Assembly (NCBI GenBank): GCA_020846635.1
Contig: JADLDO010000036.1
Location: 1 to 64,000 of the forward strand
DNA: 64,000 nucleotides
Direction of reading: 5' to 3'
DNA from: Caldilineaceae bacterium
Lineage (GTDB): Bacteria > Chloroflexota > Anaerolineae > Caldilineales > Caldilineaceae
How positions within the stretch are numbered: the first letter of the stretch is position 1; each line of letters opens with the position of its first letter. This document shows positions 1 to 64,000 of the stretch, piece after piece. The notes beneath the pieces were generated by a model. The model was given only the letters and a program-made list of their open reading frames with translations, did no database searches and had not been told where the DNA came from. The translations under genes were made by a program, and so were the position numbers.

Positions 1-3
1 CAG

Positions 4-48
4 AAAAAAGCGGGGTGGAAGCCATCGCATGGATAGCTGCCACCCCGC
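4..48 (-). terminator. Rho-independent terminator of ppdK
   Basis: Arms GCGGGGTGG (10-18) and CCACCCCGC (40-48) are perfectly complementary. Read on the minus strand, the stem is followed by six T (9 down to 4). It lies about 40 bases past the ppdK stop codon, so it ends that transcript. Confidence 0.85.
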
Positions 49-86
49 AAAGGAAGGAGGAGGCCTTAAGGGAATCGAGACGCTTG

Positions 87-2876
87 TTACTTCATGGCTG
101 CCTGTGCCGCGGCGAGCCGGGCGATGGGCACGCGGAACGGGCTGCAACTTACATAGTTCAATCCCACCTCATGACAGAAGCCGATGCTGGCGGGATCGCC
201 TCCATGCTCACCACAGATACCCATCGACATATCGGGCCGGGTGCTGCGGCCCAGGCGCACGCTCATTTCGATCAACTTGCCCACGCCGTCGCGGTCAATG
301 GTGTGGAATGGATTATCGGGAAGGATGCCCTTTTCGGCATATTCGATCAAGAATCTGCCTTCCGCATCATCGCGGCTGATGCCAAAGGTGGTCTGTGTCA
401 GGTCATTGGTGCCAAAGCTGAAGAACTCCGCTTCGGTTGCCATCTCGTCGGCAGTGAGAGCGGCACGCGGGACTTCGATCATGGTGCCATACTTCACAGC
501 TATCGTTGTCCCTGCCTCCGTGAAGACCTCATTGGAGACATTCTCCACCAGTTGTTTGAGCACCTTTAGCTCGTTGACATGGCCCGCCAGCGGGATCATA
601 ATCTCTGGGTGTACCTCAAGACCCGAACGCTTGACATTGATGGCGGCTTCAAGGATTGCGCGCACCTGCATCTCCGTGATCTCCGGCATGATGATCCCTA
701 AGCGGTCGCCGCGCAGGCCGAGCATTGGGTTGGCTTCGCTTAAGGCTCTGACTCGGTGCAGCACGTCCTCCTTGCGGCGCACTTCAGAGAGTGCGGTGTC
801 GATCTCGCTCAAGGTGTGGAAGTGCTGCAAGCGTACCTTGAGGTCTGCCAATTCTTGCACAAGTTGGTCATGGGCAGGCAGGAACTCATGCAGCGGGGGA
901 TCGAGCAGGCGAATGATGACGGGTAGACCGCTCATGGCCCGGAAGATACCCTCAAAGTCCTTGCGCTGCATAGGCAGTAGAGCCTCCAGCGCGGCCAGAC
1001 GGCGCGCCTTGCTTGTTGCCATGATCATCTCTTGGACGATGGGCAGCCGCTCTGTTTCAAAGAACATATGCTCAGTGCGGCAGAGGCCGACTCCCTCTGC
1101 ACCATAGCGTCGTGCCCGTTCGGCGTCTTTTGGATAGTCGGCGTTGGCCCAGACACCGAGGGTGCGAGTTTTGTCGGCCCAGGTGAGCAAGGTCTTGAGT
1201 TCGACTTCACTCTCGAAGTCGGGTTCGCGTGTCTCAAGCTGACCTAGATAGACTTCCCCCGTACCGCCATCGATGCTGAGCCAGTCCCCTTCGTGCACTT
1301 CGACTTCCCGGTTTTCCTGTTGGACTACGAAGAGTTTCTGCTCTACGTTGATCTGGAGGATATCCGCGCCACAGACAGCCGGTGTGCCGAATTGGCGGGC
1401 GACCACCGCGGCGTGGCTGGTGGCACCACCACGGCTGGTAAGAATGCCGCGCGCTGCGATCATGCCGTGGACATCATCGGGCTTGGTTTCGGGGCGCACC
1501 ATGATGACACTTTTGCCCTCCTTTGCCCATTTTTCCGCTGTGTCAGCGTCAAACACCGCTTGGCCCACAGCGGCGCCGGGGCTGGCATTGACCGCTTTCG
1601 AGACCAACTGTCGCTCGGCAGCGCGCGCTTCCTTCTTGACGCTCTCGCTAAACTGCGGGTGGAGGAGCATCTCCACCTGTTCGGGTGTCACCCGTTTGAG
1701 CGCAGTTTTCTCGTCGATGAGCCCTTCCTTCGCCATATCGACGGCGATCTTGATGGCGGCACGCGCTGTGCGTTTGCCGTTGCGTGTCTGGAGCATCCAC
1801 AGTTTGCCCTGCTCGATCGTGAATTCAACATCCTGCATATCATGGAAATGCGCTTCCAGTTTGTCGCAGATGGCGATGAATTCGTCATAGATGACGGGCA
1901 TGTCCTGGCGCAAGTGGCTGATGGGCAAGGTATTGCGAATCCCGGCGACGACATCTTCACCCTGGGCATTGATCAGATAGTCGCCATAGAGCACGTTCGT
2001 GCCATCGACCGGGTTGCGGGTGAAGGCGACTCCTGTGCCGCTCCCTTCGCCCATGTTGCCAAAGACCACGGTTTGGATATTTACCGCAGTGCCCAGGTCG
2101 TGGGGAATTGCCGTGGCGTTGCGATAGTCAGTCGCGCGCTTGCCAAACCAACTGTCAAAGACCGCGCGGGTTGCCAGTTCAAGCTGCTTCCACGGGTCTT
2201 GAGGGAACTCTTTATTGCGATAGCTCTTGATCAGTCCCTTGAAGCGTTCGGTAATCCGCATCCACTCTTCGGCATTGAGGTCAATATCTTGCGTGACGCC
2301 CCGTTCTTGTTTTACCTCGGCGATGATCTGTTCGAAGGGTTCGTCGGGTACGCCCAACACGACAGCACCAAACATCTGCACCAGGCGGCGATAGGCATCG
2401 TAGACAAAGCGCGGGTTGCCGGTGAGGGCGATGAGACCCTGGGCTGTTTGGTCGTTGAGACCGATGTTGAGCACCGTATCCATCATGCCGGGCATGGAGA
2501 ACTTGGCCCCGGAGCGGCATGAAACCATGAGCGGGTTGTCTGGATCTCCAAATATCTTGCCTGTGCGAGTCTCTAACTCGCGCATGGCGGCAACTTCCTG
2601 CTCCCACATACCGGGGGGGAACTGGCGATCATGGGCGAGATAGGCGTTGCAGGCTCTGGTTGTGACGGTGAAGCCTGGGGGGACGGGAACATCCAGCCTA
2701 GTCATCTCGGCTAGATTTGCGCCCTTGCCACCCAACAAGGCACGAACTTCGTCCCAACTGGTGGGTTTGACTTGCGTTTCCAGATCAGGGAGCGCATCGA
2801 ACAGATAGACCCAATTGGGAGCCGAGCCAGGTTCCTTTGCAACAGCTTCGGGTTCTTTTACAGCAGCGATTGACAT
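87..2876 (-). CDS. ppdK: Pyruvate, phosphate dikinase
   Basis: Interconverts pyruvate + ATP + Pi and PEP + AMP + PPi in the cytoplasm, at the glycolysis/gluconeogenesis junction. The 929-residue length fits bacterial PPDK plus a short N-terminal extension (first ~35 residues, low complexity). The N-terminal nucleotide-binding domain carries GGKGANLAEM. The swivelling phosphohistidine domain has GGATSHAAVVAR with the catalytic His at residue 488. The C-terminal PEP/pyruvate barrel ends with MGICGEHGGDP, where Cys888 matches the family's catalytic Cys. The start follows a purine-rich AGGAAGAGAGG. It is monocistronic: about 85 bases separate it from the next minus gene and it has its own terminator. 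Confidence 0.97.
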   Translation of the reverse strand: MSIAAVKEPEAVAKEPGSAPNWVYLFDALPDLETQVKPTSWDEVRALLGGKGANLAEMTRLDVPVPPGFTVTTRACNAYLAHDRQFPPGMWEQEVAAMRELETRTGKIFGDPDNPLMVSCRSGAKFSMPGMMDTVLNIGLNDQTAQGLIALTGNPRFVYDAYRRLVQMFGAVVLGVPDEPFEQIIAEVKQERGVTQDIDLNAEEWMRITERFKGLIKSYRNKEFPQDPWKQLELATRAVFDSWFGKRATDYRNATAIPHDLGTAVNIQTVVFGNMGEGSGTGVAFTRNPVDGTNVLYGDYLINAQGEDVVAGIRNTLPISHLRQDMPVIYDEFIAICDKLEAHFHDMQDVEFTIEQGKLWMLQTRNGKRTARAAIKIAVDMAKEGLIDEKTALKRVTPEQVEMLLHPQFSESVKKEARAAERQLVSKAVNASPGAAVGQAVFDADTAEKWAKEGKSVIMVRPETKPDDVHGMIAARGILTSRGGATSHAAVVARQFGTPAVCGADILQINVEQKLFVVQQENREVEVHEGDWLSIDGGTGEVYLGQLETREPDFESEVELKTLLTWADKTRTLGVWANADYPKDAERARRYGAEGVGLCRTEHMFFETERLPIVQEMIMATSKARRLAALEALLPMQRKDFEGIFRAMSGLPVIIRLLDPPLHEFLPAHDQLVQELADLKVRLQHFHTLSEIDTALSEVRRKEDVLHRVRALSEANPMLGLRGDRLGIIMPEITEMQVRAILEAAINVKRSGLEVHPEIMIPLAGHVNELKVLKQLVENVSNEVFTEAGTTIAVKYGTMIEVPRAALTADEMATEAEFFSFGTNDLTQTTFGISRDDAEGRFLIEYAEKGILPDNPFHTIDRDGVGKLIEMSVRLGRSTRPDMSMGICGEHGGDPASIGFCHEVGLNYVSCSPFRVPIARLAAAQAAMK

Positions 2877-2961
2877 AGATCTTGCCTCTCTTCCTTAGCG
2901 CTTTCGCGCAAAGAGTTGAACATACATGCCGTTCATATACGACAAAATTTTTAGATTGCTC

Positions 2962-3942
2962 CTAAAACTGGTCCTGCATCGTGGTGGGGGTTTCCGTTTC
3001 TACTTGATCGGATGCCACTTGGTAGGATCTGCTTCTCTGAAACGCAAGATAAGACCAGGCGCTTAATGCTGCTTTGACTCCTTCGCCAATGGCGACAGGT
3101 ACTTGTTCGGCATAGACATTGGTCACGTCACCGGCTGCGAAAAGCCCCGGTATATTGGTTTCGCAGTGCGAGTTGACGATGATGCGACCGGCGTCGTCAA
3201 TATCCGCGAGCCCCTGGATCAAATCGTTGTTGGGCAGCAGGCCAAGCTCGACAAAGACACCTTCTACCGGCAGTGAACGGGTTTCGCCGTTGGTCGCGAC
3301 GAGCACGAGATTCGTCACGAATTGGTCCCCTGCGATCTGCTGGACTTCCCAGTCGCGAAAGATGGTGACATTTGGATGCTCCAGCGCCATTTCCCCTAAT
3401 GGAGATTCCGTCATTTCGCGGGCGCGGGCGAGGATGTAATAGACACGGTCCGCAATGGTTGCTAACTTGACTACCGCATCGAGGGCACGCTCACCACCGA
3501 TGACTGCCACATTGCGCTTGCGGAAAAACTGGGCATGGCTAATGGCGGAAAAGCTCAGCCCGTGTCCCATAAACTCCAGTTCGCCAGGGACATAGAGGCG
3601 CTGCGGCTGCGCACCGCTGCAAATAATCAATGAGCGCGTGCTGATGAGGTCGGTATTATCAAGAGTCAACTGGAAGCCACCGTCTCTACCCTGGGTGACC
3701 TGTTTTACTTCTCTGGGAATCAACGTTGTCACTTTGGCTTCTACAAAGGCTTCAAAGTGTTCCGTCAGGTCGGCACCGCGAACACTTTCAACCGCGGGCA
3801 GCCCGCGCAACTGAAATGGATAGCTCACCTTGCCACCCAGCGTTGGGGCGACCAAAGCAACCTTTAAGTGTGCTTGCAAGGCATAGCATGCTGCTGCCAG
3901 ACCGGCAGGACCCCCACCTACTATGACCACGTCATATTCCAT
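2962..3942 (-). CDS. Thioredoxin-reductase-like FAD/NAD(P) oxidoreductase lacking the redox CxxC
   Basis: A 326-residue flavoprotein of the thioredoxin reductase fold. The FAD dinucleotide motif GGGPAGLAAACYA is at the N terminus, a second Rossmann segment (VAVIGGERALDA) is in the middle, and the C-terminal FAD motif is GLFAAGDVTNVYAEQ. Where TrxR has its redox CxxC the sequence reads SFSAISHAQFF, so disulfide reduction is not expected; ferredoxin-NADP reductase or diaphorase-type activity is an alternative. The second Rossmann motif is also atypical (GGERA instead of GGGxSA). Its Shine-Dalgarno AGGAGG overlaps the stop codon of the receiver-domain gene 12 bases upstream, so translation is probably coupled. 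Partner unknown. Confidence 0.85.
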   Translation of the reverse strand: MEYDVVIVGGGPAGLAAACYALQAHLKVALVAPTLGGKVSYPFQLRGLPAVESVRGADLTEHFEAFVEAKVTTLIPREVKQVTQGRDGGFQLTLDNTDLISTRSLIICSGAQPQRLYVPGELEFMGHGLSFSAISHAQFFRKRNVAVIGGERALDAVVKLATIADRVYYILARAREMTESPLGEMALEHPNVTIFRDWEVQQIAGDQFVTNLVLVATNGETRSLPVEGVFVELGLLPNNDLIQGLADIDDAGRIIVNSHCETNIPGLFAAGDVTNVYAEQVPVAIGEGVKAALSAWSYLAFQRSRSYQVASDQVETETPTTMQDQF

Positions 3943-3954
3943 AAGTCTCTCCTC

Positions 3955-4365
3955 CTAGAACTGCGGGCAATCCTCTGGCATGGAGCTAGGGCGTGCCGGT
4001 GTCGTGCTCATCGCGCGCCGCAAGACAGTGACGATGCGTTCTGGTGGCTCTGCCTTATTGATGTAGGCGTCTGCGCCGAGTAATTGGCGGCTGTTATTGT
4101 TGTCATCGTTGATCAGGGCAACGATGTACATGCGTGGATGGCTTGAATGCAAGCTGTCCAGAAGGCGTTGGCGCGCGCTGTTTGTGTCGAGTCCGGGTAA
4201 TTGCCAGTCGAGGAAAAGCAGATCGGGATGAAGTCGATTAACCATCGACGGAAGTGCGCGGATATTTTCCGCTTCACCGACTACTTCGATATTTGCTTCG
4301 TGTTCGAGCAGAAGGCGCAGCGCGGATCGCAGCCACACCTGGTCGTCGGCAAGTAGCACACGCAT
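3955..4365 (-). CDS. Single-domain response regulator (receiver only)
   Basis: A CheY-like receiver of 136 residues. It has the acidic pair DD at 7-8, phospho-acceptor Asp53 in LLFLDWQLPG and the conserved Lys in YINKAEPP, with no output domain. I start it at the ATG at 4365, preceded by AGGAA seven bases upstream. A longer frame adds 26 residues with no ribosome site. The gene is the first of a two-gene unit with the flavoprotein downstream, suggesting phosphorylation-dependent control of, or interaction with, that partner (inference). The kinase could be the one encoded upstream at 5245-6855. Confidence 0.85.
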   Translation of the reverse strand: MRVLLADDQVWLRSALRLLLEHEANIEVVGEAENIRALPSMVNRLHPDLLFLDWQLPGLDTNSARQRLLDSLHSSHPRMYIVALINDDNNNSRQLLGADAYINKAEPPERIVTVLRRAMSTTPARPSSMPEDCPQF

Positions 4366-4469
4366 GGATTCGTTCCTAACCAGTGGAATCGAGCAAGACA
4401 GAGCGACAGGTATGTCATCACTGTACGCTATGCTGGCGTGCAAGGCACTGGTCTGGCGACGAAAGAGCG

Positions 4470-4487
4470 ACTCACCCGCTGGTGAGT
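4470..4487. other. Short hairpin between two response-regulator genes
   Basis: ACTCACC and GGTGAGT form a 7-bp stem with a CGCT loop, about 65 bases past the end of the LuxR-type regulator gene when read on the minus strand. No clear T-run follows, so it is a weak terminator candidate. Confidence 0.35.
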
Positions 4488-4550
4488 TTAATACCTAGTT
4501 AAGTGGTTAGGTTGGGGCGCGGCCTTCGAGAGTATAGGGGCTCCCGTACG

Positions 4551-5237
4551 TCAAGGCTTCTGTGCGACGAGGTTATGTTGCAAGGCGATTACGACCGCTT
4601 CTGTACGGCTTGTTGCGTAGAGTTTGGAGAGGATATTGCTGACGTGGAATTTCACGGTTGAGCGGCTGACGACGAGGGCTTCGGCAATTTTGTTGTTGTC
4701 GAGTCCTTTGACCATGAGGTCGAGCACTTCACGCTCGCGGGCTGTGAGATCGTGGCCCACCTCCGGTGTATTCTGTTGGGTGGCTGCATGGATCAGCACC
4801 TCTGCCGCTTCTGGCGCGAGGGTGGTGCGCCCGCGGTGGGCGGCGCGAATGGCGTTGGCGAGTTCATCGGCAGTCACATTTTTGAGCAAGTAGCCGATTG
4901 CACCCGCCTTGAGGGCATCATGGACGAGATTGTCCTCTTTGAAACTGGTCAGTACGAGGATCTGGATGTTGGGGTAGCGTTCGCGTATGGCGCGCGTGGC
5001 TGTTGCGCCATCCATGCGCGGCATGATGAGATCCATGAGAATGACATCGGGTTGTACGCGCGCGCAGAGACGTAACGCCTCCTCACCGTCGGAAGCCTCG
5101 CCCACTAGCTCAAAATCATCATAGGCATACAAGAAGGCAGCCAGCCCACTGCGGACAACTGTGTGATCGTCGACCAGCATCACGCGGATCACTGATTCGG
5201 GAGAATGAGATTCAGTTGAAGAAGGTTTGCTCATCAT
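4551..5237 (-). CDS. NarL/FixJ-family response regulator (receiver + LuxR HTH)
   Basis: A DNA-binding transcription regulator of 228 residues. The receiver domain (about 17-135) has the DD pair in VMLVDDHT and phospho-acceptor Asp69 in VILMDLIMPRMDG. A LuxR-type helix-turn-helix (about 160-225) contains LTAREREVLDLMVKGL and the recognition region VSRSTVKFHVSNIL. The gene starts 7 bases after the stop of the histidine kinase gene, whose TAG overlaps the TAGG ribosome site, so the two are one operon and a cognate pair. Target genes cannot be told from the window. Confidence 0.95.
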   Translation of the reverse strand: MMSKPSSTESHSPESVIRVMLVDDHTVVRSGLAAFLYAYDDFELVGEASDGEEALRLCARVQPDVILMDLIMPRMDGATATRAIRERYPNIQILVLTSFKEDNLVHDALKAGAIGYLLKNVTADELANAIRAAHRGRTTLAPEAAEVLIHAATQQNTPEVGHDLTAREREVLDLMVKGLDNNKIAEALVVSRSTVKFHVSNILSKLYATSRTEAVVIALQHNLVAQKP

Positions 5238-5244
5238 GAGATGC

Positions 5245-6855
5245 CTATTGGTCGTACGCGCTGCTTTTTAGAGTTGAGTTCATTTTATGCCAGTCTACTT
5301 CCACGGTTGTGCCCTCGCCTGGCCTGGCATCCACTGATAGAGTCGCCCCAATTCCATCTGCCCTTTCACGCATGATGCTCAGCCCCAGATGTTGTGGGGC
5401 GATATGCTCAAAGACAAAGCCGGAGCCATCATCACGTACGGATAGTGTAACACGATCTTCTGTACGGTGGAGTTTAATCCACGCGTTGCGCGCTTGTGCA
5501 TGTTTGGCGATGTTGTTGAGAGCCTCCTGCGCCACGCGATAGAGGGCGATCTTCACGTCGGCTGAAACTTCGGCGGTTCCCTCCACGTCCACCGTTACCG
5601 GGACACGCGCGCGGCCTGAGATGGCCTCTGCCAGTTGGCGCAGGAGGTCGGCTAAGTCCACTTCTACCAGTTTGGCGGGGCGTAGTTCAAGCAGCAGGGT
5701 ACGCATTTCGGCAAGGGCACCGCGCGTCAATTCGCGCAACTCTTCTAGCCGCTTGCGCCCTTCCTCTTCGTTGCGCTGCCAGATGACAGGCAGGACACCC
5801 GCAATGATGCTGGCGGAAAAGAGCGTTTGGGTGACGGCGTCGTGCAGGTCGCGAGCGATGCGGCTGCGTTCGGCGGTTACGGCAGAATGTTCGATTTGAC
5901 CGCGTAGGTGGGCGTTGGCAATCGCCAGCACTGTCTGATCTGCCACTCTTAACGCGAGTTCGATATCTTGATGGGAGATCTCTTGTCGCTGCTCATAGTG
6001 GAACAAGAACAATCCGTAGATTTGTTGTGTATCGCGGATGGGAACGGTGAGATAGCCGGATTGCCCCTGACCGATGGGGGATGCGAGTGTGGCGGGTAGG
6101 CTATAGCTAAAGGCGGGGATGGGAGGCAAACCGGGAGCGAGAACCAGTGGCTCGTTGTAGATTGGGGCCTGTTCTGTAAGGAATTCTGAAAGCAGTTGCC
6201 CGGCGTCGCCTGTGGTCATTCCGCTTGACGCCTGAGGCTGCAAAAGCCCCAAGCGCTCGTCACGACTATAGATGACACATCCATCGGCTTGTAAGAGTTG
6301 AACAGCTTTGTTGCTGATGAAGCCTAAGATTTCCGGTAAGGGATGGTTGGAAATGAGGGTGGTGAGAATCGCGCGCAGCCCCTCTAAAACGCGCTGGCGA
6401 CGCTCAAGCTCGTGGGTGCGTTCCTCGACCTGCCGGGCAAGCATCATTTCGACTTGTTTGCGCTTGGAAATGTCGGTGATGGTGACAACGATATGGGGCG
6501 CATCGCCATATCTCAACGGGCTAAGTCCGGCCTCAAGCGGGAATTCGCTGCCATCTTTGCGACGTCCGGCGAGATCCATGCCAGACCCCATATTGCGTAC
6601 ATGCTGGCTATGCATATAGTCATGCCGGTAGCCGAAATGGCTGTGGTGGAACCGCTCAGGAATGAGTACTTCCACGAGCTTACCGATGAGTTCACCCTGC
6701 TCGTAGCCAAACATCTCCTCGAGCCTGGCATTGACATAAACGATCTGCCCATGTGAGTCCACAATCACCACAGCAATGGGCATGGACTCGCCCAAGAGTT
6801 TGAGGCTTACTTGAACGTCCCAATCAGAAGAGGCGGTAGAAGGCTGGTGTGACAT
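5245..6855 (-). CDS. PAS-GAF sensor histidine kinase, NarL/DesK type (HisKA_3)
   Basis: A 536-residue cytoplasmic sensor; no membrane segment is visible, so the signal is probably internal or small and diffusible. PAS domain about 18-130 (NARLEEMFGYEQGELIG), GAF domain about 160-315, dimerisation/phosphoacceptor HisKA_3 with His338 in IARDLHDAVTQTLF, and an ATPase domain with EALNNIAKHA (N box) and RDDGSGF (G1 box). It phosphorylates the LuxR-type regulator encoded 7 bases downstream. The start codon lies only 10 bases from a TATAAT box and has no Shine-Dalgarno sequence, so the mRNA is nearly leaderless. Confidence 0.95.
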   Translation of the reverse strand: MSHQPSTASSDWDVQVSLKLLGESMPIAVVIVDSHGQIVYVNARLEEMFGYEQGELIGKLVEVLIPERFHHSHFGYRHDYMHSQHVRNMGSGMDLAGRRKDGSEFPLEAGLSPLRYGDAPHIVVTITDISKRKQVEMMLARQVEERTHELERRQRVLEGLRAILTTLISNHPLPEILGFISNKAVQLLQADGCVIYSRDERLGLLQPQASSGMTTGDAGQLLSEFLTEQAPIYNEPLVLAPGLPPIPAFSYSLPATLASPIGQGQSGYLTVPIRDTQQIYGLFLFHYEQRQEISHQDIELALRVADQTVLAIANAHLRGQIEHSAVTAERSRIARDLHDAVTQTLFSASIIAGVLPVIWQRNEEEGRKRLEELRELTRGALAEMRTLLLELRPAKLVEVDLADLLRQLAEAISGRARVPVTVDVEGTAEVSADVKIALYRVAQEALNNIAKHAQARNAWIKLHRTEDRVTLSVRDDGSGFVFEHIAPQHLGLSIMRERADGIGATLSVDARPGEGTTVEVDWHKMNSTLKSSAYDQ

Positions 6856-6865
6856 GATGGACTCT

Positions 6866-6871
6866 ATTATA
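6866..6871 (-). promoter_or_regulatory. -10 box of the kinase-regulator operon
   Basis: On the minus strand a perfect TATAAT is followed by 10 bases and then the kinase ATG. Transcription would begin about 3-4 bases before the start codon. No good -35 box was found at the right distance. Confidence 0.6.
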
Positions 6872-6927
6872 GCATTATTTCACCTGAGATTGTAGGGCTG
6901 CCACTCGCATTTGGCGCCTACTCTTGA

Positions 6928-6933
6928 TATACT
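6928..6933 (+). promoter_or_regulatory. Possible -10 box for the helix-hairpin-helix gene
   Basis: TATACT lies about 64 bases before the ATG at 6997, in the divergent region shared with the kinase operon. The -35 region is weak. Confidence 0.35.
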
Positions 6934-6996
6934 GGAAATATAGGTCAAGGTTGCTAACCATCAACTGGATACCTGGAGATAAAAAGAGGTGTAAAC

Positions 6997-7866
6997 ATGA
7001 GTGAATCACTGAATGCAACGATTGCGGCTCGACTGGATGAAGTGGCGCTCTTACTAGAACACCAGGAGGCCAATCCTTTCCGCGTTGCGGCCTACCGGCA
7101 AGCTGCCAATACCTTGCGGGATCTTCCCAAATCTGTCAACGAAATCATCGAAGAAGAGGGGCTAGAAGGGCTGGAGAAGCTGCCAGGGATAGGCCCCAAC
7201 CTCTCCCGTTCCATTCGCATGCTGGCGGCGACAGGCAGCCTGCCCTTATTGGACCGGCTGCGTGGCGAGAGCGGCCCCCAAAGTGTGCTCATGACGCTGC
7301 CAGGCATTGGGCCAAAACTTGCCGAGATGTTGCACGATGATTTGGGGATTGAGTCGCTGGAAGACCTTGAAATTGCAGCCCATGATGGCCGTTTGACGAA
7401 GCTTGCCGGCTTTGGCGAGAAACGAGTGGCAGGGATTCGTGACATACTTGCCCGGCGCCTAGGACGACGGCGACGAAGAATTCACGCGAAGCCACTGCCG
7501 CCGGTCGAGGATCTACTGGACGTGGATCGCGAGTATCGAGAGAAGGCCCAACGTGGAAGGCTGCGCAAGATTGCGCCACGTCGCTTCAACCCAGAGGGTG
7601 AGGCATGGCTTCCAGTGCTGCATACGCGGCGCAATGGTCGCGACTACACAGCCCTCTTTTCCAACACGGGGCGCGCTCACGAATTGGGTATGACCCACGA
7701 TTGGGTGGTCATTTATTGTGACGATGGCAGCCGCGACTTTACATCGACCGTGGTGACTGCGCCGCGCGGGCCGTTAAAGGGGCTTCGTGTTGTGCGCGGG
7801 CGCGAAGATGAATGCGCTGCGTACTATAAGACGCGCGAACAACCCGAGAGGGTGGGTGAGGGATAG
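6997..7866 (+). CDS. Helix-hairpin-helix protein related to the PolX N-terminal region
   Basis: 289 residues. The first ~70 residues (EANPFRVAAYRQAANTLRDL) match the N-terminal 8-kDa-type domain of family X DNA polymerases. Two helix-hairpin-helix motifs follow, LEKLPGIGPNLSRSI and LMTLPGIGPKLAEML, plus a third looser one, LTKLAGFGEKRV. An Arg-rich linker (RRLGRRRRR) leads to a C-terminal domain of about 110 residues that I do not recognise. The PolX nucleotidyltransferase (palm) and PHP domains are absent, so it should bind DNA without polymerising. AGAGGTG precedes the ATG. It is a single-gene unit, convergent with 7880-8281 across a 13-base gap. Confidence 0.8.
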   Translation: MSESLNATIAARLDEVALLLEHQEANPFRVAAYRQAANTLRDLPKSVNEIIEEEGLEGLEKLPGIGPNLSRSIRMLAATGSLPLLDRLRGESGPQSVLMTLPGIGPKLAEMLHDDLGIESLEDLEIAAHDGRLTKLAGFGEKRVAGIRDILARRLGRRRRRIHAKPLPPVEDLLDVDREYREKAQRGRLRKIAPRRFNPEGEAWLPVLHTRRNGRDYTALFSNTGRAHELGMTHDWVVIYCDDGSRDFTSTVVTAPRGPLKGLRVVRGREDECAAYYKTREQPERVGEG

Positions 7867-7879
7867 CCGGCCTTTTGCT

Positions 7880-8281
7880 TTATGTGCGTTGGGCGTAAGG
7901 TGATATTTCCGCTCCTTTTGCCGCGCCTGATGCCGCTTCGTGTACCATTCCATGCCCTGTGCAACTGCTAAAGGCCTCTATCGGCAATTCTGTCTCCACA
8001 ACGCTGTTGAGTGCCTGGTACTGGCTCGATGTGCAGCTATCCGCATGATAGTCCGTACACCATTGACCGTCAATGAGGTAGCGGAACTCGAAGCGTTGCC
8101 TGGCAGGAAGATCAAGGGTAATACGCCAAACGCCGCTGCGCGTGCGCCGGAAGGGTGCCGCGCAAGGATCCCAGTGATTAAAATCACCGACTAAATAGAC
8201 GCGATCCGCCCATACGGAAGCAGGGATCTCAAAGGTCACGCGTATATGACCGGCTCGAGGTGATCGTTCCTTGTAGAGCAT
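7880..8281 (-). CDS. Small CBM48/glycogen-binding-domain protein
   Basis: 133 residues that are little more than one CBM48 (isoamylase-N / AMPK glycogen-binding) domain: VYLVGDFNHWDP, then FRYLIDGQWCTDYHADS. No catalytic domain follows. Such stand-alone modules bind alpha-glucans or act as regulatory subunits in related families; the role here is unknown. The last ~35 residues are Ala/Gly-rich and probably disordered. A strong ribosome site (AAGGGGGTG) precedes the start. No glycogen genes adjoin it. Confidence 0.85.
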   Translation of the reverse strand: MLYKERSPRAGHIRVTFEIPASVWADRVYLVGDFNHWDPCAAPFRRTRSGVWRITLDLPARQRFEFRYLIDGQWCTDYHADSCTSSQYQALNSVVETELPIEAFSSCTGHGMVHEAASGAAKGAEISPYAQRT

Positions 8282-8693
8282 GTAGCACCCCCTTGTCTCT
8301 CAGGTGGCCTGTGCGCCTTCCCTCTAGCAGCCACATATCATGAAATGTCGAGCGAGATCAAAGGTCGAGCGAGACTTCAGGAACTAGGTAGACATCAAGG
8401 TGGGAGATCGAGGTAGTGAAGTTCGTCAAGGGAACGTACACGGCGTGCGTATCCAGCCGTATAGCGCGAGTGTTGCGCGGGCAACATGCACATCTTTATT
8501 CTAGCTCGAAGAAAGATAGCAGTCACTGTGCTTGGAGGCAGAGTATTGCCTGGTCTCATGTACGGGCAAAGCTAGCCTGTTGACCAGGTATTCAACTGCC
8601 CAGCTACGCGGTGCGAAAGTAGATTGCCTGCGCGATATTCACTTTGACGGTTCACTGTCACAGCTTTGATTGCGACTGGATCAGAATATGGGA
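8282..8693. other. Non-coding stretch, possible RNA gene upstream of an orphan terminator
   Basis: About 410 bases with no convincing coding frame. It holds a direct repeat GTCGAGCGAGA (8347-8357 and 8364-8374), a small hairpin TGTTGC/GCAACA near 8471-8486, and the sequence leading into a strong terminator at 8694-8730. It contains the upstream region of the CBM48 gene on the minus strand. A plus-strand structured RNA is possible; no known RNA family was recognised. Confidence 0.35.
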
Positions 8694-8730
8694 AAAAAGG
8701 ACGGTGAGCCGTGTGCTCGCTGTCCTTTTT
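8694..8730. terminator. Strong bidirectional terminator without an adjacent gene end
   Basis: A 16-bp stem (8694-8709 with 8715-8730, two G-T pairs, 5-base loop) starts with AAAAA and ends with TTTTT, so it can terminate on either strand. No gene on either strand ends just before it: the CBM48 gene reads away from it on the minus strand, and the hydrolase gene starts downstream on the plus strand. Confidence 0.8.
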
Positions 8731-8824
8731 GATTGGGGCCGAGCTTACGCGGTTTAGGGCTTGTGCGCAGGACGGCAGCACCTAGAGGTTCATTGGGCCA
8801 CATTTGATTGGAAAGGTCTTTGTG

Positions 8825-10117
8825 ATGAGTACCATTCCTTATGCGGCGACAAAGAGGTTTGTTTCAGCCCGACCGTCCTTTGTGCATACCGTGAGGACGA
8901 TCTTGTTGTGGCTGCTGGCCGCAATCGGCGTTGTTCTGTTTGTATTTCCTGTCCTGCTTTTGTGGATAGGTACGGCTGTGCCACGGTATCTCACCATTCT
9001 TTTGTTGCTTGTCGATGTGGGGCTGATCATTCTGCTTGCTCGAACGGGACACAACCTGGGGACTGCCCTGGGGCTCATGGTAGCCTTGTTTGTGGTGGCA
9101 GCGGTGGCGATTGTGGCCTCGCAAGCCTTTGCGGCGACGCCACCGATTCTGGATTCCAGCGGCAAGCCGCTTGCCAACAGCATTGCCGTGATGGAAAAGG
9201 TTGAACTCGGCGGCAGTGAGCAGTGGATCACCATTCGCGGCAAGGATGTCAACAAGCCGGTTCTGCTCTACCTCGGCATCGGCGGGCCGGGGGCCGGTGG
9301 GTTTCCTGCCAGTGCCTTGACGCTGGCTCCTTTGGAGGAACATTTTGTCGTCGTGAACTGGGACCAACCTGGTACAGGCAAATCGTATCATGCTGTGCCG
9401 ATCTCGACGCTGACCATCGAGCGTTTTGTCTCTGATGCGCACGAACTGACACTGCTGCTGCGCGAGCGGTTCCAAGAAGAAAAGATCTATGTGTTCGGCC
9501 TCTCCTGGGGCACGATTCTTGGCATCAAATTGGTGCAGGAGTATCCAGAGCTCTATTATGCCTATGTTGGGAATGGGCAGATGGTCAACACCACTGAGAA
9601 TGACCGGCTCGGCTATGAGATCGCGCTCAACATTGCTGCTGAAACGGGCAACATTCGCCTAGAAAAGCAACTGCGTCGCAATGGCCCGCCTCCCTACAGC
9701 GGTGAGGGCATGGCGATGAAATATGCGGTCTATAACAATGTCCTGTTCCGCTATATGGATTCGGCTACGCTCGAGCTGATCTTGTTGCTTGTACCGCAGA
9801 TGGCACATGAGTACGGGCTGGTGGACAAGGTAAACTTTGCCCGCGGCCTGATCGAGTCGTTTGCCGTGGTCTACCCGCAATTGCGTGACCTGGACTTTAC
9901 GACACAGGCTGCCAGCTTGCGGGTGCCTGTCTATTTTCTTGTGGGGCGCGGCGACATCAACGCGGTGGCATCGTTGGTGGAGCGTTATTACAACATGCTG
10001 CAAGCGCCGCGCAAGGAACTGATTTGGGTTGAGGGTGGACACGGTGCTACGCCAGAGCAGATTGCGGATACGATGGTGAACAAAGCTCTAGCGGAGACTT
10101 ATCCTAAAGGTCATTAG
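8825..10117 (+). CDS. Membrane-anchored alpha/beta hydrolase (S33 iminopeptidase-like)
   Basis: 430 residues. Three hydrophobic segments occupy about residues 20-110; the catalytic domain follows and probably faces outside. The oxyanion/HG-like region YLGIGGPGAGG and the DQPGTGKS loop resemble proline iminopeptidases. The nucleophile elbow is GLSWGT, the acid is likely Asp in LVGRGDIN and the base His in EGGHGATP, so the triad is complete. I start at the ATG at 8825, eight bases after AAAGG; an upstream TTG would add seven residues. First gene of a four-gene plus-strand run of membrane proteins. The substrate is unknown. Confidence 0.85.
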   Translation: MSTIPYAATKRFVSARPSFVHTVRTILLWLLAAIGVVLFVFPVLLLWIGTAVPRYLTILLLLVDVGLIILLARTGHNLGTALGLMVALFVVAAVAIVASQAFAATPPILDSSGKPLANSIAVMEKVELGGSEQWITIRGKDVNKPVLLYLGIGGPGAGGFPASALTLAPLEEHFVVVNWDQPGTGKSYHAVPISTLTIERFVSDAHELTLLLRERFQEEKIYVFGLSWGTILGIKLVQEYPELYYAYVGNGQMVNTTENDRLGYEIALNIAAETGNIRLEKQLRRNGPPPYSGEGMAMKYAVYNNVLFRYMDSATLELILLLVPQMAHEYGLVDKVNFARGLIESFAVVYPQLRDLDFTTQAASLRVPVYFLVGRGDINAVASLVERYYNMLQAPRKELIWVEGGHGATPEQIADTMVNKALAETYPKGH

Positions 10118-10142
10118 GGTTTCATTCAAGGAGCAGTGAACC

Positions 10143-10988
10143 ATGCTGCGTACCTCTCTGCGCCCCTTTTATCTACTCGGTACTTTGATTGCTGTGCTGC
10201 TTGCGATCACGGCTGGCGCCGGTGTGCTCATGGATGGTCTTTACCGGCCATTTCTGGATGAGCCATTGGTCGCGTTCCAGTTTTTCCAGGATCTCCTGTC
10301 GCTGCTCTTTGCGCCACTCTTGGTGATGGTGATGGTGTGGACAGATCGAGGTTCGCTGCGTGCCTTTGTCATCTGGAATGGGCTGTTGGTCTATGCTGCC
10401 TACTACTATGCCTTCTACTGCTTTGGCTTTGTCTATACACTCTATTATCCGCTCTATCTGGCTGTGATGGGGCTGGCGACTTTTTCCCTCGTTGGCTTGT
10501 CGAGCAACGTCGATCTCCAGTTCTTTCGTGCGCGGGTTAGCGAGAGGATGCCCGTCCGCCTGGTCAGTGGGGTGCTGGGGATGACGGTACTCTTTGTGCC
10601 GATTTGGTTGAGCATGATGTTCCAGGGAATTCGAACAGGGCAGGTGGGTACAACGGATCTTGTATTTGTTCTTGATCTGGCCTTTCTGATCCCGGCGTGT
10701 GTGTTTGCCGCTGTGCAAATCTGGCGGCGTCGCCCCGTTGGCTACCTGTTTAGTGGCCCACTGCTCTTCAAGGCTACGGTCTCCGGCATCCTCCTGATGG
10801 GTGGGGAGTTCTTGAAGATGCAGCGCGGGCTTCCGCCAGCCCTGGATCAACTCGCTATGTATCTCTTTTTGGCGACTGTGGGCCTCGTTGGGCTGGTGTT
10901 ATATCTGCGTAATCTAGGTGATGTGCCGGAGCAGAAGAATATGCGCGCTGCCACGCGATCCCTCAAGCGACAAGGCCGGTTGGCGTAG
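10143..10988 (+). CDS. Polytopic membrane protein, function unknown
   Basis: 281 residues with about eight hydrophobic segments spread along the whole chain (for example LIAVLLAITAGAGVLM, LYLAVMGLATFSLVGL and FLATVGLVGLVLYLRNL) and a short basic C-terminal tail (RSLKRQGRL). No family motif was recognised. It starts 25 bases after the hydrolase gene with AAGGAG upstream, so the two are probably co-transcribed and may work together at the membrane. Confidence 0.75.
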   Translation: MLRTSLRPFYLLGTLIAVLLAITAGAGVLMDGLYRPFLDEPLVAFQFFQDLLSLLFAPLLVMVMVWTDRGSLRAFVIWNGLLVYAAYYYAFYCFGFVYTLYYPLYLAVMGLATFSLVGLSSNVDLQFFRARVSERMPVRLVSGVLGMTVLFVPIWLSMMFQGIRTGQVGTTDLVFVLDLAFLIPACVFAAVQIWRRRPVGYLFSGPLLFKATVSGILLMGGEFLKMQRGLPPALDQLAMYLFLATVGLVGLVLYLRNLGDVPEQKNMRAATRSLKRQGRLA

Positions 10989-10992
10989 TGGG

Positions 10993-11029
10993 CGAGTAGC
11001 GTATGTTCCGGCACAACATACGCTACTCG
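10993..11029. repeat. Perfect 15-bp inverted repeat between operon genes
   Basis: CGAGTAGCGTATGTT (10993-11007) and its exact complement (11015-11029) are separated by 7 bases. It directly follows the stop of the membrane-protein gene. No T-run follows on the plus strand, so it is not a classic terminator; it may be an mRNA-stabilising or partial stop structure within the operon. Confidence 0.6.
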
Positions 11030-11076
11030 AAGCGGTATGTCATGAGCAAAACGAATAGGATTGAGGTACGACTGAT

Positions 11077-11898
11077 ATGGCTACCATCCCTTTTGCAAAC
11101 ACACGTCGCATGGTAGCGCGCCGCCGGCGCGCGAATGGCTACCTTGTCACTGCCGGTATTCTAGCGGGGCTCGTTGTGCTTGGCTGGGCGGGCTTGCATG
11201 TTTCCCCGGCACCGTTTGCTGCAGTTACGCTGCCGGCTGCGCCACCTGAAATTGTTCCTCTACCCACAGGTTTACCTGTGCCTGTGGAGCGTTTCTACCG
11301 GGAACTCTATGGGGACGAAGTGCCTGTGATCCGGTCTGCGGTGATCACAGGGCGCGGCACGATGCGCATTGCGCCCTTGTTCAACCTGACTTTTCCTGCG
11401 CGTTTCCGCTTTACCCATGAGGCGGGTCGCAGCTATCGTCACTATATTGAGGTGACCTTCTTTGGCATGCCTGTACTCAAGGTCAATGAGTATTATGTGG
11501 ATGGCAAGGAACGCCAGGAGTTGCCGTGGGCGGTGGCGACGGACAATCCAAAGCTAGACCAGGGTGGCAACGTGGGCATGTGGGCAGAGATCATCCAGTG
11601 GCTTCCTTCTGTCCTGCTTACCGATCCTCAAGTGCGCTGGGAGCCGGTAGACGATGACACAGCGTTGCTTGTGGTGCCATTTGGCGCGGATGAGGAGCGA
11701 TTTGTCGTTCGTTTTGACCCAGTTGGCGGGGGAGTCCAGTATTGGGAAGTGATGCGTTATTTGAATGGCGAGGGTGAGAAAACGCTTTGGGTCAACGGCA
11801 CCTGGTTTGACGATGGAAGGCCCTGGTTCGTCGTCAAGGATGAAGAAGTAGTGTACAACGTTGCGGCAGATACATCGGTGACGGTCAAAGGGCCATAG
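11077..11898 (+). CDS. Exported or membrane-anchored protein of the DUF6544/DUF6920 type (tentative)
   Basis: 273 residues. A basic N terminus (ARRRRANGY) precedes one hydrophobic segment (about 23-42), giving an N-terminal anchor or uncleaved signal. The rest is a soluble beta-rich domain with GRGTMRIAPLFNLTFPARF and SYRHYIEVTFFGMPVLKVNE. These features recall a family of uncharacterised lipoprotein-like domains, which I name only tentatively. The ribosome site is GAGGT. The gene is in line with the hydrolase cluster, 88 bases past the previous gene, with a hairpin between. Confidence 0.6.
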   Translation: MATIPFANTRRMVARRRRANGYLVTAGILAGLVVLGWAGLHVSPAPFAAVTLPAAPPEIVPLPTGLPVPVERFYRELYGDEVPVIRSAVITGRGTMRIAPLFNLTFPARFRFTHEAGRSYRHYIEVTFFGMPVLKVNEYYVDGKERQELPWAVATDNPKLDQGGNVGMWAEIIQWLPSVLLTDPQVRWEPVDDDTALLVVPFGADEERFVVRFDPVGGGVQYWEVMRYLNGEGEKTLWVNGTWFDDGRPWFVVKDEEVVYNVAADTSVTVKGP

Positions 11899-11952
11899 GG
11901 CGTCTAGCATGTGAACACGTCGATCTGCGTTTGGTGCAAAGGAGAGAGAAAG

Positions 11953-12240
11953 ATGTTCGCTGCGATCCTTTCGGAGAAGATGGTGCTTGTCCTTGTAACT
12001 CTGCTCGGTATGGCGTTCTGTTCGGCGGGCATTGGGCAGGTGGCGGCGCGTGGGGAATGGCTGCACCCAATGTCCATTGCTGCGTCGGTGATGGGCGTAC
12101 TTGTGCTTGGCATTGTCGGGGCCGGATTGTTCGACTTCAAGCTGCCACTGATTGATTCGACACGCGCTGCAACGATTGCGGTCATCGTCATTGTGATTGC
12201 TAAGGTGGTGCTTACGCAAGTGCATCGCCTGATCGCATAG
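11953..12240 (+). CDS. Small three-helix membrane protein
   Basis: 95 residues with three hydrophobic segments: MVLVLVTLLGMAFCSAGIG, an Ala/Gly/Val-rich central one, and ATIAVIVIVIAKVVL. No known motif. The ATG at 11953 follows AGGAGAGAGAAAG; an upstream GTG at 11911 would add 14 residues without a good ribosome site. Last of the four-gene membrane cluster. Confidence 0.65.
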   Translation: MFAAILSEKMVLVLVTLLGMAFCSAGIGQVAARGEWLHPMSIAASVMGVLVLGIVGAGLFDFKLPLIDSTRAATIAVIVIVIAKVVLTQVHRLIA

Positions 12241-12568
12241 AGTAGCCCTTGCTTTCGCGTGACATTGGGCTAGCCCGGTTGATGGTGACTGCGCCCTATC
12301 ACGGTATAATGTGTCGAGCGGCACTGCGCTAGCGCAGTGCCGCTCGACTTATCGGATGATGACAGGTGCTTCTGCGCAGCGCGCTCCAAGAGAGAGGGCC
12401 AGCGCGGAAGCAATTGTCATTTCTGGCTGACAGCAGCGTGCGAACGATAGACCCAGCCATCATCGTTCCCTTCCATTTCTCGATTCCCCAAGACACAGTG
12501 GGTTCTTAGCATGCATCGTTGGCCGGTGATTTCCGGTTGCCCTCTGGGTAATCTGGAGAGGTTGCGCT
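12241..12568. other. Intergenic region with a TATAAT box and a large palindrome
   Basis: 328 bases without a gene. It contains TATAAT at 12305-12310, immediately followed by a perfect 36-bp palindrome (12313-12348). The rest up to the GGAGAGG ribosome site of the 12569 gene shows no further clear signal. Confidence 0.5.
12313..12348. repeat. Perfect 36-bp palindrome
   Basis: GTCGAGCGGCACTGCGCT (12313-12330) is followed directly by its exact reverse complement (12331-12348), with no spacer. Weak T content follows on the plus strand. It may end the upstream membrane cluster or act as a protein-binding or processing site. Confidence 0.7.
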
Positions 12569-15028
12569 ATGCCTGTTGTGTTTTATGTGTTTGGTTTTTA
12601 CTTCCTGATGTCGCTCGTCCTCACCTATCCGCTGGTCATATCCCTGGGAAGCGCTGTAAGTGACCCTGTTGATCCAATCCTAAACACATGGATTATGGCC
12701 TGGGAGCATCATGCACTGCTGACCCAACCGCTTCAAATGTGGAATGCGAATATCTTCTATCCATATACGCGCTCACTGCTCTATTCAGAGACGATGCTGA
12801 TCCCCTCGTTCACGTTGTTTCCGGTTAGCGTCGCGATCGGTAACCCAATTTTGACGCATAACTTGCTGGTATTGCTTGGCTTTACGGCGACTGGGACCAG
12901 TGGCTATCTGATGGGGCGCTATCTCTTTCGAAGTCATTGGTCTGGTCTAGTGTTGGGGAGCGTGTTGGCTTTTAATAGTTTCAGCTTGAGCAATGTCGCG
13001 CAGGCACAACTTCTTCACCTGGAATGGCTGCCGCTGGCGCTGATCTATCTTGGGAAATTGCTCGAACGGCCCCGCTTGCGTTTTGGTCTCTTGTTCGCAT
13101 TTTTCCTGGCAGCCCAATTTTATACAGTCATCTACTATGGACTATTCGGTTTTGTCATTGTCGGGATTGTGGGCGGCGGCGGCTGGCTTCTGAAAGAATT
13201 TCCGGCGCGTGGCCTGCGCTGGCGCGCTTTGGGGATGCTTGTCGGAAGTACGCTGTTTGCACTCATGCTCTGTCTGCCACTGGGGCTGGCGTACTACAAT
13301 CTTAGCCAAGAGCGAGGTCTTGCGCGCACATTGGCGGATGCCTGGCCCTTTTCCGCTTCGCTGGAGATGTGGATGACTGCCCCGCCACACAATCTTCTCT
13401 ATGGTGGGTTAATTGGAAATGAACTCCCTACACTGGGCTTTTATTCCCTTGATGCTCTTTTCCCTGGTCTGTTCCTGCTCGTGGTGGCGGCATCCGGCCT
13501 GTCTCTGTGGTTTCTGGATTCATCTGCAATCGGAAAAAGATCTGCCCTGCATGGTATAGGGGGTGGTGCGCTACGTTATCCTCTGTTTTTGCTGCTGGGG
13601 ATCGCGTTCTTTTTCGTTCTATCACTCGGCCCCTTTCCACAGATGCAGAGCTTGCAGCCGAATTTTGATCAACGCTTGCCCTATGCCTGGGTGCATGAGT
13701 GGGTGCCAGGTTTTCAGGCGCTGCGCGCACCCGGTCGCTTCGCGGTTATGGTGTTCCTCGGTCTTGGGGTTGCCTCGGCGTACTTGGTTACACGTCTGCG
13801 CTGGCGCGCGCTGCAAGTCTCTGTGCTTGTGCTGATTTTGGTAGAGGCTTTGTCAGTGCCGACGGATGCCCTCTATGTCCCCACAATCGATGCGCATCGC
13901 CGTACAGCCTATGAATGGCTGGCCGCACAGCCTGAGACAGTCTACCTGGAGATGCCAGTCTATCGCTTTGGTGAGGGGGAGGCCGATCGCTGGCTGGAGA
14001 GCCAATTTGGGAGCATATTGCATTGGCAAAAGACGCCGGTTGGTTACAGCGGCTTCTTCCCGGCACACCATAGCGATTTGCTTCTCTTTGTGTCACACTT
14101 TCCCGCTGAAAGCGTTGTTACTTTCTTACGGGCACTAGGGGTGGAATGGGTCTTGCTTTACCCCGCGCGCTATTCTCTGGAAGAGTGGCAATCGATTCAG
14201 TCTGGAATTGGAGAGCAGGGGTTGGAGACTCGACAGTGGGGGGATGTATGGGGAGTGCATCTCTCATCCCTCCAAGCGGAACTCCCGAAACAGACTTATT
14301 TCATTCCCGATCAAGCGCAGTTGCGGGGCAGGCTGTCCGTGGCTGCGATTTTTACGAGTGATCGTCCCACGCCGATCCTGCCTAACAGCCTGTTGGGCGA
14401 CATAAGCGCCGAATGGTGGAACGGGGATGGACGTGTGCTTGTGAGCAAGAAAAGTTACCAGCCTCCATTCTTTGTTGATCCTGTCGCGGTGGCGACTGTT
14501 CCAATTGCAGTGCCTCCAGTAGAGGGAAGTTATACGTTACAATTATATTCACAATTATATTCATCACGACAGGAGCAACTGCTCGCAACGGCAGAGGTAA
14601 CTGTGATGGCTGATGCTGCTGCGCCAGAGGTTACGCTGCTGCCTGTGCAGGGTGTTAGCGCAGGTGTTGTGTGCGAGGAAGGAGAAGCACATCTCGAGGT
14701 AATATTACGCACAATCGGATGGTATGAGAGGCCCTTTACCCTCAGCGCCCGTATTTTGGACGGGAGTGATACAGAAGTGGCGCGCAGTCGCGCGGATGTG
14801 GAATTTGTGGCGCAGAGGCCGCGCACCGACCTGCTTACGAGCCATGCCTATAAGCTTCCGCTTGCAGAAGTGCCCGCTCCCGAACATGGGGCGCTTACTG
14901 TTGACCTGATCGCCTACCAGTGGCAGCAAGAGGCTGAACGGACAGTTGCCAGGGCCTTTGTCACAGCCGACGGCTCGGTGGTCAATACTTTACAGCTTCC
15001 GCTGGCGCGATCCTCCGGCTGCGAATGA
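12569..15028 (+). CDS. Large polytopic membrane protein, GT-C glycosyltransferase-like
   Basis: 819 residues. The first ~440 contain about ten membrane segments separated by polar loops. The first loop has an acidic SDPVDPILNTWIMAWE motif, as found between TM1 and TM2 in lipid-linked sugar (GT-C, YfhO/ArnT-like) transferases. The remaining ~375 residues form an external domain with Asp/Glu-rich beta-type sequence. A role in sugar transfer to envelope polymers follows from the fold resemblance and is not proven. It starts with GGAGAGG upstream. It stands alone between the membrane cluster and the aldolase operon. Confidence 0.65.
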   Translation: MPVVFYVFGFYFLMSLVLTYPLVISLGSAVSDPVDPILNTWIMAWEHHALLTQPLQMWNANIFYPYTRSLLYSETMLIPSFTLFPVSVAIGNPILTHNLLVLLGFTATGTSGYLMGRYLFRSHWSGLVLGSVLAFNSFSLSNVAQAQLLHLEWLPLALIYLGKLLERPRLRFGLLFAFFLAAQFYTVIYYGLFGFVIVGIVGGGGWLLKEFPARGLRWRALGMLVGSTLFALMLCLPLGLAYYNLSQERGLARTLADAWPFSASLEMWMTAPPHNLLYGGLIGNELPTLGFYSLDALFPGLFLLVVAASGLSLWFLDSSAIGKRSALHGIGGGALRYPLFLLLGIAFFFVLSLGPFPQMQSLQPNFDQRLPYAWVHEWVPGFQALRAPGRFAVMVFLGLGVASAYLVTRLRWRALQVSVLVLILVEALSVPTDALYVPTIDAHRRTAYEWLAAQPETVYLEMPVYRFGEGEADRWLESQFGSILHWQKTPVGYSGFFPAHHSDLLLFVSHFPAESVVTFLRALGVEWVLLYPARYSLEEWQSIQSGIGEQGLETRQWGDVWGVHLSSLQAELPKQTYFIPDQAQLRGRLSVAAIFTSDRPTPILPNSLLGDISAEWWNGDGRVLVSKKSYQPPFFVDPVAVATVPIAVPPVEGSYTLQLYSQLYSSRQEQLLATAEVTVMADAAAPEVTLLPVQGVSAGVVCEEGEAHLEVILRTIGWYERPFTLSARILDGSDTEVARSRADVEFVAQRPRTDLLTSHAYKLPLAEVPAPEHGALTVDLIAYQWQQEAERTVARAFVTADGSVVNTLQLPLARSSGCE

Positions 15029-15136
15029 GTATTTGAAAATAATAAACCAGGCTAACCCGCCTGCCTATGCAAAAGTACGTGCATGCGGTATCCTTAGCAG
15101 GGCCAACTATTAACTGAAAACTGGAAGGGGTCGTTG

Positions 15137-15943
15137 ATGAAGAGTCGCGCTATACAGGCATTGCGTCAGAAATTGGCTGCCGGCAAGTCTGTCTATGGGT
15201 TGTGGGTCACGCTAGAGTCGGCTAGCATTACGGAGATGGGTGTTGCGTTGGGTCTTGACTGGATTGTGATTGACGCGGAGCATGGTCATTTGGATTGGCA
15301 CGACATCCTTGAACATGTGCGCGCCGCAGTTCGCAGCGATACGGTGGTGCTGGTGCGGATCACCGAGTTGAATGGCGGTTTGATCAAGCGCGTGCTGGAT
15401 ATTGGGGCTGATGGCGTTGTTGTGCCCTGGATTGAGACCACCGAGCAGTTGGAGCGCGCCGTTGCCTATTGCCATTACCCGCCTAAGGGGCTGCGCGGCT
15501 TTGGGGCAGAGCGCGCGACTGGTTGGGGCAAGGCTGTGGCAGAGCATGTGGCTGAAGCCGACGATCATGTGCTGGTGGTTCCCATTATTGAATCGGTGCA
15601 GGGGGGGCAAAACATCCAGGCGTTGGTTGCTGTGCCGGGGGTCGAACTCTTTTTCTTTGGCCCCGCCGATTTTTCGTCAACCGCGGGCTATCCGGGACAA
15701 TGGGAAGGGCCGGGCGTGGCTGAACAGATTTTGGCGGCGAAGGATGTCATTCGCGCCGCTGGAAAGCATTGTGGCCTATTAGCCTCGAATAACGCCAACC
15801 TGCTTGAACGACAAGCGCAAGGCTTCCGCATGTTGGGGCTGGGGATCGATGGTGGTCTCTTGATGCGTACGCTGCAAGAGTCGCTGGAAAGCGTCGGACT
15901 CAACTCTACGATCTCAGCCGCTTTCACAGTTGTGAATAGCTAG
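15137..15943 (+). CDS. HpcH/HpaI-family 2-keto-3-deoxy acid aldolase
   Basis: 268 residues, a class II metal-dependent aldolase barrel. Typical motifs are WIVIDAEHGHLD (catalytic His), VVLVRI (substrate Arg), VPIIESVQG (metal Glu) and LFFFGPADFS (metal Asp). The family reversibly cleaves 2-keto-3-deoxy (or 4-hydroxy-2-oxo) acids to pyruvate or another 2-oxo acid plus an aldehyde. The ATG at 15137 follows GGAAGGGG. The D-2-hydroxyacid dehydrogenase 19 bases downstream suggests a sugar-acid pathway; the exact substrate is not determinable. Confidence 0.9.
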   Translation: MKSRAIQALRQKLAAGKSVYGLWVTLESASITEMGVALGLDWIVIDAEHGHLDWHDILEHVRAAVRSDTVVLVRITELNGGLIKRVLDIGADGVVVPWIETTEQLERAVAYCHYPPKGLRGFGAERATGWGKAVAEHVAEADDHVLVVPIIESVQGGQNIQALVAVPGVELFFFGPADFSSTAGYPGQWEGPGVAEQILAAKDVIRAAGKHCGLLASNNANLLERQAQGFRMLGLGIDGGLLMRTLQESLESVGLNSTISAAFTVVNS

Positions 15944-15962
15944 CCCATTGTCGAGGTGCAAA

Positions 15963-17021
15963 ATGGCAACGACTGTGCAACGTACTTTTCGTGTCGCGCT
16001 GACGGGTGACTTTTATAATGCAGCCGGCGAGATGCCGTTTAAGGATATGGGGCTTTCGGTGCTGGATGCCGATCCGCAGGTGGCCTATTTCCCGTTGGGG
16101 GAGAATCGTTCCGAAATTGGCGCAGAGCAGATCAAGGATGCCAACGCGGTCATTGTGCTCGCGCCGAGAGTGACGCGAGAGACGTTGGCGCAAGCAGAAA
16201 ATCTGCTGGCGATTGGGCGCTTTGGCGTTGGCTATGAAAATGTTGATGTGGATGCCTGTACAGAGGCTGATGTGCTGGCCTTTATCACCGCGGGCGCTGT
16301 CGACAGATCGGTGGCGGAAGCGACGGTTGGCTGGATGCTTGCCTTGAACCATCACACACTCGCCAAAGATCGAGCGGTGCGGGCAGGTGATTGGGATGCG
16401 CGGACACGCTATATGGGGTCGGAATTGCGCGATCGTACCTTTGGTAGCGTAGGGCTGGGCGGCATTGCGCGCGAAACGATCCGGCTGCTCAGCATCTTTG
16501 GCATGAAGCAGCCATTGGCTTTTGATCCTTTTGTGGACGAGGCGACTGCGGCTCGATTGGGTGTCAAGCTGGTGAGCCTGGATGAACTGCTTGCCAACGC
16601 CGATTTTGTCTCGCTGCACTGCCCACTGACTGAACAGACCCGCGGTCTGATTGGCGCGCGGGAATTGGGGCTGATGAAACCTACTGCGTACCTGCTTAAC
16701 ACAGCGCGCGGGGGAATTGTGGATGAGGATGCGCTCTACGAGGCAGTAGAGAGCGGGCAAATTGCGGGTGCGGCGATTGACTCGTTTGTGGATGAGCCGA
16801 TCCGGTCGCCACATCGCTTTGGGAAGCTGGAAAATATGCTGCTGGCTCCCCACTCGATTGCCTGGACAGACGAACTCTTTCGCGATATTGGGCAAGCTGT
16901 CTGTCAAGGTATGGTGGATTTGGCCTATGGTCGCAAGCCGCAGAAGGGCGTGCTGAACCCTGAAGTGTTAGAGCGGGCTGGTTTTCAGGAGAAGTGGCGA
17001 CGGTTGCAGCTTGGGGGGTGA
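15963..17021 (+). CDS. D-isomer-specific 2-hydroxyacid dehydrogenase
   Basis: 352 residues. NAD(P)-binding motif VGLGGIARE, catalytic Arg in LLNTARGGIVDEDAL, Glu in DSFVDEP and His in LAPHSIAWT are all present, so it should be active in reducing 2-oxo acids or oxidising D-2-hydroxy acids. I start at the ATG at 15963 behind GAGGTG; an upstream TTG adds five residues. Co-transcribed with the HpcH-type aldolase, whose product could be its substrate (inference). Confidence 0.92.
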   Translation: MATTVQRTFRVALTGDFYNAAGEMPFKDMGLSVLDADPQVAYFPLGENRSEIGAEQIKDANAVIVLAPRVTRETLAQAENLLAIGRFGVGYENVDVDACTEADVLAFITAGAVDRSVAEATVGWMLALNHHTLAKDRAVRAGDWDARTRYMGSELRDRTFGSVGLGGIARETIRLLSIFGMKQPLAFDPFVDEATAARLGVKLVSLDELLANADFVSLHCPLTEQTRGLIGARELGLMKPTAYLLNTARGGIVDEDALYEAVESGQIAGAAIDSFVDEPIRSPHRFGKLENMLLAPHSIAWTDELFRDIGQAVCQGMVDLAYGRKPQKGVLNPEVLERAGFQEKWRRLQLGG

Positions 17022-17044
17022 TGGGACGGAGATGCTAGCGGGAG

Positions 17045-17064
17045 GGACGCAATCCATTGCGTCC
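17045..17064. repeat. 8-bp hairpin after the dehydrogenase gene
   Basis: GGACGCAA and TTGCGTCC with a TCCA loop, just ahead of the larger convergent terminator. Confidence 0.4.
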
Positions 17065-17082
17065 GTACCCATATGAGAAAGA

Positions 17083-17125
17083 CCTTCCCGGAAGCGGGGA
17101 ACCCGCTGGGCCGCTTCCGGGAAGG
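17083..17125. terminator. Terminator between convergent dehydrogenase and fabI genes
   Basis: Perfect 15-bp arms CCTTCCCGGAAGCGG (17083-17097) and complement (17111-17125). On the minus strand the stem is followed by a T-rich run (TCTTTCTC), fitting termination of fabI, whose stop is 11 bases away. It may also stop the plus-strand operon. Its core TCCCGGAAGC recurs in the hairpin at 63478-63508. Confidence 0.7.
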
Positions 17126-17135
17126 GTGTTGGGCG

Positions 17136-17945
17136 TTATTCTTGAGATTGGGCAGCGGCCTTTTCCATGCGGTCGGTGTCGGGCGCGCCCATGATGTGAT
17201 AGCCACCATCGACGTAGAGCACTTCTCCCGTGATCTGTTTGGACCAGTCACCGAGGAGGAAGCGGGCTGCATCGCCGATATCTTCTTGTCCTACGTTGCC
17301 CAAAGGCGCCACTGCGCCGACATAGTTCAGGCTCTTGCGGAATCCGCTTACGCCGGAAGATGCCAATGTCTTGATTGGGCCGGCGCTGATGGCATTGACA
17401 CGAATGCGCTCTGGCCCGAGATCCCACGCCAGATAGCGTACGGTTGCTTCCAGTGCGGCTTTGGCAACCCCCATGACGTTGTAGTTTGGCGTCACCTTTT
17501 CGGCCCCATAATAGCTCAAGGTGAGGATACTGCCGCCTTTGGGCATGAGCGGCATGGCGCGCTTGGCAAGGGCAATGAGGCTATAGCAACTGACATCAAG
17601 GGCGATGCGAAAGCCGTTGCGCGTGGTGTTGCTAAAGCGCCCGCTTAGTTCTTCGCTGGGCGCAAAGGCAATTGCATGAACTAAGAAATCGAGCGTGCCA
17701 AAGTGATCCGAGGCCTGGGTAAAAAGGTGGTCGACGGCTTCATCGTTGGTGACATCGCATTCGGCGACGAACTTGCTGCCGACGCTTTCGGCCAATGGTT
17801 CGACACGCTTCTTCAGAACCTCACCCGCATAGCTAAATCCTAGCTCTGCACCTTCCTCATGCAAAGCCTGAGAGATGCCCCAGGCGATAGAATTCTTGTT
17901 GGCTACACCAAAGATGATGCCTTTTTTGCCTGTGAATAATCCCAT
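17136..17945 (-). CDS. fabI: Enoyl-[acyl-carrier-protein] reductase (NADH), FabI
   Basis: 269 residues, short-chain dehydrogenase fold. Catalyses the last reduction in each round of fatty-acid elongation. The FabI signature is present: cofactor loop [13 protein letters not shown], catalytic Tyr155 and Lys162 (YNVMGVAK) with Tyr145/Tyr146 ahead, and the flexible loop [14 protein letters not shown] place the start at 17945, where GGAGGA precedes the ATG; a longer frame to 17996 adds 17 residues without support. It is a lone minus-strand gene. A 10-bp inverted repeat lies in its upstream region and could be an operator or leader structure. Confidence 0.96.
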
Positions 17946-17980
17946 GATCCGTTCCTCCGCGGAGTATATCAGTCTCTTAT

Positions 17981-18032
17981 CAGTGTTCTTTTCCACAAAA
18001 GATATGTCTTTCTCTATCCTTTAAGAACACTG
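17981..18032. promoter_or_regulatory. Inverted repeat in the fabI upstream region
   Basis: CAGTGTTCTT (17981-17990) and its exact complement AAGAACACTG (18023-18032) sit 36-87 bases before the fabI start. Centres are 42 bp apart, about four helical turns. Could be a two-site operator or a leader hairpin with a 32-base loop. Confidence 0.5.
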
Positions 18033-18142
18033 CAAGCAAGGATTGGTTTCGCTGGAGTTACCAGCGTGGCGCTACTCGTAGGGCATCGATAATGATAAGA
18101 AGATGATGAGAAAATGTCATCAAAACTTTAATACTTGCCTAC

Positions 18143-18171
18143 TTTACAAGCGCCAAAACATATGCTACTAT
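18143..18171 (+). promoter_or_regulatory. Promoter of a putative small RNA
   Basis: TTTACA (18143-18148), 17-base spacer, TACTAT (18166-18171). The predicted start (about 18178-18180) coincides with the first base of the hairpin at 18180. Confidence 0.45.
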
Positions 18172-18179
18172 AACACCAT

Positions 18180-18251
18180 GAACTGTTCGTTCATTGCGGT
18201 GCGGCCTAGCCGCTATCGGGGGAACCGCAATGGACGGCAGTTCTTTTTTTT
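18180..18251 (+). ncRNA. Putative ~70-nt hairpin RNA with its own terminator
   Basis: Arms 18180-18200 and 18224-18243 pair over 20 bp with one bulged C and three G-T pairs. The loop holds a second small hairpin (GCGGC/GCCGC, 18201-18213). Eight T follow (18244-18251), a classic intrinsic terminator on the plus strand. No plus-strand gene precedes it: the region back to fabI is non-coding and fabI runs the other way. With the promoter at 18143-18171 this makes a complete short transcription unit, ending just short of the convergent tyrS stop. It may simply insulate tyrS. No known RNA family was recognised. Confidence 0.5.
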
Positions 18252-18253
18252 GT

Positions 18254-19489
18254 CTACTGCGATTCTAGGCGTAGAAACTTCCGCTTTCCAGCCTGTAAGG
18301 TGCGGTCACGACCGGGTGTTGGTTCGACCACCTTGTCAATACCGTTCACAACCTCTCCCTCAACGCGTACACCGCCCTGTTCAACCAATCTACGTCCTTC
18401 ACTTTTGCTGTTGACCAGTTTGCCGGCAACGAGCAAATCCACGATGTTGATCGAGGAAATGAGGCGAAAGGCCGGGGCATCGCTGGGGGCTTCCCCGTGA
18501 TGCATGCGGGCTGCATCTTCAGCGGCTCTGTTGGCGGCTTCGTCACCGTGGAAAATGCTGACGATTTCCCACGCCAACTTGTGCTTGAGCTCGCGCATGG
18601 CGAGCGCGCCCGATTCCACCGCGGCAAAATACTCATTGATCTGGGCGACCGGCCAGCGCGTGACCAATTCCGCATAGCTGCGCATCGCGCTGTCAGGTAC
18701 ATTGAGCACTTTCGTGAAGATGATGCCCGGTGGCTCACTGATGCCGATGTAGTTGCCCAGCGACTTTGACATTTTTTGAACGCCATCGGTGCCGACCAGC
18801 AGTTGCGATGTCAACACAATTTGGGGCTTCATCCCGAACGACTCCATGAGCTTGCGCCCGGCCATCAGGTTGAAGAGTTGGTCGGAGCCGCCGACTTGCA
18901 CATCAGTTTGGAGTGCAACCGCGTCATACCCTTGCATCAGCGCATAGAAAAACTCATGCAGCCAGATGGGATCATTATGTGCATGGCGCTTGGCAAAGTT
19001 CTCTCGCGCTAGAAACTGCTGGACCGTAAAATTGCTGGCGAGGCGGATGACTTCGGCAAAGTTCATCTCTGATAGCCACTCGTGATTATAGCGGACTCGG
19101 GTCTGTTCTTTGTCGAGGACGATCCAGGCTTGGTCGGCATAGGTTTTGGCCTTTTCCAGAGCCTCATCGAGCGTCTGCTGGCGGCGCGCACTCTCGCGGT
19201 CGCTGGGGTCGCCAATGATGCCCGTGAAGGTGCCGATGAGAAAGGTCACTTCGTGGCCTAGCTCTTGGAACTGGCGCAGTTTACGCATCGTGATCGTGTG
19301 GCCCACATGGAGGTCGGGGGAGGAGGGGTCATAGCCACAGTAGACCTTAAGCGGGCGTCCACTCTCATAGCTCTCTTGCAGCCGCTCGCGCAGTTCGCGT
19401 TCCATGTTGGTGTAGGTCAACTGATCACCAAAATCGACACCACGCATTAGAATCTGCATCTGTTGGTCGACAGGTGGAAACTTCGCCAT
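18254..19489 (-). CDS. tyrS: Tyrosyl-tRNA synthetase
   Basis: 411 residues, class I aminoacyl-tRNA synthetase that charges tRNA-Tyr. The HIGH-like motif is HVGHT (in [13 protein letters not shown]), the KMSKS loop is [12 protein letters not shown], and a C-terminal S4 RNA-binding domain contains [17 protein letters not shown]. The tyrosine pocket region CGYDPSSPD is typical. The length matches the TyrZ-type subgroup. AUG start at 19489. The leader lacks a recognisable T-box motif but holds a 19-bp palindrome at 19530-19548. Confidence 0.96.
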
Positions 19490-19529
19490 GATTTTTCTCC
19501 CATCCGCAATACTTTACGATAATTTAGGT

Positions 19530-19548
19530 CTGATCATGTAATGATCAG
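19530..19548. promoter_or_regulatory. Operator-like palindrome upstream of tyrS
   Basis: CTGATCAT-GTA-ATGATCAG, perfect 8-bp arms with a 3-base spacer, 41-59 bases before the tyrS start. Size and symmetry fit a dimeric repressor site. Confidence 0.5.
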
Positions 19549-19604
19549 GATTATGATCCTTGACAACAAAACCTTAAGAATGGATACGCCTATGATTGCA
19601 CAAA

Positions 19605-19635
19605 GCAAAACGCGTGGCCTGTTGGTCCACGCGTT
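19605..19635 (-). terminator. Terminator after the zinc-ribbon protein gene
   Basis: AACGCGTGG (19609-19617) and CCACGCGTT (19627-19635) are perfect arms. On the minus strand they are followed by TTTTGCTTT (counting the two T of the arm). About 100 bases past the stop at 19737 and ahead of tyrS. It could alternatively act as an attenuator in a tyrS leader. Confidence 0.65.
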
Positions 19636-19736
19636 CATCGGTTGCTGAACCGCACTCCATAGGAGTTGAATCATACCCGAACTTGAGTGGTGCGGTCAAT
19701 CTATTTTGGCTCGAAATGGCCGCTTCGTGGCTGCCG

Positions 19737-20810
19737 CTACTCTGCGGGCGCTGCGCTTAGCACGCGGCCCGAAGCATTTGTCTCCAATGTCCAGCTTGAG
19801 CCGGGCAGACAGTGCTGGTATTCGGCAAAGGTACGCGTCTCATAGACGTAGGTGGTGTCTCCAACGGTGAAGACACATTGATACTGCTCTGTGCGCTCGC
19901 CTTCTCGCTGTCTCCCCGTTAAGGAAGGCCAAGTCGGATTGAAGCCTGAGCCTTCTTCGGTCACAACGTCAACGGGCTGCCACTCGTTGACCGTATATCG
20001 GCACTGCTGTTCCAGAACCTCGTAGACGCAATCTTGCACGACTTCTGCAAAGCCGGTCCCTTGATCGACGGCATAGGGCGTTCCGCAGACTTCACGCGCG
20101 TTGGCGACCGGCTCTTGGACGACAGCGCGTACTTCATCGGTACAAGCGCCCAGGGTCGCATCCGCAGGAATGTCATCGAGCCAGCCTGTATATTCTCTCG
20201 GGCGCAGCCCCATGATTTGGATCGTGCGTACCCAGCGACTATCGACGACAGTACCGACGGTCGTAGTACGTTCACCGCCCCCACCAAGCATCATAAAGAG
20301 GAATACACCAATGACCAATAGTACCACGACACCAATGCCGATGAGCAGGCATGAATTGCCCCCGGCAGCTTGTGGTTTTGGCGCGGGGGCGGGCTTTACA
20401 ACGGGCAGCGGCGCGCCACAATTCTTGCAGGTGCGTAGGTTCGCAGGGTTTTCTGTGCCGCAGGTTGTACACTTCACAACACCCGGCCCCGCCGTGGTAA
20501 AGTTGCGGACCAACTCACCCGCAGGGCGCGCCTCGGCTTGTGTTAAGTCGCCGCCACACTGTTTGCAGACTTTGGCCCCTGCTGGATTACGCGCGTCACA
20601 ATAGGGGCAGTGAATGTCAGGCCCCGCAGTTGCTTGCCGGGCGACTTCCTCATCCTTCGTGATATTTGCTTGTCCAGGAGCCACAAATTTGACGTCGGGG
20701 GGTTGGGGGGAACCGCAACCTTGACAGGTGCGACTGCTGCCCGGATTCCGTGAGTTGCAGGTTGGGCAGACCCACTCTAATTCAACAAAGCCAAGGGATT
20801 TTTTTGCCAT
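19737..20810 (-). CDS. Membrane protein with three N-terminal zinc ribbons
   Basis: 357 residues. Three four-cysteine zinc ribbons occupy about residues 14-130: WVCPTCNSRNPG..TCQGCG, HCPYCDARNPAG..VCKQCG and KCTTCGTENPAN..TCKNCG, each of the pattern C-x2-C-x(about 10)-C-x2-C. A Pro/Ala linker and one membrane segment (about 152-173, LLIGIGVVVLLVIGVFLFMML) follow. The C-terminal ~180 residues are presumably outside and contain several cysteines, possibly disulfides. Function unknown; a membrane-tethered protein or nucleic-acid binder is plausible. The start lies 7 bases from a TACACT box with no Shine-Dalgarno, so the mRNA looks leaderless. Confidence 0.8.
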   Translation of the reverse strand: MAKKSLGFVELEWVCPTCNSRNPGSSRTCQGCGSPQPPDVKFVAPGQANITKDEEVARQATAGPDIHCPYCDARNPAGAKVCKQCGGDLTQAEARPAGELVRNFTTAGPGVVKCTTCGTENPANLRTCKNCGAPLPVVKPAPAPKPQAAGGNSCLLIGIGVVVLLVIGVFLFMMLGGGGERTTTVGTVVDSRWVRTIQIMGLRPREYTGWLDDIPADATLGACTDEVRAVVQEPVANAREVCGTPYAVDQGTGFAEVVQDCVYEVLEQQCRYTVNEWQPVDVVTEEGSGFNPTWPSLTGRQREGERTEQYQCVFTVGDTTYVYETRTFAEYQHCLPGSSWTLETNASGRVLSAAPAE

Positions 20811-20817
20811 GTGTGCA

Positions 20818-20847
20818 AGTGTAGTGGGAGAGGGTTGGGGCTGTCAA
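20818..20847 (-). promoter_or_regulatory. Leaderless promoter of the zinc-ribbon gene
   Basis: On the minus strand: TTGACA (20847-20842), 18-base spacer, TACACT (20823-20818), seven bases, ATG. The -35 is a perfect consensus. Confidence 0.75.
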
Positions 20848-20896
20848 GTTTGGTACGAAAGTTCGTGTTGGTAGATGCCGATAGCATCATGGGTGC

Positions 20897-20926
20897 TTGC
20901 CGGAACGTATCGCGGATGGGTACAAT
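20897..20926 (+). promoter_or_regulatory. Leaderless promoter of the FGE-domain gene
   Basis: TTGCCG (20897-20902), 18-base spacer, TACAAT (20921-20926), six bases, ATGATG. The same -35/-10 pair recurs at 22433 and 42396. Confidence 0.7.
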
Positions 20927-20932
20927 AGCCGT

Positions 20933-22411
20933 ATGATGAAGCGACCGGATGACCGCTTGAACTCGAACCCGGATGATGAGCCTTTGGATGAAGGCGGATC
21001 AACGTTTGCCTGGGAATTTGTGAACGACGAGCATGTGGGTCGCTCGCCATCCACTTCGCCGCGGCACTCAGACAGTTCCTCGCATGTATCGCGCAGGCGG
21101 GGATCGGAGCGGAGACAAGAGGCGCATCGAACTGCGTCATCCCGAAAGAGTCATCCATCGCAGGCGGTGACGCAGGAGCGTTCTACAACGGGCAGAGGCG
21201 CAGCTATCCGTGAGCAGCTTGATCGCGCGCTGGATCGGTGGTGGGCGCGGAACGAGATGCCGCCGGTTGCGCTGCTGCGAGATGGTCTGCTGCTTCTGGA
21301 AGCGGGCGGGACTGTCTCTGAGAGCCAACGGACATTGCTGCTGCGCGCGGCGCTGGCCTATGATCGCGGTGTGCAAACGGCGCTTCGACACCAGGCGGAT
21401 GCAGAACGGGTCGCGCTGGTTCTGGCTGAGGCACTCACCGAATGGGAAATCCCGTTAGCGCCGGAACACTTGCCGGACATCCTGGCAAGCGATGCAAAGA
21501 TCCAGCCGGCACTGGTTGCCGAGCTTGAGCGCAGCCGCGTCCTGTTGACCGGTGAAGCGCGCCAGCGTGCCCAGTCTGCTTTGGAGATGTTGCCCTGGAT
21601 CCTTCAAGGTCGCAGCCCTATGGCAGCACCTGCAACCCGCGGTGCAAGAGCAAGGCGTCCATTGCGACAAGTGCTGTTCTTGCTGCTCCTGTTTGCAATG
21701 TTGGGCTTCGTCATCTGGCAGCAGCGGCGCACGATGACGCCTGCGGAAATGGTGGCGATGCCGTCTGCGACCTATCCTTTGGTGCGGATAGAGGGTCAAG
21801 TCGTGGCGCAAGAACCAACGCCGTTAGAGGGGTTCTTTATGGACCGCTTTGAGGTTACGAACCGTGAGTACCGAAGCTGTGTCGAGCAGGGGGCATGTCT
21901 GTGGCCTGTGCAAACGGCGAGCGCCACGCGTGCCAACTATTTTACCGATCCGGCCTTTGATGGGTATCCTGTGGTGAACGTTACGCAGGGGATGGCCGCA
22001 GACTATTGCCGGTGGCGAGGTAAACGGCTGCCCTCTGCTGCGGAGTGGCAAGGGGCGGCAAGCGTTGCGCCCACAACGGGACAGCCTTTTCGCTTTCCGT
22101 GGGGAGAGCGATTTGATCCGCAGCGTACCAACAGTGCAAGGTTGGGATTGAGGGACACGGTTGTTGTGGGTTCCTTCCGTCCTGGGGGTGATAGTCTGAG
22201 TGGCGCATCCGACATGGCGGGAAATGTGGCCGAGTGGACGGCGACGCTTGTAGCTGGGGCAGAGCCGCCGAATGAATACGCGGTGGTCAAAGGCGGCTCC
22301 TTTGCAAGCGAGGCTGACGCCTTAGCTGCCGGAGCAGAAACGCAGGTTGCTGTTGGAAGTGCCACGCCTGAAGTGGGGTTTCGCTGTACACGCACGCGGG
22401 TACCCGGTTAA
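20933..22411 (+). CDS. Membrane-anchored FGE-sulfatase (SUMF1) domain protein
   Basis: 492 residues. An N-terminal ~120-residue polar, Ser/Arg-rich region and a helical domain (about 95-225) precede a single membrane segment (about 243-260). The C-terminal ~200 residues form a formylglycine-generating-enzyme fold: FFMDRFEVTNREYR, DYCRWRGKRLPSAAEWQ, FPWGERFDP, SDMAGNVAEW and VVKGGSF..GFRCTR. I see no pair of active-site cysteines near the C terminus, so it is more likely a binding or scaffold relative than a sulfatase activator. The start is the first of two ATGs, six bases after a -10 box. Divergent from the zinc-ribbon gene. Confidence 0.85.
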   Translation: MMKRPDDRLNSNPDDEPLDEGGSTFAWEFVNDEHVGRSPSTSPRHSDSSSHVSRRRGSERRQEAHRTASSRKSHPSQAVTQERSTTGRGAAIREQLDRALDRWWARNEMPPVALLRDGLLLLEAGGTVSESQRTLLLRAALAYDRGVQTALRHQADAERVALVLAEALTEWEIPLAPEHLPDILASDAKIQPALVAELERSRVLLTGEARQRAQSALEMLPWILQGRSPMAAPATRGARARRPLRQVLFLLLLFAMLGFVIWQQRRTMTPAEMVAMPSATYPLVRIEGQVVAQEPTPLEGFFMDRFEVTNREYRSCVEQGACLWPVQTASATRANYFTDPAFDGYPVVNVTQGMAADYCRWRGKRLPSAAEWQGAASVAPTTGQPFRFPWGERFDPQRTNSARLGLRDTVVVGSFRPGGDSLSGASDMAGNVAEWTATLVAGAEPPNEYAVVKGGSFASEADALAAGAETQVAVGSATPEVGFRCTRTRVPG

Positions 22412-22432
22412 TTGGCGCAGCGATATAGTAAC

Positions 22433-22461
22433 TTGCCGCGCCTTCCATCTGTTGCTACAAT
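22433..22461 (+). promoter_or_regulatory. Promoter of the CysQ-like gene
   Basis: TTGCCG (22433-22438), 17-base spacer, TACAAT (22456-22461). The predicted leader is about 60 bases. Confidence 0.65.
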
Positions 22462-22526
22462 CGTACCGCCTTATCTGGCAGCCTGTATCGAACGCGAGTT
22501 GAGATAACAAGTTGGGACAAAGTGAC

Positions 22527-23393
22527 ATGACGCATGAATCGGTGGATGTGACCGACCTGACCGCCGAGCTGCAATTTGCCAGCAAGGTGGCACGCGAGGC
22601 AGCGACAATTGTAAATACGTTTTATGTGGGTTCATCAGAGGTTCGCTATAAGAATGACCACGAGCCTGTGACGGAAGCGGATCGTTCGGCCAATCAACAC
22701 ATCGTTGCACGCGTGAAGGCGGCATTTCCCAACGATGGGTTGTTGTCCGAGGAATCGAAGGATGATCTGTCACGCCTGGATAAGGAGCGCGTGTGGATCA
22801 TTGATCCGCTGGATGGCACCCGGGAGTTTATTGCACGCAATGGTGAATTCTCGATCATGATCGGGCTCGCCATACGCGGACGTGCGACCCTGGGTGTTGT
22901 TATGCAGCCGGAGAGTGGCTTGCTCTATGCCGGGACTGTGGGGCGCGGGGCATGGCTCTATGAGGCGGAGGAGACAATTCCGCTGCATGTGAGCGATACC
23001 GATAAAACGAACCGCATGATCTTGGTGAGCAGCCGCAGCCACCGGCAGCAGATCACGGACAAGATTCGCGCCTCGCTGCGTATTACGAGCGAACGGGTGA
23101 GCGGCAGCGTGGGGCTGAAAGTGGGGTTGATCGCCCGCCAATTGGCGGACCTCTATGTTCACCCTAGCCCTGGTTGCAAGGAGTGGGATCTCTGCGCGCC
23201 GCATGCATTATTGGAGGCGGCGGGGGGGCGCATCACAGATTGTTGGGGCAACCCCCTGACCTATAACAAGCGCGATGTGCGCGCCCATAATGGCCTGGTT
23301 GCCTCCAATAATAAGGCGCATGATCAGGTTGTGGACGTTGTGGCGCAAATCTGTGAGGAATTTGGCTTTAACGAGGATGACGGCTTTTGGTAA
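22527..23393 (+). CDS. cysQ: Inositol-monophosphatase-family phosphatase, CysQ-like
   Basis: 288 residues of the Li+-sensitive, Mg2+-dependent phosphatase superfamily. Metal site motifs: EPVTEADRSAN, LLSEES, IDPLDGTREF and, near the C terminus, CKEWDLCAPHALLEAAGG. The DPLDGT..F spacing and length suit 3'(2'),5'-bisphosphate nucleotidase (CysQ), which recycles PAP from sulfate assimilation; inositol-1-phosphatase is the alternative. The ATG at 22527 is preferred over a TTG five codons upstream. It has its own promoter and is followed by the promoter of the wall-hydrolase operon. Confidence 0.85.
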   Translation: MTHESVDVTDLTAELQFASKVAREAATIVNTFYVGSSEVRYKNDHEPVTEADRSANQHIVARVKAAFPNDGLLSEESKDDLSRLDKERVWIIDPLDGTREFIARNGEFSIMIGLAIRGRATLGVVMQPESGLLYAGTVGRGAWLYEAEETIPLHVSDTDKTNRMILVSSRSHRQQITDKIRASLRITSERVSGSVGLKVGLIARQLADLYVHPSPGCKEWDLCAPHALLEAAGGRITDCWGNPLTYNKRDVRAHNGLVASNNKAHDQVVDVVAQICEEFGFNEDDGFW

Positions 23394-23397
23394 AGCA

Positions 23398-23426
23398 TTG
23401 AGTTGGAAAAATGCATCTTTTATAGA
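23398..23426 (+). promoter_or_regulatory. Promoter of the wall-hydrolase operon
   Basis: TTGAGT (23398-23403), 17-base spacer, TATAGA (23421-23426), starting just after the CysQ-like stop codon. The leader to the ATG at 23506 would be about 73 bases. Confidence 0.55.
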
Positions 23427-23505
23427 CGTTTTTCTTATTGGGGCTATTGGGTTAGGCTGTTGATCTACCACGCCCTTTCTCCCACATCAGCGCAAGGCTT
23501 GCGAC

Positions 23506-26502
23506 ATGGCGTCTAATCCGTTCGAGAGCCAGTGGATTTATGGTTTACATGATCCCGGTGGCGAGCAGATCATGCTCGCCGCCCAGAAGCCAGGATGGCT
23601 TGTCTTTACTGAAGCCGTGGGCCATGACCCGCGTGATCGTTCTGGGCGCGATTTTCGTCCGTACAGTAATCGCGGCTTTGGGATTATCTGCCGTATCAAC
23701 AATGGCTATCATCCAGAAGGCACGCTGCCTTTGAGCCGATTTTATGGCGATTTCGCGCAGCGCTGCGGCAGTTTTGTGGCTGCGAGCCCCGGCTGTCGTA
23801 CTTGGATTATCGGCAACGAGACCAATTACGAGATTGAGCGCCCCGCGCTCTCGCGACAGGGGAGTGTGCCGCACGCCGAACCTGGCAGTGCAGCCGCGCC
23901 CGTTGCCCCTGGTCAGAGGGCGCGAAGTGCGTGGTGGGAACGAGCGATGGCATGGCTGCGACAGGCTATGCACAACGCGCCGCGCTCTGCGGGCACGCGG
24001 GATGGAAATGGGGACGCACATTCGAGTCCGGCTACAGATGACCCGTATCTGCGGGGGCTTCCGCAACGCTTCAGTGCTCTGTTGGCGACGGGGGACATCA
24101 AGGCGCAGGGGACATCCGCGCGGGCGTCACATGCGGGCGAAGTGATCACACCGCAGCTCTACGCGCAGTGCTACCGGCTCTGTCGCGATGCGATCCATCG
24201 CCTGCCGGGGCATGAGCAAGACCTGGTGTTGGTTGCCGCGCCTGCTCCGTGGAATAACCAGACGCGCTATCCGGGGAATGAACGGGGCGACTGGGTACGC
24301 TACCTTCAGGATGTCTTGGAATTGCTGGGGCCGGATCATTGTGATGGTTTCACGCTGCACACCTATACGCATGGTGCAGGGCTGAATACGATTACCAGTG
24401 AGGCGCGCATGAACGCGCCTTTTAACGACCGGCGTTTTTACTTCCGGGCATACCAGGATTTCTTGCAGGCGACGCCCATCTCCATGCGCCACCTGCCCGT
24501 CTACATTACGGAGACTGACCAGGTTGAACCGTGGGTGGATGCGAATACGGGATGGGTGCAGGCGGCGTATCGGGAGATAGATGATTGGAACCGGCGTCCG
24601 GGTACGCAAAAAATTCGGTCGTTGGCGCTCTATCGCTGGCCCAAGTTTGATCGTTGGTATATTGACGGCAAACAAGGGGTCATTGCCGACTTCCGAGCCG
24701 CTTTGGCGACGAATTATCGCTGGGACATAGGCCAGCCGCAGCCTGCCGCCTATCGCAAGGGCAGCCGGTTACGGGTGTTGGGCTATGTGAACCTGCGACG
24801 TACGCCCGGTTATGTAGGCAAAGGCGCGCAAGATCGATTGGTCGAGTTGAAGCCGGATCAGCAGGTGGTTGTGGCTGAAGACGGCAGCGCGCAGGGCGAT
24901 GGGTTGATCTGGTGGCGGGTACAGGTGGTTGGGACACAGCCGCCTGTTGTGGGGTGGATTGCACAATTTGGACCGGATGGCGCGGCACTTGTCGAGTTGA
25001 TTGCGCCGGAAGCACCGCCCACTTCGCCGCCAACGACACCATCGCCGCCCGCCGAACCGTCCAAACCACCGGTTGCGGCGCGTTTTCAGCGCGGCCAGCG
25101 GGTGCGTACGACCACCATCGTCAATGCGCGCCGGTCGGCTGGGCATCTCAATAAGCCTGCCGGTGATGTTGTGCAAGAGGTGGCGTTGGGCATGGTGCTG
25201 CGGCTGGGAGAAGGGCCGCAGATTGTCGATGGATTGGTTTGGTGGCTGGCTGCTGTGGATGGTGGCGGCGCGATTGGGTGGATGGCTGAAAATTCGCCCA
25301 CGGGTGCGCCACTGCTGGAGCGAGTGGATGAGACAGCGCCGCCGACAAGCCCACCCGTACCCGGGGCGCGCTTCAAGCCTGGTGATCGGGCGATGACGGT
25401 AGCTTTTGTGCGGTTGCGCCGTACGCCTGGCTATATGAACAAGCCGGGCGACGATGTCATTGCGGACATTTGGCAGGGGACTCTTGCCGTAATCCTCTCT
25501 GGGCCGAAAGCGTTGGATGAACTGACGTGGTGGGAGGTTGAAACCCAGGAGATTACCGGCAAGGGTGTGCGTGGTTGGATGGCGGAGAGTGCGCCGGGTG
25601 GCGTGCCCTTGCTGGATGCGTGGACGGCGGAAGATCGGACGCCCTTTACTGTGAGCGACCTGGCAGTTGTCGGGTCGAGCCCGGTACGAGTGCGGCGGAC
25701 GCCGGGCTTTCTGGCAAAGCCCGATGATGATGTGCTTGGCGAATTCGCCCCTCATACGACGCTGTATTTGCAAGAAGGGCCGCGCCAGGCGGATAACATT
25801 GCCTGGTGGCGAGTCTCCGGCGTGATAAAGCTCGGCAAGGTGAATGGCTGGGTGGCACAGGGCGCAACGAATGGTGCGACACTGGTTGGACGTGCGCCTA
25901 AGTTGCAGGGGACGGATATTCCGAATCTTCAAAAGGGGCTGTTCATCGCCACACCGTTTAGTGGACAGCATATCATTACCCAACTTTGGGGTGAGAACGC
26001 TCAGTTCTATTCGCGTTATTCTTATGAAGGGGTGCCGCTGGCAGGACATAATGGAATTGACTTTGGCACGCCGGTTGGCACTGCAGTTTTGGCGACCGAG
26101 CTTGGTGAGGTGGTACATGTTGGATATGAACCCACCGGCTATGGACATTTTATCCTTTTGGCCCATTCATGGGGTCAATCGATCTATGCCCATTTGAACA
26201 GTGTGAGTGTGCAAATGGGACAGCATGTGGGACGCGGCCAGACCATCGGTATCTCTGGCAACACAGGCAGCAGCAGCGGGCCACATCTTCACTTTGCCAT
26301 TCGCATCCACCCCTTCACCCGTACGGACGGCTGGGGTGGTTTTTCTGATCCTTTACCCTACTTGAATCCGCGCGACGTCGCTTGGCCTTCCTATATGATG
26401 GACATTGGGCCGCAGGCCCCCCAGCAGATACCGGGGCCGGAGAGTGAACTGCGGTCCCCTCCGGGCATGGCTGATGACGCGCCAGGGTACATACGAGCAT
26501 AA
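23506..26502 (+). CDS. Glycosidase-like domain, four SH3-like repeats and M23 endopeptidase
   Basis: 998 residues. N-terminal domain (about 1-410) resembles a clan GH-A TIM-barrel glycosidase: an Asn-Glu pair at 104-105 (WIIGNETNYE) in acid/base position and Glu336 in PVYITETDQ in nucleophile position; a ~90-residue Ala/Pro-rich insert lies at about 115-205. Four bacterial SH3-like modules follow (about 420-800), each with a motif such as VRLRRTPGYMNKP, joined by Pro/Thr linkers. The C-terminal M23/LytM domain (about 805-965) has intact zinc ligands His848, Asp852 and His929, with His927, and should cut peptidoglycan cross-bridges. No N-terminal signal peptide or anchor is visible. First gene of a pair; the next starts 11 bases later. 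Confidence 0.88.
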   Translation: MASNPFESQWIYGLHDPGGEQIMLAAQKPGWLVFTEAVGHDPRDRSGRDFRPYSNRGFGIICRINNGYHPEGTLPLSRFYGDFAQRCGSFVAASPGCRTWIIGNETNYEIERPALSRQGSVPHAEPGSAAAPVAPGQRARSAWWERAMAWLRQAMHNAPRSAGTRDGNGDAHSSPATDDPYLRGLPQRFSALLATGDIKAQGTSARASHAGEVITPQLYAQCYRLCRDAIHRLPGHEQDLVLVAAPAPWNNQTRYPGNERGDWVRYLQDVLELLGPDHCDGFTLHTYTHGAGLNTITSEARMNAPFNDRRFYFRAYQDFLQATPISMRHLPVYITETDQVEPWVDANTGWVQAAYREIDDWNRRPGTQKIRSLALYRWPKFDRWYIDGKQGVIADFRAALATNYRWDIGQPQPAAYRKGSRLRVLGYVNLRRTPGYVGKGAQDRLVELKPDQQVVVAEDGSAQGDGLIWWRVQVVGTQPPVVGWIAQFGPDGAALVELIAPEAPPTSPPTTPSPPAEPSKPPVAARFQRGQRVRTTTIVNARRSAGHLNKPAGDVVQEVALGMVLRLGEGPQIVDGLVWWLAAVDGGGAIGWMAENSPTGAPLLERVDETAPPTSPPVPGARFKPGDRAMTVAFVRLRRTPGYMNKPGDDVIADIWQGTLAVILSGPKALDELTWWEVETQEITGKGVRGWMAESAPGGVPLLDAWTAEDRTPFTVSDLAVVGSSPVRVRRTPGFLAKPDDDVLGEFAPHTTLYLQEGPRQADNIAWWRVSGVIKLGKVNGWVAQGATNGATLVGRAPKLQGTDIPNLQKGLFIATPFSGQHIITQLWGENAQFYSRYSYEGVPLAGHNGIDFGTPVGTAVLATELGEVVHVGYEPTGYGHFILLAHSWGQSIYAHLNSVSVQMGQHVGRGQTIGISGNTGSSSGPHLHFAIRIHPFTRTDGWGGFSDPLPYLNPRDVAWPSYMMDIGPQAPQQIPGPESELRSPPGMADDAPGYIRA

Positions 26503-26513
26503 TTGGGGCGCGA

Positions 26514-29500
26514 ATGACTCGTCCTTTATTTGATACAGAGTACCTCTTTGGCCTGCATGAGGCCGGAGGGGAACAATTGATGTTGGATGCGGGCCGGAAG
26601 GGCTGGATTCTCTTTAATGAAGCAATCGGCCATGATCCCGCAGACAAACGTGGCGTCGACTTTGGCCGTTGGAGTGACCAGGGGTTTGGAATCATTTGCC
26701 GTTTGAACAATGGTTTCCCACCCGATGGTACGATTCCTCATTCCAGTCTCTATGAGGAGTTTGCGCGGCGGGTGGCGAGCTTTGTCGCGGCCAGCAGCGG
26801 CTGTAAGATCTGGGTCATTGGCAATGAGATGAACTATGCCGTGGAGCGACCTGGTGTGCAGGTGGATTGGTCGCGCCATGCTTCGACGCGTGCGACGACG
26901 CCGGAAGCGGGGGATCCGCTACGGCGTGGTCTGGTCACGCGCTTTAACGTACTGCCCGATCATTCAACGGAGATTCGCACCACGCGCGGGGCGACGATTA
27001 GCCCCGGCGAGGTGATCACACCAGAGATGTATGCGCGCTGTTATAAGCTCTGCCGCGATGCCATCCACCGGCTGCCTGGTCATGCCGACGATCAGGTTGT
27101 GGTGGGCGCTGTTGCCCCGTGGAACTCGCAGACGATCTATGCCGGGAATGCGAATGGCGATTGGGTGCAGTATTTCCGCGATATTCTGGAGCAGTTGGGG
27201 CCGAACCAATGCGATGGGATTGCGCTGCATACCTACACGCATGGAGGCGATCCAGAACTGATTGGCAGCGAAGAAAAGCTGGCTCCGCCTTTTCAGAATT
27301 ACCATGCGGAATTCCGCGCTTACACGGACTTTCTGGGCGCTGTGCCGGAAGCGATGCGGACGCTGCCGGTCTATATCACCGAGACCGACCAGAGTGAGCC
27401 GTGGCTGGATGTCAACAGCGGTTGGGTGCAGAAGGCCTATGAGGAGATTCATGGCTGGAATATGCAGCCGCATAATCAGCAGATTCGCGCGCTGGTGCTC
27501 TACCGCTGGCCGTTGTTGGATCGTTGGCATTTGGCGAGCAAAGCAGGCGTGTTGGAAGATTTCCGAGCGGCGTTGGCGCATGACTACCGCTGGCGCGGCA
27601 GTGAGTTGGGCCAGGCGAGCGAGCAGGGAACGGTCTTGGTGACGGATACGTCCCCCAAAGAGTCCAATCGCCAAAGGCGGCGGCGCGAAAAGGAAGCCGC
27701 AGCAAGGGCACGCGCCGAACGGGAACAAGCGGAAAGAGAGCGTGCCGCCAAAGAACGCGTCGAAAAAGAACGCGCTGAAAAAGAACATACTGATAAAGAA
27801 CGCGCCAATAAAGAACGCGCCGACAAGGGACAAGTCGAAAAAGAAGCGACTAGCCGGGATCGCAGCCGGCAAGAGCCTGTTGAGCGGACGCCTGCGCCGA
27901 AAGAGCGAGATCGCTCTGAGCGCGAAAAGGAGCGTGAAACAAATCGCCAGGTGCGAACTGCGCCCTATCGCGCGCAATGGCTGGACGACCGCTTTCCGAG
28001 CCGCTTGAATGCCGGGCAAATTGTGACTGTGCCGATTACGGTCAAGAACAATGGCGCGATTCCGTGGACACCGGGTGGTGAACATCCATTCCGGCTTGGC
28101 TACCGCTACTATCGCAACCGCCGCATTTTGTCGTTGGGCGAAGAGAAGGATCTTCGTACAGAAGTGCCACAGACGGTCGCCGAGGGCGAAACCGTCACGA
28201 TCAACGTGCGTATTGCCCTGCCAGACCAGCCCGGCAACTATACACTGGAAATGGATATTGTCCATGAAGGAGTGACCTGGCTCAAGGAGCAGGGGTCGCC
28301 GGTGCTGACGCGCTGGTTGACTGTGGAAGCGCCGCGGCGCGAGCTGAAGCTGGACGGTTCCGACCAGTCGTCGCTGCCGGTGCCGCTCTTCTCCGATATT
28401 TCCACCGTCCTGCCACGGGCCGGAACGCCCTATGCGCGGCGCGGTTTGAACCAGATTCGCTATATTGTGATCAGCCATACGGGGGCGCATCCCCGGCTGA
28501 GTTTGGATCGCATCGCCGAGACCCACATCCAGTATGGCTATCCCGGCATCGTCTATGACTTTGTGGTGGATAGCAATGGACAGGTCTTTAAGGTCACGAA
28601 CCTGGAAGAGGTGGCGCAGCCGGATCAAGTGTGGTCGGAGCAGGGTGTCAATATCTGCTTGACCGGCAACTTTTCGGCAACGGCTCCGGCGCTGGCACAA
28701 TTGGATGCGACGGGACGCCTGTGTGCATGGCTGGCGCAGAATTTGGGACTGGCGCCAGAAAGCATTGTGGGGATGAGCGAACTCACCAAGAGCGAAAGCC
28801 CTGGTGATAGCTTTTACCGTGGATTGGCCTGGAAGAACATTCTGTCACGCCAGGTTCAGTTGCATCTCGCGGCCTTTAGTGGTTCGGGTGATAACAGCAA
28901 GGTACAGGAGCTAACCCACGCACTTGAAGAATCGCGCGTGCAGAACCACGAACTGCAAAGCCAACTCAAGATCGCCGAGGATGCGCGGCTGCGGCTGGAT
29001 ACGCTGCATTCGCGCTTGCAGGCTGAGGTCGTCGAGTTGCAGCAGCAGATGGCGACCCAATCGGTGCAGACGGTTGGGGGGATTCGCATCTTCGATTGGG
29101 TGGAGCAACTGCCACGGGATGCGGAACAGTATCGCCCGCGCAGCGCGCAAGATGTGCGCTTCTTGGTGATTCACCACACGAGCGTTGATCCGGCAACACC
29201 TTTGGAGGAAATCGCGCAAAGCCAGCGGCAGGAGTGGCCCGGTATTCTCTATGATTTTGTGGTGGATGCCAAAGGGGAAATATACCAGACACAGCCGTTG
29301 GAGCAGGCTTTGGCTGTTGACGAAGAGTATCTGGCAAAGGGAATTCAGATCGCTTTTGCCGGGGACTTTACCGATGCCATTCCCAACAATGAGCAGCTAT
29401 ATGCGGGTGGGCGACTGATTGCATGGTTGATGGAACGCTATCCCCATCTGCGTACTGAGCAGATCAAAGGAGTGCGCGAGTTTGTGCCGCAGCCGTCGCC

Positions 29501-30614
29501 GGGTGATCAATGGAATGACGGACAACGATGGCGCGAGATGCTCCTGGCCGCGGTTCGCCGGACGCGCGGCATGGTCGAACCAAGCGAAATGGAGACACAA
29601 CTGCGCGTGAAACTAGCGCAGATTGAACATGAGCTTCAAGTGGCCCAACGCAGCAATCAACTGCTGCAAGAGCAAAAGACGCGTCTACAAACGGAGTACC
29701 AGCGCCTGCAAACCCAGGCCGCGGAACAGCAGGATAACAAGGTCTATGTCATCCCGCAACCGGCGATTCGCAACGTTGTTGACCAGTTGGCAAAGCATCC
29801 CACGCTGCGCTTTGAGCGGCGTCCGTTGAGCCAGATCACCCACCTGGCGATTCATCACACGGCGACGCCGCCCAGCGTAAGCCCTACCCGAATTGCCGAA
29901 ATGCATGTGTCGCCCGATTCAAACCGCGGCAAGGAGGCATGGCCCGGAATTGGGTATCATTACTTTATCCACGCTGACGGTACGATTGACCAGACCAATC
30001 TCCTGGAGACGGCCTCGTATCATGTCCACCGGCACAATATCTATTCGGTGGGGATTGTCTTTGCAGGCAGTTTTATGAACGGTAAGATTCCGACATCGGC
30101 TCAATTGCGGTCAGGGGCACATCTTACAGCATGGCTGATGCAGGATCTCAATGTGCCGTTGGCACGCGTTTGGGGACACCGAGAATTTCCAGACAACACA
30201 ACTGTATGCCCTGGAAGCGAGTGGACATTGGGGAACCGTTGGCGTGACCTGCTCTTTGAACGGATTGAGCAGATCCAAGCGGGCGTGGGTGTCAAGAGCG
30301 TGCGCCATTATATGCTCTTTTGGCAGCGTTCGTATCCTGGGCCACTGGCGCGCCAAGATTTGGTCAATGCCATTAACTACATTGTGCGCTTCCGTCCGGC
30401 GCTTGGGTTTAGCCTGAACGACGCGCGCAATGCTGAGTATGTGACGATTGTGGGGAGTGAGGCGGGGATCAGCGCGGCGGAAGAAAAGGCGCTGCAAAAT
30501 AGCGGTTGTAAGGTCGAGCGCATCGCAGGGCGCGATGAGGAGGAGACCAGCCGCATGTTGTCGGAGTTGGCGAACTTGGGGCGACGCTTCCGCAATTTTG
30601 ATGTTGATTTTTGA
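26514..30614 (+). CDS. Glycosidase-like domain, charged coil, Ig-like domain and three PGRP/amidase_2 domains
   Basis: 1366 residues. The N-terminal domain (about 1-365) is a paralogue of that in the preceding protein (Glu105 in VIGNEMNYA, Glu290 in YITETDQ). A Lys/Glu/Arg-rich coil (about 380-480), an NBR1-type Ig-like domain (about 485-605) and three N-acetylmuramoyl-L-alanine amidase (PGRP-type) domains follow at about 645-785, 865-1010 and 1095-1260, separated by two coiled coils. Only the third keeps zinc ligands His1114, His1222 and Cys1232; the first has Ser, Met and Ser there, the second keeps just the first His. A ~100-residue C-terminal domain is unrecognised. No signal peptide is seen. 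Operon partner of the M23 protein. Confidence 0.88.
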   Translation: MTRPLFDTEYLFGLHEAGGEQLMLDAGRKGWILFNEAIGHDPADKRGVDFGRWSDQGFGIICRLNNGFPPDGTIPHSSLYEEFARRVASFVAASSGCKIWVIGNEMNYAVERPGVQVDWSRHASTRATTPEAGDPLRRGLVTRFNVLPDHSTEIRTTRGATISPGEVITPEMYARCYKLCRDAIHRLPGHADDQVVVGAVAPWNSQTIYAGNANGDWVQYFRDILEQLGPNQCDGIALHTYTHGGDPELIGSEEKLAPPFQNYHAEFRAYTDFLGAVPEAMRTLPVYITETDQSEPWLDVNSGWVQKAYEEIHGWNMQPHNQQIRALVLYRWPLLDRWHLASKAGVLEDFRAALAHDYRWRGSELGQASEQGTVLVTDTSPKESNRQRRRREKEAAARARAEREQAERERAAKERVEKERAEKEHTDKERANKERADKGQVEKEATSRDRSRQEPVERTPAPKERDRSEREKERETNRQVRTAPYRAQWLDDRFPSRLNAGQIVTVPITVKNNGAIPWTPGGEHPFRLGYRYYRNRRILSLGEEKDLRTEVPQTVAEGETVTINVRIALPDQPGNYTLEMDIVHEGVTWLKEQGSPVLTRWLTVEAPRRELKLDGSDQSSLPVPLFSDISTVLPRAGTPYARRGLNQIRYIVISHTGAHPRLSLDRIAETHIQYGYPGIVYDFVVDSNGQVFKVTNLEEVAQPDQVWSEQGVNICLTGNFSATAPALAQLDATGRLCAWLAQNLGLAPESIVGMSELTKSESPGDSFYRGLAWKNILSRQVQLHLAAFSGSGDNSKVQELTHALEESRVQNHELQSQLKIAEDARLRLDTLHSRLQAEVVELQQQMATQSVQTVGGIRIFDWVEQLPRDAEQYRPRSAQDVRFLVIHHTSVDPATPLEEIAQSQRQEWPGILYDFVVDAKGEIYQTQPLEQALAVDEEYLAKGIQIAFAGDFTDAIPNNEQLYAGGRLIAWLMERYPHLRTEQIKGVREFVPQPSPGDQWNDGQRWREMLLAAVRRTRGMVEPSEMETQLRVKLAQIEHELQVAQRSNQLLQEQKTRLQTEYQRLQTQAAEQQDNKVYVIPQPAIRNVVDQLAKHPTLRFERRPLSQITHLAIHHTATPPSVSPTRIAEMHVSPDSNRGKEAWPGIGYHYFIHADGTIDQTNLLETASYHVHRHNIYSVGIVFAGSFMNGKIPTSAQLRSGAHLTAWLMQDLNVPLARVWGHREFPDNTTVCPGSEWTLGNRWRDLLFERIEQIQAGVGVKSVRHYMLFWQRSYPGPLARQDLVNAINYIVRFRPALGFSLNDARNAEYVTIVGSEAGISAAEEKALQNSGCKVERIAGRDEEETSRMLSELANLGRRFRNFDVDF

Positions 30615-30684
30615 GAAGAGAGGGAGCAGAGGATTCCTCGCCCGGAGGCGCTGGGGCGCAGAGGGAGATATAGAGGGTAGGAAA

Positions 30685-30708
30685 GGAGATCCTTTGCTCA
30701 GGGTGACG
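30685..30708. repeat. Dispersed repeat, copy 1
   Basis: GGAGATCCTTTGCTCAGGGT followed by GACG. The same layout (GGAGA..C..CGCT..GCTCAG..TGACA) ends the gene at 51219, and a longer related element is at 39305-39402. Confidence 0.5.
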
Positions 30709-30727
30709 TAAGCTCTGGCTTGTGACT

Positions 30728-31627
30728 ATGGCAAATCCTTCTACGAGTTCTGGCTATCAGCCCGGTGGCGCTGCGGGGATTACGGGAGTGACCAGTCCCC
30801 ATCAGGGGCTGGGCGCTGCCTATGCTGTCTCGTTGCCGCTTTTTGAAGGGCCGCTAGACCTGCTGCTGCACTTGATTGAGCAGGAAAAGCTCGATATCAA
30901 CGAGATCAGCTTGGTTGCCGTCACTGACCAATACCTCAAGACAATTGACCAACTCGTCGAAGTTGCCCCTGGTGCGCTGGCTGATTTCTTGGTGGTGGCC
31001 TCGCGGCTGCTCTATATCAAATCAACACGCTTGCTGCCTAAGCCTGCCACGGGCGAGGAGGATGAGGAGGATACGGGTGACAACCTCGTGCGTCACCTGT
31101 TGGAGTACCGCCAGTTTAAGCGCGCTGCAACAGAGCTGCGCAGCCGCCAGGATGAAGGTTCGCGCCTCTTTGTGCGGCCTCCGACGACGGTTGACCTGGG
31201 CGAATTGACGCAGAAGCCGCCGGAGTTTGGCGAGTTGGATGCGACGCTCTTGCAGAAGGCGCTACAGCGTGCTTTGGCACGAATTCCTGTCTTGCCGCCA
31301 CCCCCGAAGGTACATTCCTATACGGTAACTGTGGCAGAGCGAATCGAGAGCGTGCGTAGCCTGCTGGCAGAGGCGCGCAAGTCGGCTCAGCCAATGCTCC
31401 CACTTTCCTTTGCGGGCCTGCTGGACGAAAGTAGTTCGCGGCTTGAGATTATCGTCACGTTTCTGGCGGTGTTGGAGTTGATTAAGCAGCGCGAAGTGGT
31501 GGCGCGGCAGGATGCTACCTTTGGCGAGATCGTCTTGCTGTTGGCCGATGAGGATGGGCCGGTGAATGAGGGGCAGAATCCTGCCGATGGAGAGAATTTA
31601 GCGACGGCGACGGAGCCAGAGGAGTGA
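30728..31627 (+). CDS. scpA: Segregation and condensation protein A
   Basis: 299 residues from the ATG at 30728 (a GTG two codons earlier is possible; neither has a clear ribosome site). Kleisin subunit of the SMC condensin that compacts and segregates the chromosome. The N-terminal signature FEGPLDLLLHLIEQEKLDIN is followed by ITDQYL-like and LADFLVVASRLLYIKSTRLLP, and the C-terminal winged helix by LEIIVTFLAVLELIKQREV. The C-terminal ~25 residues are acidic and non-conserved. scpB is not in the window. Its 3' end overlaps the convergent surface-protein gene by 30 bases. Confidence 0.94.
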   Translation: MANPSTSSGYQPGGAAGITGVTSPHQGLGAAYAVSLPLFEGPLDLLLHLIEQEKLDINEISLVAVTDQYLKTIDQLVEVAPGALADFLVVASRLLYIKSTRLLPKPATGEEDEEDTGDNLVRHLLEYRQFKRAATELRSRQDEGSRLFVRPPTTVDLGELTQKPPEFGELDATLLQKALQRALARIPVLPPPPKVHSYTVTVAERIESVRSLLAEARKSAQPMLPLSFAGLLDESSSRLEIIVTFLAVLELIKQREVVARQDATFGEIVLLLADEDGPVNEGQNPADGENLATATEPEE

Positions 31628-32704
31628 ACCACCGAAAATCCCGGCGCCGGAAAAACTGAGCAACCCCACCGCAAGCAGGCCATTTGGCCCGTTGCGTTCG
31701 GCGATCTGGATGAGTTGGGTCTGCGCGTCGCTGGGGAACGTGCTGGCTTGTGCAGGAGTGACAGTGGGCCAGGGCGTCCAGGTGGCTGTTGGGGTCGGCG
31801 AAGGCGTTGGTGACGGTGTGGGGGTGACGGTCGGTGTCGCGGTTGGCTCTGGGGTTGGCGAAGGTGTTGCGGTTGGTGTGTCTGTGGGCAGTGGGGTATT
31901 TGTGGGTAGCACAGGCGGTGCGGCGACCATTGCCGCGGCTGCCTGTTCAACGACTACTGCTTCTGGCGTGGCCGTGGGCGGCTCTGCTGTAGGTGCTTCG
32001 GGTGTTGGGGGAATTTCGACGGCGACTGCTGGCGCGCTTTCGTCTGGGAGAAGCGCGATTGCGTCGATAAAGATAAAATTGTCACCCGTGCTTGCTGGGT
32101 GATCGACTAAGAAAAAGACCGTGACGGTGTCTGTGGCGGCGCGTGCCCTGACGTCGATGTTGACGTCGGGTGGTGGATAATTGAGGACGCGGCCATCGCC
32201 CCAGTGCATTGGCCCCCAGACGACATTGGGGCTGCTGGGATCCGTGCCACCCGTTGGGTCGATGCCGAGTTGGCGACCAAATTGATCGGGTGCATTGGGT
32301 GCGCCCCACGAGATACTGGCACGATAGCCCGCGCCTGGCGATACTTGTACTTGTGTAAAGATACCCGCTTTGAAAGTGCCGCCACTGTTGTGCATTTTGA
32401 GGGTTGGCGGGCCAAAAAAGCTGTGGGCGCTGCCCGCCGATGTCTCGACAATATACGCAACATCACCTGACAAGACGAATGGACTCCAACCGCTGGGTAG
32501 TTGGTTTGGCGGGCTGCCGACAGGATTCTCCATATCGCAGACCGGCTGCGGGATGACGTTGGGTGAATTGCACGGGTCGGACGCCTGCGCCGGAGCCGCG
32601 AGTGTGAGACTTAAGGCCAGCGCCAACAATGTGGCTGCGAGCGGTTGGCGAAGACGGTAGATCTGCTGGCACTGATTCTGGAAGCGGCGGACATTCGAGG
32701 TCAT
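31598..32704 (-). CDS. Secreted surface protein with Thr/Pro stalk and C-terminal anchor
   Basis: 368 residues. Signal peptide with a basic start, hydrophobic LAATLLALALSLTLAAP and an AQA-S cleavage region near residue 41. The extracellular domain (about 45-225) is beta-rich, with DNFIFIDAIALLPDE typical of a carbohydrate-binding-like jelly roll. A Thr/Pro stalk (about 230-320; TPTATPSPTPEPTATP) leads to a C-terminal membrane segment and LLWLRRRR, the layout of a sorting-type anchor. Attachment to the cell surface is inferred. The start lies 7 bases from a TATACT box with no ribosome site, so the mRNA is probably leaderless. Tail-to-tail overlap with scpA. Confidence 0.85.
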   Translation of the reverse strand: MTSNVRRFQNQCQQIYRLRQPLAATLLALALSLTLAAPAQASDPCNSPNVIPQPVCDMENPVGSPPNQLPSGWSPFVLSGDVAYIVETSAGSAHSFFGPPTLKMHNSGGTFKAGIFTQVQVSPGAGYRASISWGAPNAPDQFGRQLGIDPTGGTDPSSPNVVWGPMHWGDGRVLNYPPPDVNIDVRARAATDTVTVFFLVDHPASTGDNFIFIDAIALLPDESAPAVAVEIPPTPEAPTAEPPTATPEAVVVEQAAAAMVAAPPVLPTNTPLPTDTPTATPSPTPEPTATPTVTPTPSPTPSPTPTATWTPWPTVTPAQASTFPSDAQTQLIQIAERNGPNGLLAVGLLSFSGAGIFGGSLLWLRRRR

Positions 32705-32711
32705 GTAGTGG

Positions 32712-32739
32712 AGTATACAAGCGAATGGGCAGAGAGCAA
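32712..32739 (-). promoter_or_regulatory. Leaderless promoter of the surface-protein gene
   Basis: On the minus strand: TTGCTC (32739-32734), 16-base spacer, TATACT (32717-32712), seven bases, ATG. Confidence 0.6.
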
Positions 32740-32778
32740 AACTTGGTAAGCTATGAACCGCCGCTCTCGAGTCTTAGG

Positions 32779-32811
32779 CTCGTTTAATTCTCGTTTAATT
32801 CCAGATTAATG
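32779..32811 (+). promoter_or_regulatory. Tandem 11-bp repeats resembling a Pho box
   Basis: CTCGTTTAATT occurs twice in perfect tandem (32779-32789, 32790-32800) and a diverged third unit follows (CCAGATTAATG). The 11-bp period with an A/T-rich 3' half is typical of PhoB/OmpR-family regulator sites. A -10 candidate (TATTAT, 32823-32828) lies just downstream on the plus strand. The surface-protein promoter lies 40-67 bases away on the minus strand. Confidence 0.5.
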
Positions 32812-32879
32812 TGACGCATTTATATTATAGTTGCGCTGTTGTTTAGACGCCTATGAACCCCTCCTCGGAAGCGTCTACT

Positions 32880-32916
32880 GAAAGTCCTGGTGCGACGCCT
32901 GTTGCCCAGGACTTTC
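32880..32916. repeat. 11-bp perfect inverted repeat
   Basis: GAAAGTCCTGG (32880-32890) and its complement (32906-32916) with a 15-base loop, past the end of the helicase-related gene. No T-run on either strand, so a weak terminator at best. Confidence 0.4.
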
Positions 32917-32970
32917 GTTGTGATGGGGCTGAGACGTTGTCGTTCACACGAAGATCGGCAAGCGCGTTCT

Positions 32971-35190
32971 CTATGATTCACTTACCAAAAGTTGGTTGAC
33001 AAGGCTTAAAAGTGGGCCGCGTTGTTCCATGCCGCTTTCGCCAATATCGCTGATGCCTAAATAGATTTCCTGCCGTGTGCGCCGGATGAGTCCGAGCAGG
33101 AGCCTGCGCATGGTCTCTTGGCGCGTTTGAAACTCGTCAAAATCAGTCCACGGCTGGTTTTCGGGCCAACTGCGCGAGAGCACATAGGGATGGGTGAGTG
33201 GTTGATAGAGCCGTTCCCACCAGCCGGTTGAGCCGATGTCGAGCCAGAACTGTACATCAACAGTACGGTTACGCATGAGAAAGCTGTAGGCCGGTGCAAG
33301 AAAGACTGCATCTTCGGGTACTTGCCAGCCGGGGACATAGAGCGCACCGACTGTACCGCTGTTGATTAATTCGAGATAACTTCTACCTACACGGACAGCG
33401 AGGCCAGGGTTGAGCGCGGCTGCGGCCCCTTCGGCTTCTTCGAGGGCCCACCGGAAGTTGCGCGCGGATTGGACGAGCTGGTTGGCGACGCGTGCGGCAT
33501 CGTAATCTTCGTGGAAGCCAAAGCCCGGTTGGCTCAAGACTTCGCCAAAGAGGCGGGCAAAGAATTGGTCGAGCGGAAGCTGTTCGCCGCTGCTCCTATA
33601 CGCATAGAGCCAGTCGCGCAGGCGATCATAGGCTTCTCCCGCCACATAGGTAATGCGCTCTTGCATGGCGGGCGTGATGTCGCTGAAGCTGGTCAATTCA
33701 ATGAGCGAGCGGCGCGGTGGAAAGACGATGTTGCTTAACAAGGTCGCGCGGATCGGGTCGAGGCTGGCTATGCTTACGGCGATGGCGTGCGCGACATCGG
33801 CAGCAGGTGGGCGAATGGCCCAATCGGGATGGCCCAGCGCGGCTAATGTCAACAAGCAGCGGACGGCTGGTTCATCTTCGAGCGCACGGCTGGGGCGATG
33901 GGACGAGGACGAAATTCCGCGCTCTGCTAACCCGTTTTGGATGCTAAAGCGTAAGGCATCGCTGACATAGGGGGCGACAATCGCAATTTGACCAGGGGAG
34001 ACGCCTTCCACTTGAATGAGCCGTGCCACTTGATCCACGACCCAACGGATCATTTGCGGATAGAAGCGAAAGCCGCTTTCGGGAAGACGGAAGGCATGGG
34101 CCTGGTCGCCGTGTATCGTCGCAGTAAGAGCTTGCGCGGCTGGCGATGGCTCGGTGGGGCGATTGCGCCCGCGAATGGCTTGTTCTACACGCTGTGCCGT
34201 CGCTTGCAGTGCGGGCGGGGTGGTAGGGGATTCGGCTAGACGGATGCTCTGAGCGCAAATATCTGCCAGCCGTTGGGCGTAGGTTGGATCAGCTCCCAAC
34301 ATGGAGCGGTAGCCTGCGTCCTCATCCATGACAATCAAGGCGCTATCCAGGTGGGGCATCCAGGCGGCAACGAGGTCATGGGCCACGGCGTTTGCTTCTT
34401 CGACATTCTCAAAAATGATATGCCGGTGCGAGCGAAAAAGGTGGGTACGGCTCCACTCGTTATTGAGCGCATGACGATAGAACAGGTCGATCATGAGGCT
34501 AAAGTCGATGAGCGATTCTGCCAGACACAAGGCACGGAACTTATGACTGATGGCCCGCGCAGAACGGAGCGCATTGATTTGCCCGGTGCGCGTTTCGCCG
34601 AGGGGAACCGATAGCTCTAGGCGGGCATAGGTCTCGTCGATGCTGAATCCGTGGAGGGCAGTCATGTTCAGGTTTTCGAGAATTTGAATGATGATGCGGT
34701 TCTTTTGGACACGAAGCGCATCAAATTCACTGTTGTCGATAGCGTTGCGTACTAACCCCTCCATATGGAACTGAGCGGTTTCAAAGTTTAGAAAAGTTGG
34801 CTCTTTGCGTGGATCGGCGAAACCGGCGGTGGCGCTGAGCAGGGGCCAATAGAGGCCCACGGCATCACGGGCGAGACCGGCGACGGTGGTGATGCGCGGG
34901 GGGGAGCCGGCGGGTATGCCCGTGCCGCGCAACGCTCGCTGGTAGGGCTGGCCCACGACGCGCTGGGGGACTAGGATGAGAATGTCGTCACCGCGTACTC
35001 GCTCACGCGTGAGCAGCCATTGTAGGCGCTGTACGGCGAGTTCGGTCTTGCCGCAGCCAAAGGGGCCGGAGAGGAAGAGTTTGGTTGTGGAGTGGATGAC
35101 GGGTAAAATGGCGTCCATAGGCATCATATCCAGAATCTTGGCTGCAATTGCCAGAGGGAGAGCCGCGATTGATTGTGGCCGTACGCTCAT
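32971..35190 (-). CDS. UvrD/AddB-like superfamily I helicase-related protein
   Basis: 739 residues from the ATG at 35190. Walker A is FLSGPFGCGKTELA about 35 residues in, followed by the motif Ia-like DILILVPQRV. The Walker B region reads HIIFENVEEAN instead of the usual DExx, as in degenerate AddB-type proteins. A later segment (GQIAIVAPYVSDALRFSIQ) matches motif IV. No RecB-type nuclease domain is seen at the C terminus. Likely a DNA-repair ATPase or structural partner; activity uncertain. An open frame continues to 35376 but would overlap the divergent aminotransferase gene and has no ribosome site. Starts at 35127 or 35118 are also possible. Confidence 0.7.
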   Translation of the reverse strand: MSVRPQSIAALPLAIAAKILDMMPMDAILPVIHSTTKLFLSGPFGCGKTELAVQRLQWLLTRERVRGDDILILVPQRVVGQPYQRALRGTGIPAGSPPRITTVAGLARDAVGLYWPLLSATAGFADPRKEPTFLNFETAQFHMEGLVRNAIDNSEFDALRVQKNRIIIQILENLNMTALHGFSIDETYARLELSVPLGETRTGQINALRSARAISHKFRALCLAESLIDFSLMIDLFYRHALNNEWSRTHLFRSHRHIIFENVEEANAVAHDLVAAWMPHLDSALIVMDEDAGYRSMLGADPTYAQRLADICAQSIRLAESPTTPPALQATAQRVEQAIRGRNRPTEPSPAAQALTATIHGDQAHAFRLPESGFRFYPQMIRWVVDQVARLIQVEGVSPGQIAIVAPYVSDALRFSIQNGLAERGISSSSHRPSRALEDEPAVRCLLTLAALGHPDWAIRPPAADVAHAIAVSIASLDPIRATLLSNIVFPPRRSLIELTSFSDITPAMQERITYVAGEAYDRLRDWLYAYRSSGEQLPLDQFFARLFGEVLSQPGFGFHEDYDAARVANQLVQSARNFRWALEEAEGAAAALNPGLAVRVGRSYLELINSGTVGALYVPGWQVPEDAVFLAPAYSFLMRNRTVDVQFWLDIGSTGWWERLYQPLTHPYVLSRSWPENQPWTDFDEFQTRQETMRRLLLGLIRRTRQEIYLGISDIGESGMEQRGPLLSLVNQLLVSES

Positions 35191-35304
35191 GGCGCGCAAA
35201 GTGAGTGTACCAAAGCGTGTATTGAAACCTGATGAAACCAGATTGTCAAACAGGTTAGCCCAATAGCCCCGGATTGCCGGGGATATGACTGCAAGGATGA
35301 GTGT

Positions 35305-36396
35305 ATGGAAAGCTATAAAATTCCGTTGGTACCTGGCCCGGTAGCGATTTCTACTGAGGTGTTGGCTGCCTATCAATCCAATTATGGCAGCAGTGATATG
35401 GAGAGTGATTTCTTTGATCTTTACCGGCGATGTGAACAGGGGCTAAAGACGCTGCTTGCCACGAAGAACGACATTCCCATCCTTTGTGGCGAGGGGATGC
35501 TGGCATTGTGGGGGGCGATGAAAAGTGTGATCCGACCTGGAGATAAAGTCTTGGCGGTGGCGACCGGTGTCTTTGGCTATGGCTTTGCAGATATGGCACG
35601 TCAATTGGGTGCTGAGGTGGAGACGGTTGGTTTTGGCTATGATGATATTGCGGATGTGGAGCAGGTGCGCGCCGCCGCCAAACGTTTCCGCCCGCGTTTG
35701 GTGACAATGGTGCATTGTGAAACACCGAGCGGCACACTCAACCCGCTGGCGGAGATTGGCGCGATTTGTGCCGAGATCAACGCGCTCTATTATGTAGATT
35801 TTGTGGCGAGCGCCGGAGGGACGCCGGTGTTGGTAGACGAATGGAAGATCGATTTGGGGTTGCTTGGCAGCCAAAAGGCATTGAGTTTGATGCCCGATCT
35901 ATCGATGGTATCGATCAGCTCGCGCGCATGGGAGGCGATTGAGGCGACGGGGTATGTGGGCTATGATGCGTTGGCTCCGTGGAAGCGGGCCATTGATGAG
36001 CAGTACATGCCCTATACGCATAACTGGCATGCCCTGGCAGGGCTGAAGGTGTCACTCGACATGCTCATGGCTGAAGGGCTGGATGCGGCCTATCGACGCC
36101 ATGCGGAGGTGGCGCACTTTTGCCGTGAAAGGCTGCATGCGATGGGGATAGAATTATTGCCAAAGCGCGAGGAGATTTCAGCGCCAACGGTAACGGCTGC
36201 GAAGATACCCACTGGCCTAGATTGGCCTACGCTTGACCGGAAGTTGCGCGCGGAGGGAATGGTCGTAGGCGGGAGCTATGGCCCATTGGCGGACAAGGTC
36301 TTTCGGATTGGTCATATGGGTACGCAGGCCGATCATGCGCTGGTGGCGCGTGGCATGGATGTGCTGGAGGGTGTGTTGGCGGCAACTCCGCGTTAG
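35305..36396 (+). CDS. Class V PLP aminotransferase (alanine-glyoxylate aminotransferase family)
   Basis: 363 residues. N-terminal VPGPVAIS, the cofactor aspartate in LYYVDFVASAGG and the Schiff-base lysine in LLGSQKALS identify the alanine-glyoxylate / pyridoxamine-pyruvate / 2-aminoethylphosphonate aminotransferase group. The C-terminal FRIGHMGTQ is typical. The amino donor cannot be read from sequence; glyoxylate or another small 2-oxo acid is the usual acceptor. AAGGATG precedes the start. Its stop codon overlaps that of convergent phoU by two bases. Confidence 0.88.
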   Translation: MESYKIPLVPGPVAISTEVLAAYQSNYGSSDMESDFFDLYRRCEQGLKTLLATKNDIPILCGEGMLALWGAMKSVIRPGDKVLAVATGVFGYGFADMARQLGAEVETVGFGYDDIADVEQVRAAAKRFRPRLVTMVHCETPSGTLNPLAEIGAICAEINALYYVDFVASAGGTPVLVDEWKIDLGLLGSQKALSLMPDLSMVSISSRAWEAIEATGYVGYDALAPWKRAIDEQYMPYTHNWHALAGLKVSLDMLMAEGLDAAYRRHAEVAHFCRERLHAMGIELLPKREEISAPTVTAAKIPTGLDWPTLDRKLRAEGMVVGGSYGPLADKVFRIGHMGTQADHALVARGMDVLEGVLAATPR

Positions 36397-37085
36397 CTAG
36401 AGAGCGGGGGAGGAGTGGGCTGTTTGCGCGCCTCGTAAGGCATTTCGCCTGTGATGAGATAGATGCTGCGCTCGGAAAAATTGCTGACGAGGTCGCCAAA
36501 GCGCTCGATTTCGCGCGCTGCGCGCAGAAGGTTATAGATAATGCGCACGCGGTCGGGATCGCCAGCCTCGGCCAACATCAGTGTAATTTGCCTAAAGACC
36601 TTAGAGAAGAGGGCGTCAACCTCTACGTCGCGTGCAGAAATTTGGCGGGAAAGCTCTAGGTTGCCGTCAGCATAGGCATGCAGCGCGTCATCTAGCATGG
36701 CCCCGACCAATGCTCCCATCTGTTGAAGCTCCGCAGGCCGCACGATAGTCGGGTCTTTTTTGAGTTTGCGCGTCGCCTTAGCAAGACCCTTCGCCTGATC
36801 GCCCATCCTCTCCAAGTCCACGATCATGTTGGCGGCAGCAAAGATAAGTCGCAGGTCACGGGCCGCGGGTGCTTCAGTAGCGATGAGGACAAAACAGCGT
36901 TCTTCGATTTCGAAGCGCAGACGGTTGACCTCGCGGTCATGGGCGCTGACCTGCTTCGCCATGTCGGTGTCCAGGGTTTCCAGTGCGAGCAGTGCCAAGC
37001 GCAGTTGTTCGCGGACGTGGCTGCCCATTGTGATAATTTGATCACGCAGCTCATCTAGTGTTTGACGAAATTGGTGCCGAAGCAT
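36393..37085 (-). CDS. phoU: Phosphate-transport regulator PhoU
   Basis: 230 residues made of two repeated three-helix PhoU domains. Typical sequence: FRQTLDELRDQIITMGSHV at the start, then IFAAANMIVDLERMGDQAKGLAK in domain 1 and IIYNLLRAAREIERFGDLVSNFSE in domain 2. PhoU restrains Pho signalling through the Pst transporter and PhoR. I start at 37085 (GAAAGGA five bases upstream) instead of 37199. Pst and PhoBR genes are not in the window; a Pho-box-like repeat lies 3.6 kb away at 32779. Confidence 0.93.
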   Translation of the reverse strand: MLRHQFRQTLDELRDQIITMGSHVREQLRLALLALETLDTDMAKQVSAHDREVNRLRFEIEERCFVLIATEAPAARDLRLIFAAANMIVDLERMGDQAKGLAKATRKLKKDPTIVRPAELQQMGALVGAMLDDALHAYADGNLELSRQISARDVEVDALFSKVFRQITLMLAEAGDPDRVRIIYNLLRAAREIERFGDLVSNFSERSIYLITGEMPYEARKQPTPPPLSS

Positions 37086-37204
37086 ATCGGTCCTTTCACA
37101 AGTGCGGGCGTGATTTGGGCACGTAGCGATCAATGCGGTGTGGAATTCAGTGTACCTCAGTAGGGAACGCATATGAAAGTTGGTCACTGTGCCTATCATC
37201 CAGT

Positions 37205-37234
37205 TTGGATCAACATGACAGTCGGTAATACAAT
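37205..37234 (+). promoter_or_regulatory. Promoter of the TauE-dipeptidase unit
   Basis: TTGGAT (37205-37210), 18-base spacer, TACAAT (37229-37234). The predicted leader is about 100 bases. The divergent phoU promoter shares this 256-base region (TACACT on the minus strand near 37152-37157). Confidence 0.55.
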
Positions 37235-37341
37235 GCGAAGCAGCATCACCCAGATGCTGCCGGCAACAGCGTAGTACCCTGCGCCAGCCACAAAAAGGGG
37301 CGCTATCTCAATTGCGATAACGAAATCTAGAAAGCTTCTGT

Positions 37342-38127
37342 GTGACGTTACCAGACTACCCCACAATGTTTTGGGTGACGGCAGTCTTTGCTATGATCCT
37401 GATCGGGGTCTCCAAGGCAGGCTTTGGGGGCGGGGTGGCAGCCATCGCCACACCCTTATTGGCGCTGACAATTTCTGTGGCAGACGCGGCGGCGATCCTG
37501 TTGCCCATTCTGATTGTGGCTGACCTCTTCTCGCTGCGTCACTATTGGAATGTCTATGACCGTCGTAGCCTTACGCTGATGATTCCGGGTGCTATCGTCG
37601 GAATCGCATTGGGCGCTTTCTTCTTTGGCTATTTTAGTGACAATGAGCGCACACTCAAGGTGGTCTTGGGTGCTATCTCACTGCTTTTTGTCGCTTATCA
37701 AGTGGCGCGCTCCTTCATGTTGGGCGCGCTGCTCAAAAGCAAGCCGTCCGCGCTGGCAGGTGTGCTGTTGGGGGGCGCGGCAGGGTTTACCTCAACATTG
37801 GCCCACGCCGGTGGCCCCCCGGCGACGATCTATCTCTTGCCCCAACAACTCCCCCGCCAGCTTTTTGTCGGGACCAACGTTATTTTCTTCTTTATCCTGA
37901 ATTTGGTGAAGCTTGTTCCGTATGGGGCATTGGGGTTGCTGCGGGTGGGCAACATCAGCACGATTTTGATCCTTGCGCCGTTGACCTTCTTGGGGGTGCA
38001 GTTGGGTGTTTGGCTCAACCGGCGCTTTAGTGATCGTTGGTTCACCTATATTATCTATGCCATGCTGTTGGTCACCGGACTGGAACTGGTGAGCGGGCGC
38101 AGTGTGATTCATTTCTTCGTACCATGA
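37342..38127 (+). CDS. TauE/SafE-family anion exporter
   Basis: 261 residues, about eight membrane segments in two repeated halves. Family motifs: GVSKAGFGGGVAAIATPLL in the first half and ALAGVLLGGAAGFTSTLAHAGGPP in the second. The family exports sulfite, sulfoacetate or other organosulfur anions; the substrate here is open. The start is GTG at 37342; an ATG eight codons later is an alternative and neither has a strong ribosome site. Followed after 48 bases by the dipeptidase gene. Confidence 0.9.
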   Translation: MTLPDYPTMFWVTAVFAMILIGVSKAGFGGGVAAIATPLLALTISVADAAAILLPILIVADLFSLRHYWNVYDRRSLTLMIPGAIVGIALGAFFFGYFSDNERTLKVVLGAISLLFVAYQVARSFMLGALLKSKPSALAGVLLGGAAGFTSTLAHAGGPPATIYLLPQQLPRQLFVGTNVIFFFILNLVKLVPYGALGLLRVGNISTILILAPLTFLGVQLGVWLNRRFSDRWFTYIIYAMLLVTGLELVSGRSVIHFFVP

Positions 38128-38175
38128 GTGCTGTTCCACGGTATCTATCACGGTATTTATAGGAGAGAAGAGGCA

Positions 38176-39273
38176 ATGCTGATTATTGATGCGCACCTGG
38201 ATTTATCCATGAACGCGCTACAGTGGAACCGAGATCTGTTAAAGTCGGCCTATACAATTCGTACCCTAGAGCAGTATGTGCAGGGTAAAGGGCGCGCTGT
38301 GGGGACTGTTGCCTATCCAGAGATGCGCCGAGGTCGCATCTTTCTGTCGGTGGCGACGTTGATTGCACGCTCGACCGGGCGGCCCGCACCCCACATTGAC
38401 TATTCTTCCACGGCCCAAGCTTATGGCGCGGCACAAGGACAGTTGGCCTATTACCGGGCGCTGGAGCGACAGGGTCATGTGCGTATTTTGGAGGATGTGG
38501 CGGCGATAGACGCGCATGTGGCGGAATGGGAGGCGTGGGACGCGGCACATGAAACGCTGATCGAGGAGACGCCGCCCTTGGGCTTCGTGATCAGTATGGA
38601 GGGAGCAGACCCTATCTTGGAGCCCGATCAGCTTGAAGAGTGGGTCGATGCCGGGTTGCGGCTGTTGGGGCCGACGCATTATGGGCCGGGGCGCTATGCA
38701 GGGGGAACCGGCACAGAGTTGGGGCTGACCGATATTGGTCGCCAGTTGCTGCCGGAGATGCAGCGCTTGGGTGTCGTGCTAGATCTGACCCACTGCTCTG
38801 ACCAGTCGTTTTGGGAGGCCCTGGAGTATTACGAGGGACTGGTGTTGGCAAGCCACAACAACTGCCGCGCCCTGGTGCCTCATCAACGGCAATTTAGTGA
38901 TGAGCAGCTCAAGGCAATCTTTGCGCGCGACGGGGTCATCGGCGTGGCGCTGGACGATTGGATGCTGTATCCGGGCTGGGTGGTCGGCCAAACGAGCAGC
39001 ACCCAAGTGCCGCTGTCGAGCGTGGTAGATCATATTGATCATATCTGCCAGTTGGCGGGTAATTGTCGCCATGTGGGCATTGGTACGGACCTTGACGGTG
39101 GCTATGGGCGAGAGCAGTCGCCGGGCGACCTGGACACCATTGTCGATTTGCAGCGCATTCCGGGCATGTTGTCGGCACGAGGTTATGCGGATGCTGATGT
39201 TGCTGCGATTATGCACGGCAATTGGATACGGCTATTCCGGTCGGCAGGGTCATTTGCTAAAGTGGCTGCCTAA
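38176..39273 (+). CDS. Membrane dipeptidase family (peptidase M19)
   Basis: 365 residues. Zinc-site residues of the renal-dipeptidase family are in place: His-x-Asp in DAHLDLS, bridging Glu in ISMEGADPI, His in DLTHCSD and His in ASHNNCRAL, with Asp in GIGTDLDGGYG. Family members hydrolyse dipeptides, often with a C-terminal D-residue, as in peptidoglycan-derived D-Ala-D-Ala. No signal peptide, so cytoplasmic. The ATG at 38176 follows AGGAGAGAAGAGG; an in-frame GTG right after the upstream stop is less likely. Co-transcribed with the TauE-type exporter. Confidence 0.92.
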   Translation: MLIIDAHLDLSMNALQWNRDLLKSAYTIRTLEQYVQGKGRAVGTVAYPEMRRGRIFLSVATLIARSTGRPAPHIDYSSTAQAYGAAQGQLAYYRALERQGHVRILEDVAAIDAHVAEWEAWDAAHETLIEETPPLGFVISMEGADPILEPDQLEEWVDAGLRLLGPTHYGPGRYAGGTGTELGLTDIGRQLLPEMQRLGVVLDLTHCSDQSFWEALEYYEGLVLASHNNCRALVPHQRQFSDEQLKAIFARDGVIGVALDDWMLYPGWVVGQTSSTQVPLSSVVDHIDHICQLAGNCRHVGIGTDLDGGYGREQSPGDLDTIVDLQRIPGMLSARGYADADVAAIMHGNWIRLFRSAGSFAKVAA

Positions 39274-39304
39274 GGGAATGGTTTGAAAAATGAAAATTAG
39301 TACC

Positions 39305-39402
39305 TGTCATTCCGACCGTAGGGAGGAATCTCCTTTTTGGACGTGTCAGCGGAGAGAGGGAATTCCTCATCAAAGACCAGGAACCCTTTGGTGGGAATGA
39401 CA
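39305..39402. repeat. MITE/REP-like element bounded by TGTCATTCC inverted ends
   Basis: Starts TGTCATTCC (39305-39313) and ends GGAATGACA (39394-39402), the exact inverse. Inner sequence includes GAGGAATCTCC. This is the general look of dispersed intergenic repeats in many bacterial genomes. Related shorter pieces occur at 30685-30708 and 51193-51221. Confidence 0.6.
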
Positions 39403-39443
39403 CTACGCAACAGTTCCTTGGGGAATAATAGAAAGAGAAGTGC

Positions 39444-40349
39444 ATGGATAAGTTACCATTTGCCCTGCCTGGGCGCTTTTTGCGGGGAAATATTCACGGC
39501 CATTCTACGCTTTCGGATGGGGGCTACACTGTTGAGGAGGTTTGCCGCCTTTACGAACAAGCGGGCTATGATTTTATTAGCGTTACCGACCATTTTTTGC
39601 CCCACTATAACTTTCCCATGGCGGACAGCCGGCCCTGTCGCAATGGGAGTTTTACTACGCTGATTGGTGCAGAGCTTCATGCCGGCGAGATTGAGATGGG
39701 CGGGATCTGGCATCTTGTGGGCGTGGGGCTGCCGCTTGACTTTGCGAAGCCGCGCGAGGGTGAGACGATTGTGGAACTGGCGGCGCGCGCGCTTGCCACT
39801 GGTGCATTTGTGGCCGCGGCGCATCCGGCATGGTATTGCTTAACTGAACGCGACCTGGAGGCATTGGGGCCAGTCGATGCCATTGAGATCTTCAATGGTG
39901 TGGCGATTGATCACAATGATCGTGCCGAAAGCTGGCATCTTGCCGATACGATGCTGGGGCGGGGCCATCGCTATCTAACCTATGCCGCGGACGATTTTCA
40001 TGGGGTCAAGGATCGGCATGACTTTCTGCGCGGGTGGGTGCATGTAAAGGCTGAGGAAAACAGGCCTGAGGTAATACTCGCGGCATTAAAGGCTGGTCAC
40101 TTCTACTCTAGCACCGGGCCACAGATCATGGATGTGGAGGTGCGCGCTGGAGATAAAATTGTGGTGCGCTGTTCACCGGCGGATGAGATCTTCGTCACGG
40201 GGAAAGGTTCATCTTCCGTGGCTGCCTATGGGAATGGCATGATCGAGACCGTACTCGATATTAGCAAGTTTAGAAGCCCTTACGGACGTATCACTGTGCG
40301 CGATGTTCACGGGGAACGGGCCTGGACCAATCCTTTCTGGTTTGATTGA
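39444..40349 (+). CDS. PHP-domain metal-dependent hydrolase (CehA/McbA type)
   Basis: 301 residues. PHP motifs: N-terminal NIHGHSTLSDG (metal His pair), SVTDH, GAELHAGE, AAHPAW and, near the end of the barrel, YAADDFHG. After the barrel (from about 225) comes a small beta domain resembling that of CehA-like proteins. PHP enzymes of this group are phosphoesterases or amide/ester hydrolases; the substrate is not inferable. AGAGAAG precedes the ATG. Followed after 104 bases by a D-threonine-aldolase-fold gene in the same direction. Confidence 0.85.
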   Translation: MDKLPFALPGRFLRGNIHGHSTLSDGGYTVEEVCRLYEQAGYDFISVTDHFLPHYNFPMADSRPCRNGSFTTLIGAELHAGEIEMGGIWHLVGVGLPLDFAKPREGETIVELAARALATGAFVAAAHPAWYCLTERDLEALGPVDAIEIFNGVAIDHNDRAESWHLADTMLGRGHRYLTYAADDFHGVKDRHDFLRGWVHVKAEENRPEVILAALKAGHFYSSTGPQIMDVEVRAGDKIVVRCSPADEIFVTGKGSSSVAAYGNGMIETVLDISKFRSPYGRITVRDVHGERAWTNPFWFD

Positions 40350-40453
40350 TCCTTGATTGCACTCTGATTGATTGCGGTAGTGGTCATGCATCATTACAAT
40401 TATGATTTTTGCGCCGTTTTGACAGGCATTGATAGATAGGGTGGTGGCAGCAT

Positions 40454-41551
40454 ATGACAGAGATCGGTCTTCGCATTGAGGAATTGGATACCCCGGCGCT
40501 GTGGGTGGACCTGGGGCGGCTGGAGCGTAACATTCAGTGTGTGGCAGAAGAGTTGGCGGGGCTGGGTGTCTCGTGGCGGCCCCATGTCAAAGGAATCAAG
40601 GTGCCCGCGATTGCCCATAAATTAGTGCGTGCGGGGGCAATTGGCGTGACCTGTGGCAAGTTGGGCGAGGCTGAGGTGATGGCCGCGGCTGGTATTGGCG
40701 ATATTCTGGTGGCGAACCAAGTGGTGGGGCCACAAAAAGTGGCGCGACTGGCCGCGCTGCAGCGCCATGCTGATGTCAAATCGGCTGTGGACAGCGTTGA
40801 AAATGTGACCGAAATTGGCCAAGCAGCTTCAGCGATAGGGGTCGAGGTTGGCTTACTCATTGAGTTGGATACGGGCATGCATCGTGCAGGTGTTTTGCCG
40901 GGAGAGCCTGTGCTGGCGCTGGCGAAGGTAATTGAGCAGACACCTGGAGTCAAACTGCGCGGCTTGATGACCTGGGAGGGTCATCATCTGGGGCATACGG
41001 ACGAAGCAGACAAGAAGGCAGGGATCGAAGAGAGCATTGGACAGTTATTGAGCAGTGCGGAGCTGTGCCGCAATGCCGGGATTGCAATAGAGATTGTGAG
41101 TGGCGGAGGCAGCGGCACCTACATGTACACGGCGAAAATACCGGGCATGACCGAGGTGCAGGCTGGAGGGGCAATCTTCTGTGACCAGACCTATCAGGGA
41201 TGGGGATTGGCGTTGGAGCCCTCTCTCTTTCTGCGCGCACGCGTCACTAGCCGTCCTGCGCCGGATCGCTTGATCTGCGACACGGGTTTCAAGACGCATA
41301 CGCGAGGCTTTGCCAGTCCCAAACCGACCTCGTTTGACGCGAAAAGCGTCGTATTATCGGCCGAGCACGGCATTGTTACGCTAGGCGAGAACAAGGATGG
41401 CGCCAACGATTGGCTCAAGGTCGGCACAACCTTTGATCTGATGCCGGGGTATGGTGATGCCACGGTCTTTCTGCACGATACGCTCTATGGCGTGCGCGAG
41501 GGTGTGGTAGAAACCGTCTGGGATGTAGCGGCGCGGGGCAAGTTGCGCTAA
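40454..41551 (+). CDS. D-threonine aldolase / DSD1-fold PLP protein with altered metal site
   Basis: 365 residues, alanine-racemase-type barrel plus C-terminal beta domain. The Schiff-base Lys is in WRPHVKGIK and the phosphate-binding SGGGSGTY segment is present. In D-threonine aldolases and D-serine dehydratases a His-x-Cys motif near the C terminus binds the divalent metal; here the aligned stretch reads PGYGDATVF, so both ligands are missing. The paralogue at 61527-62588 keeps them (VHPCPCVN). The protein may have a different reaction or a different metal use. Start ATG at 40454. Confidence 0.82.
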   Translation: MTEIGLRIEELDTPALWVDLGRLERNIQCVAEELAGLGVSWRPHVKGIKVPAIAHKLVRAGAIGVTCGKLGEAEVMAAAGIGDILVANQVVGPQKVARLAALQRHADVKSAVDSVENVTEIGQAASAIGVEVGLLIELDTGMHRAGVLPGEPVLALAKVIEQTPGVKLRGLMTWEGHHLGHTDEADKKAGIEESIGQLLSSAELCRNAGIAIEIVSGGGSGTYMYTAKIPGMTEVQAGGAIFCDQTYQGWGLALEPSLFLRARVTSRPAPDRLICDTGFKTHTRGFASPKPTSFDAKSVVLSAEHGIVTLGENKDGANDWLKVGTTFDLMPGYGDATVFLHDTLYGVREGVVETVWDVAARGKLR

Positions 41552-41606
41552 ATTTTGTGAATTACACGGGGAGTTTGAAACGTTGTTCGCATAAACCTCC
41601 GGTGAA

Positions 41607-41626
41607 GGGTATACTAGGGTATACTA
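41607..41626 (+). promoter_or_regulatory. Doubled -10 element upstream of the Yip1 gene
   Basis: GGGTATACTA is repeated in tandem, giving two TATACT boxes (41610-41615, 41620-41625). TTCGCA at 41587-41592 lies 17 bases before the first. Confidence 0.5.
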
Positions 41627-41690
41627 TTCGCAGCGGTTAGGTGAACTGCATACTTTTGTTTCTAGAGCCACTCAGCAAGGAGGTAAGACC

Positions 41691-42329
41691 ATGGACTTCG
41701 CAGGGATGATTGAGACTTGGCGGCGTGTTCTGACGCAGCCAGGCGAACCCGTATTTGAGCAGGAGAAACTAAACCCTAATGGGACATTGCAGACGGCGCT
41801 GATCTGGATGGTAATTGCGGGTGTAGTGGCGGCTGTTTTTGGCTTCTTTGCATCCGTCATTGGGGCTGGATCGGCGGCTGCAATGCTCTCGCAGATGGAT
41901 TTGCCTCCAGAGGTTCAGGCGCAGATGGGGCCGATGTTGGGGATGATGACTGGGAGTGCAGGTTTGGCCGCCATTATTACAGTGCCGGTATTCTTCCTGA
42001 TTGGCACGTTCATCACTCATCTCATTGCCAAATTGCTGGGCGGGCAGGGGGAGTATAACAAGTTTGCCTATTTGGCGTCCACGTATCAAGCGCCGCTGCA
42101 AATCGCTAGCTCGATCTTTGCACTCATTCCGTTTTTGGGTGGTTGCGTTTCGTTGCTCATCTGGATTTATACATACGTTGAAAGCTATTTTGCAGTCAAG
42201 GTGAACTACGGTTTGTCGAACGGCAGGGCGCTGGCGGTTGTTCTGATTCCATTGGCTATCGTTCTCATTCTTGCCTTCTGTTTTGCGTTTGTCATTGTGG
42301 GCATGATTGCAGCAATCAGTAACAACTAG
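41691..42329 (+). CDS. YIP1-domain membrane protein
   Basis: 212 residues. A soluble N terminus of ~35 residues (MIETWRRVLTQPGEPVFEQE), then five hydrophobic segments; sequence and layout fit the Yip1 family (IAKLLGGQGEYNKFAYLASTYQAP). Function in bacteria is undefined. It has a very strong ribosome site (AAGGAGGTAAG), its own doubled promoter and a terminator, so it is a stand-alone, probably well-expressed gene. Confidence 0.85.
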   Translation: MDFAGMIETWRRVLTQPGEPVFEQEKLNPNGTLQTALIWMVIAGVVAAVFGFFASVIGAGSAAAMLSQMDLPPEVQAQMGPMLGMMTGSAGLAAIITVPVFFLIGTFITHLIAKLLGGQGEYNKFAYLASTYQAPLQIASSIFALIPFLGGCVSLLIWIYTYVESYFAVKVNYGLSNGRALAVVLIPLAIVLILAFCFAFVIVGMIAAISNN

Positions 42330-42350
42330 CACCATCCGCTCGCCGAATAT

Positions 42351-42397
42351 ACCAGGGCAGATTACTATCAGGGGTAGTCGTCTGCCCTGGTGCTTTT
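42351..42397 (+). terminator. Terminator after the YIP1 gene
   Basis: ACCAGGGCAGA (42351-42361) and TCTGCCCTGGT (42381-42391) are perfect 11-bp arms, followed by GCTTTT. Located 22 bases past the stop. Confidence 0.7.
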
Positions 42398-42424
42398 GCC
42401 GAACGGTAACTCCGTGGCTACAAT
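42396..42424 (+). promoter_or_regulatory. Promoter of nadE
   Basis: TTGCCG (42396-42401), 17-base spacer, TACAAT (42419-42424). The -35 overlaps the T-run of the preceding terminator. Confidence 0.65.
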
Positions 42425-42486
42425 GAACTGAATGGTATCGGCGTAAACAGGGTAAGTAGAACTGAACAAGAGATTCAATCACCGCA

Positions 42487-44571
42487 ATGAGCCATCCTTT
42501 TTTTTCACTTTATTCGCATGGATTTGTGCGTGTGGCTGTCTGTGTGCCGCACCTGCGCGTGGCCGATCCCAACTTTAACAGTGCGCGTACCGTGGCGCTG
42601 GCAATACAAGCATCGGAGATGCAGGCAGCGGTCACGCTCTTTCCCGAACTGGGCATTTCGGCCTATTCGAACGACGATCTTTTTCATCAAGACGCGTTGT
42701 TGGAAGCTACTCTTGCGGGGATCGGGGAGGTCGTTGCGGCTAGCCGCGCGTTGACGCCGGTGTTGCTGGTGGGTGCGCCGCTGCGATTCGAGCAGCGGCT
42801 ATTTAACTGCGCGGTTGCCATCTACCGGGGACGCGTGTTGGGGATCGCGCCCAAGAGCTATCTGCCCAACTACCGGGAGTTTTATGAGAAGCGACAGTTT
42901 AGCGCAGCCAGGGATGCCCTTGCGCGTGAAGTAGAGTTTCTGGGGGAACGGGTTCCCTTTGGCAACGATCTGATCTTCAGTGCTAGCAACGTTCCAGACT
43001 TTGCGATTCATACCGAGATTTGTGAAGATGTGTGGACGCCGATCCCGCCCAGCACCTATGCGGCACTGGCGGGGGCGACCGTGTTGGCAAATTTGTCGGC
43101 GAGCAATATCACGGTGGGTAAGGCCGATTACCGGCGCAGCCTGTGTGCTGGACAGTCGGGAAAATGTATTTCGGCTTATCTTTATTCTGCCGCAGGGCCA
43201 GGTGAATCGACGACTGATCTGGCATGGGATGGTCATGCGCTCATCTACGAGAATGGCACGATGTTGGCAGAGTCCGAGCGCTTTGCTGCGGAAGAACAGG
43301 TGATCGCGGCAGATATCGACCTGGAGAAGCTTGTGCAAGATCGCATGCGCTTGAGCAGCTTCCATGATGTGGTAGGCGACCACCGCGAGAAACTGCGTGA
43401 GCTGCGTACGATCGATTTTGAGTTTCAAATCCCCACGGGCGATGTGCCGCTGCTCCAGGCTGTCTATCGTTTTCCCTTTGTGCCAAGCGACCCGGCGCGG
43501 CTGGATGAACGCTGTTATGAGGTCTATAACATCCAGGTGCATGGGCTGATGAAACGCTTGAAGGCGACTGGAATCGAGAAGATCATCATCGGGGTGTCGG
43601 GCGGATTGGATTCTACGCAGGCGTTGATTGTGGCGGCGCGCACCATGGATCGCCTCGGTCTGCCTCGTACCAATGTCATGGCCTATACGATGCCTGGTTT
43701 TGCCACGAGCCAGACGACCAACCGGAATGCACACCGGTTGATGGCTGCCCTGGGTGTTTATGGGCAGGAGATTGATATTCGTCCCTCTTGTTTGCAGATG
43801 CTGCGCGATATCGGCCATCCTTTTGCCAATGGCGAGCCGGTCTATGATGTCACCTTTGAGAATGTGCAGGCAGGTGAACGGACTTCGCATCTTTTCCGCC
43901 TGGCGAACTATCACAATGGGTTGGTTTTGGGCACAGGAGACTTGAGTGAACTGGCGTTGGGCTGGGCGACCTACGGGGTGGGCGATCATATGTCGCACTA
44001 CAATGTGAATGGTTCGGTGCCAAAGACGCTGATTCAATATTTGATTCGTTGGGTGGCAGAGACGCGGCAGTTTGGCGAGGAAGCGTCTGAAATTCTCAGG
44101 TCGATCCTAGAGACGGAGATTTCGCCGGAATTGGTGCCGGAAGCGGTGGGTGAGGATGAAAAACCGGCGCAGCGCACCGAGGAGAAAATCGGCCCCTACG
44201 AGTTGCAGGACTTCAACCTCTATTACATCACCCGCTTTGGCTTCCGGCCCAGCAAGGTTGCCTTTCTTTCCTACAGCGCATGGCATGACCGGACGCGAGG
44301 CGTTTGGCCGGGGCTGCTGCCCGACGGCAAGCGCAATGCCTATGATCTGGCGACGATCAAGCGCTGGCTGGGTACGTTTGTGTTCCGCTTCTTTCAGAAC
44401 AGCCAGTTTAAGCGCTCGGCAGTGCCCAACGGCCCGAAGGTAGGGTCGGGTGGGTCGCTGTCGCCGCGTGGGGACTGGCGTGCGCCGAGTGATTCGGAGG
44501 CGACGGTGTGGGTGGAGGAACTGCGGCGGAATGTGCCGGATGAGGTGAGTGTAGGCGAGGTAAAGAAGTAG
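42487..44571 (+). CDS. nadE: Glutamine-dependent NAD+ synthetase
   Basis: 694 residues. Makes NAD+ from nicotinate adenine dinucleotide, ATP and glutamine. The N-terminal nitrilase-type glutaminase domain (about 12-300) has Glu54 (LFPELGIS), a Lys in [15 protein letters not shown] and the Cys nucleophile in TEICEDVW. The C-terminal synthetase has the PP-loop GVSGGLDS near residue 372 and [12 protein letters not shown]. The length matches the two-domain bacterial form. No clear Shine-Dalgarno; the start is chosen because SHGFVRVAV aligns with the usual N terminus. Leads the AKR-serB gene run. Confidence 0.96.
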
Positions 44572-44593
44572 AGCGAGTGTTAGTGAGGAACTG

Positions 44594-45571
44594 ATGTTGC
44601 AAAGGACTTTGGGGCGGAGTGGTATTGAGGTTAGCGGGCTGGGTTTAGGCTGCTGGGCGATTGGCGGCCCTTTTTGGCGGGGAAATCAGCCGGTCGGTTG
44701 GGGCGAGGTCGATGACAATCAATCGCGCGCTGCCCTGGAGCGTGCCCTGGAGTTGGGCGTAACCTTCTTCGATACGTCGGATGTCTATGGCTGTGGACAC
44801 AGCGAGCGCATTTTGGGGCAGGTGCTTGCCGAGCGGCGCAAGCAGGTGGTCATCGCCACCAAGTTTGGCAACATCTTTGATGAGCAGACACGACGCATTA
44901 CCGGGGCGAGTGCCGAGCCGACGCATATCCGGCGTGCGTGCGAAGCCAGCCTGCGGCGGCTGCGTAGCGAGTATATTGACCTCTATCAACTGCACATTGG
45001 CAACTACGATCTGGCGCGGGTCGATGAGGTGCTGGAGACGCTCGAAGAATTGGTGGACGAGGGCAAGATCCGCTGGTATGGCTGGAGTACGGATGACCCG
45101 GCGCGCGCCGAGGCGTTTAGCCGGGGGCCACATTGTGCGGCTATCCAACAGCGATTTAATCTCTTTGAGGGCAATGCCCAGACGTTGGCCGTTTGTGAAG
45201 AAGCGGGACTGGCGAGCGTTGTGCGGGGACCGCTGGCACAAGGGCTGCTGACGGGCAAGTTCAATGAAGATTCAACGCTGCCCAGTGACGACGTACGCCA
45301 TAGTTGGGATTTTCACCAGGGCGAGCAGGCGAAACGACTTCAGGCACTGGGGGCGATCCGCGAGGTGCTGAGCGCGGACAAACGTACGTTGGCGCAAGGG
45401 GCGCTCGCTTGGCTTTGGGCGCGCAGTAAAGTCACCATTCCGATCCCCGGTTTCAAGCGTGTCGAGCAGGTGGAGGAAAATGCTGCTGCCATGTGGTCTG
45501 GCGCGCTGTCGTCTGATCAAATGGCGGAGCTGGATGAACTGATGGCGGAGGCGTATGGACGCCAGAGGTGA
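44594..45571 (+). CDS. Aldo/keto reductase
   Basis: 325 residues. Catalytic tetrad visible: Asp and Tyr in FFDTSDVYG, Lys in VVIATKFGN and His in LYQLHIGN. C-terminal IPIPGFKRVEQVEENAAA is the NADP(H)-binding segment. Reduces a carbonyl of unknown identity. GAGGAAC precedes the start. Its last 17 bases overlap the start of serB, so translation is coupled. Confidence 0.92.
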   Translation: MLQRTLGRSGIEVSGLGLGCWAIGGPFWRGNQPVGWGEVDDNQSRAALERALELGVTFFDTSDVYGCGHSERILGQVLAERRKQVVIATKFGNIFDEQTRRITGASAEPTHIRRACEASLRRLRSEYIDLYQLHIGNYDLARVDEVLETLEELVDEGKIRWYGWSTDDPARAEAFSRGPHCAAIQQRFNLFEGNAQTLAVCEEAGLASVVRGPLAQGLLTGKFNEDSTLPSDDVRHSWDFHQGEQAKRLQALGAIREVLSADKRTLAQGALAWLWARSKVTIPIPGFKRVEQVEENAAAMWSGALSSDQMAELDELMAEAYGRQR

Positions 45572-46802
45572 TGTCTTTTTGCTCAATATCTCTGGGCGGG
45601 ATCGACCGGGATTGGTCGCGCAATTAGCCGGTGTCTTGGCGCAACACGAAGTCAAGATTTTGGATATTGGTCAGGCGGTGATCCACGACTATTTGGCGCT
45701 GGGAATTCTGGTCGAGATTCCGGGCGAGGGTGCGTGGTCAACCGTGATGAAGGAACTGCTTTTTCTGGCCCATGACCTGGAGATCCAGGTGCGCTTTAAC
45801 CCCGTACCGCTGGAGCAGTACGAGAAGTGGGTGGGCGAGCAGGGAAAGTCGCGCCATGTGATCACGATGATGGGGCGCAAGTTGACTGCCCAACAGTTTG
45901 CGGCAGTGGCAGCGATCTGTGCCGAATATGGGCTGAACATTGATGTGATCACGCGCCTTTCGGGACGGGTATCGCTGGCGAACCCGGTTCGGCTGCCGCG
46001 CGCCTGCGTGCAGCTTTCGGTGAGTGGGGCGTTGGCCGAAGAAACGCGCATGCGTCGCCATCTGATGGATATCGCGCAACAAATGGGGGTGGATATTGCC
46101 TTCCATGCGGACGATGTCTACCGACGCAACCGGCGCTTAGTGGTCTTTGATATGGATTCGACCTTGATCCAGGTTGAGGTGATCGATGAACTGGCGAAGA
46201 TCGCGGGTGTGGGCGACCAGGTGGAGGCGATCACAGCGGCGGCCATGCGTGGGGAACTGGATTTTCGAGCCAGTCTGACACAGCGTGTGGCGTTGTTGCG
46301 CGGACTTGACGAGCGTGTGCTGGCAGAAGTGGCAGCCGCGCTGCCGCTGACGGAAGGTGCCGAGCGGGTGACGCAAACACTCAAGCAATTGGGCTATAAG
46401 ATCGGCATTATTTCGGGCGGCTTTGACTATTTTGGCCGTCGCTTGCAGGAGCAGCTTGGGTTTGACTATCTCTTTGCCAATCGCCTGGAGATTGAGGATG
46501 GTCATCTTACGGGGCGTGTGATTGGCGAGATCATTGATGGCCCGCGGAAGGCGGCCTTGCTGGGCGAGATTGCCGCGCTGGAAGGGCTTTCGCTGGAGCA
46601 GACGATTGCCGTGGGAGACGGGGCCAACGATATTCCCATGTTGAGCATGGCAGGGATGGGCGTGGCCTTTCATGCGAAGCCGATTGTACGCGAAAGGGCC
46701 GGGCGCGCCATCTCGAACCTGGGGCTGGATGGGCTGCTTTTTTTGATCGGTATCCGCGAGCGTGAGATATGGCAGGAGAGCACGCTCCCTGCGACAACAT
46801 AG
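45555..46802 (+). CDS. serB: Phosphoserine phosphatase with N-terminal ACT domains
   Basis: 415 residues. Two ACT-type regulatory domains (about 6-85 and 98-175; ISGRDRPGLVAQLAGVL) precede a HAD phosphatase. The catalytic motif is VVFDMDSTLI (Asp199 nucleophile, Asp201), followed by IISGGFDYF and GDGANDIPML. The reaction is phosphoserine to serine, the final step of serine synthesis; the ACT domains probably sense serine. Same arrangement as actinobacterial SerB2. Starts inside the preceding aldo/keto reductase gene. Confidence 0.95.
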   Translation: MDARGDVFLLNISGRDRPGLVAQLAGVLAQHEVKILDIGQAVIHDYLALGILVEIPGEGAWSTVMKELLFLAHDLEIQVRFNPVPLEQYEKWVGEQGKSRHVITMMGRKLTAQQFAAVAAICAEYGLNIDVITRLSGRVSLANPVRLPRACVQLSVSGALAEETRMRRHLMDIAQQMGVDIAFHADDVYRRNRRLVVFDMDSTLIQVEVIDELAKIAGVGDQVEAITAAAMRGELDFRASLTQRVALLRGLDERVLAEVAAALPLTEGAERVTQTLKQLGYKIGIISGGFDYFGRRLQEQLGFDYLFANRLEIEDGHLTGRVIGEIIDGPRKAALLGEIAALEGLSLEQTIAVGDGANDIPMLSMAGMGVAFHAKPIVRERAGRAISNLGLDGLLFLIGIREREIWQESTLPATT

Positions 46803-46871
46803 GGAATCGAAAGAGTTATTTTGCGGTGTATCGGGCGGTTTGAGCCATGAAATTCTGGAAAGCGACTGGAG

Positions 46872-48203
46872 ATGGATAAGAGAAAACAGCGGTATGCGTT
46901 GGTGGGGACGGGCGGCCGCGCCAAGATGTACGTGGACGCGCTGGCAGGGGACTATCACGAGTCGAGCGAATTGGTCGCGCTGTGCGATCTCAGCCAGACA
47001 CGTATGGATTGGTATAACGATTTGCTGGTGGAGGAGCATCAGCATGAGCCTGTGCCGACCTATCACGCCGATGCCTTTGACCAGATGGTGGCAGAAACAA
47101 AGCCGGACACGATCATTGTGACCTCCATGGACTCGACGCACCACCAGTACATTGTGCGTGCGATGGAGTTGGGCTGTGATGCGATCACCGAAAAGCCGAT
47201 GACGATTGATGCTGAGAAGGCGCGGGCGATCTTTGATGCGATTGAGCGAACCGGGCAAAAGCTGCGCGTCACTTTCAACTATCGCTATGCGCCTATTGCC
47301 ACGAAGGTGCGCGAGCTGCTCATGCAAGGCGTCATCGGGCGGCCATTGCATGTAAATTTCCAGTGGGTGCTAGACACTTTTCATGGCGCTGATTATTTCC
47401 GGCGCTGGCATCGTGAGAAGGATAAGTCCGGGGGCTTGCTGGTGCATAAGGCGACACACCATTTTGACTTGATCAACTGGTGGCTCCAATCGTATCCGGC
47501 AGAAGTGTATGCGATGGGTGGACTTTTCTTCTATGGGCGAGAGAATGCGGAGCAGCGGGGTGAGCACTATTCGTACAACCGCTATACGCGCGAAGCGGCT
47601 GCCAATGACGATCCCTTTGCCTTGCGTCTGGACGCCAATCCGACCTTGAAGGCGTTGTATCTGGACGCCGAGCGCGATACCAACTATCTGCGTGACCGCA
47701 ATGTCTTTGGCGACAATATCACGGCGGAAGATACCATGAGCGTGACCGCACGCTATGACAATGGCACGCTGTTGACCTACTCCCTCGTCGCCTATAGTCC
47801 GTGGGAAGGCTACAGGATTGCCATCACAGGCGATAAGGGGCGTTTGGAGGTTGAGCTGGTCGAGCAGGTAGGCAAGCAGTTTGTGGCGGGTGCCGAAGAG
47901 ACATTGCAGAATGACCCGGATGCTGTGGCGAAATTTGGGGGCAAGCATATCTGGATCTTTCCCATGTTTGGCCGTCCCTATGAAGTGGAGATTCCAGAGG
48001 GAGTGGGGGGGCACGGTGGAGGTGACTCTGTGATGTTGGAGCAGATCTTCAGTGACGAACCGCCGCAAGATCCCTTTGCCAGAGCCGCTTCGCATGTTGA
48101 CGGTGCGGCGTCGATTTTGATGGGAATTGCGGCGAATGAGTCGATTGCCAGCGGTCGCCCGATCCGCACAAGTGATTTGCTGACGCTGCCGCGCGCCGAG
48201 TAG
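46872..48203 (+). CDS. Gfo/Idh/MocA-family oxidoreductase
   Basis: 443 residues. N-terminal Rossmann fold ([17 protein letters not shown]), the family's EKP motif in DAITEKPMT, and a C-terminal alpha/beta substrate domain with a [18 protein letters not shown] motif bearing the catalytic His residues. The family oxidises or reduces sugars, inositols and related cyclitols with NAD(P). Substrate unknown. No signal peptide, so cytoplasmic. It is followed within 50 bases by the GDPD-phosphodiesterase fusion gene. Confidence 0.92.
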
Positions 48204-48249
48204 TTTTTTGCTTTATATTCCGCCTGACGCTGCTAGAACGGGATTCGAG

Positions 48250-49800
48250 ATGCCGCGCCGGATTGAGATCGTGTGCCATCGGGGCGCGAATGAGTATGCC
48301 CCGGAAAATACCTGTGCCTCGGCAAAGCTCTGCGTGGAGTGGGGAATGGACTATGTCGAGATCGATGTGAATCGCAGCTTGGATGGCGTCCACTATCTCT
48401 TTCATGGCCCACGGCTAGAACTGACGACGAACGGCGTGGGGCTGATTCACGAGACGCTATCAACAGTGATTGACCAGTTGGATGCGGGTTCGTGGTTTGA
48501 CCCGGCGTTTGCGGATGAACGTGTGCCACGGCTGGAGGCGTATCTACGATGGATCAAGGGCAAGGCTAAGGTGTTTTTTGATGTCAAGTCGGCCAACTTG
48601 CCGGAGGTCGTGGCACTGGTACGAGAAATCGGTCTGGCAGACGAATGTTTCTGGTGGTCTGGCGATGACCAGGTAATGCGCGAATTAAAGCGGCTTGCGC
48701 CAGAGATGGCGTTGAAGGTGAATGTCGAGAGTGTCGCCGATGTGGTGGCTGCTGACGAGGAATTTGGCGCGGCACTCGTCGAGGTGCGGCTCAAGGATAT
48801 GTCGGTGGCGCTGGTTGAAGAATGCCGCCGGCGCGGCATCCAGGTGATGATCTATCATCGCGCCAAAGAAGAAGGGGCTTACCGGCAGGTGCTGCGCTGG
48901 GACGCGGACTTGATCAATCTGGACAATGGCGATGTTTTTGCGCGTGTGCGGGATGAGGTTGAGGCGGCGGCTGCTGCGGGGCATGTAGACGAAACGCCGC
49001 TGCCGCGCGTTAAGCGCGCCATTCTATTTATGCTCGATGGCTGTCGCGCCGGTGCGCTTGAGGCGGCGAAAACGCCAACCGTCGATAGATTGCGACGGGA
49101 GGGCGCATGGACGTTGCGCGCCCAATCGGTGATGCCGTCTGTTACCTTGCCCTGCCATACGTCGATCTTCTATTCGCAGATGCCGGAGGAACATGGCGTA
49201 TTCTCCAATAAGTGGACGCCGAGCGACTCGCTTGCGCCGAGCTTGATCGCCGCGGTGCGTGATGCGGGCTATGAAACGGCGGCGTTTTACACCTGGGAAG
49301 AACTGCGCGACCTGGCTCCGCCCGGCAAAGTGGATTTTGTCTATTACCGGCGGCTGAGCTACAGCGCGTTTGAAGAATTGCACAGTGCCGCAAGGGAGAC
49401 GATTCCCAGACTCAAACCGACCTTGAGTTTTGTCTATTTGGAAGCTCCCGACGCGTTGGGGCATCTCTATGGCTGGATGTCTCGCCCGTATTTGGATGCG
49501 GTCACGAGGGCAGACGCGGTGATCGGCTCGATTATGGACGCGCTGGCGGCGAGCGGCGACCTGGAGGAGACTCTGATCGTAGTCATGGCCGATCATGGAG
49601 GACACGGACACGGTCATGGGACTGAGCTAGAGGAAGATATGACCGTACCGTGGATGATCTGGGGACCCGGCGTGCGCGTAGGGTTGGAGATTGAGAAAGA
49701 GGTGCGGCTGATTGACGTTGCGCCGACGCTGCTCTATGCGTTGGGGATACCACAGCCATCTGCTTGGCAAGGTGAAGTGATTGACGAGGTCTTTGTGTAG
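48250..49800 (+). CDS. Fusion of glycerophosphodiester phosphodiesterase and alkaline-phosphatase-superfamily phosphodiesterase
   Basis: 516 residues. N-terminal GDPD barrel (about 1-245): CHRGANEYAPENT with the first catalytic His, MDYVEIDVNRSLDG, and FHGPRLELTTNG holding the second His (usual HD here HG). C-terminal domain (about 255-515) is a type I phosphodiesterase/nucleotide pyrophosphatase: metal Asp in LFMLDGCRAG, Thr nucleophile in SVTLPCHTS, EAPDALGHLYG and ADHGGHGHGHGT. The two activities could take a phosphodiester down stepwise. No signal peptide. I start at the ATG at 48250; a TTG at 48208 would add 14 residues. In line with the PbfA-like gene. Confidence 0.88.
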   Translation: MPRRIEIVCHRGANEYAPENTCASAKLCVEWGMDYVEIDVNRSLDGVHYLFHGPRLELTTNGVGLIHETLSTVIDQLDAGSWFDPAFADERVPRLEAYLRWIKGKAKVFFDVKSANLPEVVALVREIGLADECFWWSGDDQVMRELKRLAPEMALKVNVESVADVVAADEEFGAALVEVRLKDMSVALVEECRRRGIQVMIYHRAKEEGAYRQVLRWDADLINLDNGDVFARVRDEVEAAAAAGHVDETPLPRVKRAILFMLDGCRAGALEAAKTPTVDRLRREGAWTLRAQSVMPSVTLPCHTSIFYSQMPEEHGVFSNKWTPSDSLAPSLIAAVRDAGYETAAFYTWEELRDLAPPGKVDFVYYRRLSYSAFEELHSAARETIPRLKPTLSFVYLEAPDALGHLYGWMSRPYLDAVTRADAVIGSIMDALAASGDLEETLIVVMADHGGHGHGHGTELEEDMTVPWMIWGPGVRVGLEIEKEVRLIDVAPTLLYALGIPQPSAWQGEVIDEVFV

Positions 49801-49830
49801 GCATGGCAGACAAAAAGTAGACGAACGCCC

Positions 49831-51219
49831 GTGGAAAACGAACTTGAACTGAGCCATCTGCGCTCGGAAGGCGATCTGAACCTGTCGCGCCACCGGCAAG
49901 CGTGGCTTGCTGAGGAAATTGACGCCGCTACCCAGGCTGTGTTGGATGAAGATTCCCGTTACTTTCTTCACCAGTCACTGTCTACCCCTTGTTTGAATGT
50001 CTTGCAGCAGTGCGAAGGCATTTATATCGAGGATATGCAGGGGCGGCGCTACCTGGACTTCCACGGCAACTATGTACACCAGGTGGGCTTTGGGCATCCT
50101 GCGGTGGTGGAGGCGATCAAGGCACAGTTGGATACGCTCTCGTTTTGCACGCGGCGCTACACCAATGGGGTGGCGGTGGAGCTGGCGCGCACGTTGGCGG
50201 AACTGACACCGGGAGACTTGAGCCGGGTGCTCTTTTGTCCGAGCGGGACGGGTGCAATTGGCATGGCGTTGAAGCTGGCGCGCGTGGCGACGGGTCGTCA
50301 TAAGATGATTGCCATGTGGGATTCATTTCATGGGGCCTCGTTGGATGCGATCTCGGTGGGTGGCGAGCAAATTTTTCGTCGCAACATGGGGCCATTGCTG
50401 CCAGGGGTTGAGCATGTGCCTCCGCCGGATGAGTTTCATTGCCTGTGGGATTGCCAGGCGCGTGGCGGCTGTGACCTCAAGTGTGCGAGCTACATTGACT
50501 ATGTGCTGGAGAAAGAAGGGGATGTTGCTGCGGTCATCGCCGAGCCGGTGCGGAGCATCCCGTATATTCCCAAGCCAGGCTATTGGCAGCAGGTACGGGC
50601 GGCCTGTGACCGGCATGGCGCGCTGCTGATCTTTGATGAGATTCCCCATGCGCTGGGGCGAACAGGGCGCATGTTTACCTGTGAGCATTTTGGTGTTACA
50701 CCGGATATTTTGGTGCTGGGTAAGGGGTTGGGCGGGGGGATTTTGCCACTGGCGGCGATGGTGGCGCGTGAAGGGCTCAATGTGGCGGCAGCACAGGCAT
50801 TGGGGCATTATACGCATGAGAAGAACCCGGTGCTGTGCGCCGCGGCACTGGCAACGATCCGCACCATTCAAGAGCAGGGGCTACTGGAGAATGCGCGCCA
50901 GCTAGGCGAGTATGCGATGGCACGAATGCGCGCGATGATGGCGGACCATCCGTTGATCGGCGATGTGCGCGGGCTGGGGCTGCTGATGGGGATGGAATTG
51001 GTCAAGGATCGCGTGGGGCGTGAACGGGCCGTGGATGAGGCCGAACAGGTGATGTATGCTGCATTGCGGCGGGGTTTGAGCTTTAAGCTGACGATGGGCA
51101 ATACGATTGGCTTGCAGCCGCCCCTTACAATTACACGTGCGGAGATGGACAAGGCATTGGATATTCTGGAGGCTGCGCTGGGCGAGGTGGAAGGAGACTC
51201 GTCGCTGCGCTCAGCGTGA
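49831..51219 (+). CDS. Class III PLP enzyme, PbfA-like (hydroxy-aminoethylphosphonate lyase type)
   Basis: 462 residues of the class III aminotransferase fold. PLP-binding Asp in LLIFDEIPHALGRTGR, Schiff-base Lys in LVLGKGLGGGILPLAA. The N-terminal RYFLHQSLSTPCLNVLQQ, the Cys-containing insert CQARGGCDLKCASY and GHYTHEKNPV resemble, from memory, (R)-1-hydroxy-2-aminoethylphosphonate ammonia-lyase (PbfA); a conventional omega-aminotransferase is the alternative. GTG start. The last eight codons lie inside a dispersed repeat copy, so the natural C terminus has been replaced or extended. It follows the phosphodiesterase fusion by 30 bases. Confidence 0.8.
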   Translation: MENELELSHLRSEGDLNLSRHRQAWLAEEIDAATQAVLDEDSRYFLHQSLSTPCLNVLQQCEGIYIEDMQGRRYLDFHGNYVHQVGFGHPAVVEAIKAQLDTLSFCTRRYTNGVAVELARTLAELTPGDLSRVLFCPSGTGAIGMALKLARVATGRHKMIAMWDSFHGASLDAISVGGEQIFRRNMGPLLPGVEHVPPPDEFHCLWDCQARGGCDLKCASYIDYVLEKEGDVAAVIAEPVRSIPYIPKPGYWQQVRAACDRHGALLIFDEIPHALGRTGRMFTCEHFGVTPDILVLGKGLGGGILPLAAMVAREGLNVAAAQALGHYTHEKNPVLCAAALATIRTIQEQGLLENARQLGEYAMARMRAMMADHPLIGDVRGLGLLMGMELVKDRVGRERAVDEAEQVMYAALRRGLSFKLTMGNTIGLQPPLTITRAEMDKALDILEAALGEVEGDSSLRSA

Positions 51220-51221
51220 CA
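51193..51221 (+). repeat. Dispersed repeat, copy 3, forming the end of a gene
   Basis: GGAGACTCGTCGCTGCGC followed by TCAGCGTGACA. It supplies the final codons and the TGA stop (51217-51219) of the PbfA-like gene. Confidence 0.55.
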
Positions 51222-51284
51222 AACTCGTAATTTCAGAGCACTGATTGTTACTTTCAAAGGGTATTAACGAAAAGGACGCGTGTT

Positions 51285-52154
51285 GTGAAGACCCGAACTG
51301 GGAATTATCCAATCGGTTTTCGTCGCGGTGGGGGGGCATGGCAGAATGATCTGCCAGCGCTGATCGAATGGGCTGTGACCAATGAGCTTGAGGTGATTGA
51401 CCTGCGCTCGGACGCTGATACGACGGGCAAGGCGGCGATTGATGCAGGCTTGCGCATTGGCTCGGTGGACGTGCCTGATAATAAGGGGATGATCTCGAAG
51501 GATGCGGGCAGGCGCAGGGCTGCGATTGCGCGTAATGGGGAGTTTGTGCGTGCGTGTGCGGCTTTGGGGGCTATGAACCATTTCCTGGTCATGCTGCCAG
51601 AAGATCCGGCATTGCCACGCGCTGAGAATTTCGCCTATATGGTCGAGAGCTTTGGTGAACTTGCGCCTGTCTTTGAGCAGCATCATGCAAAATTGGTGAT
51701 TGAAGGCTGGCCGGGGCCAGGAGCGCTCTGCTGCACGCCGGAAGGATATCGCGCCTTCTTTGAGGAAGTTCCATCTTCCGCAATGGGCGTCAACTATGAT
51801 CCGTCGCATCTGATTCGCATGAACATTGATCATCTTCGTTTCTTGCGTGAGTTTGGCGACCGTGTTTTCCATGTACATGGCAAAGATACGGAACTGTTGG
51901 CGGATCAACTTTACGAGTATGGCAGCGAACAGCCACCAACCTTTGGCAAGCCGCAGCCCTTTGCAGGGATGACCTGGCGTTATACGATTCCGGGGCATGG
52001 TATTTCGCACTGGGTGGATATCTTCCGCATCCTACAGGAAAAGCAGTATCAGGGCGCGGTGTCGATTGAGTTGGAAGATGCGAATTTTTATCGTGAGCCG
52101 GATGCGGAGAAGCTGGGGATTCTGCAAGGGGCGCGATTCTTGACGGGATGTTAG
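51285..52154 (+). CDS. TIM-barrel sugar-phosphate isomerase/epimerase family protein
   Basis: 289 residues of the xylose-isomerase-like AP-endonuclease-2 fold. Metal-type residues: Glu in KLVIEGWPG, Asp and His in GVNYDPSHLIRM, His in VFHVHGKDTE and Glu in AVSIELEDANF. Usual role: isomerising sugars or inositol derivatives. GTG start behind AAAGGA. One base separates its stop from the DUF952 start, so they are co-translated. Confidence 0.88.
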   Translation: MKTRTGNYPIGFRRGGGAWQNDLPALIEWAVTNELEVIDLRSDADTTGKAAIDAGLRIGSVDVPDNKGMISKDAGRRRAAIARNGEFVRACAALGAMNHFLVMLPEDPALPRAENFAYMVESFGELAPVFEQHHAKLVIEGWPGPGALCCTPEGYRAFFEEVPSSAMGVNYDPSHLIRMNIDHLRFLREFGDRVFHVHGKDTELLADQLYEYGSEQPPTFGKPQPFAGMTWRYTIPGHGISHWVDIFRILQEKQYQGAVSIELEDANFYREPDAEKLGILQGARFLTGC

Positions 52155-52155
52155 T

Positions 52156-52521
52156 GTGAAGTTGATTTTTCATATTACCACACCGGCGGCATGGGCAGAG
52201 GCACAAATTGAAGGCCAGGTTGTGGCCGAAAGCCTGGCGACGGAAGGCTTTATTCATTGCTCGCGTGCAGGGCAGTTGTTGGCTGTGGCAAATCGCTTTT
52301 ATGCAGGTGTGGACGGCTTGCTGGTGCTGGCAATTGATGAGTCCGGCGTTGCGCCGTGGCTGGTCAATGAAGGGCCGGTTGGCAGCAACGATCCATTTGC
52401 ACAAGATGTGTTCCCCCATGTCTATGGTCCGATTCCTCTTTCGTCAGTCGTCGCGGCTGTGCCACTGGCGGCTGACGTGAATGGGCAGTTTGTGTGGCCG
52501 GTGGCACTTCCGCGAAACTAG
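52156..52521 (+). CDS. DUF952-family protein
   Basis: 121 residues. N-terminal LIFHITTPAAWAEA, the central GFIHCSRAGQLLAVANRF and the later VFPHVYGPIPLSSVVAAVPL are family hallmarks. The function of DUF952 is not known; a glutathione-transferase-like or small-ligand role has no support here. GTG start, one base after the TIM-barrel gene. Confidence 0.88.
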   Translation: MKLIFHITTPAAWAEAQIEGQVVAESLATEGFIHCSRAGQLLAVANRFYAGVDGLLVLAIDESGVAPWLVNEGPVGSNDPFAQDVFPHVYGPIPLSSVVAAVPLAADVNGQFVWPVALPRN

Positions 52522-52602
52522 GCCCCAATCTATCGAGTCTATCGAGTGACAACGGCGCGTACTGGCGTTGTGCGCGCAATCAAGAACCCTTTGGAGGTCA
52601 AA

Positions 52603-53727
52603 ATGGCAGCACAGAATGATTTGTTGATGATGTATGTGGGAACCTATACGCGGCGCGAGTCGCATGTGGCAGGCAAGAGCAGTGGTATTCAAGTTTGTCA
52701 TTTTAATACGGCAAGCGGCGAGATCACCTATATTGACACGGCTACGGGAATTGTGAATCCCTCCTTCCTGGCAATTCACCCGACAGGGCGTTTTCTCTAT
52801 TCTGTCAGCGAAATGGGAGAGCGCATCGAGGGGAAACCGGCAGGGGGGATTGCGGCCTTTCAGATTGATCCTGAAACGGGCACATTGACCGCGCTCAACC
52901 AGCAGCCTTCCCTGGGGTCGGGTCCTTGTCACTTGGTTGTGGATGCGACAGGGCGTTTTGTCTTGGCGACCAACTATGCCAGTGGTGGCGTCTGTGTGCT
53001 GCCGATCCGCGCCGACGGGACTTTGGGAACCTCTACCGACTTCATCCAGCATGAGGGTTCCAGCGTCAACCCGCAGCGACAACAGGAGCCGCACCCCCAT
53101 TCGATCAATCTGGATGCATCGAACGCGTATGCGCTGGTTCCCGATTTGGGGACGGACAAGGTGATGATCTATGCCTTTGATGCCGAGCAAGGCAAGCTGA
53201 AACTCAACTCTGCCCAACCGTGGGCGCGGTCAAAGTCCGGTGCTGGTCCACGTCACCTGGACTTTCATCCAAACCAGCGCTTTGTCTATGTAGGGAATGA
53301 ACTTGACTCGACGGTGATCGCTTTCGAGTTTGATGCGACGCGCGGGACGTTGAAGGAGATTAGCACCCTCTCGACGCTGCCTGAGAATTATGAGGAGACA
53401 AGCCAGGAAAAGAGTTGGGTTGCAGATGTCCATGTGCATCCTTCTGGAGACACACTGTATGTATCCAATCGCGGTCATGACAGCATTGCGATCTTCGACA
53501 TTGACCAAGAGAGTGGCGAACTGACCGCGGCGGGGTATACGTCGACAAAGGGGAAGTATCCGCGCAACTTTGCCGTCGATTCGGAAGGCAAGTTTTTGTT
53601 GGCAGCAAATCAGAACAGCGATGACATTTATGTGTTTCGGATTGACGCCAAGACAGGCACTTTGGAAGATACGGGATTCGGTGCTGAAATCCCAACGCCG
53701 GTCTGTATTAAGCTTTTGGCCCTATAG
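52603..53727 (+). CDS. Lactonase family protein (6-phosphogluconolactonase type, seven-bladed propeller)
   Basis: 374 residues. Typical YbhE/Lactonase_7 features: N-terminal MYVGTYTRRES, ISGRF-like blade repeats (VNPSFLAIHPTGRFLYSVSE), GPRHLDFHPNQRFVYVGNEL, SNRGHDSIAIF and a final NFAVDSEGKFLLAANQNSD blade. Hydrolyses a sugar lactone such as 6-phosphogluconolactone or another aldonolactone. The ATG at 52603 has GGAGGT seven bases upstream and is preferred over a GTG at 52546. No signal peptide. Confidence 0.9.
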   Translation: MAAQNDLLMMYVGTYTRRESHVAGKSSGIQVCHFNTASGEITYIDTATGIVNPSFLAIHPTGRFLYSVSEMGERIEGKPAGGIAAFQIDPETGTLTALNQQPSLGSGPCHLVVDATGRFVLATNYASGGVCVLPIRADGTLGTSTDFIQHEGSSVNPQRQQEPHPHSINLDASNAYALVPDLGTDKVMIYAFDAEQGKLKLNSAQPWARSKSGAGPRHLDFHPNQRFVYVGNELDSTVIAFEFDATRGTLKEISTLSTLPENYEETSQEKSWVADVHVHPSGDTLYVSNRGHDSIAIFDIDQESGELTAAGYTSTKGKYPRNFAVDSEGKFLLAANQNSDDIYVFRIDAKTGTLEDTGFGAEIPTPVCIKLLAL

Positions 53728-53775
53728 GATCAGATTCGCCGAGCATTCTTGCTCCCCAGCAGAGACTTGACAACG

Positions 53776-55038
53776 ATGTCAGCACAACCTACGTTAGATT
53801 CTGTGCGTCCAGGGCTATTCAATCCCCTGCGCAACCCCGACTTCCGCCAACTTCTGGGCAGTAATGCCCTATGGTGGGTGACGGCTTTTATGGAGACCCT
53901 GGTCTTTGGCTGGTTGGTCTTGGAGATGACCGATTCGGCTTGGACGGTGGCGCTGGTGGGATTCTGCCGGTCGCTCCCCTTTCTGCTCTTTGGCTTTATG
54001 GGCGGGATGGTCGCAGATCGCTTTGGTCGCCGTCGTGTGATTGTGACGGCACAAGCTGTTAACTTTGCGGTCTATGTGTCACTCTTTACCCTGATGCTGC
54101 TGGGGCAACTGCAAATTTGGCATTTGGGGTTAGGGTCAGCGGCGATTGGCTGCGCCTGGTCATTTGACTGGCCGGCGCGGCGTGCGCTTTTGCCCGATCT
54201 CATCGGTAAGAAGCAGACAGTGGAGGCGATGCTGCTCGAAAACTTTGTGCAGGGCTGCTCGCGCATCCTGGGGCCTTTCGCTGCTGGATTGCTGATTGCT
54301 TCGGCTGGGGCTGTCGGTTGCCTCGGTGTGATGTGTCTCTTGTCGGGTTCGGCACTGCTCTCTGTGCGGCAATTGTCTAAACAGTCGATCCCGCGGGTCA
54401 ATATGCGCCCGATGGTTTCGCCGTGGTCGGTGCTGGGGCAGAGTTTGCGCTATGTGGGGAGCAACCAGTCGATCATGGGAGTCATGCTGATCACGGTGGT
54501 TCTGAACATGCTGATGATTCCCTATATGACGCTGCTGCCGGTCTTTGCGCGTGATGTGCTGCATCAGGGGCCGGTTGGGTTGGGGCTGTTGAGTTTGGGA
54601 GCGGGTGCCGGTTCATTTATCGGGCTTTTTCTGATCAGCAAGCTGCGTCGCTATCTGAGCAACGGCTGGATCTTGACCGGGGGAACCTTTGGCATGGCGC
54701 TGGCATTGGTCGCCTTTAGCCAATCATCTGCGTATGGTTTTTCGTGGGGGATGTTGGTGATTGCAGGCGTGGGACAAGCCTGCTTTGGAATTATGCAGAG
54801 TTCGATCATTTTGTTGACGGCGAGCGATGAGATGCGGGGCCAGACGATGGGCATATTGGTCCTGGCGATCGGTTCAGACCCGTTTGGCAAGTTGATTACT
54901 GGTGCTTTAGCAGAAACATCGGGCGCACCGTTTGCCGTCGGTCTGCAAGCGGGGGTGGCGGCGTTATTGCTTGCGGTGATCGCGGTGACGCTGCCTGGGC
55001 TGCGTGAACGTCACCAAGTAGTGCATGAGAGAACGTGA
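53776..55038 (+). CDS. Major facilitator superfamily transporter (DHA3/EntS type)
   Basis: 420 residues, about 12 membrane segments. Family signs: N-terminal FNPLRNPDFRQLLGSNALWW and the loop 2-3 motif GGMVADRFGRRRVI. Closest in character to DHA3 drug or siderophore exporters (EntS-like), so export is more likely than uptake. ATG at 53776; an upstream TTG would add nine residues. Follows the lactonase gene by 48 bases, so the cargo could be a metabolite of this region (inference). Confidence 0.9.
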   Translation: MSAQPTLDSVRPGLFNPLRNPDFRQLLGSNALWWVTAFMETLVFGWLVLEMTDSAWTVALVGFCRSLPFLLFGFMGGMVADRFGRRRVIVTAQAVNFAVYVSLFTLMLLGQLQIWHLGLGSAAIGCAWSFDWPARRALLPDLIGKKQTVEAMLLENFVQGCSRILGPFAAGLLIASAGAVGCLGVMCLLSGSALLSVRQLSKQSIPRVNMRPMVSPWSVLGQSLRYVGSNQSIMGVMLITVVLNMLMIPYMTLLPVFARDVLHQGPVGLGLLSLGAGAGSFIGLFLISKLRRYLSNGWILTGGTFGMALALVAFSQSSAYGFSWGMLVIAGVGQACFGIMQSSIILLTASDEMRGQTMGILVLAIGSDPFGKLITGALAETSGAPFAVGLQAGVAALLLAVIAVTLPGLRERHQVVHERT

Positions 55039-55105
55039 TGGCGCTTCGGTGGATCGGAGAAGCAGGAGAAGCAATATAGAGAGGTTCTCCGCAGCCGTGA
55101 TCTGT

Positions 55106-55134
55106 TTGTCAAGTGGCGCGCTTTTCTGTACACT
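55106..55134 (+). promoter_or_regulatory. Promoter of the aldo/keto reductase-nagA-nagB operon
   Basis: TTGTCA (55106-55111), 17-base spacer, TACACT (55129-55134). The predicted leader is about 110 bases. Confidence 0.65.
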
Positions 55135-55252
55135 GTGATCAGCGCATGAATTGTGCCTGTTCTCCTGCATTGTAACTGGTATTTGTACGCTTTCCAGTTG
55201 TTTCCAAATTTTTCTCCTAATTCGCAATACCATCTGGAAAAGGATTTCTCCG

Positions 55253-56230
55253 TTGGACTATATAAACTTTGGCAAGGCCGGCTTGAAAGTGAGTCAGCTT
55301 GCGTTGGGTTTAGGGTTGCGCGGACAAGCGGACCCGGCGGCGGCGCAGCGCATGATCGAGCATGCGATTGAGTCGGGCATCAACTTGATTGACTGTGCCA
55401 ATGTCTACTCTCCTATGGATCGGCACGCCAATTTTGGGCAATCGGAAATGATCTTGGGCCGCGCGGTCAAAGGGCGGCGAGACAGCGTGGTCATTACCTC
55501 GAAGGTGGCAAGCCGTGTCGGGCCTGGGCCAAATGACGCGGGGCTGTCACGCGTGCATATTCTGCGCGAGATCGATCACACGCTTGAGCGGTTAGGGACG
55601 GATTACCTGGATGTGTATTTGGTGCATATCTATGACCAGAGCACACCGCTTGATGAGACGATGCGCGCGCTGGATGATGTTGTACGCGCGGGCAAGGCGC
55701 GCTATGTGGGGTGCTGCAATTATGCGGCATGGCAGGTCTGCAATGGTCTGTGGCTTGCCGAGCGCAATCATGGCGCGCCCTTTATGTGTGTCCAGAACCA
55801 GTACAGCCTCTTGCAGCGCATGCCGGAGCAAGAACTCTTTGGAGTTGTACGCAGCCACGGGTTAGGGATGATGGCCTACAGCCCGCTCGCCGTTGGCTTG
55901 TTGAGCGGCCTCTATCATCCACAACAACCACCGCCAGAGGGTACCTTATGGGGAAAGCGCAATATCGACCGCTATAACCAGGTGATGCAAGGTGCTGCCG
56001 GGCGGGTTATCGAGACGGTTTTTGAGGTGGCGAAAGAGCTGGGCAAGACACCTGCACAGGTCGCGTTGGCATGGGTCTTGGATCATCCCGAAGTGACCGT
56101 TGCGATTACGGGTGGTGACACGGTGGAGCATCTCAACGACAACCTGGGGGGCGTGGGTTGGAAGCTGGATGCAGAGCTGCGCCGCCGCTTGGATGAGGTT
56201 TCGGATATAACGCCCGCTGTGCTTGGGTAA
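55253..56230 (+). CDS. Aldo/keto reductase (second in window)
   Basis: 325 residues from a TTG at 55253, chosen because AAAGGA lies eight bases upstream and DYINFGKAGLKVSQLALG is the usual N terminus; the open frame runs further up but has no other support. Tetrad: Asp and Tyr in LIDCANVYSP, Lys in VVITSKVASR, His in VYLVHIYD. Resembles the potassium-channel-beta/YghZ-like branch acting on aldehydes or sugars. First gene of a run with nagA and nagB, so an amino-sugar derivative may be its substrate (inference). Confidence 0.88.
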   Translation: MDYINFGKAGLKVSQLALGLGLRGQADPAAAQRMIEHAIESGINLIDCANVYSPMDRHANFGQSEMILGRAVKGRRDSVVITSKVASRVGPGPNDAGLSRVHILREIDHTLERLGTDYLDVYLVHIYDQSTPLDETMRALDDVVRAGKARYVGCCNYAAWQVCNGLWLAERNHGAPFMCVQNQYSLLQRMPEQELFGVVRSHGLGMMAYSPLAVGLLSGLYHPQQPPPEGTLWGKRNIDRYNQVMQGAAGRVIETVFEVAKELGKTPAQVALAWVLDHPEVTVAITGGDTVEHLNDNLGGVGWKLDAELRRRLDEVSDITPAVLG

Positions 56231-56346
56231 ATGATTGTGCAGCGCGTCATCGCATGGCAGAAGATGGCATTGTTCCAGTTGTTCTGTCATGTGATGACTG
56301 TCGGACTCGAATTTCCTCGCTTTTTCCTCTTGTTTGTGGAGCCGAA

Positions 56347-57546
56347 ATGATGCAGATGCTCCCGCCATCTCCACCTGTTGCTTTGGTGAACGGCACCCTT
56401 GTCTTGCCTGATCGCGTGGTGAATGGACAGGCGCTCTATGTGGCTGAGGGGCGCATTCGCGCCGTCTGCGCGCCGGATGAGTTGCCCGGCGCGGTGGCGC
56501 GCGTGGACGTGGGGGGGCGCGTGATCGCGCCGGGGCTGGTGGATATTCATATTCACGGGGCAGAGGGCGCGAGCTTTAATGAGGCGCACGAAGAAGCATT
56601 CGCCACAGTGCTGCGAGCCAATGCCCGCGCGGGTGTAACGAGTTTATTGGCAACTTCAGCCACCGCGCCGATGGCCCAACTGGTGGCCTGCCTGGAGACT
56701 GCAAAAACGTGGATGTCGTCGCCACGCGCGGGGGCAAACTTATTGGGGGTGCATGTCGAAGGCCCCTACTTTGCGCCAAGCCAGGCCGGAGCGCAAGACC
56801 CCGCAAATCTGCGTGTGCCAAGCGATGGACGCTATGAGGAACTGCTGGCGTTTCACGAGATTATTCGCATTTTTACCTTTGCGCCCGAACTGCCTGGAGC
56901 GCAACAGCTTACACAGCGGCTGGCACAACTCGGTATCGTGGCGGCGGCAGGACATAGCGCGGCGCGAGAAGAAGAGATCGTACCCCATTTTCTCTTGGGG
57001 TTGCGCCACATGATTCATATCTGGAGCGGACAATCAAGTACAGTGCGCGAGGGGCCTTGGCGCAAGCCGGGGATGTTGGAGGTAAGCCTGACCGCGCCGA
57101 ATGTGACTGTGGAGATGATCGCAGACGGCAAACATCTTCCGCCCACCTTGATGCGGCTGGCGTATGGCTGCATCGGTGCAGAGCGGCTTTGTCTGATTTC
57201 CGATGCGACCAGCGGGGCTGGGCTGGCGGACGGCGCACGCTATCGCATGGGCGAAATGGAATATGTAGTCGGCGATGGGGTGGGGATGCTGTTGGACTAC
57301 ACGGCCTTTGCCGGGAGTACGACGCTGCTGAATCGAATGGTCAAGGTCGTCATGGATCAGCTCGGTGTGCCGCTGGTCGAGGCTGTGCGCATGGCATCGC
57401 TGACGCCGGCGCGCGTGATTGGCATGGATGGGCGCAAGGGAAGTCTGGAAGCAGGCAAGGATGCCGATGTGGTGGTCTTTGAGGCAGATTTCAATCCGTG
57501 GCGAGTGATGATCGGTGGGCAGTGGTATGATGACTCACATACCTAG
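56347..57546 (+). CDS. nagA: N-acetylglucosamine-6-phosphate deacetylase
   Basis: 399 residues, amidohydrolase fold. Removes acetate from GlcNAc-6-P. Motifs: APGLVDIHIHG, GVHVEGPYFAP (metal Glu), AAGHSAA (metal His), RHMIHIWSG in place of the common HLFNAM, IADGKH and catalytic Asp in LISDATSGAG. The deviating HIW segment leaves room for a related N-acetyl substrate. ATG at 56347 behind TGGAG. nagB follows by 57 bases, giving a GlcNAc-6-P to fructose-6-P route. Confidence 0.92.
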   Translation: MMQMLPPSPPVALVNGTLVLPDRVVNGQALYVAEGRIRAVCAPDELPGAVARVDVGGRVIAPGLVDIHIHGAEGASFNEAHEEAFATVLRANARAGVTSLLATSATAPMAQLVACLETAKTWMSSPRAGANLLGVHVEGPYFAPSQAGAQDPANLRVPSDGRYEELLAFHEIIRIFTFAPELPGAQQLTQRLAQLGIVAAAGHSAAREEEIVPHFLLGLRHMIHIWSGQSSTVREGPWRKPGMLEVSLTAPNVTVEMIADGKHLPPTLMRLAYGCIGAERLCLISDATSGAGLADGARYRMGEMEYVVGDGVGMLLDYTAFAGSTTLLNRMVKVVMDQLGVPLVEAVRMASLTPARVIGMDGRKGSLEAGKDADVVVFEADFNPWRVMIGGQWYDDSHT

Positions 57547-57603
57547 TCCGCATAACCAGGCCGTATGATCAACTCGTATTGTTAGCTTGAGGAGGATTCG
57601 ATA

Positions 57604-58404
57604 GTGGATATAGAAGTGCCGCACAGGCGTGTACAGATCGATAACCTACCTGTCGAAGTTTATTCTTCGCGTGTGGAGATGGGGGGAGCCGCGGCGGCAG
57701 TGGCACGAGAGATATTGCAGCGTGCCATCGCCGAACGGGGCGAAGCCAATGTAATCCTGGCAACCGGAAATTCACAGTTGTCCTTCTTACATGCGCTGCG
57801 TGAACTAGAGGGAATTGAGTGGGGTAAGGTGCGCGTTTTTCATATGGATGAGTATTTGGGCATTGAGCCGAATCATCCGGCGAGTTTCCCCCTGTTTTTG
57901 CACCAACATATTCTGGATAGGGTACAGCCGGGGGAGTTCTTTCCAGTCCCTAGCCAGCCTGAGAATATTGAGCAAGCCTGCGCCGACTATGAGGAACTGC
58001 TGCGGCGCTATCCGGCGGACTTCGTCGCGCTTGGCTTCGGGGAGAATGGGCATTTAGCGTTTAATGACCCGCCCTATGCAAAGTTTGATGACCCGGTTTG
58101 GGTCAAGGTCGTGACTCTGGATGAGACAAGCCGCCGCCAACAGGTCGGTGAGGGCCATTTTCCCACGTTGGAATCGGTGCCTACCCAGGCGATCACGTTG
58201 ACTATTCCGGCGCTCTTGGCTGCAAAACGTGTGTTGGCGATTGTGCCGGAGGCGCGCAAGGTGAATGCTGTGCGCGCTTGTCTCTATGAACCAGTGAGCG
58301 AGGATCGTCCAGGCTCCATCCTGCGCACCGTGGGGCACGCGACGTTGTACCTGGACCCAGATTCGGCACAAGGGTTAGAAGGATGGCAAGAGTATGAAGC
58401 CTAG
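57604..58404 (+). CDS. nagB: Glucosamine-6-phosphate deaminase/isomerase
   Basis: 266 residues of the NagB/6-phosphogluconolactonase fold. Converts GlcN-6-P to fructose-6-P + ammonia. Motifs: ATGNSQLSFL, VFHMDEYLGI (catalytic Asp), ALGFGENGHLAFNDPP with catalytic His and Asn, and IPALLAAKRVLAIV. The GTG start follows GAGGAGGA. Its last 11 bases overlap the next aminotransferase gene. Confidence 0.92.
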   Translation: MDIEVPHRRVQIDNLPVEVYSSRVEMGGAAAAVAREILQRAIAERGEANVILATGNSQLSFLHALRELEGIEWGKVRVFHMDEYLGIEPNHPASFPLFLHQHILDRVQPGEFFPVPSQPENIEQACADYEELLRRYPADFVALGFGENGHLAFNDPPYAKFDDPVWVKVVTLDETSRRQQVGEGHFPTLESVPTQAITLTIPALLAAKRVLAIVPEARKVNAVRACLYEPVSEDRPGSILRTVGHATLYLDPDSAQGLEGWQEYEA

Positions 58405-59557
58405 CAATCGGATCAATCAGTTTGGAGAGTCGATCATCCGCGAGATGACTCGTCACGCGCATGAACATGGCGCGATCAATTTGAGCCAGGGGTATCCCGA
58501 CTTTGACCCGCCACAGGTGATTGTGGATGCTGCTGTGGCGGCCATTCGCGGTGGTGAAAATCAATATACGGTGACTTGGGGGTATCCGCCACTGCGGGCG
58601 CGTTTGGCTGAACTCTATACGCCCAAACTCGGTCGCACGCTCGACCCGGATGTGCATGTCACTGTGACGTGTGGGGTGACGGAAGGGATCGTCGTGGCGA
58701 TGCAAGCAGTGGCAAATCCAGGGGATGAGGTGTTGGTGCTGGAGCCGGCGCATGAGAATTTTCGCCCTGCGGCGATCATGGCAGGGGCGCGGGCTGTACC
58801 GGTGCCTCTGACTGCCCCGGACTATCGCTTGGATTATGAGATGCTGGCGAGCCGGGTGACAGCGCAGACTCGTGCCTTGTTAATCAATACGCCGCACAAT
58901 CCAACCGGGCGGGTCTTTGATGAGGCCGAGATGGCCGCGCTCATTGAGGTGGTGACAGCCAATGACTTGGTGCTGATTACGGATGAGATTTACGAGCACA
59001 TTCTATATGATGGGCGGGTGCATGTCTCGCCCGCACTGCATCCGGCCTTGCGTGATCGTACGATTGTGGTAGGGGGGCTGAGCAAGACTTTTGCGATTAC
59101 GGGGTGGCGGTTGGGTTTTGTCTTTGCGCCAGATGCGCTGGCTTCGGGCGTGCGACGGATGCACGACTATATCACAATCTGTGCGCCAACACCGCTGCAA
59201 GCCGCGGCGGTGGCAGCCCTGGATTTGCCTGAGTCCTATTACACAGAGCTAACGGAGTCCTATCAGCAGCGGCGTGATACATTGTTAGAATATCTCGCTG
59301 AGGCTGATTTTCGGGCGCTGACGCCGGAGGGAGCCTATTACACGATTGCCGACTACCGAGGCTTGTCTGTGCCCCAGGCGCGGTTGAATGGCATGGATTT
59401 TGCGATGTGGATGACGCGTGATGTCGGCGTGGCAGTCGTCCCGATGAGTAGCTTTTACAGCGATCCGTCTTTGGGGGAGGGGAGTGTACGGTTTGCCTTC
59501 CCTAAGAAATTGGAGACATTGCGCATGGCGGGCGAGCGGTTGTTGGCAATCCGGTAG
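58394..59557 (+). CDS. Class I/II PLP aminotransferase
   Basis: 387 residues, fold type I aspartate aminotransferase family. N-terminal INLSQGYPDFDPP, phosphate-binding VTCGVTEGI, NTPHNPTGRVFD, ITDEIYEHILYDG and Schiff-base Lys in VGGLSKTFAITGWRLG. The sequence style is close to kynurenine/methionine-type aminotransferases (KAT/YbdL-like). Overlap with nagB implies coupled translation and perhaps use of its ammonia-derived nitrogen (inference). Confidence 0.92.
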   Translation: MKPSNRINQFGESIIREMTRHAHEHGAINLSQGYPDFDPPQVIVDAAVAAIRGGENQYTVTWGYPPLRARLAELYTPKLGRTLDPDVHVTVTCGVTEGIVVAMQAVANPGDEVLVLEPAHENFRPAAIMAGARAVPVPLTAPDYRLDYEMLASRVTAQTRALLINTPHNPTGRVFDEAEMAALIEVVTANDLVLITDEIYEHILYDGRVHVSPALHPALRDRTIVVGGLSKTFAITGWRLGFVFAPDALASGVRRMHDYITICAPTPLQAAAVAALDLPESYYTELTESYQQRRDTLLEYLAEADFRALTPEGAYYTIADYRGLSVPQARLNGMDFAMWMTRDVGVAVVPMSSFYSDPSLGEGSVRFAFPKKLETLRMAGERLLAIR

Positions 59558-59612
59558 AACAATCATCTAGGTATCTCATTTATCCTCACAAACAGCATCA
59601 AAATTCACAAGC

Positions 59613-59676
59613 AGGTGGTAGCCACCTCAACAAGGCGCAACGCCCATCGTTGCATTTGAGGAAAGTGGCTGTCACC
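59613..59676. repeat. Nested inverted repeats upstream of the 59703 gene
   Basis: AGGTGG-TAG-CCACCT (59613-59627) is a small palindrome. The wider stretch around it is imperfectly complementary to the region ending near 59676 (TTGAGG..GTGGCTGTCACC), and GCGCAACG..CGTTGC pairs inside. A structured leader or an intergenic repeat. Confidence 0.45.
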
Positions 59677-59702
59677 GCAGAGCCAGGGAGAGGAAGTAGA
59701 TC

Positions 59703-61463
59703 ATGCAGGTGACGGGGATTCGACGAACTCAGTTGCGAATCGATACACCAGTTGCACCACCGACGTGGGCCTTGTTGGAGCGGGAACTGATCCGCGCCAA
59801 TAATCGCGCGTGTGAAGAATTCTTCAACTATTACTTTGATGAACGGGGCTACATACGTGCGGTCACTCGTTGGGGTGGCGATGATGGGCCGGATGATGCG
59901 ATTGAGAACCTTGCCGATTGGCCGGTGCTCCACGCGCTGGGTGGGGCAGACAATATCTTGCAGATGGCCGAATTGGGTTGGGAAGGGCATGTGCGCCAGT
60001 ACACAGAGGCCAAGACGACCGAAGTCGAATTTGCGCGCGATGGGATGTACTATAAAGAGTTCCCGACGATCTGCGATTGGCTGCACAATGGCGAATCGAT
60101 GTCGGTCTTTAATCTGCTGGGGCTGTCGAATCCCCATGCGCTGAATTTTGAGAAGCGGGTGCGCCGTTTTGCGGGATTTTATATGGACGAAGATCCTGGC
60201 GCGCCGAATTACGATCCGAAACTACGGCTCATCCGATCCATGTACAATGGCAGCCGCGGGCCGATGCTGCGGAAGGCAACGGGGCTGGATTGGGCAGGCG
60301 ATCCGATTGAGGTGGAGAATCGCTTTAAGCTATTACACGGTGAGCGCAACTATGCCGAGATGGTGGCGCACTTTGAGGATTATAACGATGTAGCGGGTGA
60401 CAGCCCTGTGAATATGGGGGCCACAAGCCTCATTCTCAACGCCTATGCGCTGACGGGCGAAGAGAAGTATCGCGAGTGGCTGATCGGCTATGCCGATGCC
60501 TGGGTGGATCGTATGGATGCCAATGGGGGGATTATCCCCTCCAATATCGGTCTGGATGGTTCGATTGGTGGCGAGTGCGACGGTAAATGGTATGGCGGCG
60601 TCTATGGCTGGGGCTTTACCGTGGTGGTTCCTCAAACGGGTGAGTTGGCACATCGCAACTTGTCGTGGTGGGGCTATCGGGGCTTTGGCAATGCGATCCT
60701 CGCCTCTGGTGATATGCGCTATGTGGACAAGTGGGGCGCGATGATTGACCAGATCAACGCTGAGGCGAAGGTTGAGAATGGTGTCGCGGTCTACCCGCGC
60801 ATGTATGGGGATGAGGGCTGGTATGCTTTTACGCCGGAACCCTATTCCTATGGCGCGCTTGACCTCTATTACTGGTCACTGCGCGAGCAAGACCGGGCGC
60901 GCGTCAAGGATGATCCGTGGGTACAGTTCCTGAACGGTGAGAATGACGATTACCCGGTTCAAGCGTTGAACCAGGATTTTGAGCGAATCCGGCATCGGGT
61001 GGACGAAGGCATTACGAATGAGAATCTCACGCTCGATACACGTCTGTCCGATAACCCGAATCCCTACAACCCGGCCACGGTTGGGACCCTGATCCGCTTG
61101 ATGTGGGGTGGACTGCCCACGGGGATTAACGCCTATCCGCTGCAAGCGCGGGTGCGGTACTTTGATCCGGTGCTGCGACGGGCGGGTATTCCGCAAGATG
61201 TGGCGGCACTGGTGGAGAAACTCGGTACGGATGAGACTGTGATCAATCTGGTCAACCTCAATCAGACTGAGGCGCGCAGTGTCATCATTCAAGGGGGCGG
61301 GTATGGCGAGCATCAGATTGTAAGCGCGCAGATTGGCGAAACGGCGCTGGATGTGAATGGCGCGTGGTGTACTGTGCGGCTGGAGCCGGGGTGCGGCGGG
61401 CGTGTTACGTTGAAGATGAAGCGTTATGCGAATGCCCCCACGATGCTGCTGCCGTGGGATTAG
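59703..61463 (+). CDS. Unrecognised protein, probable alpha/alpha-barrel with C-terminal beta domain
   Basis: 586 residues. No known family motif was placed. The central region repeats aromatic-rich helical elements (GATSLILNAYALTGEEKYREWLIGYADAWVDRM, given here in part: YALTGEEKYREWL) as in alpha/alpha-toroid glycosidases and lyases, with acidic clusters (GGDDGPDDAIENLADW, GSIGGECDGKWYGG). The last ~100 residues are beta-rich, like the accessory domain of such enzymes. No signal peptide. A strong GGGAGAGGAAG ribosome site precedes the start. The setting between amino-sugar genes and an aldolase-fold gene suggests a glycoside or polysaccharide enzyme (inference). Confidence 0.65.
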   Translation: MQVTGIRRTQLRIDTPVAPPTWALLERELIRANNRACEEFFNYYFDERGYIRAVTRWGGDDGPDDAIENLADWPVLHALGGADNILQMAELGWEGHVRQYTEAKTTEVEFARDGMYYKEFPTICDWLHNGESMSVFNLLGLSNPHALNFEKRVRRFAGFYMDEDPGAPNYDPKLRLIRSMYNGSRGPMLRKATGLDWAGDPIEVENRFKLLHGERNYAEMVAHFEDYNDVAGDSPVNMGATSLILNAYALTGEEKYREWLIGYADAWVDRMDANGGIIPSNIGLDGSIGGECDGKWYGGVYGWGFTVVVPQTGELAHRNLSWWGYRGFGNAILASGDMRYVDKWGAMIDQINAEAKVENGVAVYPRMYGDEGWYAFTPEPYSYGALDLYYWSLREQDRARVKDDPWVQFLNGENDDYPVQALNQDFERIRHRVDEGITNENLTLDTRLSDNPNPYNPATVGTLIRLMWGGLPTGINAYPLQARVRYFDPVLRRAGIPQDVAALVEKLGTDETVINLVNLNQTEARSVIIQGGGYGEHQIVSAQIGETALDVNGAWCTVRLEPGCGGRVTLKMKRYANAPTMLLPWD

Positions 61464-61526
61464 GGCAGTTTTGTCACTTGCTTACATTCAACCTGGATCG
61501 TCTTGGATTTAGAAAAGGATTGTAAG

Positions 61527-62588
61527 ATGCGCGTAGAAGAGTTGGATTCACCAACGCTGACGATTGACCTGGATGCGCTGGACGAAAACCTTGACCGTTA
61601 TCAACGGTACTATACCGAGCATGGCATTGGCCTGCGTCCCCATATCAAGACGCACAAGACGCTGGCGATTGCGGCCATGCAGATGGCAAAGGGCGCGATT
61701 GGGTTGACCTGCCAGAAGGTCGGTGAGGCTGAGGTGATGGTGTCGGGCGGGTTGGCAGTGGATATTCTGATCCCGTTCAACATCATCGGCAAGCCCAAAT
61801 TGGAGCGATTGATGGCTTTGGCAACGCAGACGCGGCTGACGGTGGCGGCTGACTCTGCCTATACGGTGCGCGGGCTGGCGGAGGCTGCGGAGGCGGCAGG
61901 CGTGACCCTGAGTGTGATTGTGGAGGTCGAGTGTGGGATGAACCGCACAGGAGTCCAGACACCGCAAGAGGCGACGGAATTGGCAAAGCTGATTGACAAG
62001 TCGAAGGGGCTGGAGTTACGCGGGTTTATGGGCTATCCAACGCCACCAGCGTCACGACCGATCATTCAAGAGACGGTGGCTCTCTTTGACAAGGCGGGAT
62101 TGTCGCGCGAGATTGTGAGCGGGGGCAGCACGCGCTATGCCTTTGAGGCACACCAGATCCCTGAGTTAACAGAGTACCGGATCGGCGAATATCCAACCGG
62201 AGGGGAAGGGCATTTGCGCGCAGGGCGGCATACCGTCGAGCAATGTTCGCTGCGCGTGCAGGCAACGGTGATCAGCAAGCCGACGGCTGACCGGGTGATT
62301 TTGGATTCGGGAAGCAAGACGATGAGCGCATCGGTTTTCCAGGCACCGCATGGGCCGAGCATGGGCTATCTTGTCGAGTATCCCGATGCGCGCTTCTATA
62401 GTTCTTCGGAAGAGCATGGGCATGTCGATGTGTCAGCGTGTGCCAAGAAGCCGGAGATTGGGGAGCGTGTGCAAGTGCTTCCTGTGCATCCATGCCCCTG
62501 TGTCAATGAACATGATGCAATTGTGGCTGTGCGTAAGGGGGTCGTTGAGGCTGTTTGGCCGGTCTACGCACGCGGCAAAATCCGCTAA
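61527..62588 (+). CDS. D-threonine aldolase / D-serine dehydratase-fold PLP enzyme
   Basis: 353 residues. N-terminal VEELDSPTLTIDLDALDEN, Schiff-base Lys in RPHIKTHKT, SGGSTRYAFE at the phosphate site and an intact metal motif VHPCPCVNEHD. Family members act on D-3-hydroxy amino acids (D-threonine, D-serine, 3-hydroxyaspartate). ATG at 61527 behind AAAAGGA. The paralogue at 40454 shares overall layout but lacks the metal ligands. The gene is followed 10 bases later by an amidohydrolase. Confidence 0.9.
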   Translation: MRVEELDSPTLTIDLDALDENLDRYQRYYTEHGIGLRPHIKTHKTLAIAAMQMAKGAIGLTCQKVGEAEVMVSGGLAVDILIPFNIIGKPKLERLMALATQTRLTVAADSAYTVRGLAEAAEAAGVTLSVIVEVECGMNRTGVQTPQEATELAKLIDKSKGLELRGFMGYPTPPASRPIIQETVALFDKAGLSREIVSGGSTRYAFEAHQIPELTEYRIGEYPTGGEGHLRAGRHTVEQCSLRVQATVISKPTADRVILDSGSKTMSASVFQAPHGPSMGYLVEYPDARFYSSSEEHGHVDVSACAKKPEIGERVQVLPVHPCPCVNEHDAIVAVRKGVVEAVWPVYARGKIR

Positions 62589-62598
62589 GGTGGACACA

Positions 62599-63441
62599 AT
62601 GATTGTCGATACGCATGTGCATGTATGGGAGATCGATCCGCCGCGCTATCCGATTGGGCCGACAGCTCCAGGGTGGAGCAGCTTGCCGGATGAACCAGGC
62701 ACAGCCGAAGAGTTGTTGGCGGATATGGATGCCAACGGCGTGCAGTGGTCGGTTTTGGTGCAGACCAGTTGGTCTACCTGGGACAATGGCTATATCGCTG
62801 ATTCGGCGGCGAAGTACCCGCAGCGTTTTATTGGGCATGGATTGGTTGACCCGCTCGATCCAAAAAATGCTGAGGTGGCACGCTATTGGATGAAGGAGCG
62901 GGGATTGGCTGGATTCCGCTTTCATCCGATGTATTATGGGGATCAGAAGGTGCTGCTGCGCCCGGAGAATGGCCCTTTGTGGGAAGAGTTATCGGCCCTG
63001 GATGCGGTGGTGCAGTTTCACACGCGGGCCTATGATGCGGATCAGATTGCGGAGATTGCGACACGATTTCCGCGGATGCGCTTGATCATTGACCACATGG
63101 GCTATCCGAATGTAGATGAGCCGAATGACGCGTTTGCTCCAATTGTTGAGTTGGCGCGCTTTGAGAATGTGGTCTTTAAGCTGTCAGACGTGAAGGGGCG
63201 CTCTAAGGAGGAATTTCCTTATAGGGATGTGCATCCCTTCATTCAGTCGCTGCTTGATGCGTTTGGCGCGCAGCGGACGATCTGGGGTACGGGTTATCCT
63301 GGGCATCACCGGATAAAGCACAAGTGGTTGAGCTTGGCTGATGAGCTCCGGCTGATTCGGGAGGGGCTGCCCTTTGTGCCGGCACGCGATGCTGAGGCGA
63401 TATTGGGGGAGACTGCGGCGGCGTTGTGGCGTCTGGTGTGA
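62599..63441 (+). CDS. Amidohydrolase_2-family metal-dependent hydrolase
   Basis: 280 residues of the ACMSD/2-pyrone-dicarboxylate-lactonase-like TIM barrel. Metal motif DTHVHVWE at the N terminus, GFRFHPMYYG, VVQFHTRAYD, LIIDHMGYPN (catalytic His and downstream Asp region) and IWGTGYPGHH near the end. Acts as a decarboxylase or lactonase on a ring or sugar-lactone substrate. The ATG at 62599 follows TAAGGTGG; a longer open frame that overlaps the preceding gene is not used. Last gene of the plus-strand run, with a terminator downstream. Confidence 0.88.
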   Translation: MIVDTHVHVWEIDPPRYPIGPTAPGWSSLPDEPGTAEELLADMDANGVQWSVLVQTSWSTWDNGYIADSAAKYPQRFIGHGLVDPLDPKNAEVARYWMKERGLAGFRFHPMYYGDQKVLLRPENGPLWEELSALDAVVQFHTRAYDADQIAEIATRFPRMRLIIDHMGYPNVDEPNDAFAPIVELARFENVVFKLSDVKGRSKEEFPYRDVHPFIQSLLDAFGAQRTIWGTGYPGHHRIKHKWLSLADELRLIREGLPFVPARDAEAILGETAAALWRLV

Positions 63442-63472
63442 GTGGGTAAAGGATTGAGGCTAAACTAAAAAG

Positions 63473-63508
63473 GGAAACCCTCCCGGAAGCTTCAGGCTTC
63501 CGGGAGGG
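63473..63508 (-). terminator. Terminator for the minus-strand propeller gene
   Basis: CCCTCCCGGAAGC (63478-63490) and its complement (63496-63508) with a 5-base loop. On the minus strand TTTCCCTTTTTAG follows. Shares the TCCCGGAAGC core with the terminator at 17083. Confidence 0.65.
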
Positions 63509-63513
63509 AATTG

Positions 63514-63544
63514 GAGGGGAAGCCGCTGGCTGGCCCCTCTTTTT
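63514..63544 (+). terminator. Terminator for the plus-strand amidohydrolase operon
   Basis: GAGGGG (63514-63519) pairs with CCCCTC (63534-63539), with GCC/GGC inside, followed by TTTTT (63540-63544). Confidence 0.65.
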
Positions 63545-63555
63545 GTTAGAATTTT

Positions 63556-64000
63556 TTAGAAGGAGTCGGGGGTGATGCTGGCGATCCAACCGGAGGTGGC
63601 ATCGCAGTAGTAGAAGCTGTCGTCCCAGCGGGTTAGGCAGTGAGGCTCCGGCTGGTCGCCGGGTACGGTGATGCGCGCGAGTTCATGTCCATCCTCAAGG
63701 TCGAGCTTTACGATGACACGGTGGCTGGTGAAGACCACCCAAATGCCGTTCTCCACGCGGATGACGCCGTGGGCTCGCTGGTAGGGGAGGGGGAGTGTCA
63801 GTTCCACCGTCCAATCAGCGATGCGGACTTTGCTCAAAGTTTGGCTGTGGAGGGTTGTGACCCACAAGAAACCCGGTTCAAAGTGGTCGTATTCAATGCC
63901 GTGGACGCCGCCGCCATCGGGCACGGGCCAGCGACCTTGTGTTGCACCGGAGACCGGATCCACGCGCAGGATGTCCCCCTTGCCTTTCTCGGCATCGGTG
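63556..64000 (-). CDS. Beta-propeller (SMP-30/Vgb-like) protein, cut by the window edge
   Basis: At least 148 C-terminal residues; the frame stays open to the last base of the window, so the N terminus is missing. Repeated blade-like strands such as HGIEYDHFEPGFLWVTT and HGVIRVENGIWVVFTSH, then PHCLTRWDDSFYYCDATSGWI, fit SMP-30/gluconolactonase or virginiamycin-B-lyase-like propellers. Convergent with the amidohydrolase gene. Confidence 0.75.
   Translation of the reverse strand, partial: TDAEKGKGDILRVDPVSGATQGRWPVPDGGGVHGIEYDHFEPGFLWVTTLHSQTLSKVRIADWTVELTLPLPYQRAHGVIRVENGIWVVFTSHRVIVKLDLEDGHELARITVPGDQPEPHCLTRWDDSFYYCDATSGWIASITPDSF

Follow-up and report, generated by a model that had tools for sequence, protein, structure and literature searches.

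The window analysed here is the whole stretch of 64,000 nucleotides, taken from a 6.8-Mb draft genome whose named relatives belong to the Caldilineaceae (Anaerolineae, Chloroflexota). Two ORFs that the initial annotation had placed at 23506-30614 were both found there on the plus strand, separated by a gap of 11 bp, and will be referred to as P1 and P2. The features of the locus, all on the plus strand (+), are as follows:

22512-23393 (+): inositol-monophosphatase-family gene, upstream of P1 (PF00459, 7e-58)
23506-26502 (+): P1, 998 aa; leaderless predicted GH-A barrel, four SH3-like repeats, M23 peptidase
23506-24735 (+): P1 predicted GH-A barrel (aa 1-410), E105 at 23818-23820, E336 at 24511-24513
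24751-25887 (+): P1 four SH3-like repeats (aa 416-496, 527-604, 623-703 and 714-794)
26044-26307 (+): P1 Peptidase_M23 core (PF01551, 8e-25; HxxxD and HLH motifs)
26380-26499 (+): P1 Pro-rich C-terminal tail, ending in PGYIRA
26514-30614 (+): P2, 1366 aa; leaderless predicted GH-A barrel, charged linker, Ig, three Amidase_2, CWB2-like end
26514-27602 (+): P2 predicted GH-A barrel, E105 at 26826-26828, H239, E290 at 27381-27383
27624-27953 (+): P2 Lys/Arg/Glu-rich linker, seen in the sequence
27963-28301 (+): P2 NBR1-type Ig-like domain (PF16158, 4e-4, below the curated cut-off)
28449-28781 (+): P2 Amidase_2 copy 1, zinc ligands second His and Cys lost (putative pseudo-enzyme)
29148-29468 (+): P2 Amidase_2 copy 2, zinc ligands second His and Cys lost (putative pseudo-enzyme)
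29829-30215 (+): P2 Amidase_2 copy 3, all zinc ligands kept
30237-30593 (+): P2 C-terminal domain with CWB2-like wall-binding motif (profile match)
30722-31627 (+): scpA, segregation and condensation protein A (PF02616, 3e-31), conserved downstream neighbour

The stop-to-stop ORFs open at 23464 (P1) and 26478 (P2). Because this leaves in-frame room for only 14 and 12 codons, respectively, 5′ of the starts, the two proteins cannot carry a signal peptide; none had been visible at the outset either. Leaderless starts were also seen in the relatives inspected; a signal peptide masked by a misplaced start was ruled out, given the 12-14 codons available and the same starts in the relatives. Scanning the region for promoters and terminators gave no convincing signal, with terminator-like sites at chance level (8 found, 8.8 expected) and weak promoter-like sites (9 found versus 4.4 ± 2.4 expected).

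The shared N-terminal domain

Both proteins open with a homologous domain, as first described, the two copies being approximately 55% identical. The Asn-Glu pair (N104-E105) occupies the same place in P1 and P2, and the second Glu pointed out within the motif YITETDQ corresponds to E336 in P1 and E290 in P2. The P1 copy has an extra insert of ~45 aa after the NE motif. In an AF2 model of the P2 domain (pLDDT 87.6, pTM 0.87), eight strands are formed by residues 12-15, 31-37, 59-65, 99-102, 194-197, 235-242, 286-293 and 324-329, so that E105 comes after strand 4, while strands 6 and 7 bear H239 and E290, respectively. Foldseek searches against the PDB retrieved enzymes of GH26, GH5, GH39, GH128, GH30, GH53, GH35 and GH79 with a probability near 1; the best matches (GH26, GH5, GH39, GH128, GH30 and GH53) reached 1.00, and the top of the list consisted nearly entirely of GH-A enzymes.

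Profile comparison by hhalign with a PF11790/GH128-like set, made up of six GH128-like proteins of the class, yielded a probability of 97% and an E-value of 9.4e-11, which holds for this one pair only. In the alignment, N104-E105 falls on the NEP acid/base motif and E290 on the TE nucleophile motif. Forty column-shuffled versions of the GH128-like set gave at most 3.1% probability, and the six-protein set itself matches GH128 and GH39 structures. Among 122 homologues, E105 and E290 are each missing from a single sequence, so that 120 retain both. Pfam matched nothing on the P1 and P2 copies. Among 44 relatives it gave weak matches, to PF11790 (Glyco_hydro_cc) in one (best 5e-5) and to DUF5722 in seven (best 8e-4), and the curated cut-offs for PF11790/GH128 or DUF5722 membership were not reached. 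PDB sequence searches with one copy of the domain or with a 44-row profile returned no credible match.

As judged from the model, the shared domain is a clan GH-A (β/α)8 barrel, in which E105 is the predicted acid/base and E290 the predicted nucleophile by their position on the model strands. The barrel represents a so far unnamed and undescribed GH-A glycosidase domain. The clan GH-A call of the initial annotation, for which a fold search had been suggested, is thus upheld by AF2, Foldseek, hhalign and the conservation of both Glu, and the concern raised there that the domain might prove unrelated to glycosidases can be set aside. To our knowledge, no GH-A family is a muramidase or cuts the glycan of peptidoglycan. 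For this reason the barrel probably attacks another wall polymer, a wall- or sheath-bound polysaccharide, rather than the peptidoglycan glycan; the proposed cutting of the peptidoglycan "sugar backbone" is not supported.

GH128-like barrels were also encountered in other Anaerolineae, one leaderless with SH3-like C-terminal parts (L148) and one with an amidase-like N-terminus (L149). Pairing a GH128-like barrel with extra domains is perhaps a wider habit in Anaerolineae.

Hydrolase and wall-binding modules

The wall-hydrolase partners assigned to the barrels at first, SH3-like repeats with M23 in P1 and an Ig-like domain with amidase in P2, were recovered by Pfam and profile matches. The four SH3-like repeats of P1 were found with a profile built from repeat 3. 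The M23 core contains both zinc motifs, HxxxD and HxH (GHNGIDFG and HLHF). The M23 proteins of this genome fall into two sorts, those with a signal peptide or TM anchor and a leaderless set comprising P1 and prophage lysins. The C-terminal tails of P1 relatives are variable and Pro-rich, the very end being mostly PGxxRP or PGRxLP; this short motif also occurs on the differently built protein L044.

P2 carries three Amidase_2 domains (Pfam, 2e-50). In copy 3 the zinc ligands His, His and Cys are present in 49/49 P2-type sequences, whereas in copies 1 and 2 the second His is absent and the Cys is replaced by Ser (rarely Asn), without exception in 46-49 P2-type proteins. The plural "amidases" claimed initially therefore holds for the number of domains but not for their zinc sites. 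As copies 1 and 2 lack these two zinc ligands, one active amidase per P2 is to be expected: judged by its residues, the third Amidase_2 is the only active amidase domain of P2, and copies 1 and 2 are probably wall-binding pseudo-enzymes. Family searches, on which all genome-wide counts rest, detected no Amidase_2 protein in the genome other than P2, and a single Amidase_3.

A 37-row profile of the P2 C-terminal domain matched Cwp8 (3.5e-12), an S-layer protein (7e-9) and Cwp6 (0.01) in the PDB, while single sequences gave no match to PF04122. P2 has one CWB2-like motif and not three tandem copies. Together with the SH3-like repeats, the dead amidase copies and the Ig domain, this end probably holds P1 and P2 on the wall.

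A leaderless Amidase_2 joined by a glycosidase is the combination known from AmpD and NagZ, and the two leaderless proteins might accordingly recycle wall fragments in the cytoplasm, as those enzymes do in Escherichia coli. However, M23 peptidases act on the cross-linked wall, the CWB2-like and SH3-like binding domains and the large modular build are at odds with recycling in the cytosol, and the barrel is common to phage lysins (see below); we consider a recycling function quite unlikely.

Neighbours, distribution and phage relatives

Clustering of the neighbours of 91 distinct loci revealed scpA as the next gene after the barrel gene, on the same strand, in 43. Of the 52 P2-type genes followed by 900 bp or more of sequence, and hence testable, 40 have scpA directly downstream; Pfam confirmed ScpA (PF02616) at L021 as well. 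The inositol-monophosphatase-family neighbour recurs in 12/91 loci, and neither a transporter nor an immunity gene was found to be conserved beside P1- and P2-type genes in this clustering. The 3′ end of scpA in the window is overlapped on the opposite strand by an ORF (31598-32704, −) with a signal peptide, a Pro/Thr-rich stalk and a C-terminal membrane anchor.

P2-type genes occur across the class Anaerolineae, and P1-type genes are, as far as this sample goes, characteristic of Caldilineaceae. One P2-type gene (L024:4058-8143, −; G006:C332) is split by a single in-frame TAG within the barrel. The condition set at the outset, that the pair should stay together in related genomes, is half borne out: Caldilineaceae retain both proteins, but adjacency is limited to about ten genomes of this family, the source genome included, and elsewhere the two lie on different contigs. 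These adjacency counts are lower bounds because MAG contigs are short. Both architectures reappear in other Caldilineaceae and the domain is spread over the Anaerolineae, so that neither is due to chance.

The conserved scpA neighbour brings up the main rival explanation, non-classical export of cell-separation enzymes: P1 and P2 could be ordinary autolytic enzymes that living cells export by an unrecognised signal-independent route and that act at the septum. The CWB2-like and SH3-like wall-binding domains and the position of P2 as the only Amidase_2 protein found, with one Amidase_3 besides, would fit, and the short C-terminal motif common to P1 tails could serve as a signal. A surface hook protein reported from Litorilinea likewise has no signal peptide, with a predicted transmembrane stretch (PMC13319060). 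Nevertheless, no transporter is conserved beside the genes, the genome already possesses M23 proteins with a signal peptide or TM anchor, and the same modules are those of phage lysins. We regard such export as less likely than not.

Three other genes of the source genome (L041, L042 and L043) contain the barrel. In L042 (C43) it is combined with M23 and SLT and in L043 (C19) with M23 and a muramidase, both accompanied by terminase and portal genes. L043 is followed by a holin-like gene (phrog_6918, E 0.0018), and two small multi-TM genes are located just upstream. L041 (8167-10800, +; G000:C27) encodes a leaderless protein with GH-A barrel, SH3 and N-acetylmuramidase in a non-phage neighbourhood; it ends in a double hydrophobic segment (hairpin) and might be a lysin that brings along its own membrane-active terminus. 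The same genome encodes two further large leaderless proteins with other GH-A-like motifs and M23 (L044:4461-8969, +, and L045:7213-10908, +), the former also having SH3 repeats.

Beyond the source genome, a scan of IMG/VR, whose contigs are computer-called viruses, revealed the barrel on 40 contigs, typically at the extreme N-terminus, with M23, muramidase or SLT domains often coming next. PHROGs matches for 81 proteins from eight of these contigs included terminases, portals, head proteins, DNA polymerases and holins. As a tblastn search of the INPHARED phages gave no match, the connection to phages is based on the IMG/VR contigs and the prophages. Small holin-like multi-TM genes flank 7 of 30 viral barrel genes, compared to 4 of 91 large viral genes picked at random; such a neighbour was detected at 0 of 63 cellular loci. 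The suggestion of lysis from within is thus backed by lysins of phages and prophages that contain this domain, but not by a holin near the cellular genes. In the barrel tree, viral and cellular copies are largely apart and both prophage copies fall among the viral ones (weak to moderate support, 79-94, between viral and cellular groups; the root is arbitrary). In the M23 tree, P1 groups with the prophage protein L042 and the viral L244, away from the signal-peptide or TM-anchored M23 proteins of its own genome. Since the same leaderless GH-A module opens Chloroflexota prophage and phage lysins, common ancestry of P1 and P2 with these lysins is well supported by the sequence comparisons, and transfer may have gone in either direction.

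The domain held in common with prophage lysins could also mean that P1 and P2 are leftovers of a degraded prophage. The neighbours, however, are of the housekeeping type, the gene order beside scpA is conserved class-wide and the catalytic residues are near-invariant, which makes this origin extremely unlikely.

Sheath genes of contractile systems were detected in 22/41 genomes including the source genome, and further M23 proteins without a leader, of which one contains an SH3-like repeat, lie ~20 kb or less from sheath clusters in G006 and G022 (L194:9311-12397, −, and L196:8245-9729, +). This could speak for P1 and P2 being used as weapons on other cells, with a contractile injector or the lysis of the producer as the means of delivery. 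In contrast, several near-complete genomes with both protein types (G012, G014 and G019) gave no sheath match, and no immunity gene is conserved nearby. Dependence on, or loading into, a contractile injector was rejected on the basis of these genomes, the predation or competition considered earlier is not supported by way of an injector, and a weapon function in general appears unlikely. The contractile injection cluster of the source genome (L192 and L193; G000:C39, ~185000-209000), with a sheath gene (PF04984), baseplate-like ORFs and an 1800-aa ORF, is far from P1 and P2.

Possible role in dismantling the cell envelope

The absence of a leader, the wall-binding modules, one predicted active peptidoglycan cut per protein and the module shared with phage lysins together point to endolysin-type enzymes held in the cytoplasm. 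We therefore propose, with about an even chance of being right, that P1 and P2 are cell-encoded enzymes of this type for dismantling the wall or filament and are kept inside until the membrane is breached. Both, lacking an export signal, would be synthesised in the cytoplasm, and each would combine a GH-A glycosidase with one active peptidoglycan hydrolase, the M23 endopeptidase in P1 and the third Amidase_2 in P2. The enzymes would wait inside the cell and gain access to the wall once the membrane fails or is broken through, or via an unlinked holin-like pore. The barrel might then strip wall- or sheath-linked polysaccharide while the M23 and amidase domains cut peptidoglycan peptides, and a filament cell that dies or separates would have its multilayered envelope taken apart. 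The conserved scpA neighbour, which hints at coupling to the cell cycle, may tie the enzymes to it.

We infer that the most economical role is to dismantle a cell or to split cells apart, perhaps with a use in filament fragmentation. Litorilinea aerophila, a relative within the Caldilineae, has a multilayered envelope thought to be without an outer membrane, and cells in its filaments break, with empty remnants staying behind at the filament ends (PMC13319060). MAGs named Litorilinea aerophila carry P1-type genes. On the other hand, class-wide conservation beside scpA looks more like housekeeping than suicide, and the wall-binding end would suit a normally exported autolysin too. A farther-reaching version of the lysin proposal, namely a class-wide, vertically kept set for programmed lysis or filament fragmentation that has a common origin with phage lysins, uses a new GH-A family to strip the outer wall polymer of Chloroflexota and is coupled in its production, via scpA, to chromosome segregation, is speculative and in our opinion improbable as a whole.

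The locus provides entry points to the questions of what holds the multilayered, outer-membrane-free envelope of Chloroflexota together and how filamentous members cut or shed cells. That phages and hosts alike keep a glycosidase family points to an envelope sugar polymer that needs cutting to open the cells. Furthermore, a leaderless wall hydrolase conserved beside scpA across a class raises the question of how an unexported wall enzyme can serve the cell cycle.

With GH128 (PF11790, Glyco_hydro_cc), GH26, GH39 and GH5, the P1 and P2 domain shares the barrel, the NE after strand 4 and the nucleophile Glu on strand 7; unlike GH128 and the other GH-A families, it has no sequence match to a solved structure and only weak PF11790 (1/44) and DUF5722 (7/44) hits. 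The CWB2-like motif of P2 resembles the wall-binding motif of LytC/CwlB of Bacillus and Cwp6/Cwp8 of Clostridioides, which in LytC and Cwp6 is joined to an amidase. Those proteins are Sec-exported and have three CWB2 copies, whereas P2 is leaderless with one CWB2-like copy and uses Amidase_2.

Phage endolysins of the M23, muramidase or SLT type are leaderless modular wall hydrolases, as are P1 and P2, and those of Chloroflexota phages have in common with them the GH-A barrel and often the M23 type. A phage lysis cassette with a holin is present at the paralogue L043 but absent from the P1-P2 locus, where the context beside scpA is a housekeeping one, and P1 and P2 additionally carry SH3, Ig, pseudo-amidase and CWB2-like parts. 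They also differ from the holin/endolysin (type 10) secretion and explosive cell lysis of Pseudomonas (PMC9527704, PMC4834629) in being without a linked holin or spanin, outside a prophage or pyocin cluster and conserved beside scpA. The likeness to these systems would lie in an endolysin-type enzyme employed for the purposes of the cell; the evidence from P1 and P2 suggests that here, too, the cell makes its own use of a lysis enzyme of the phage type.
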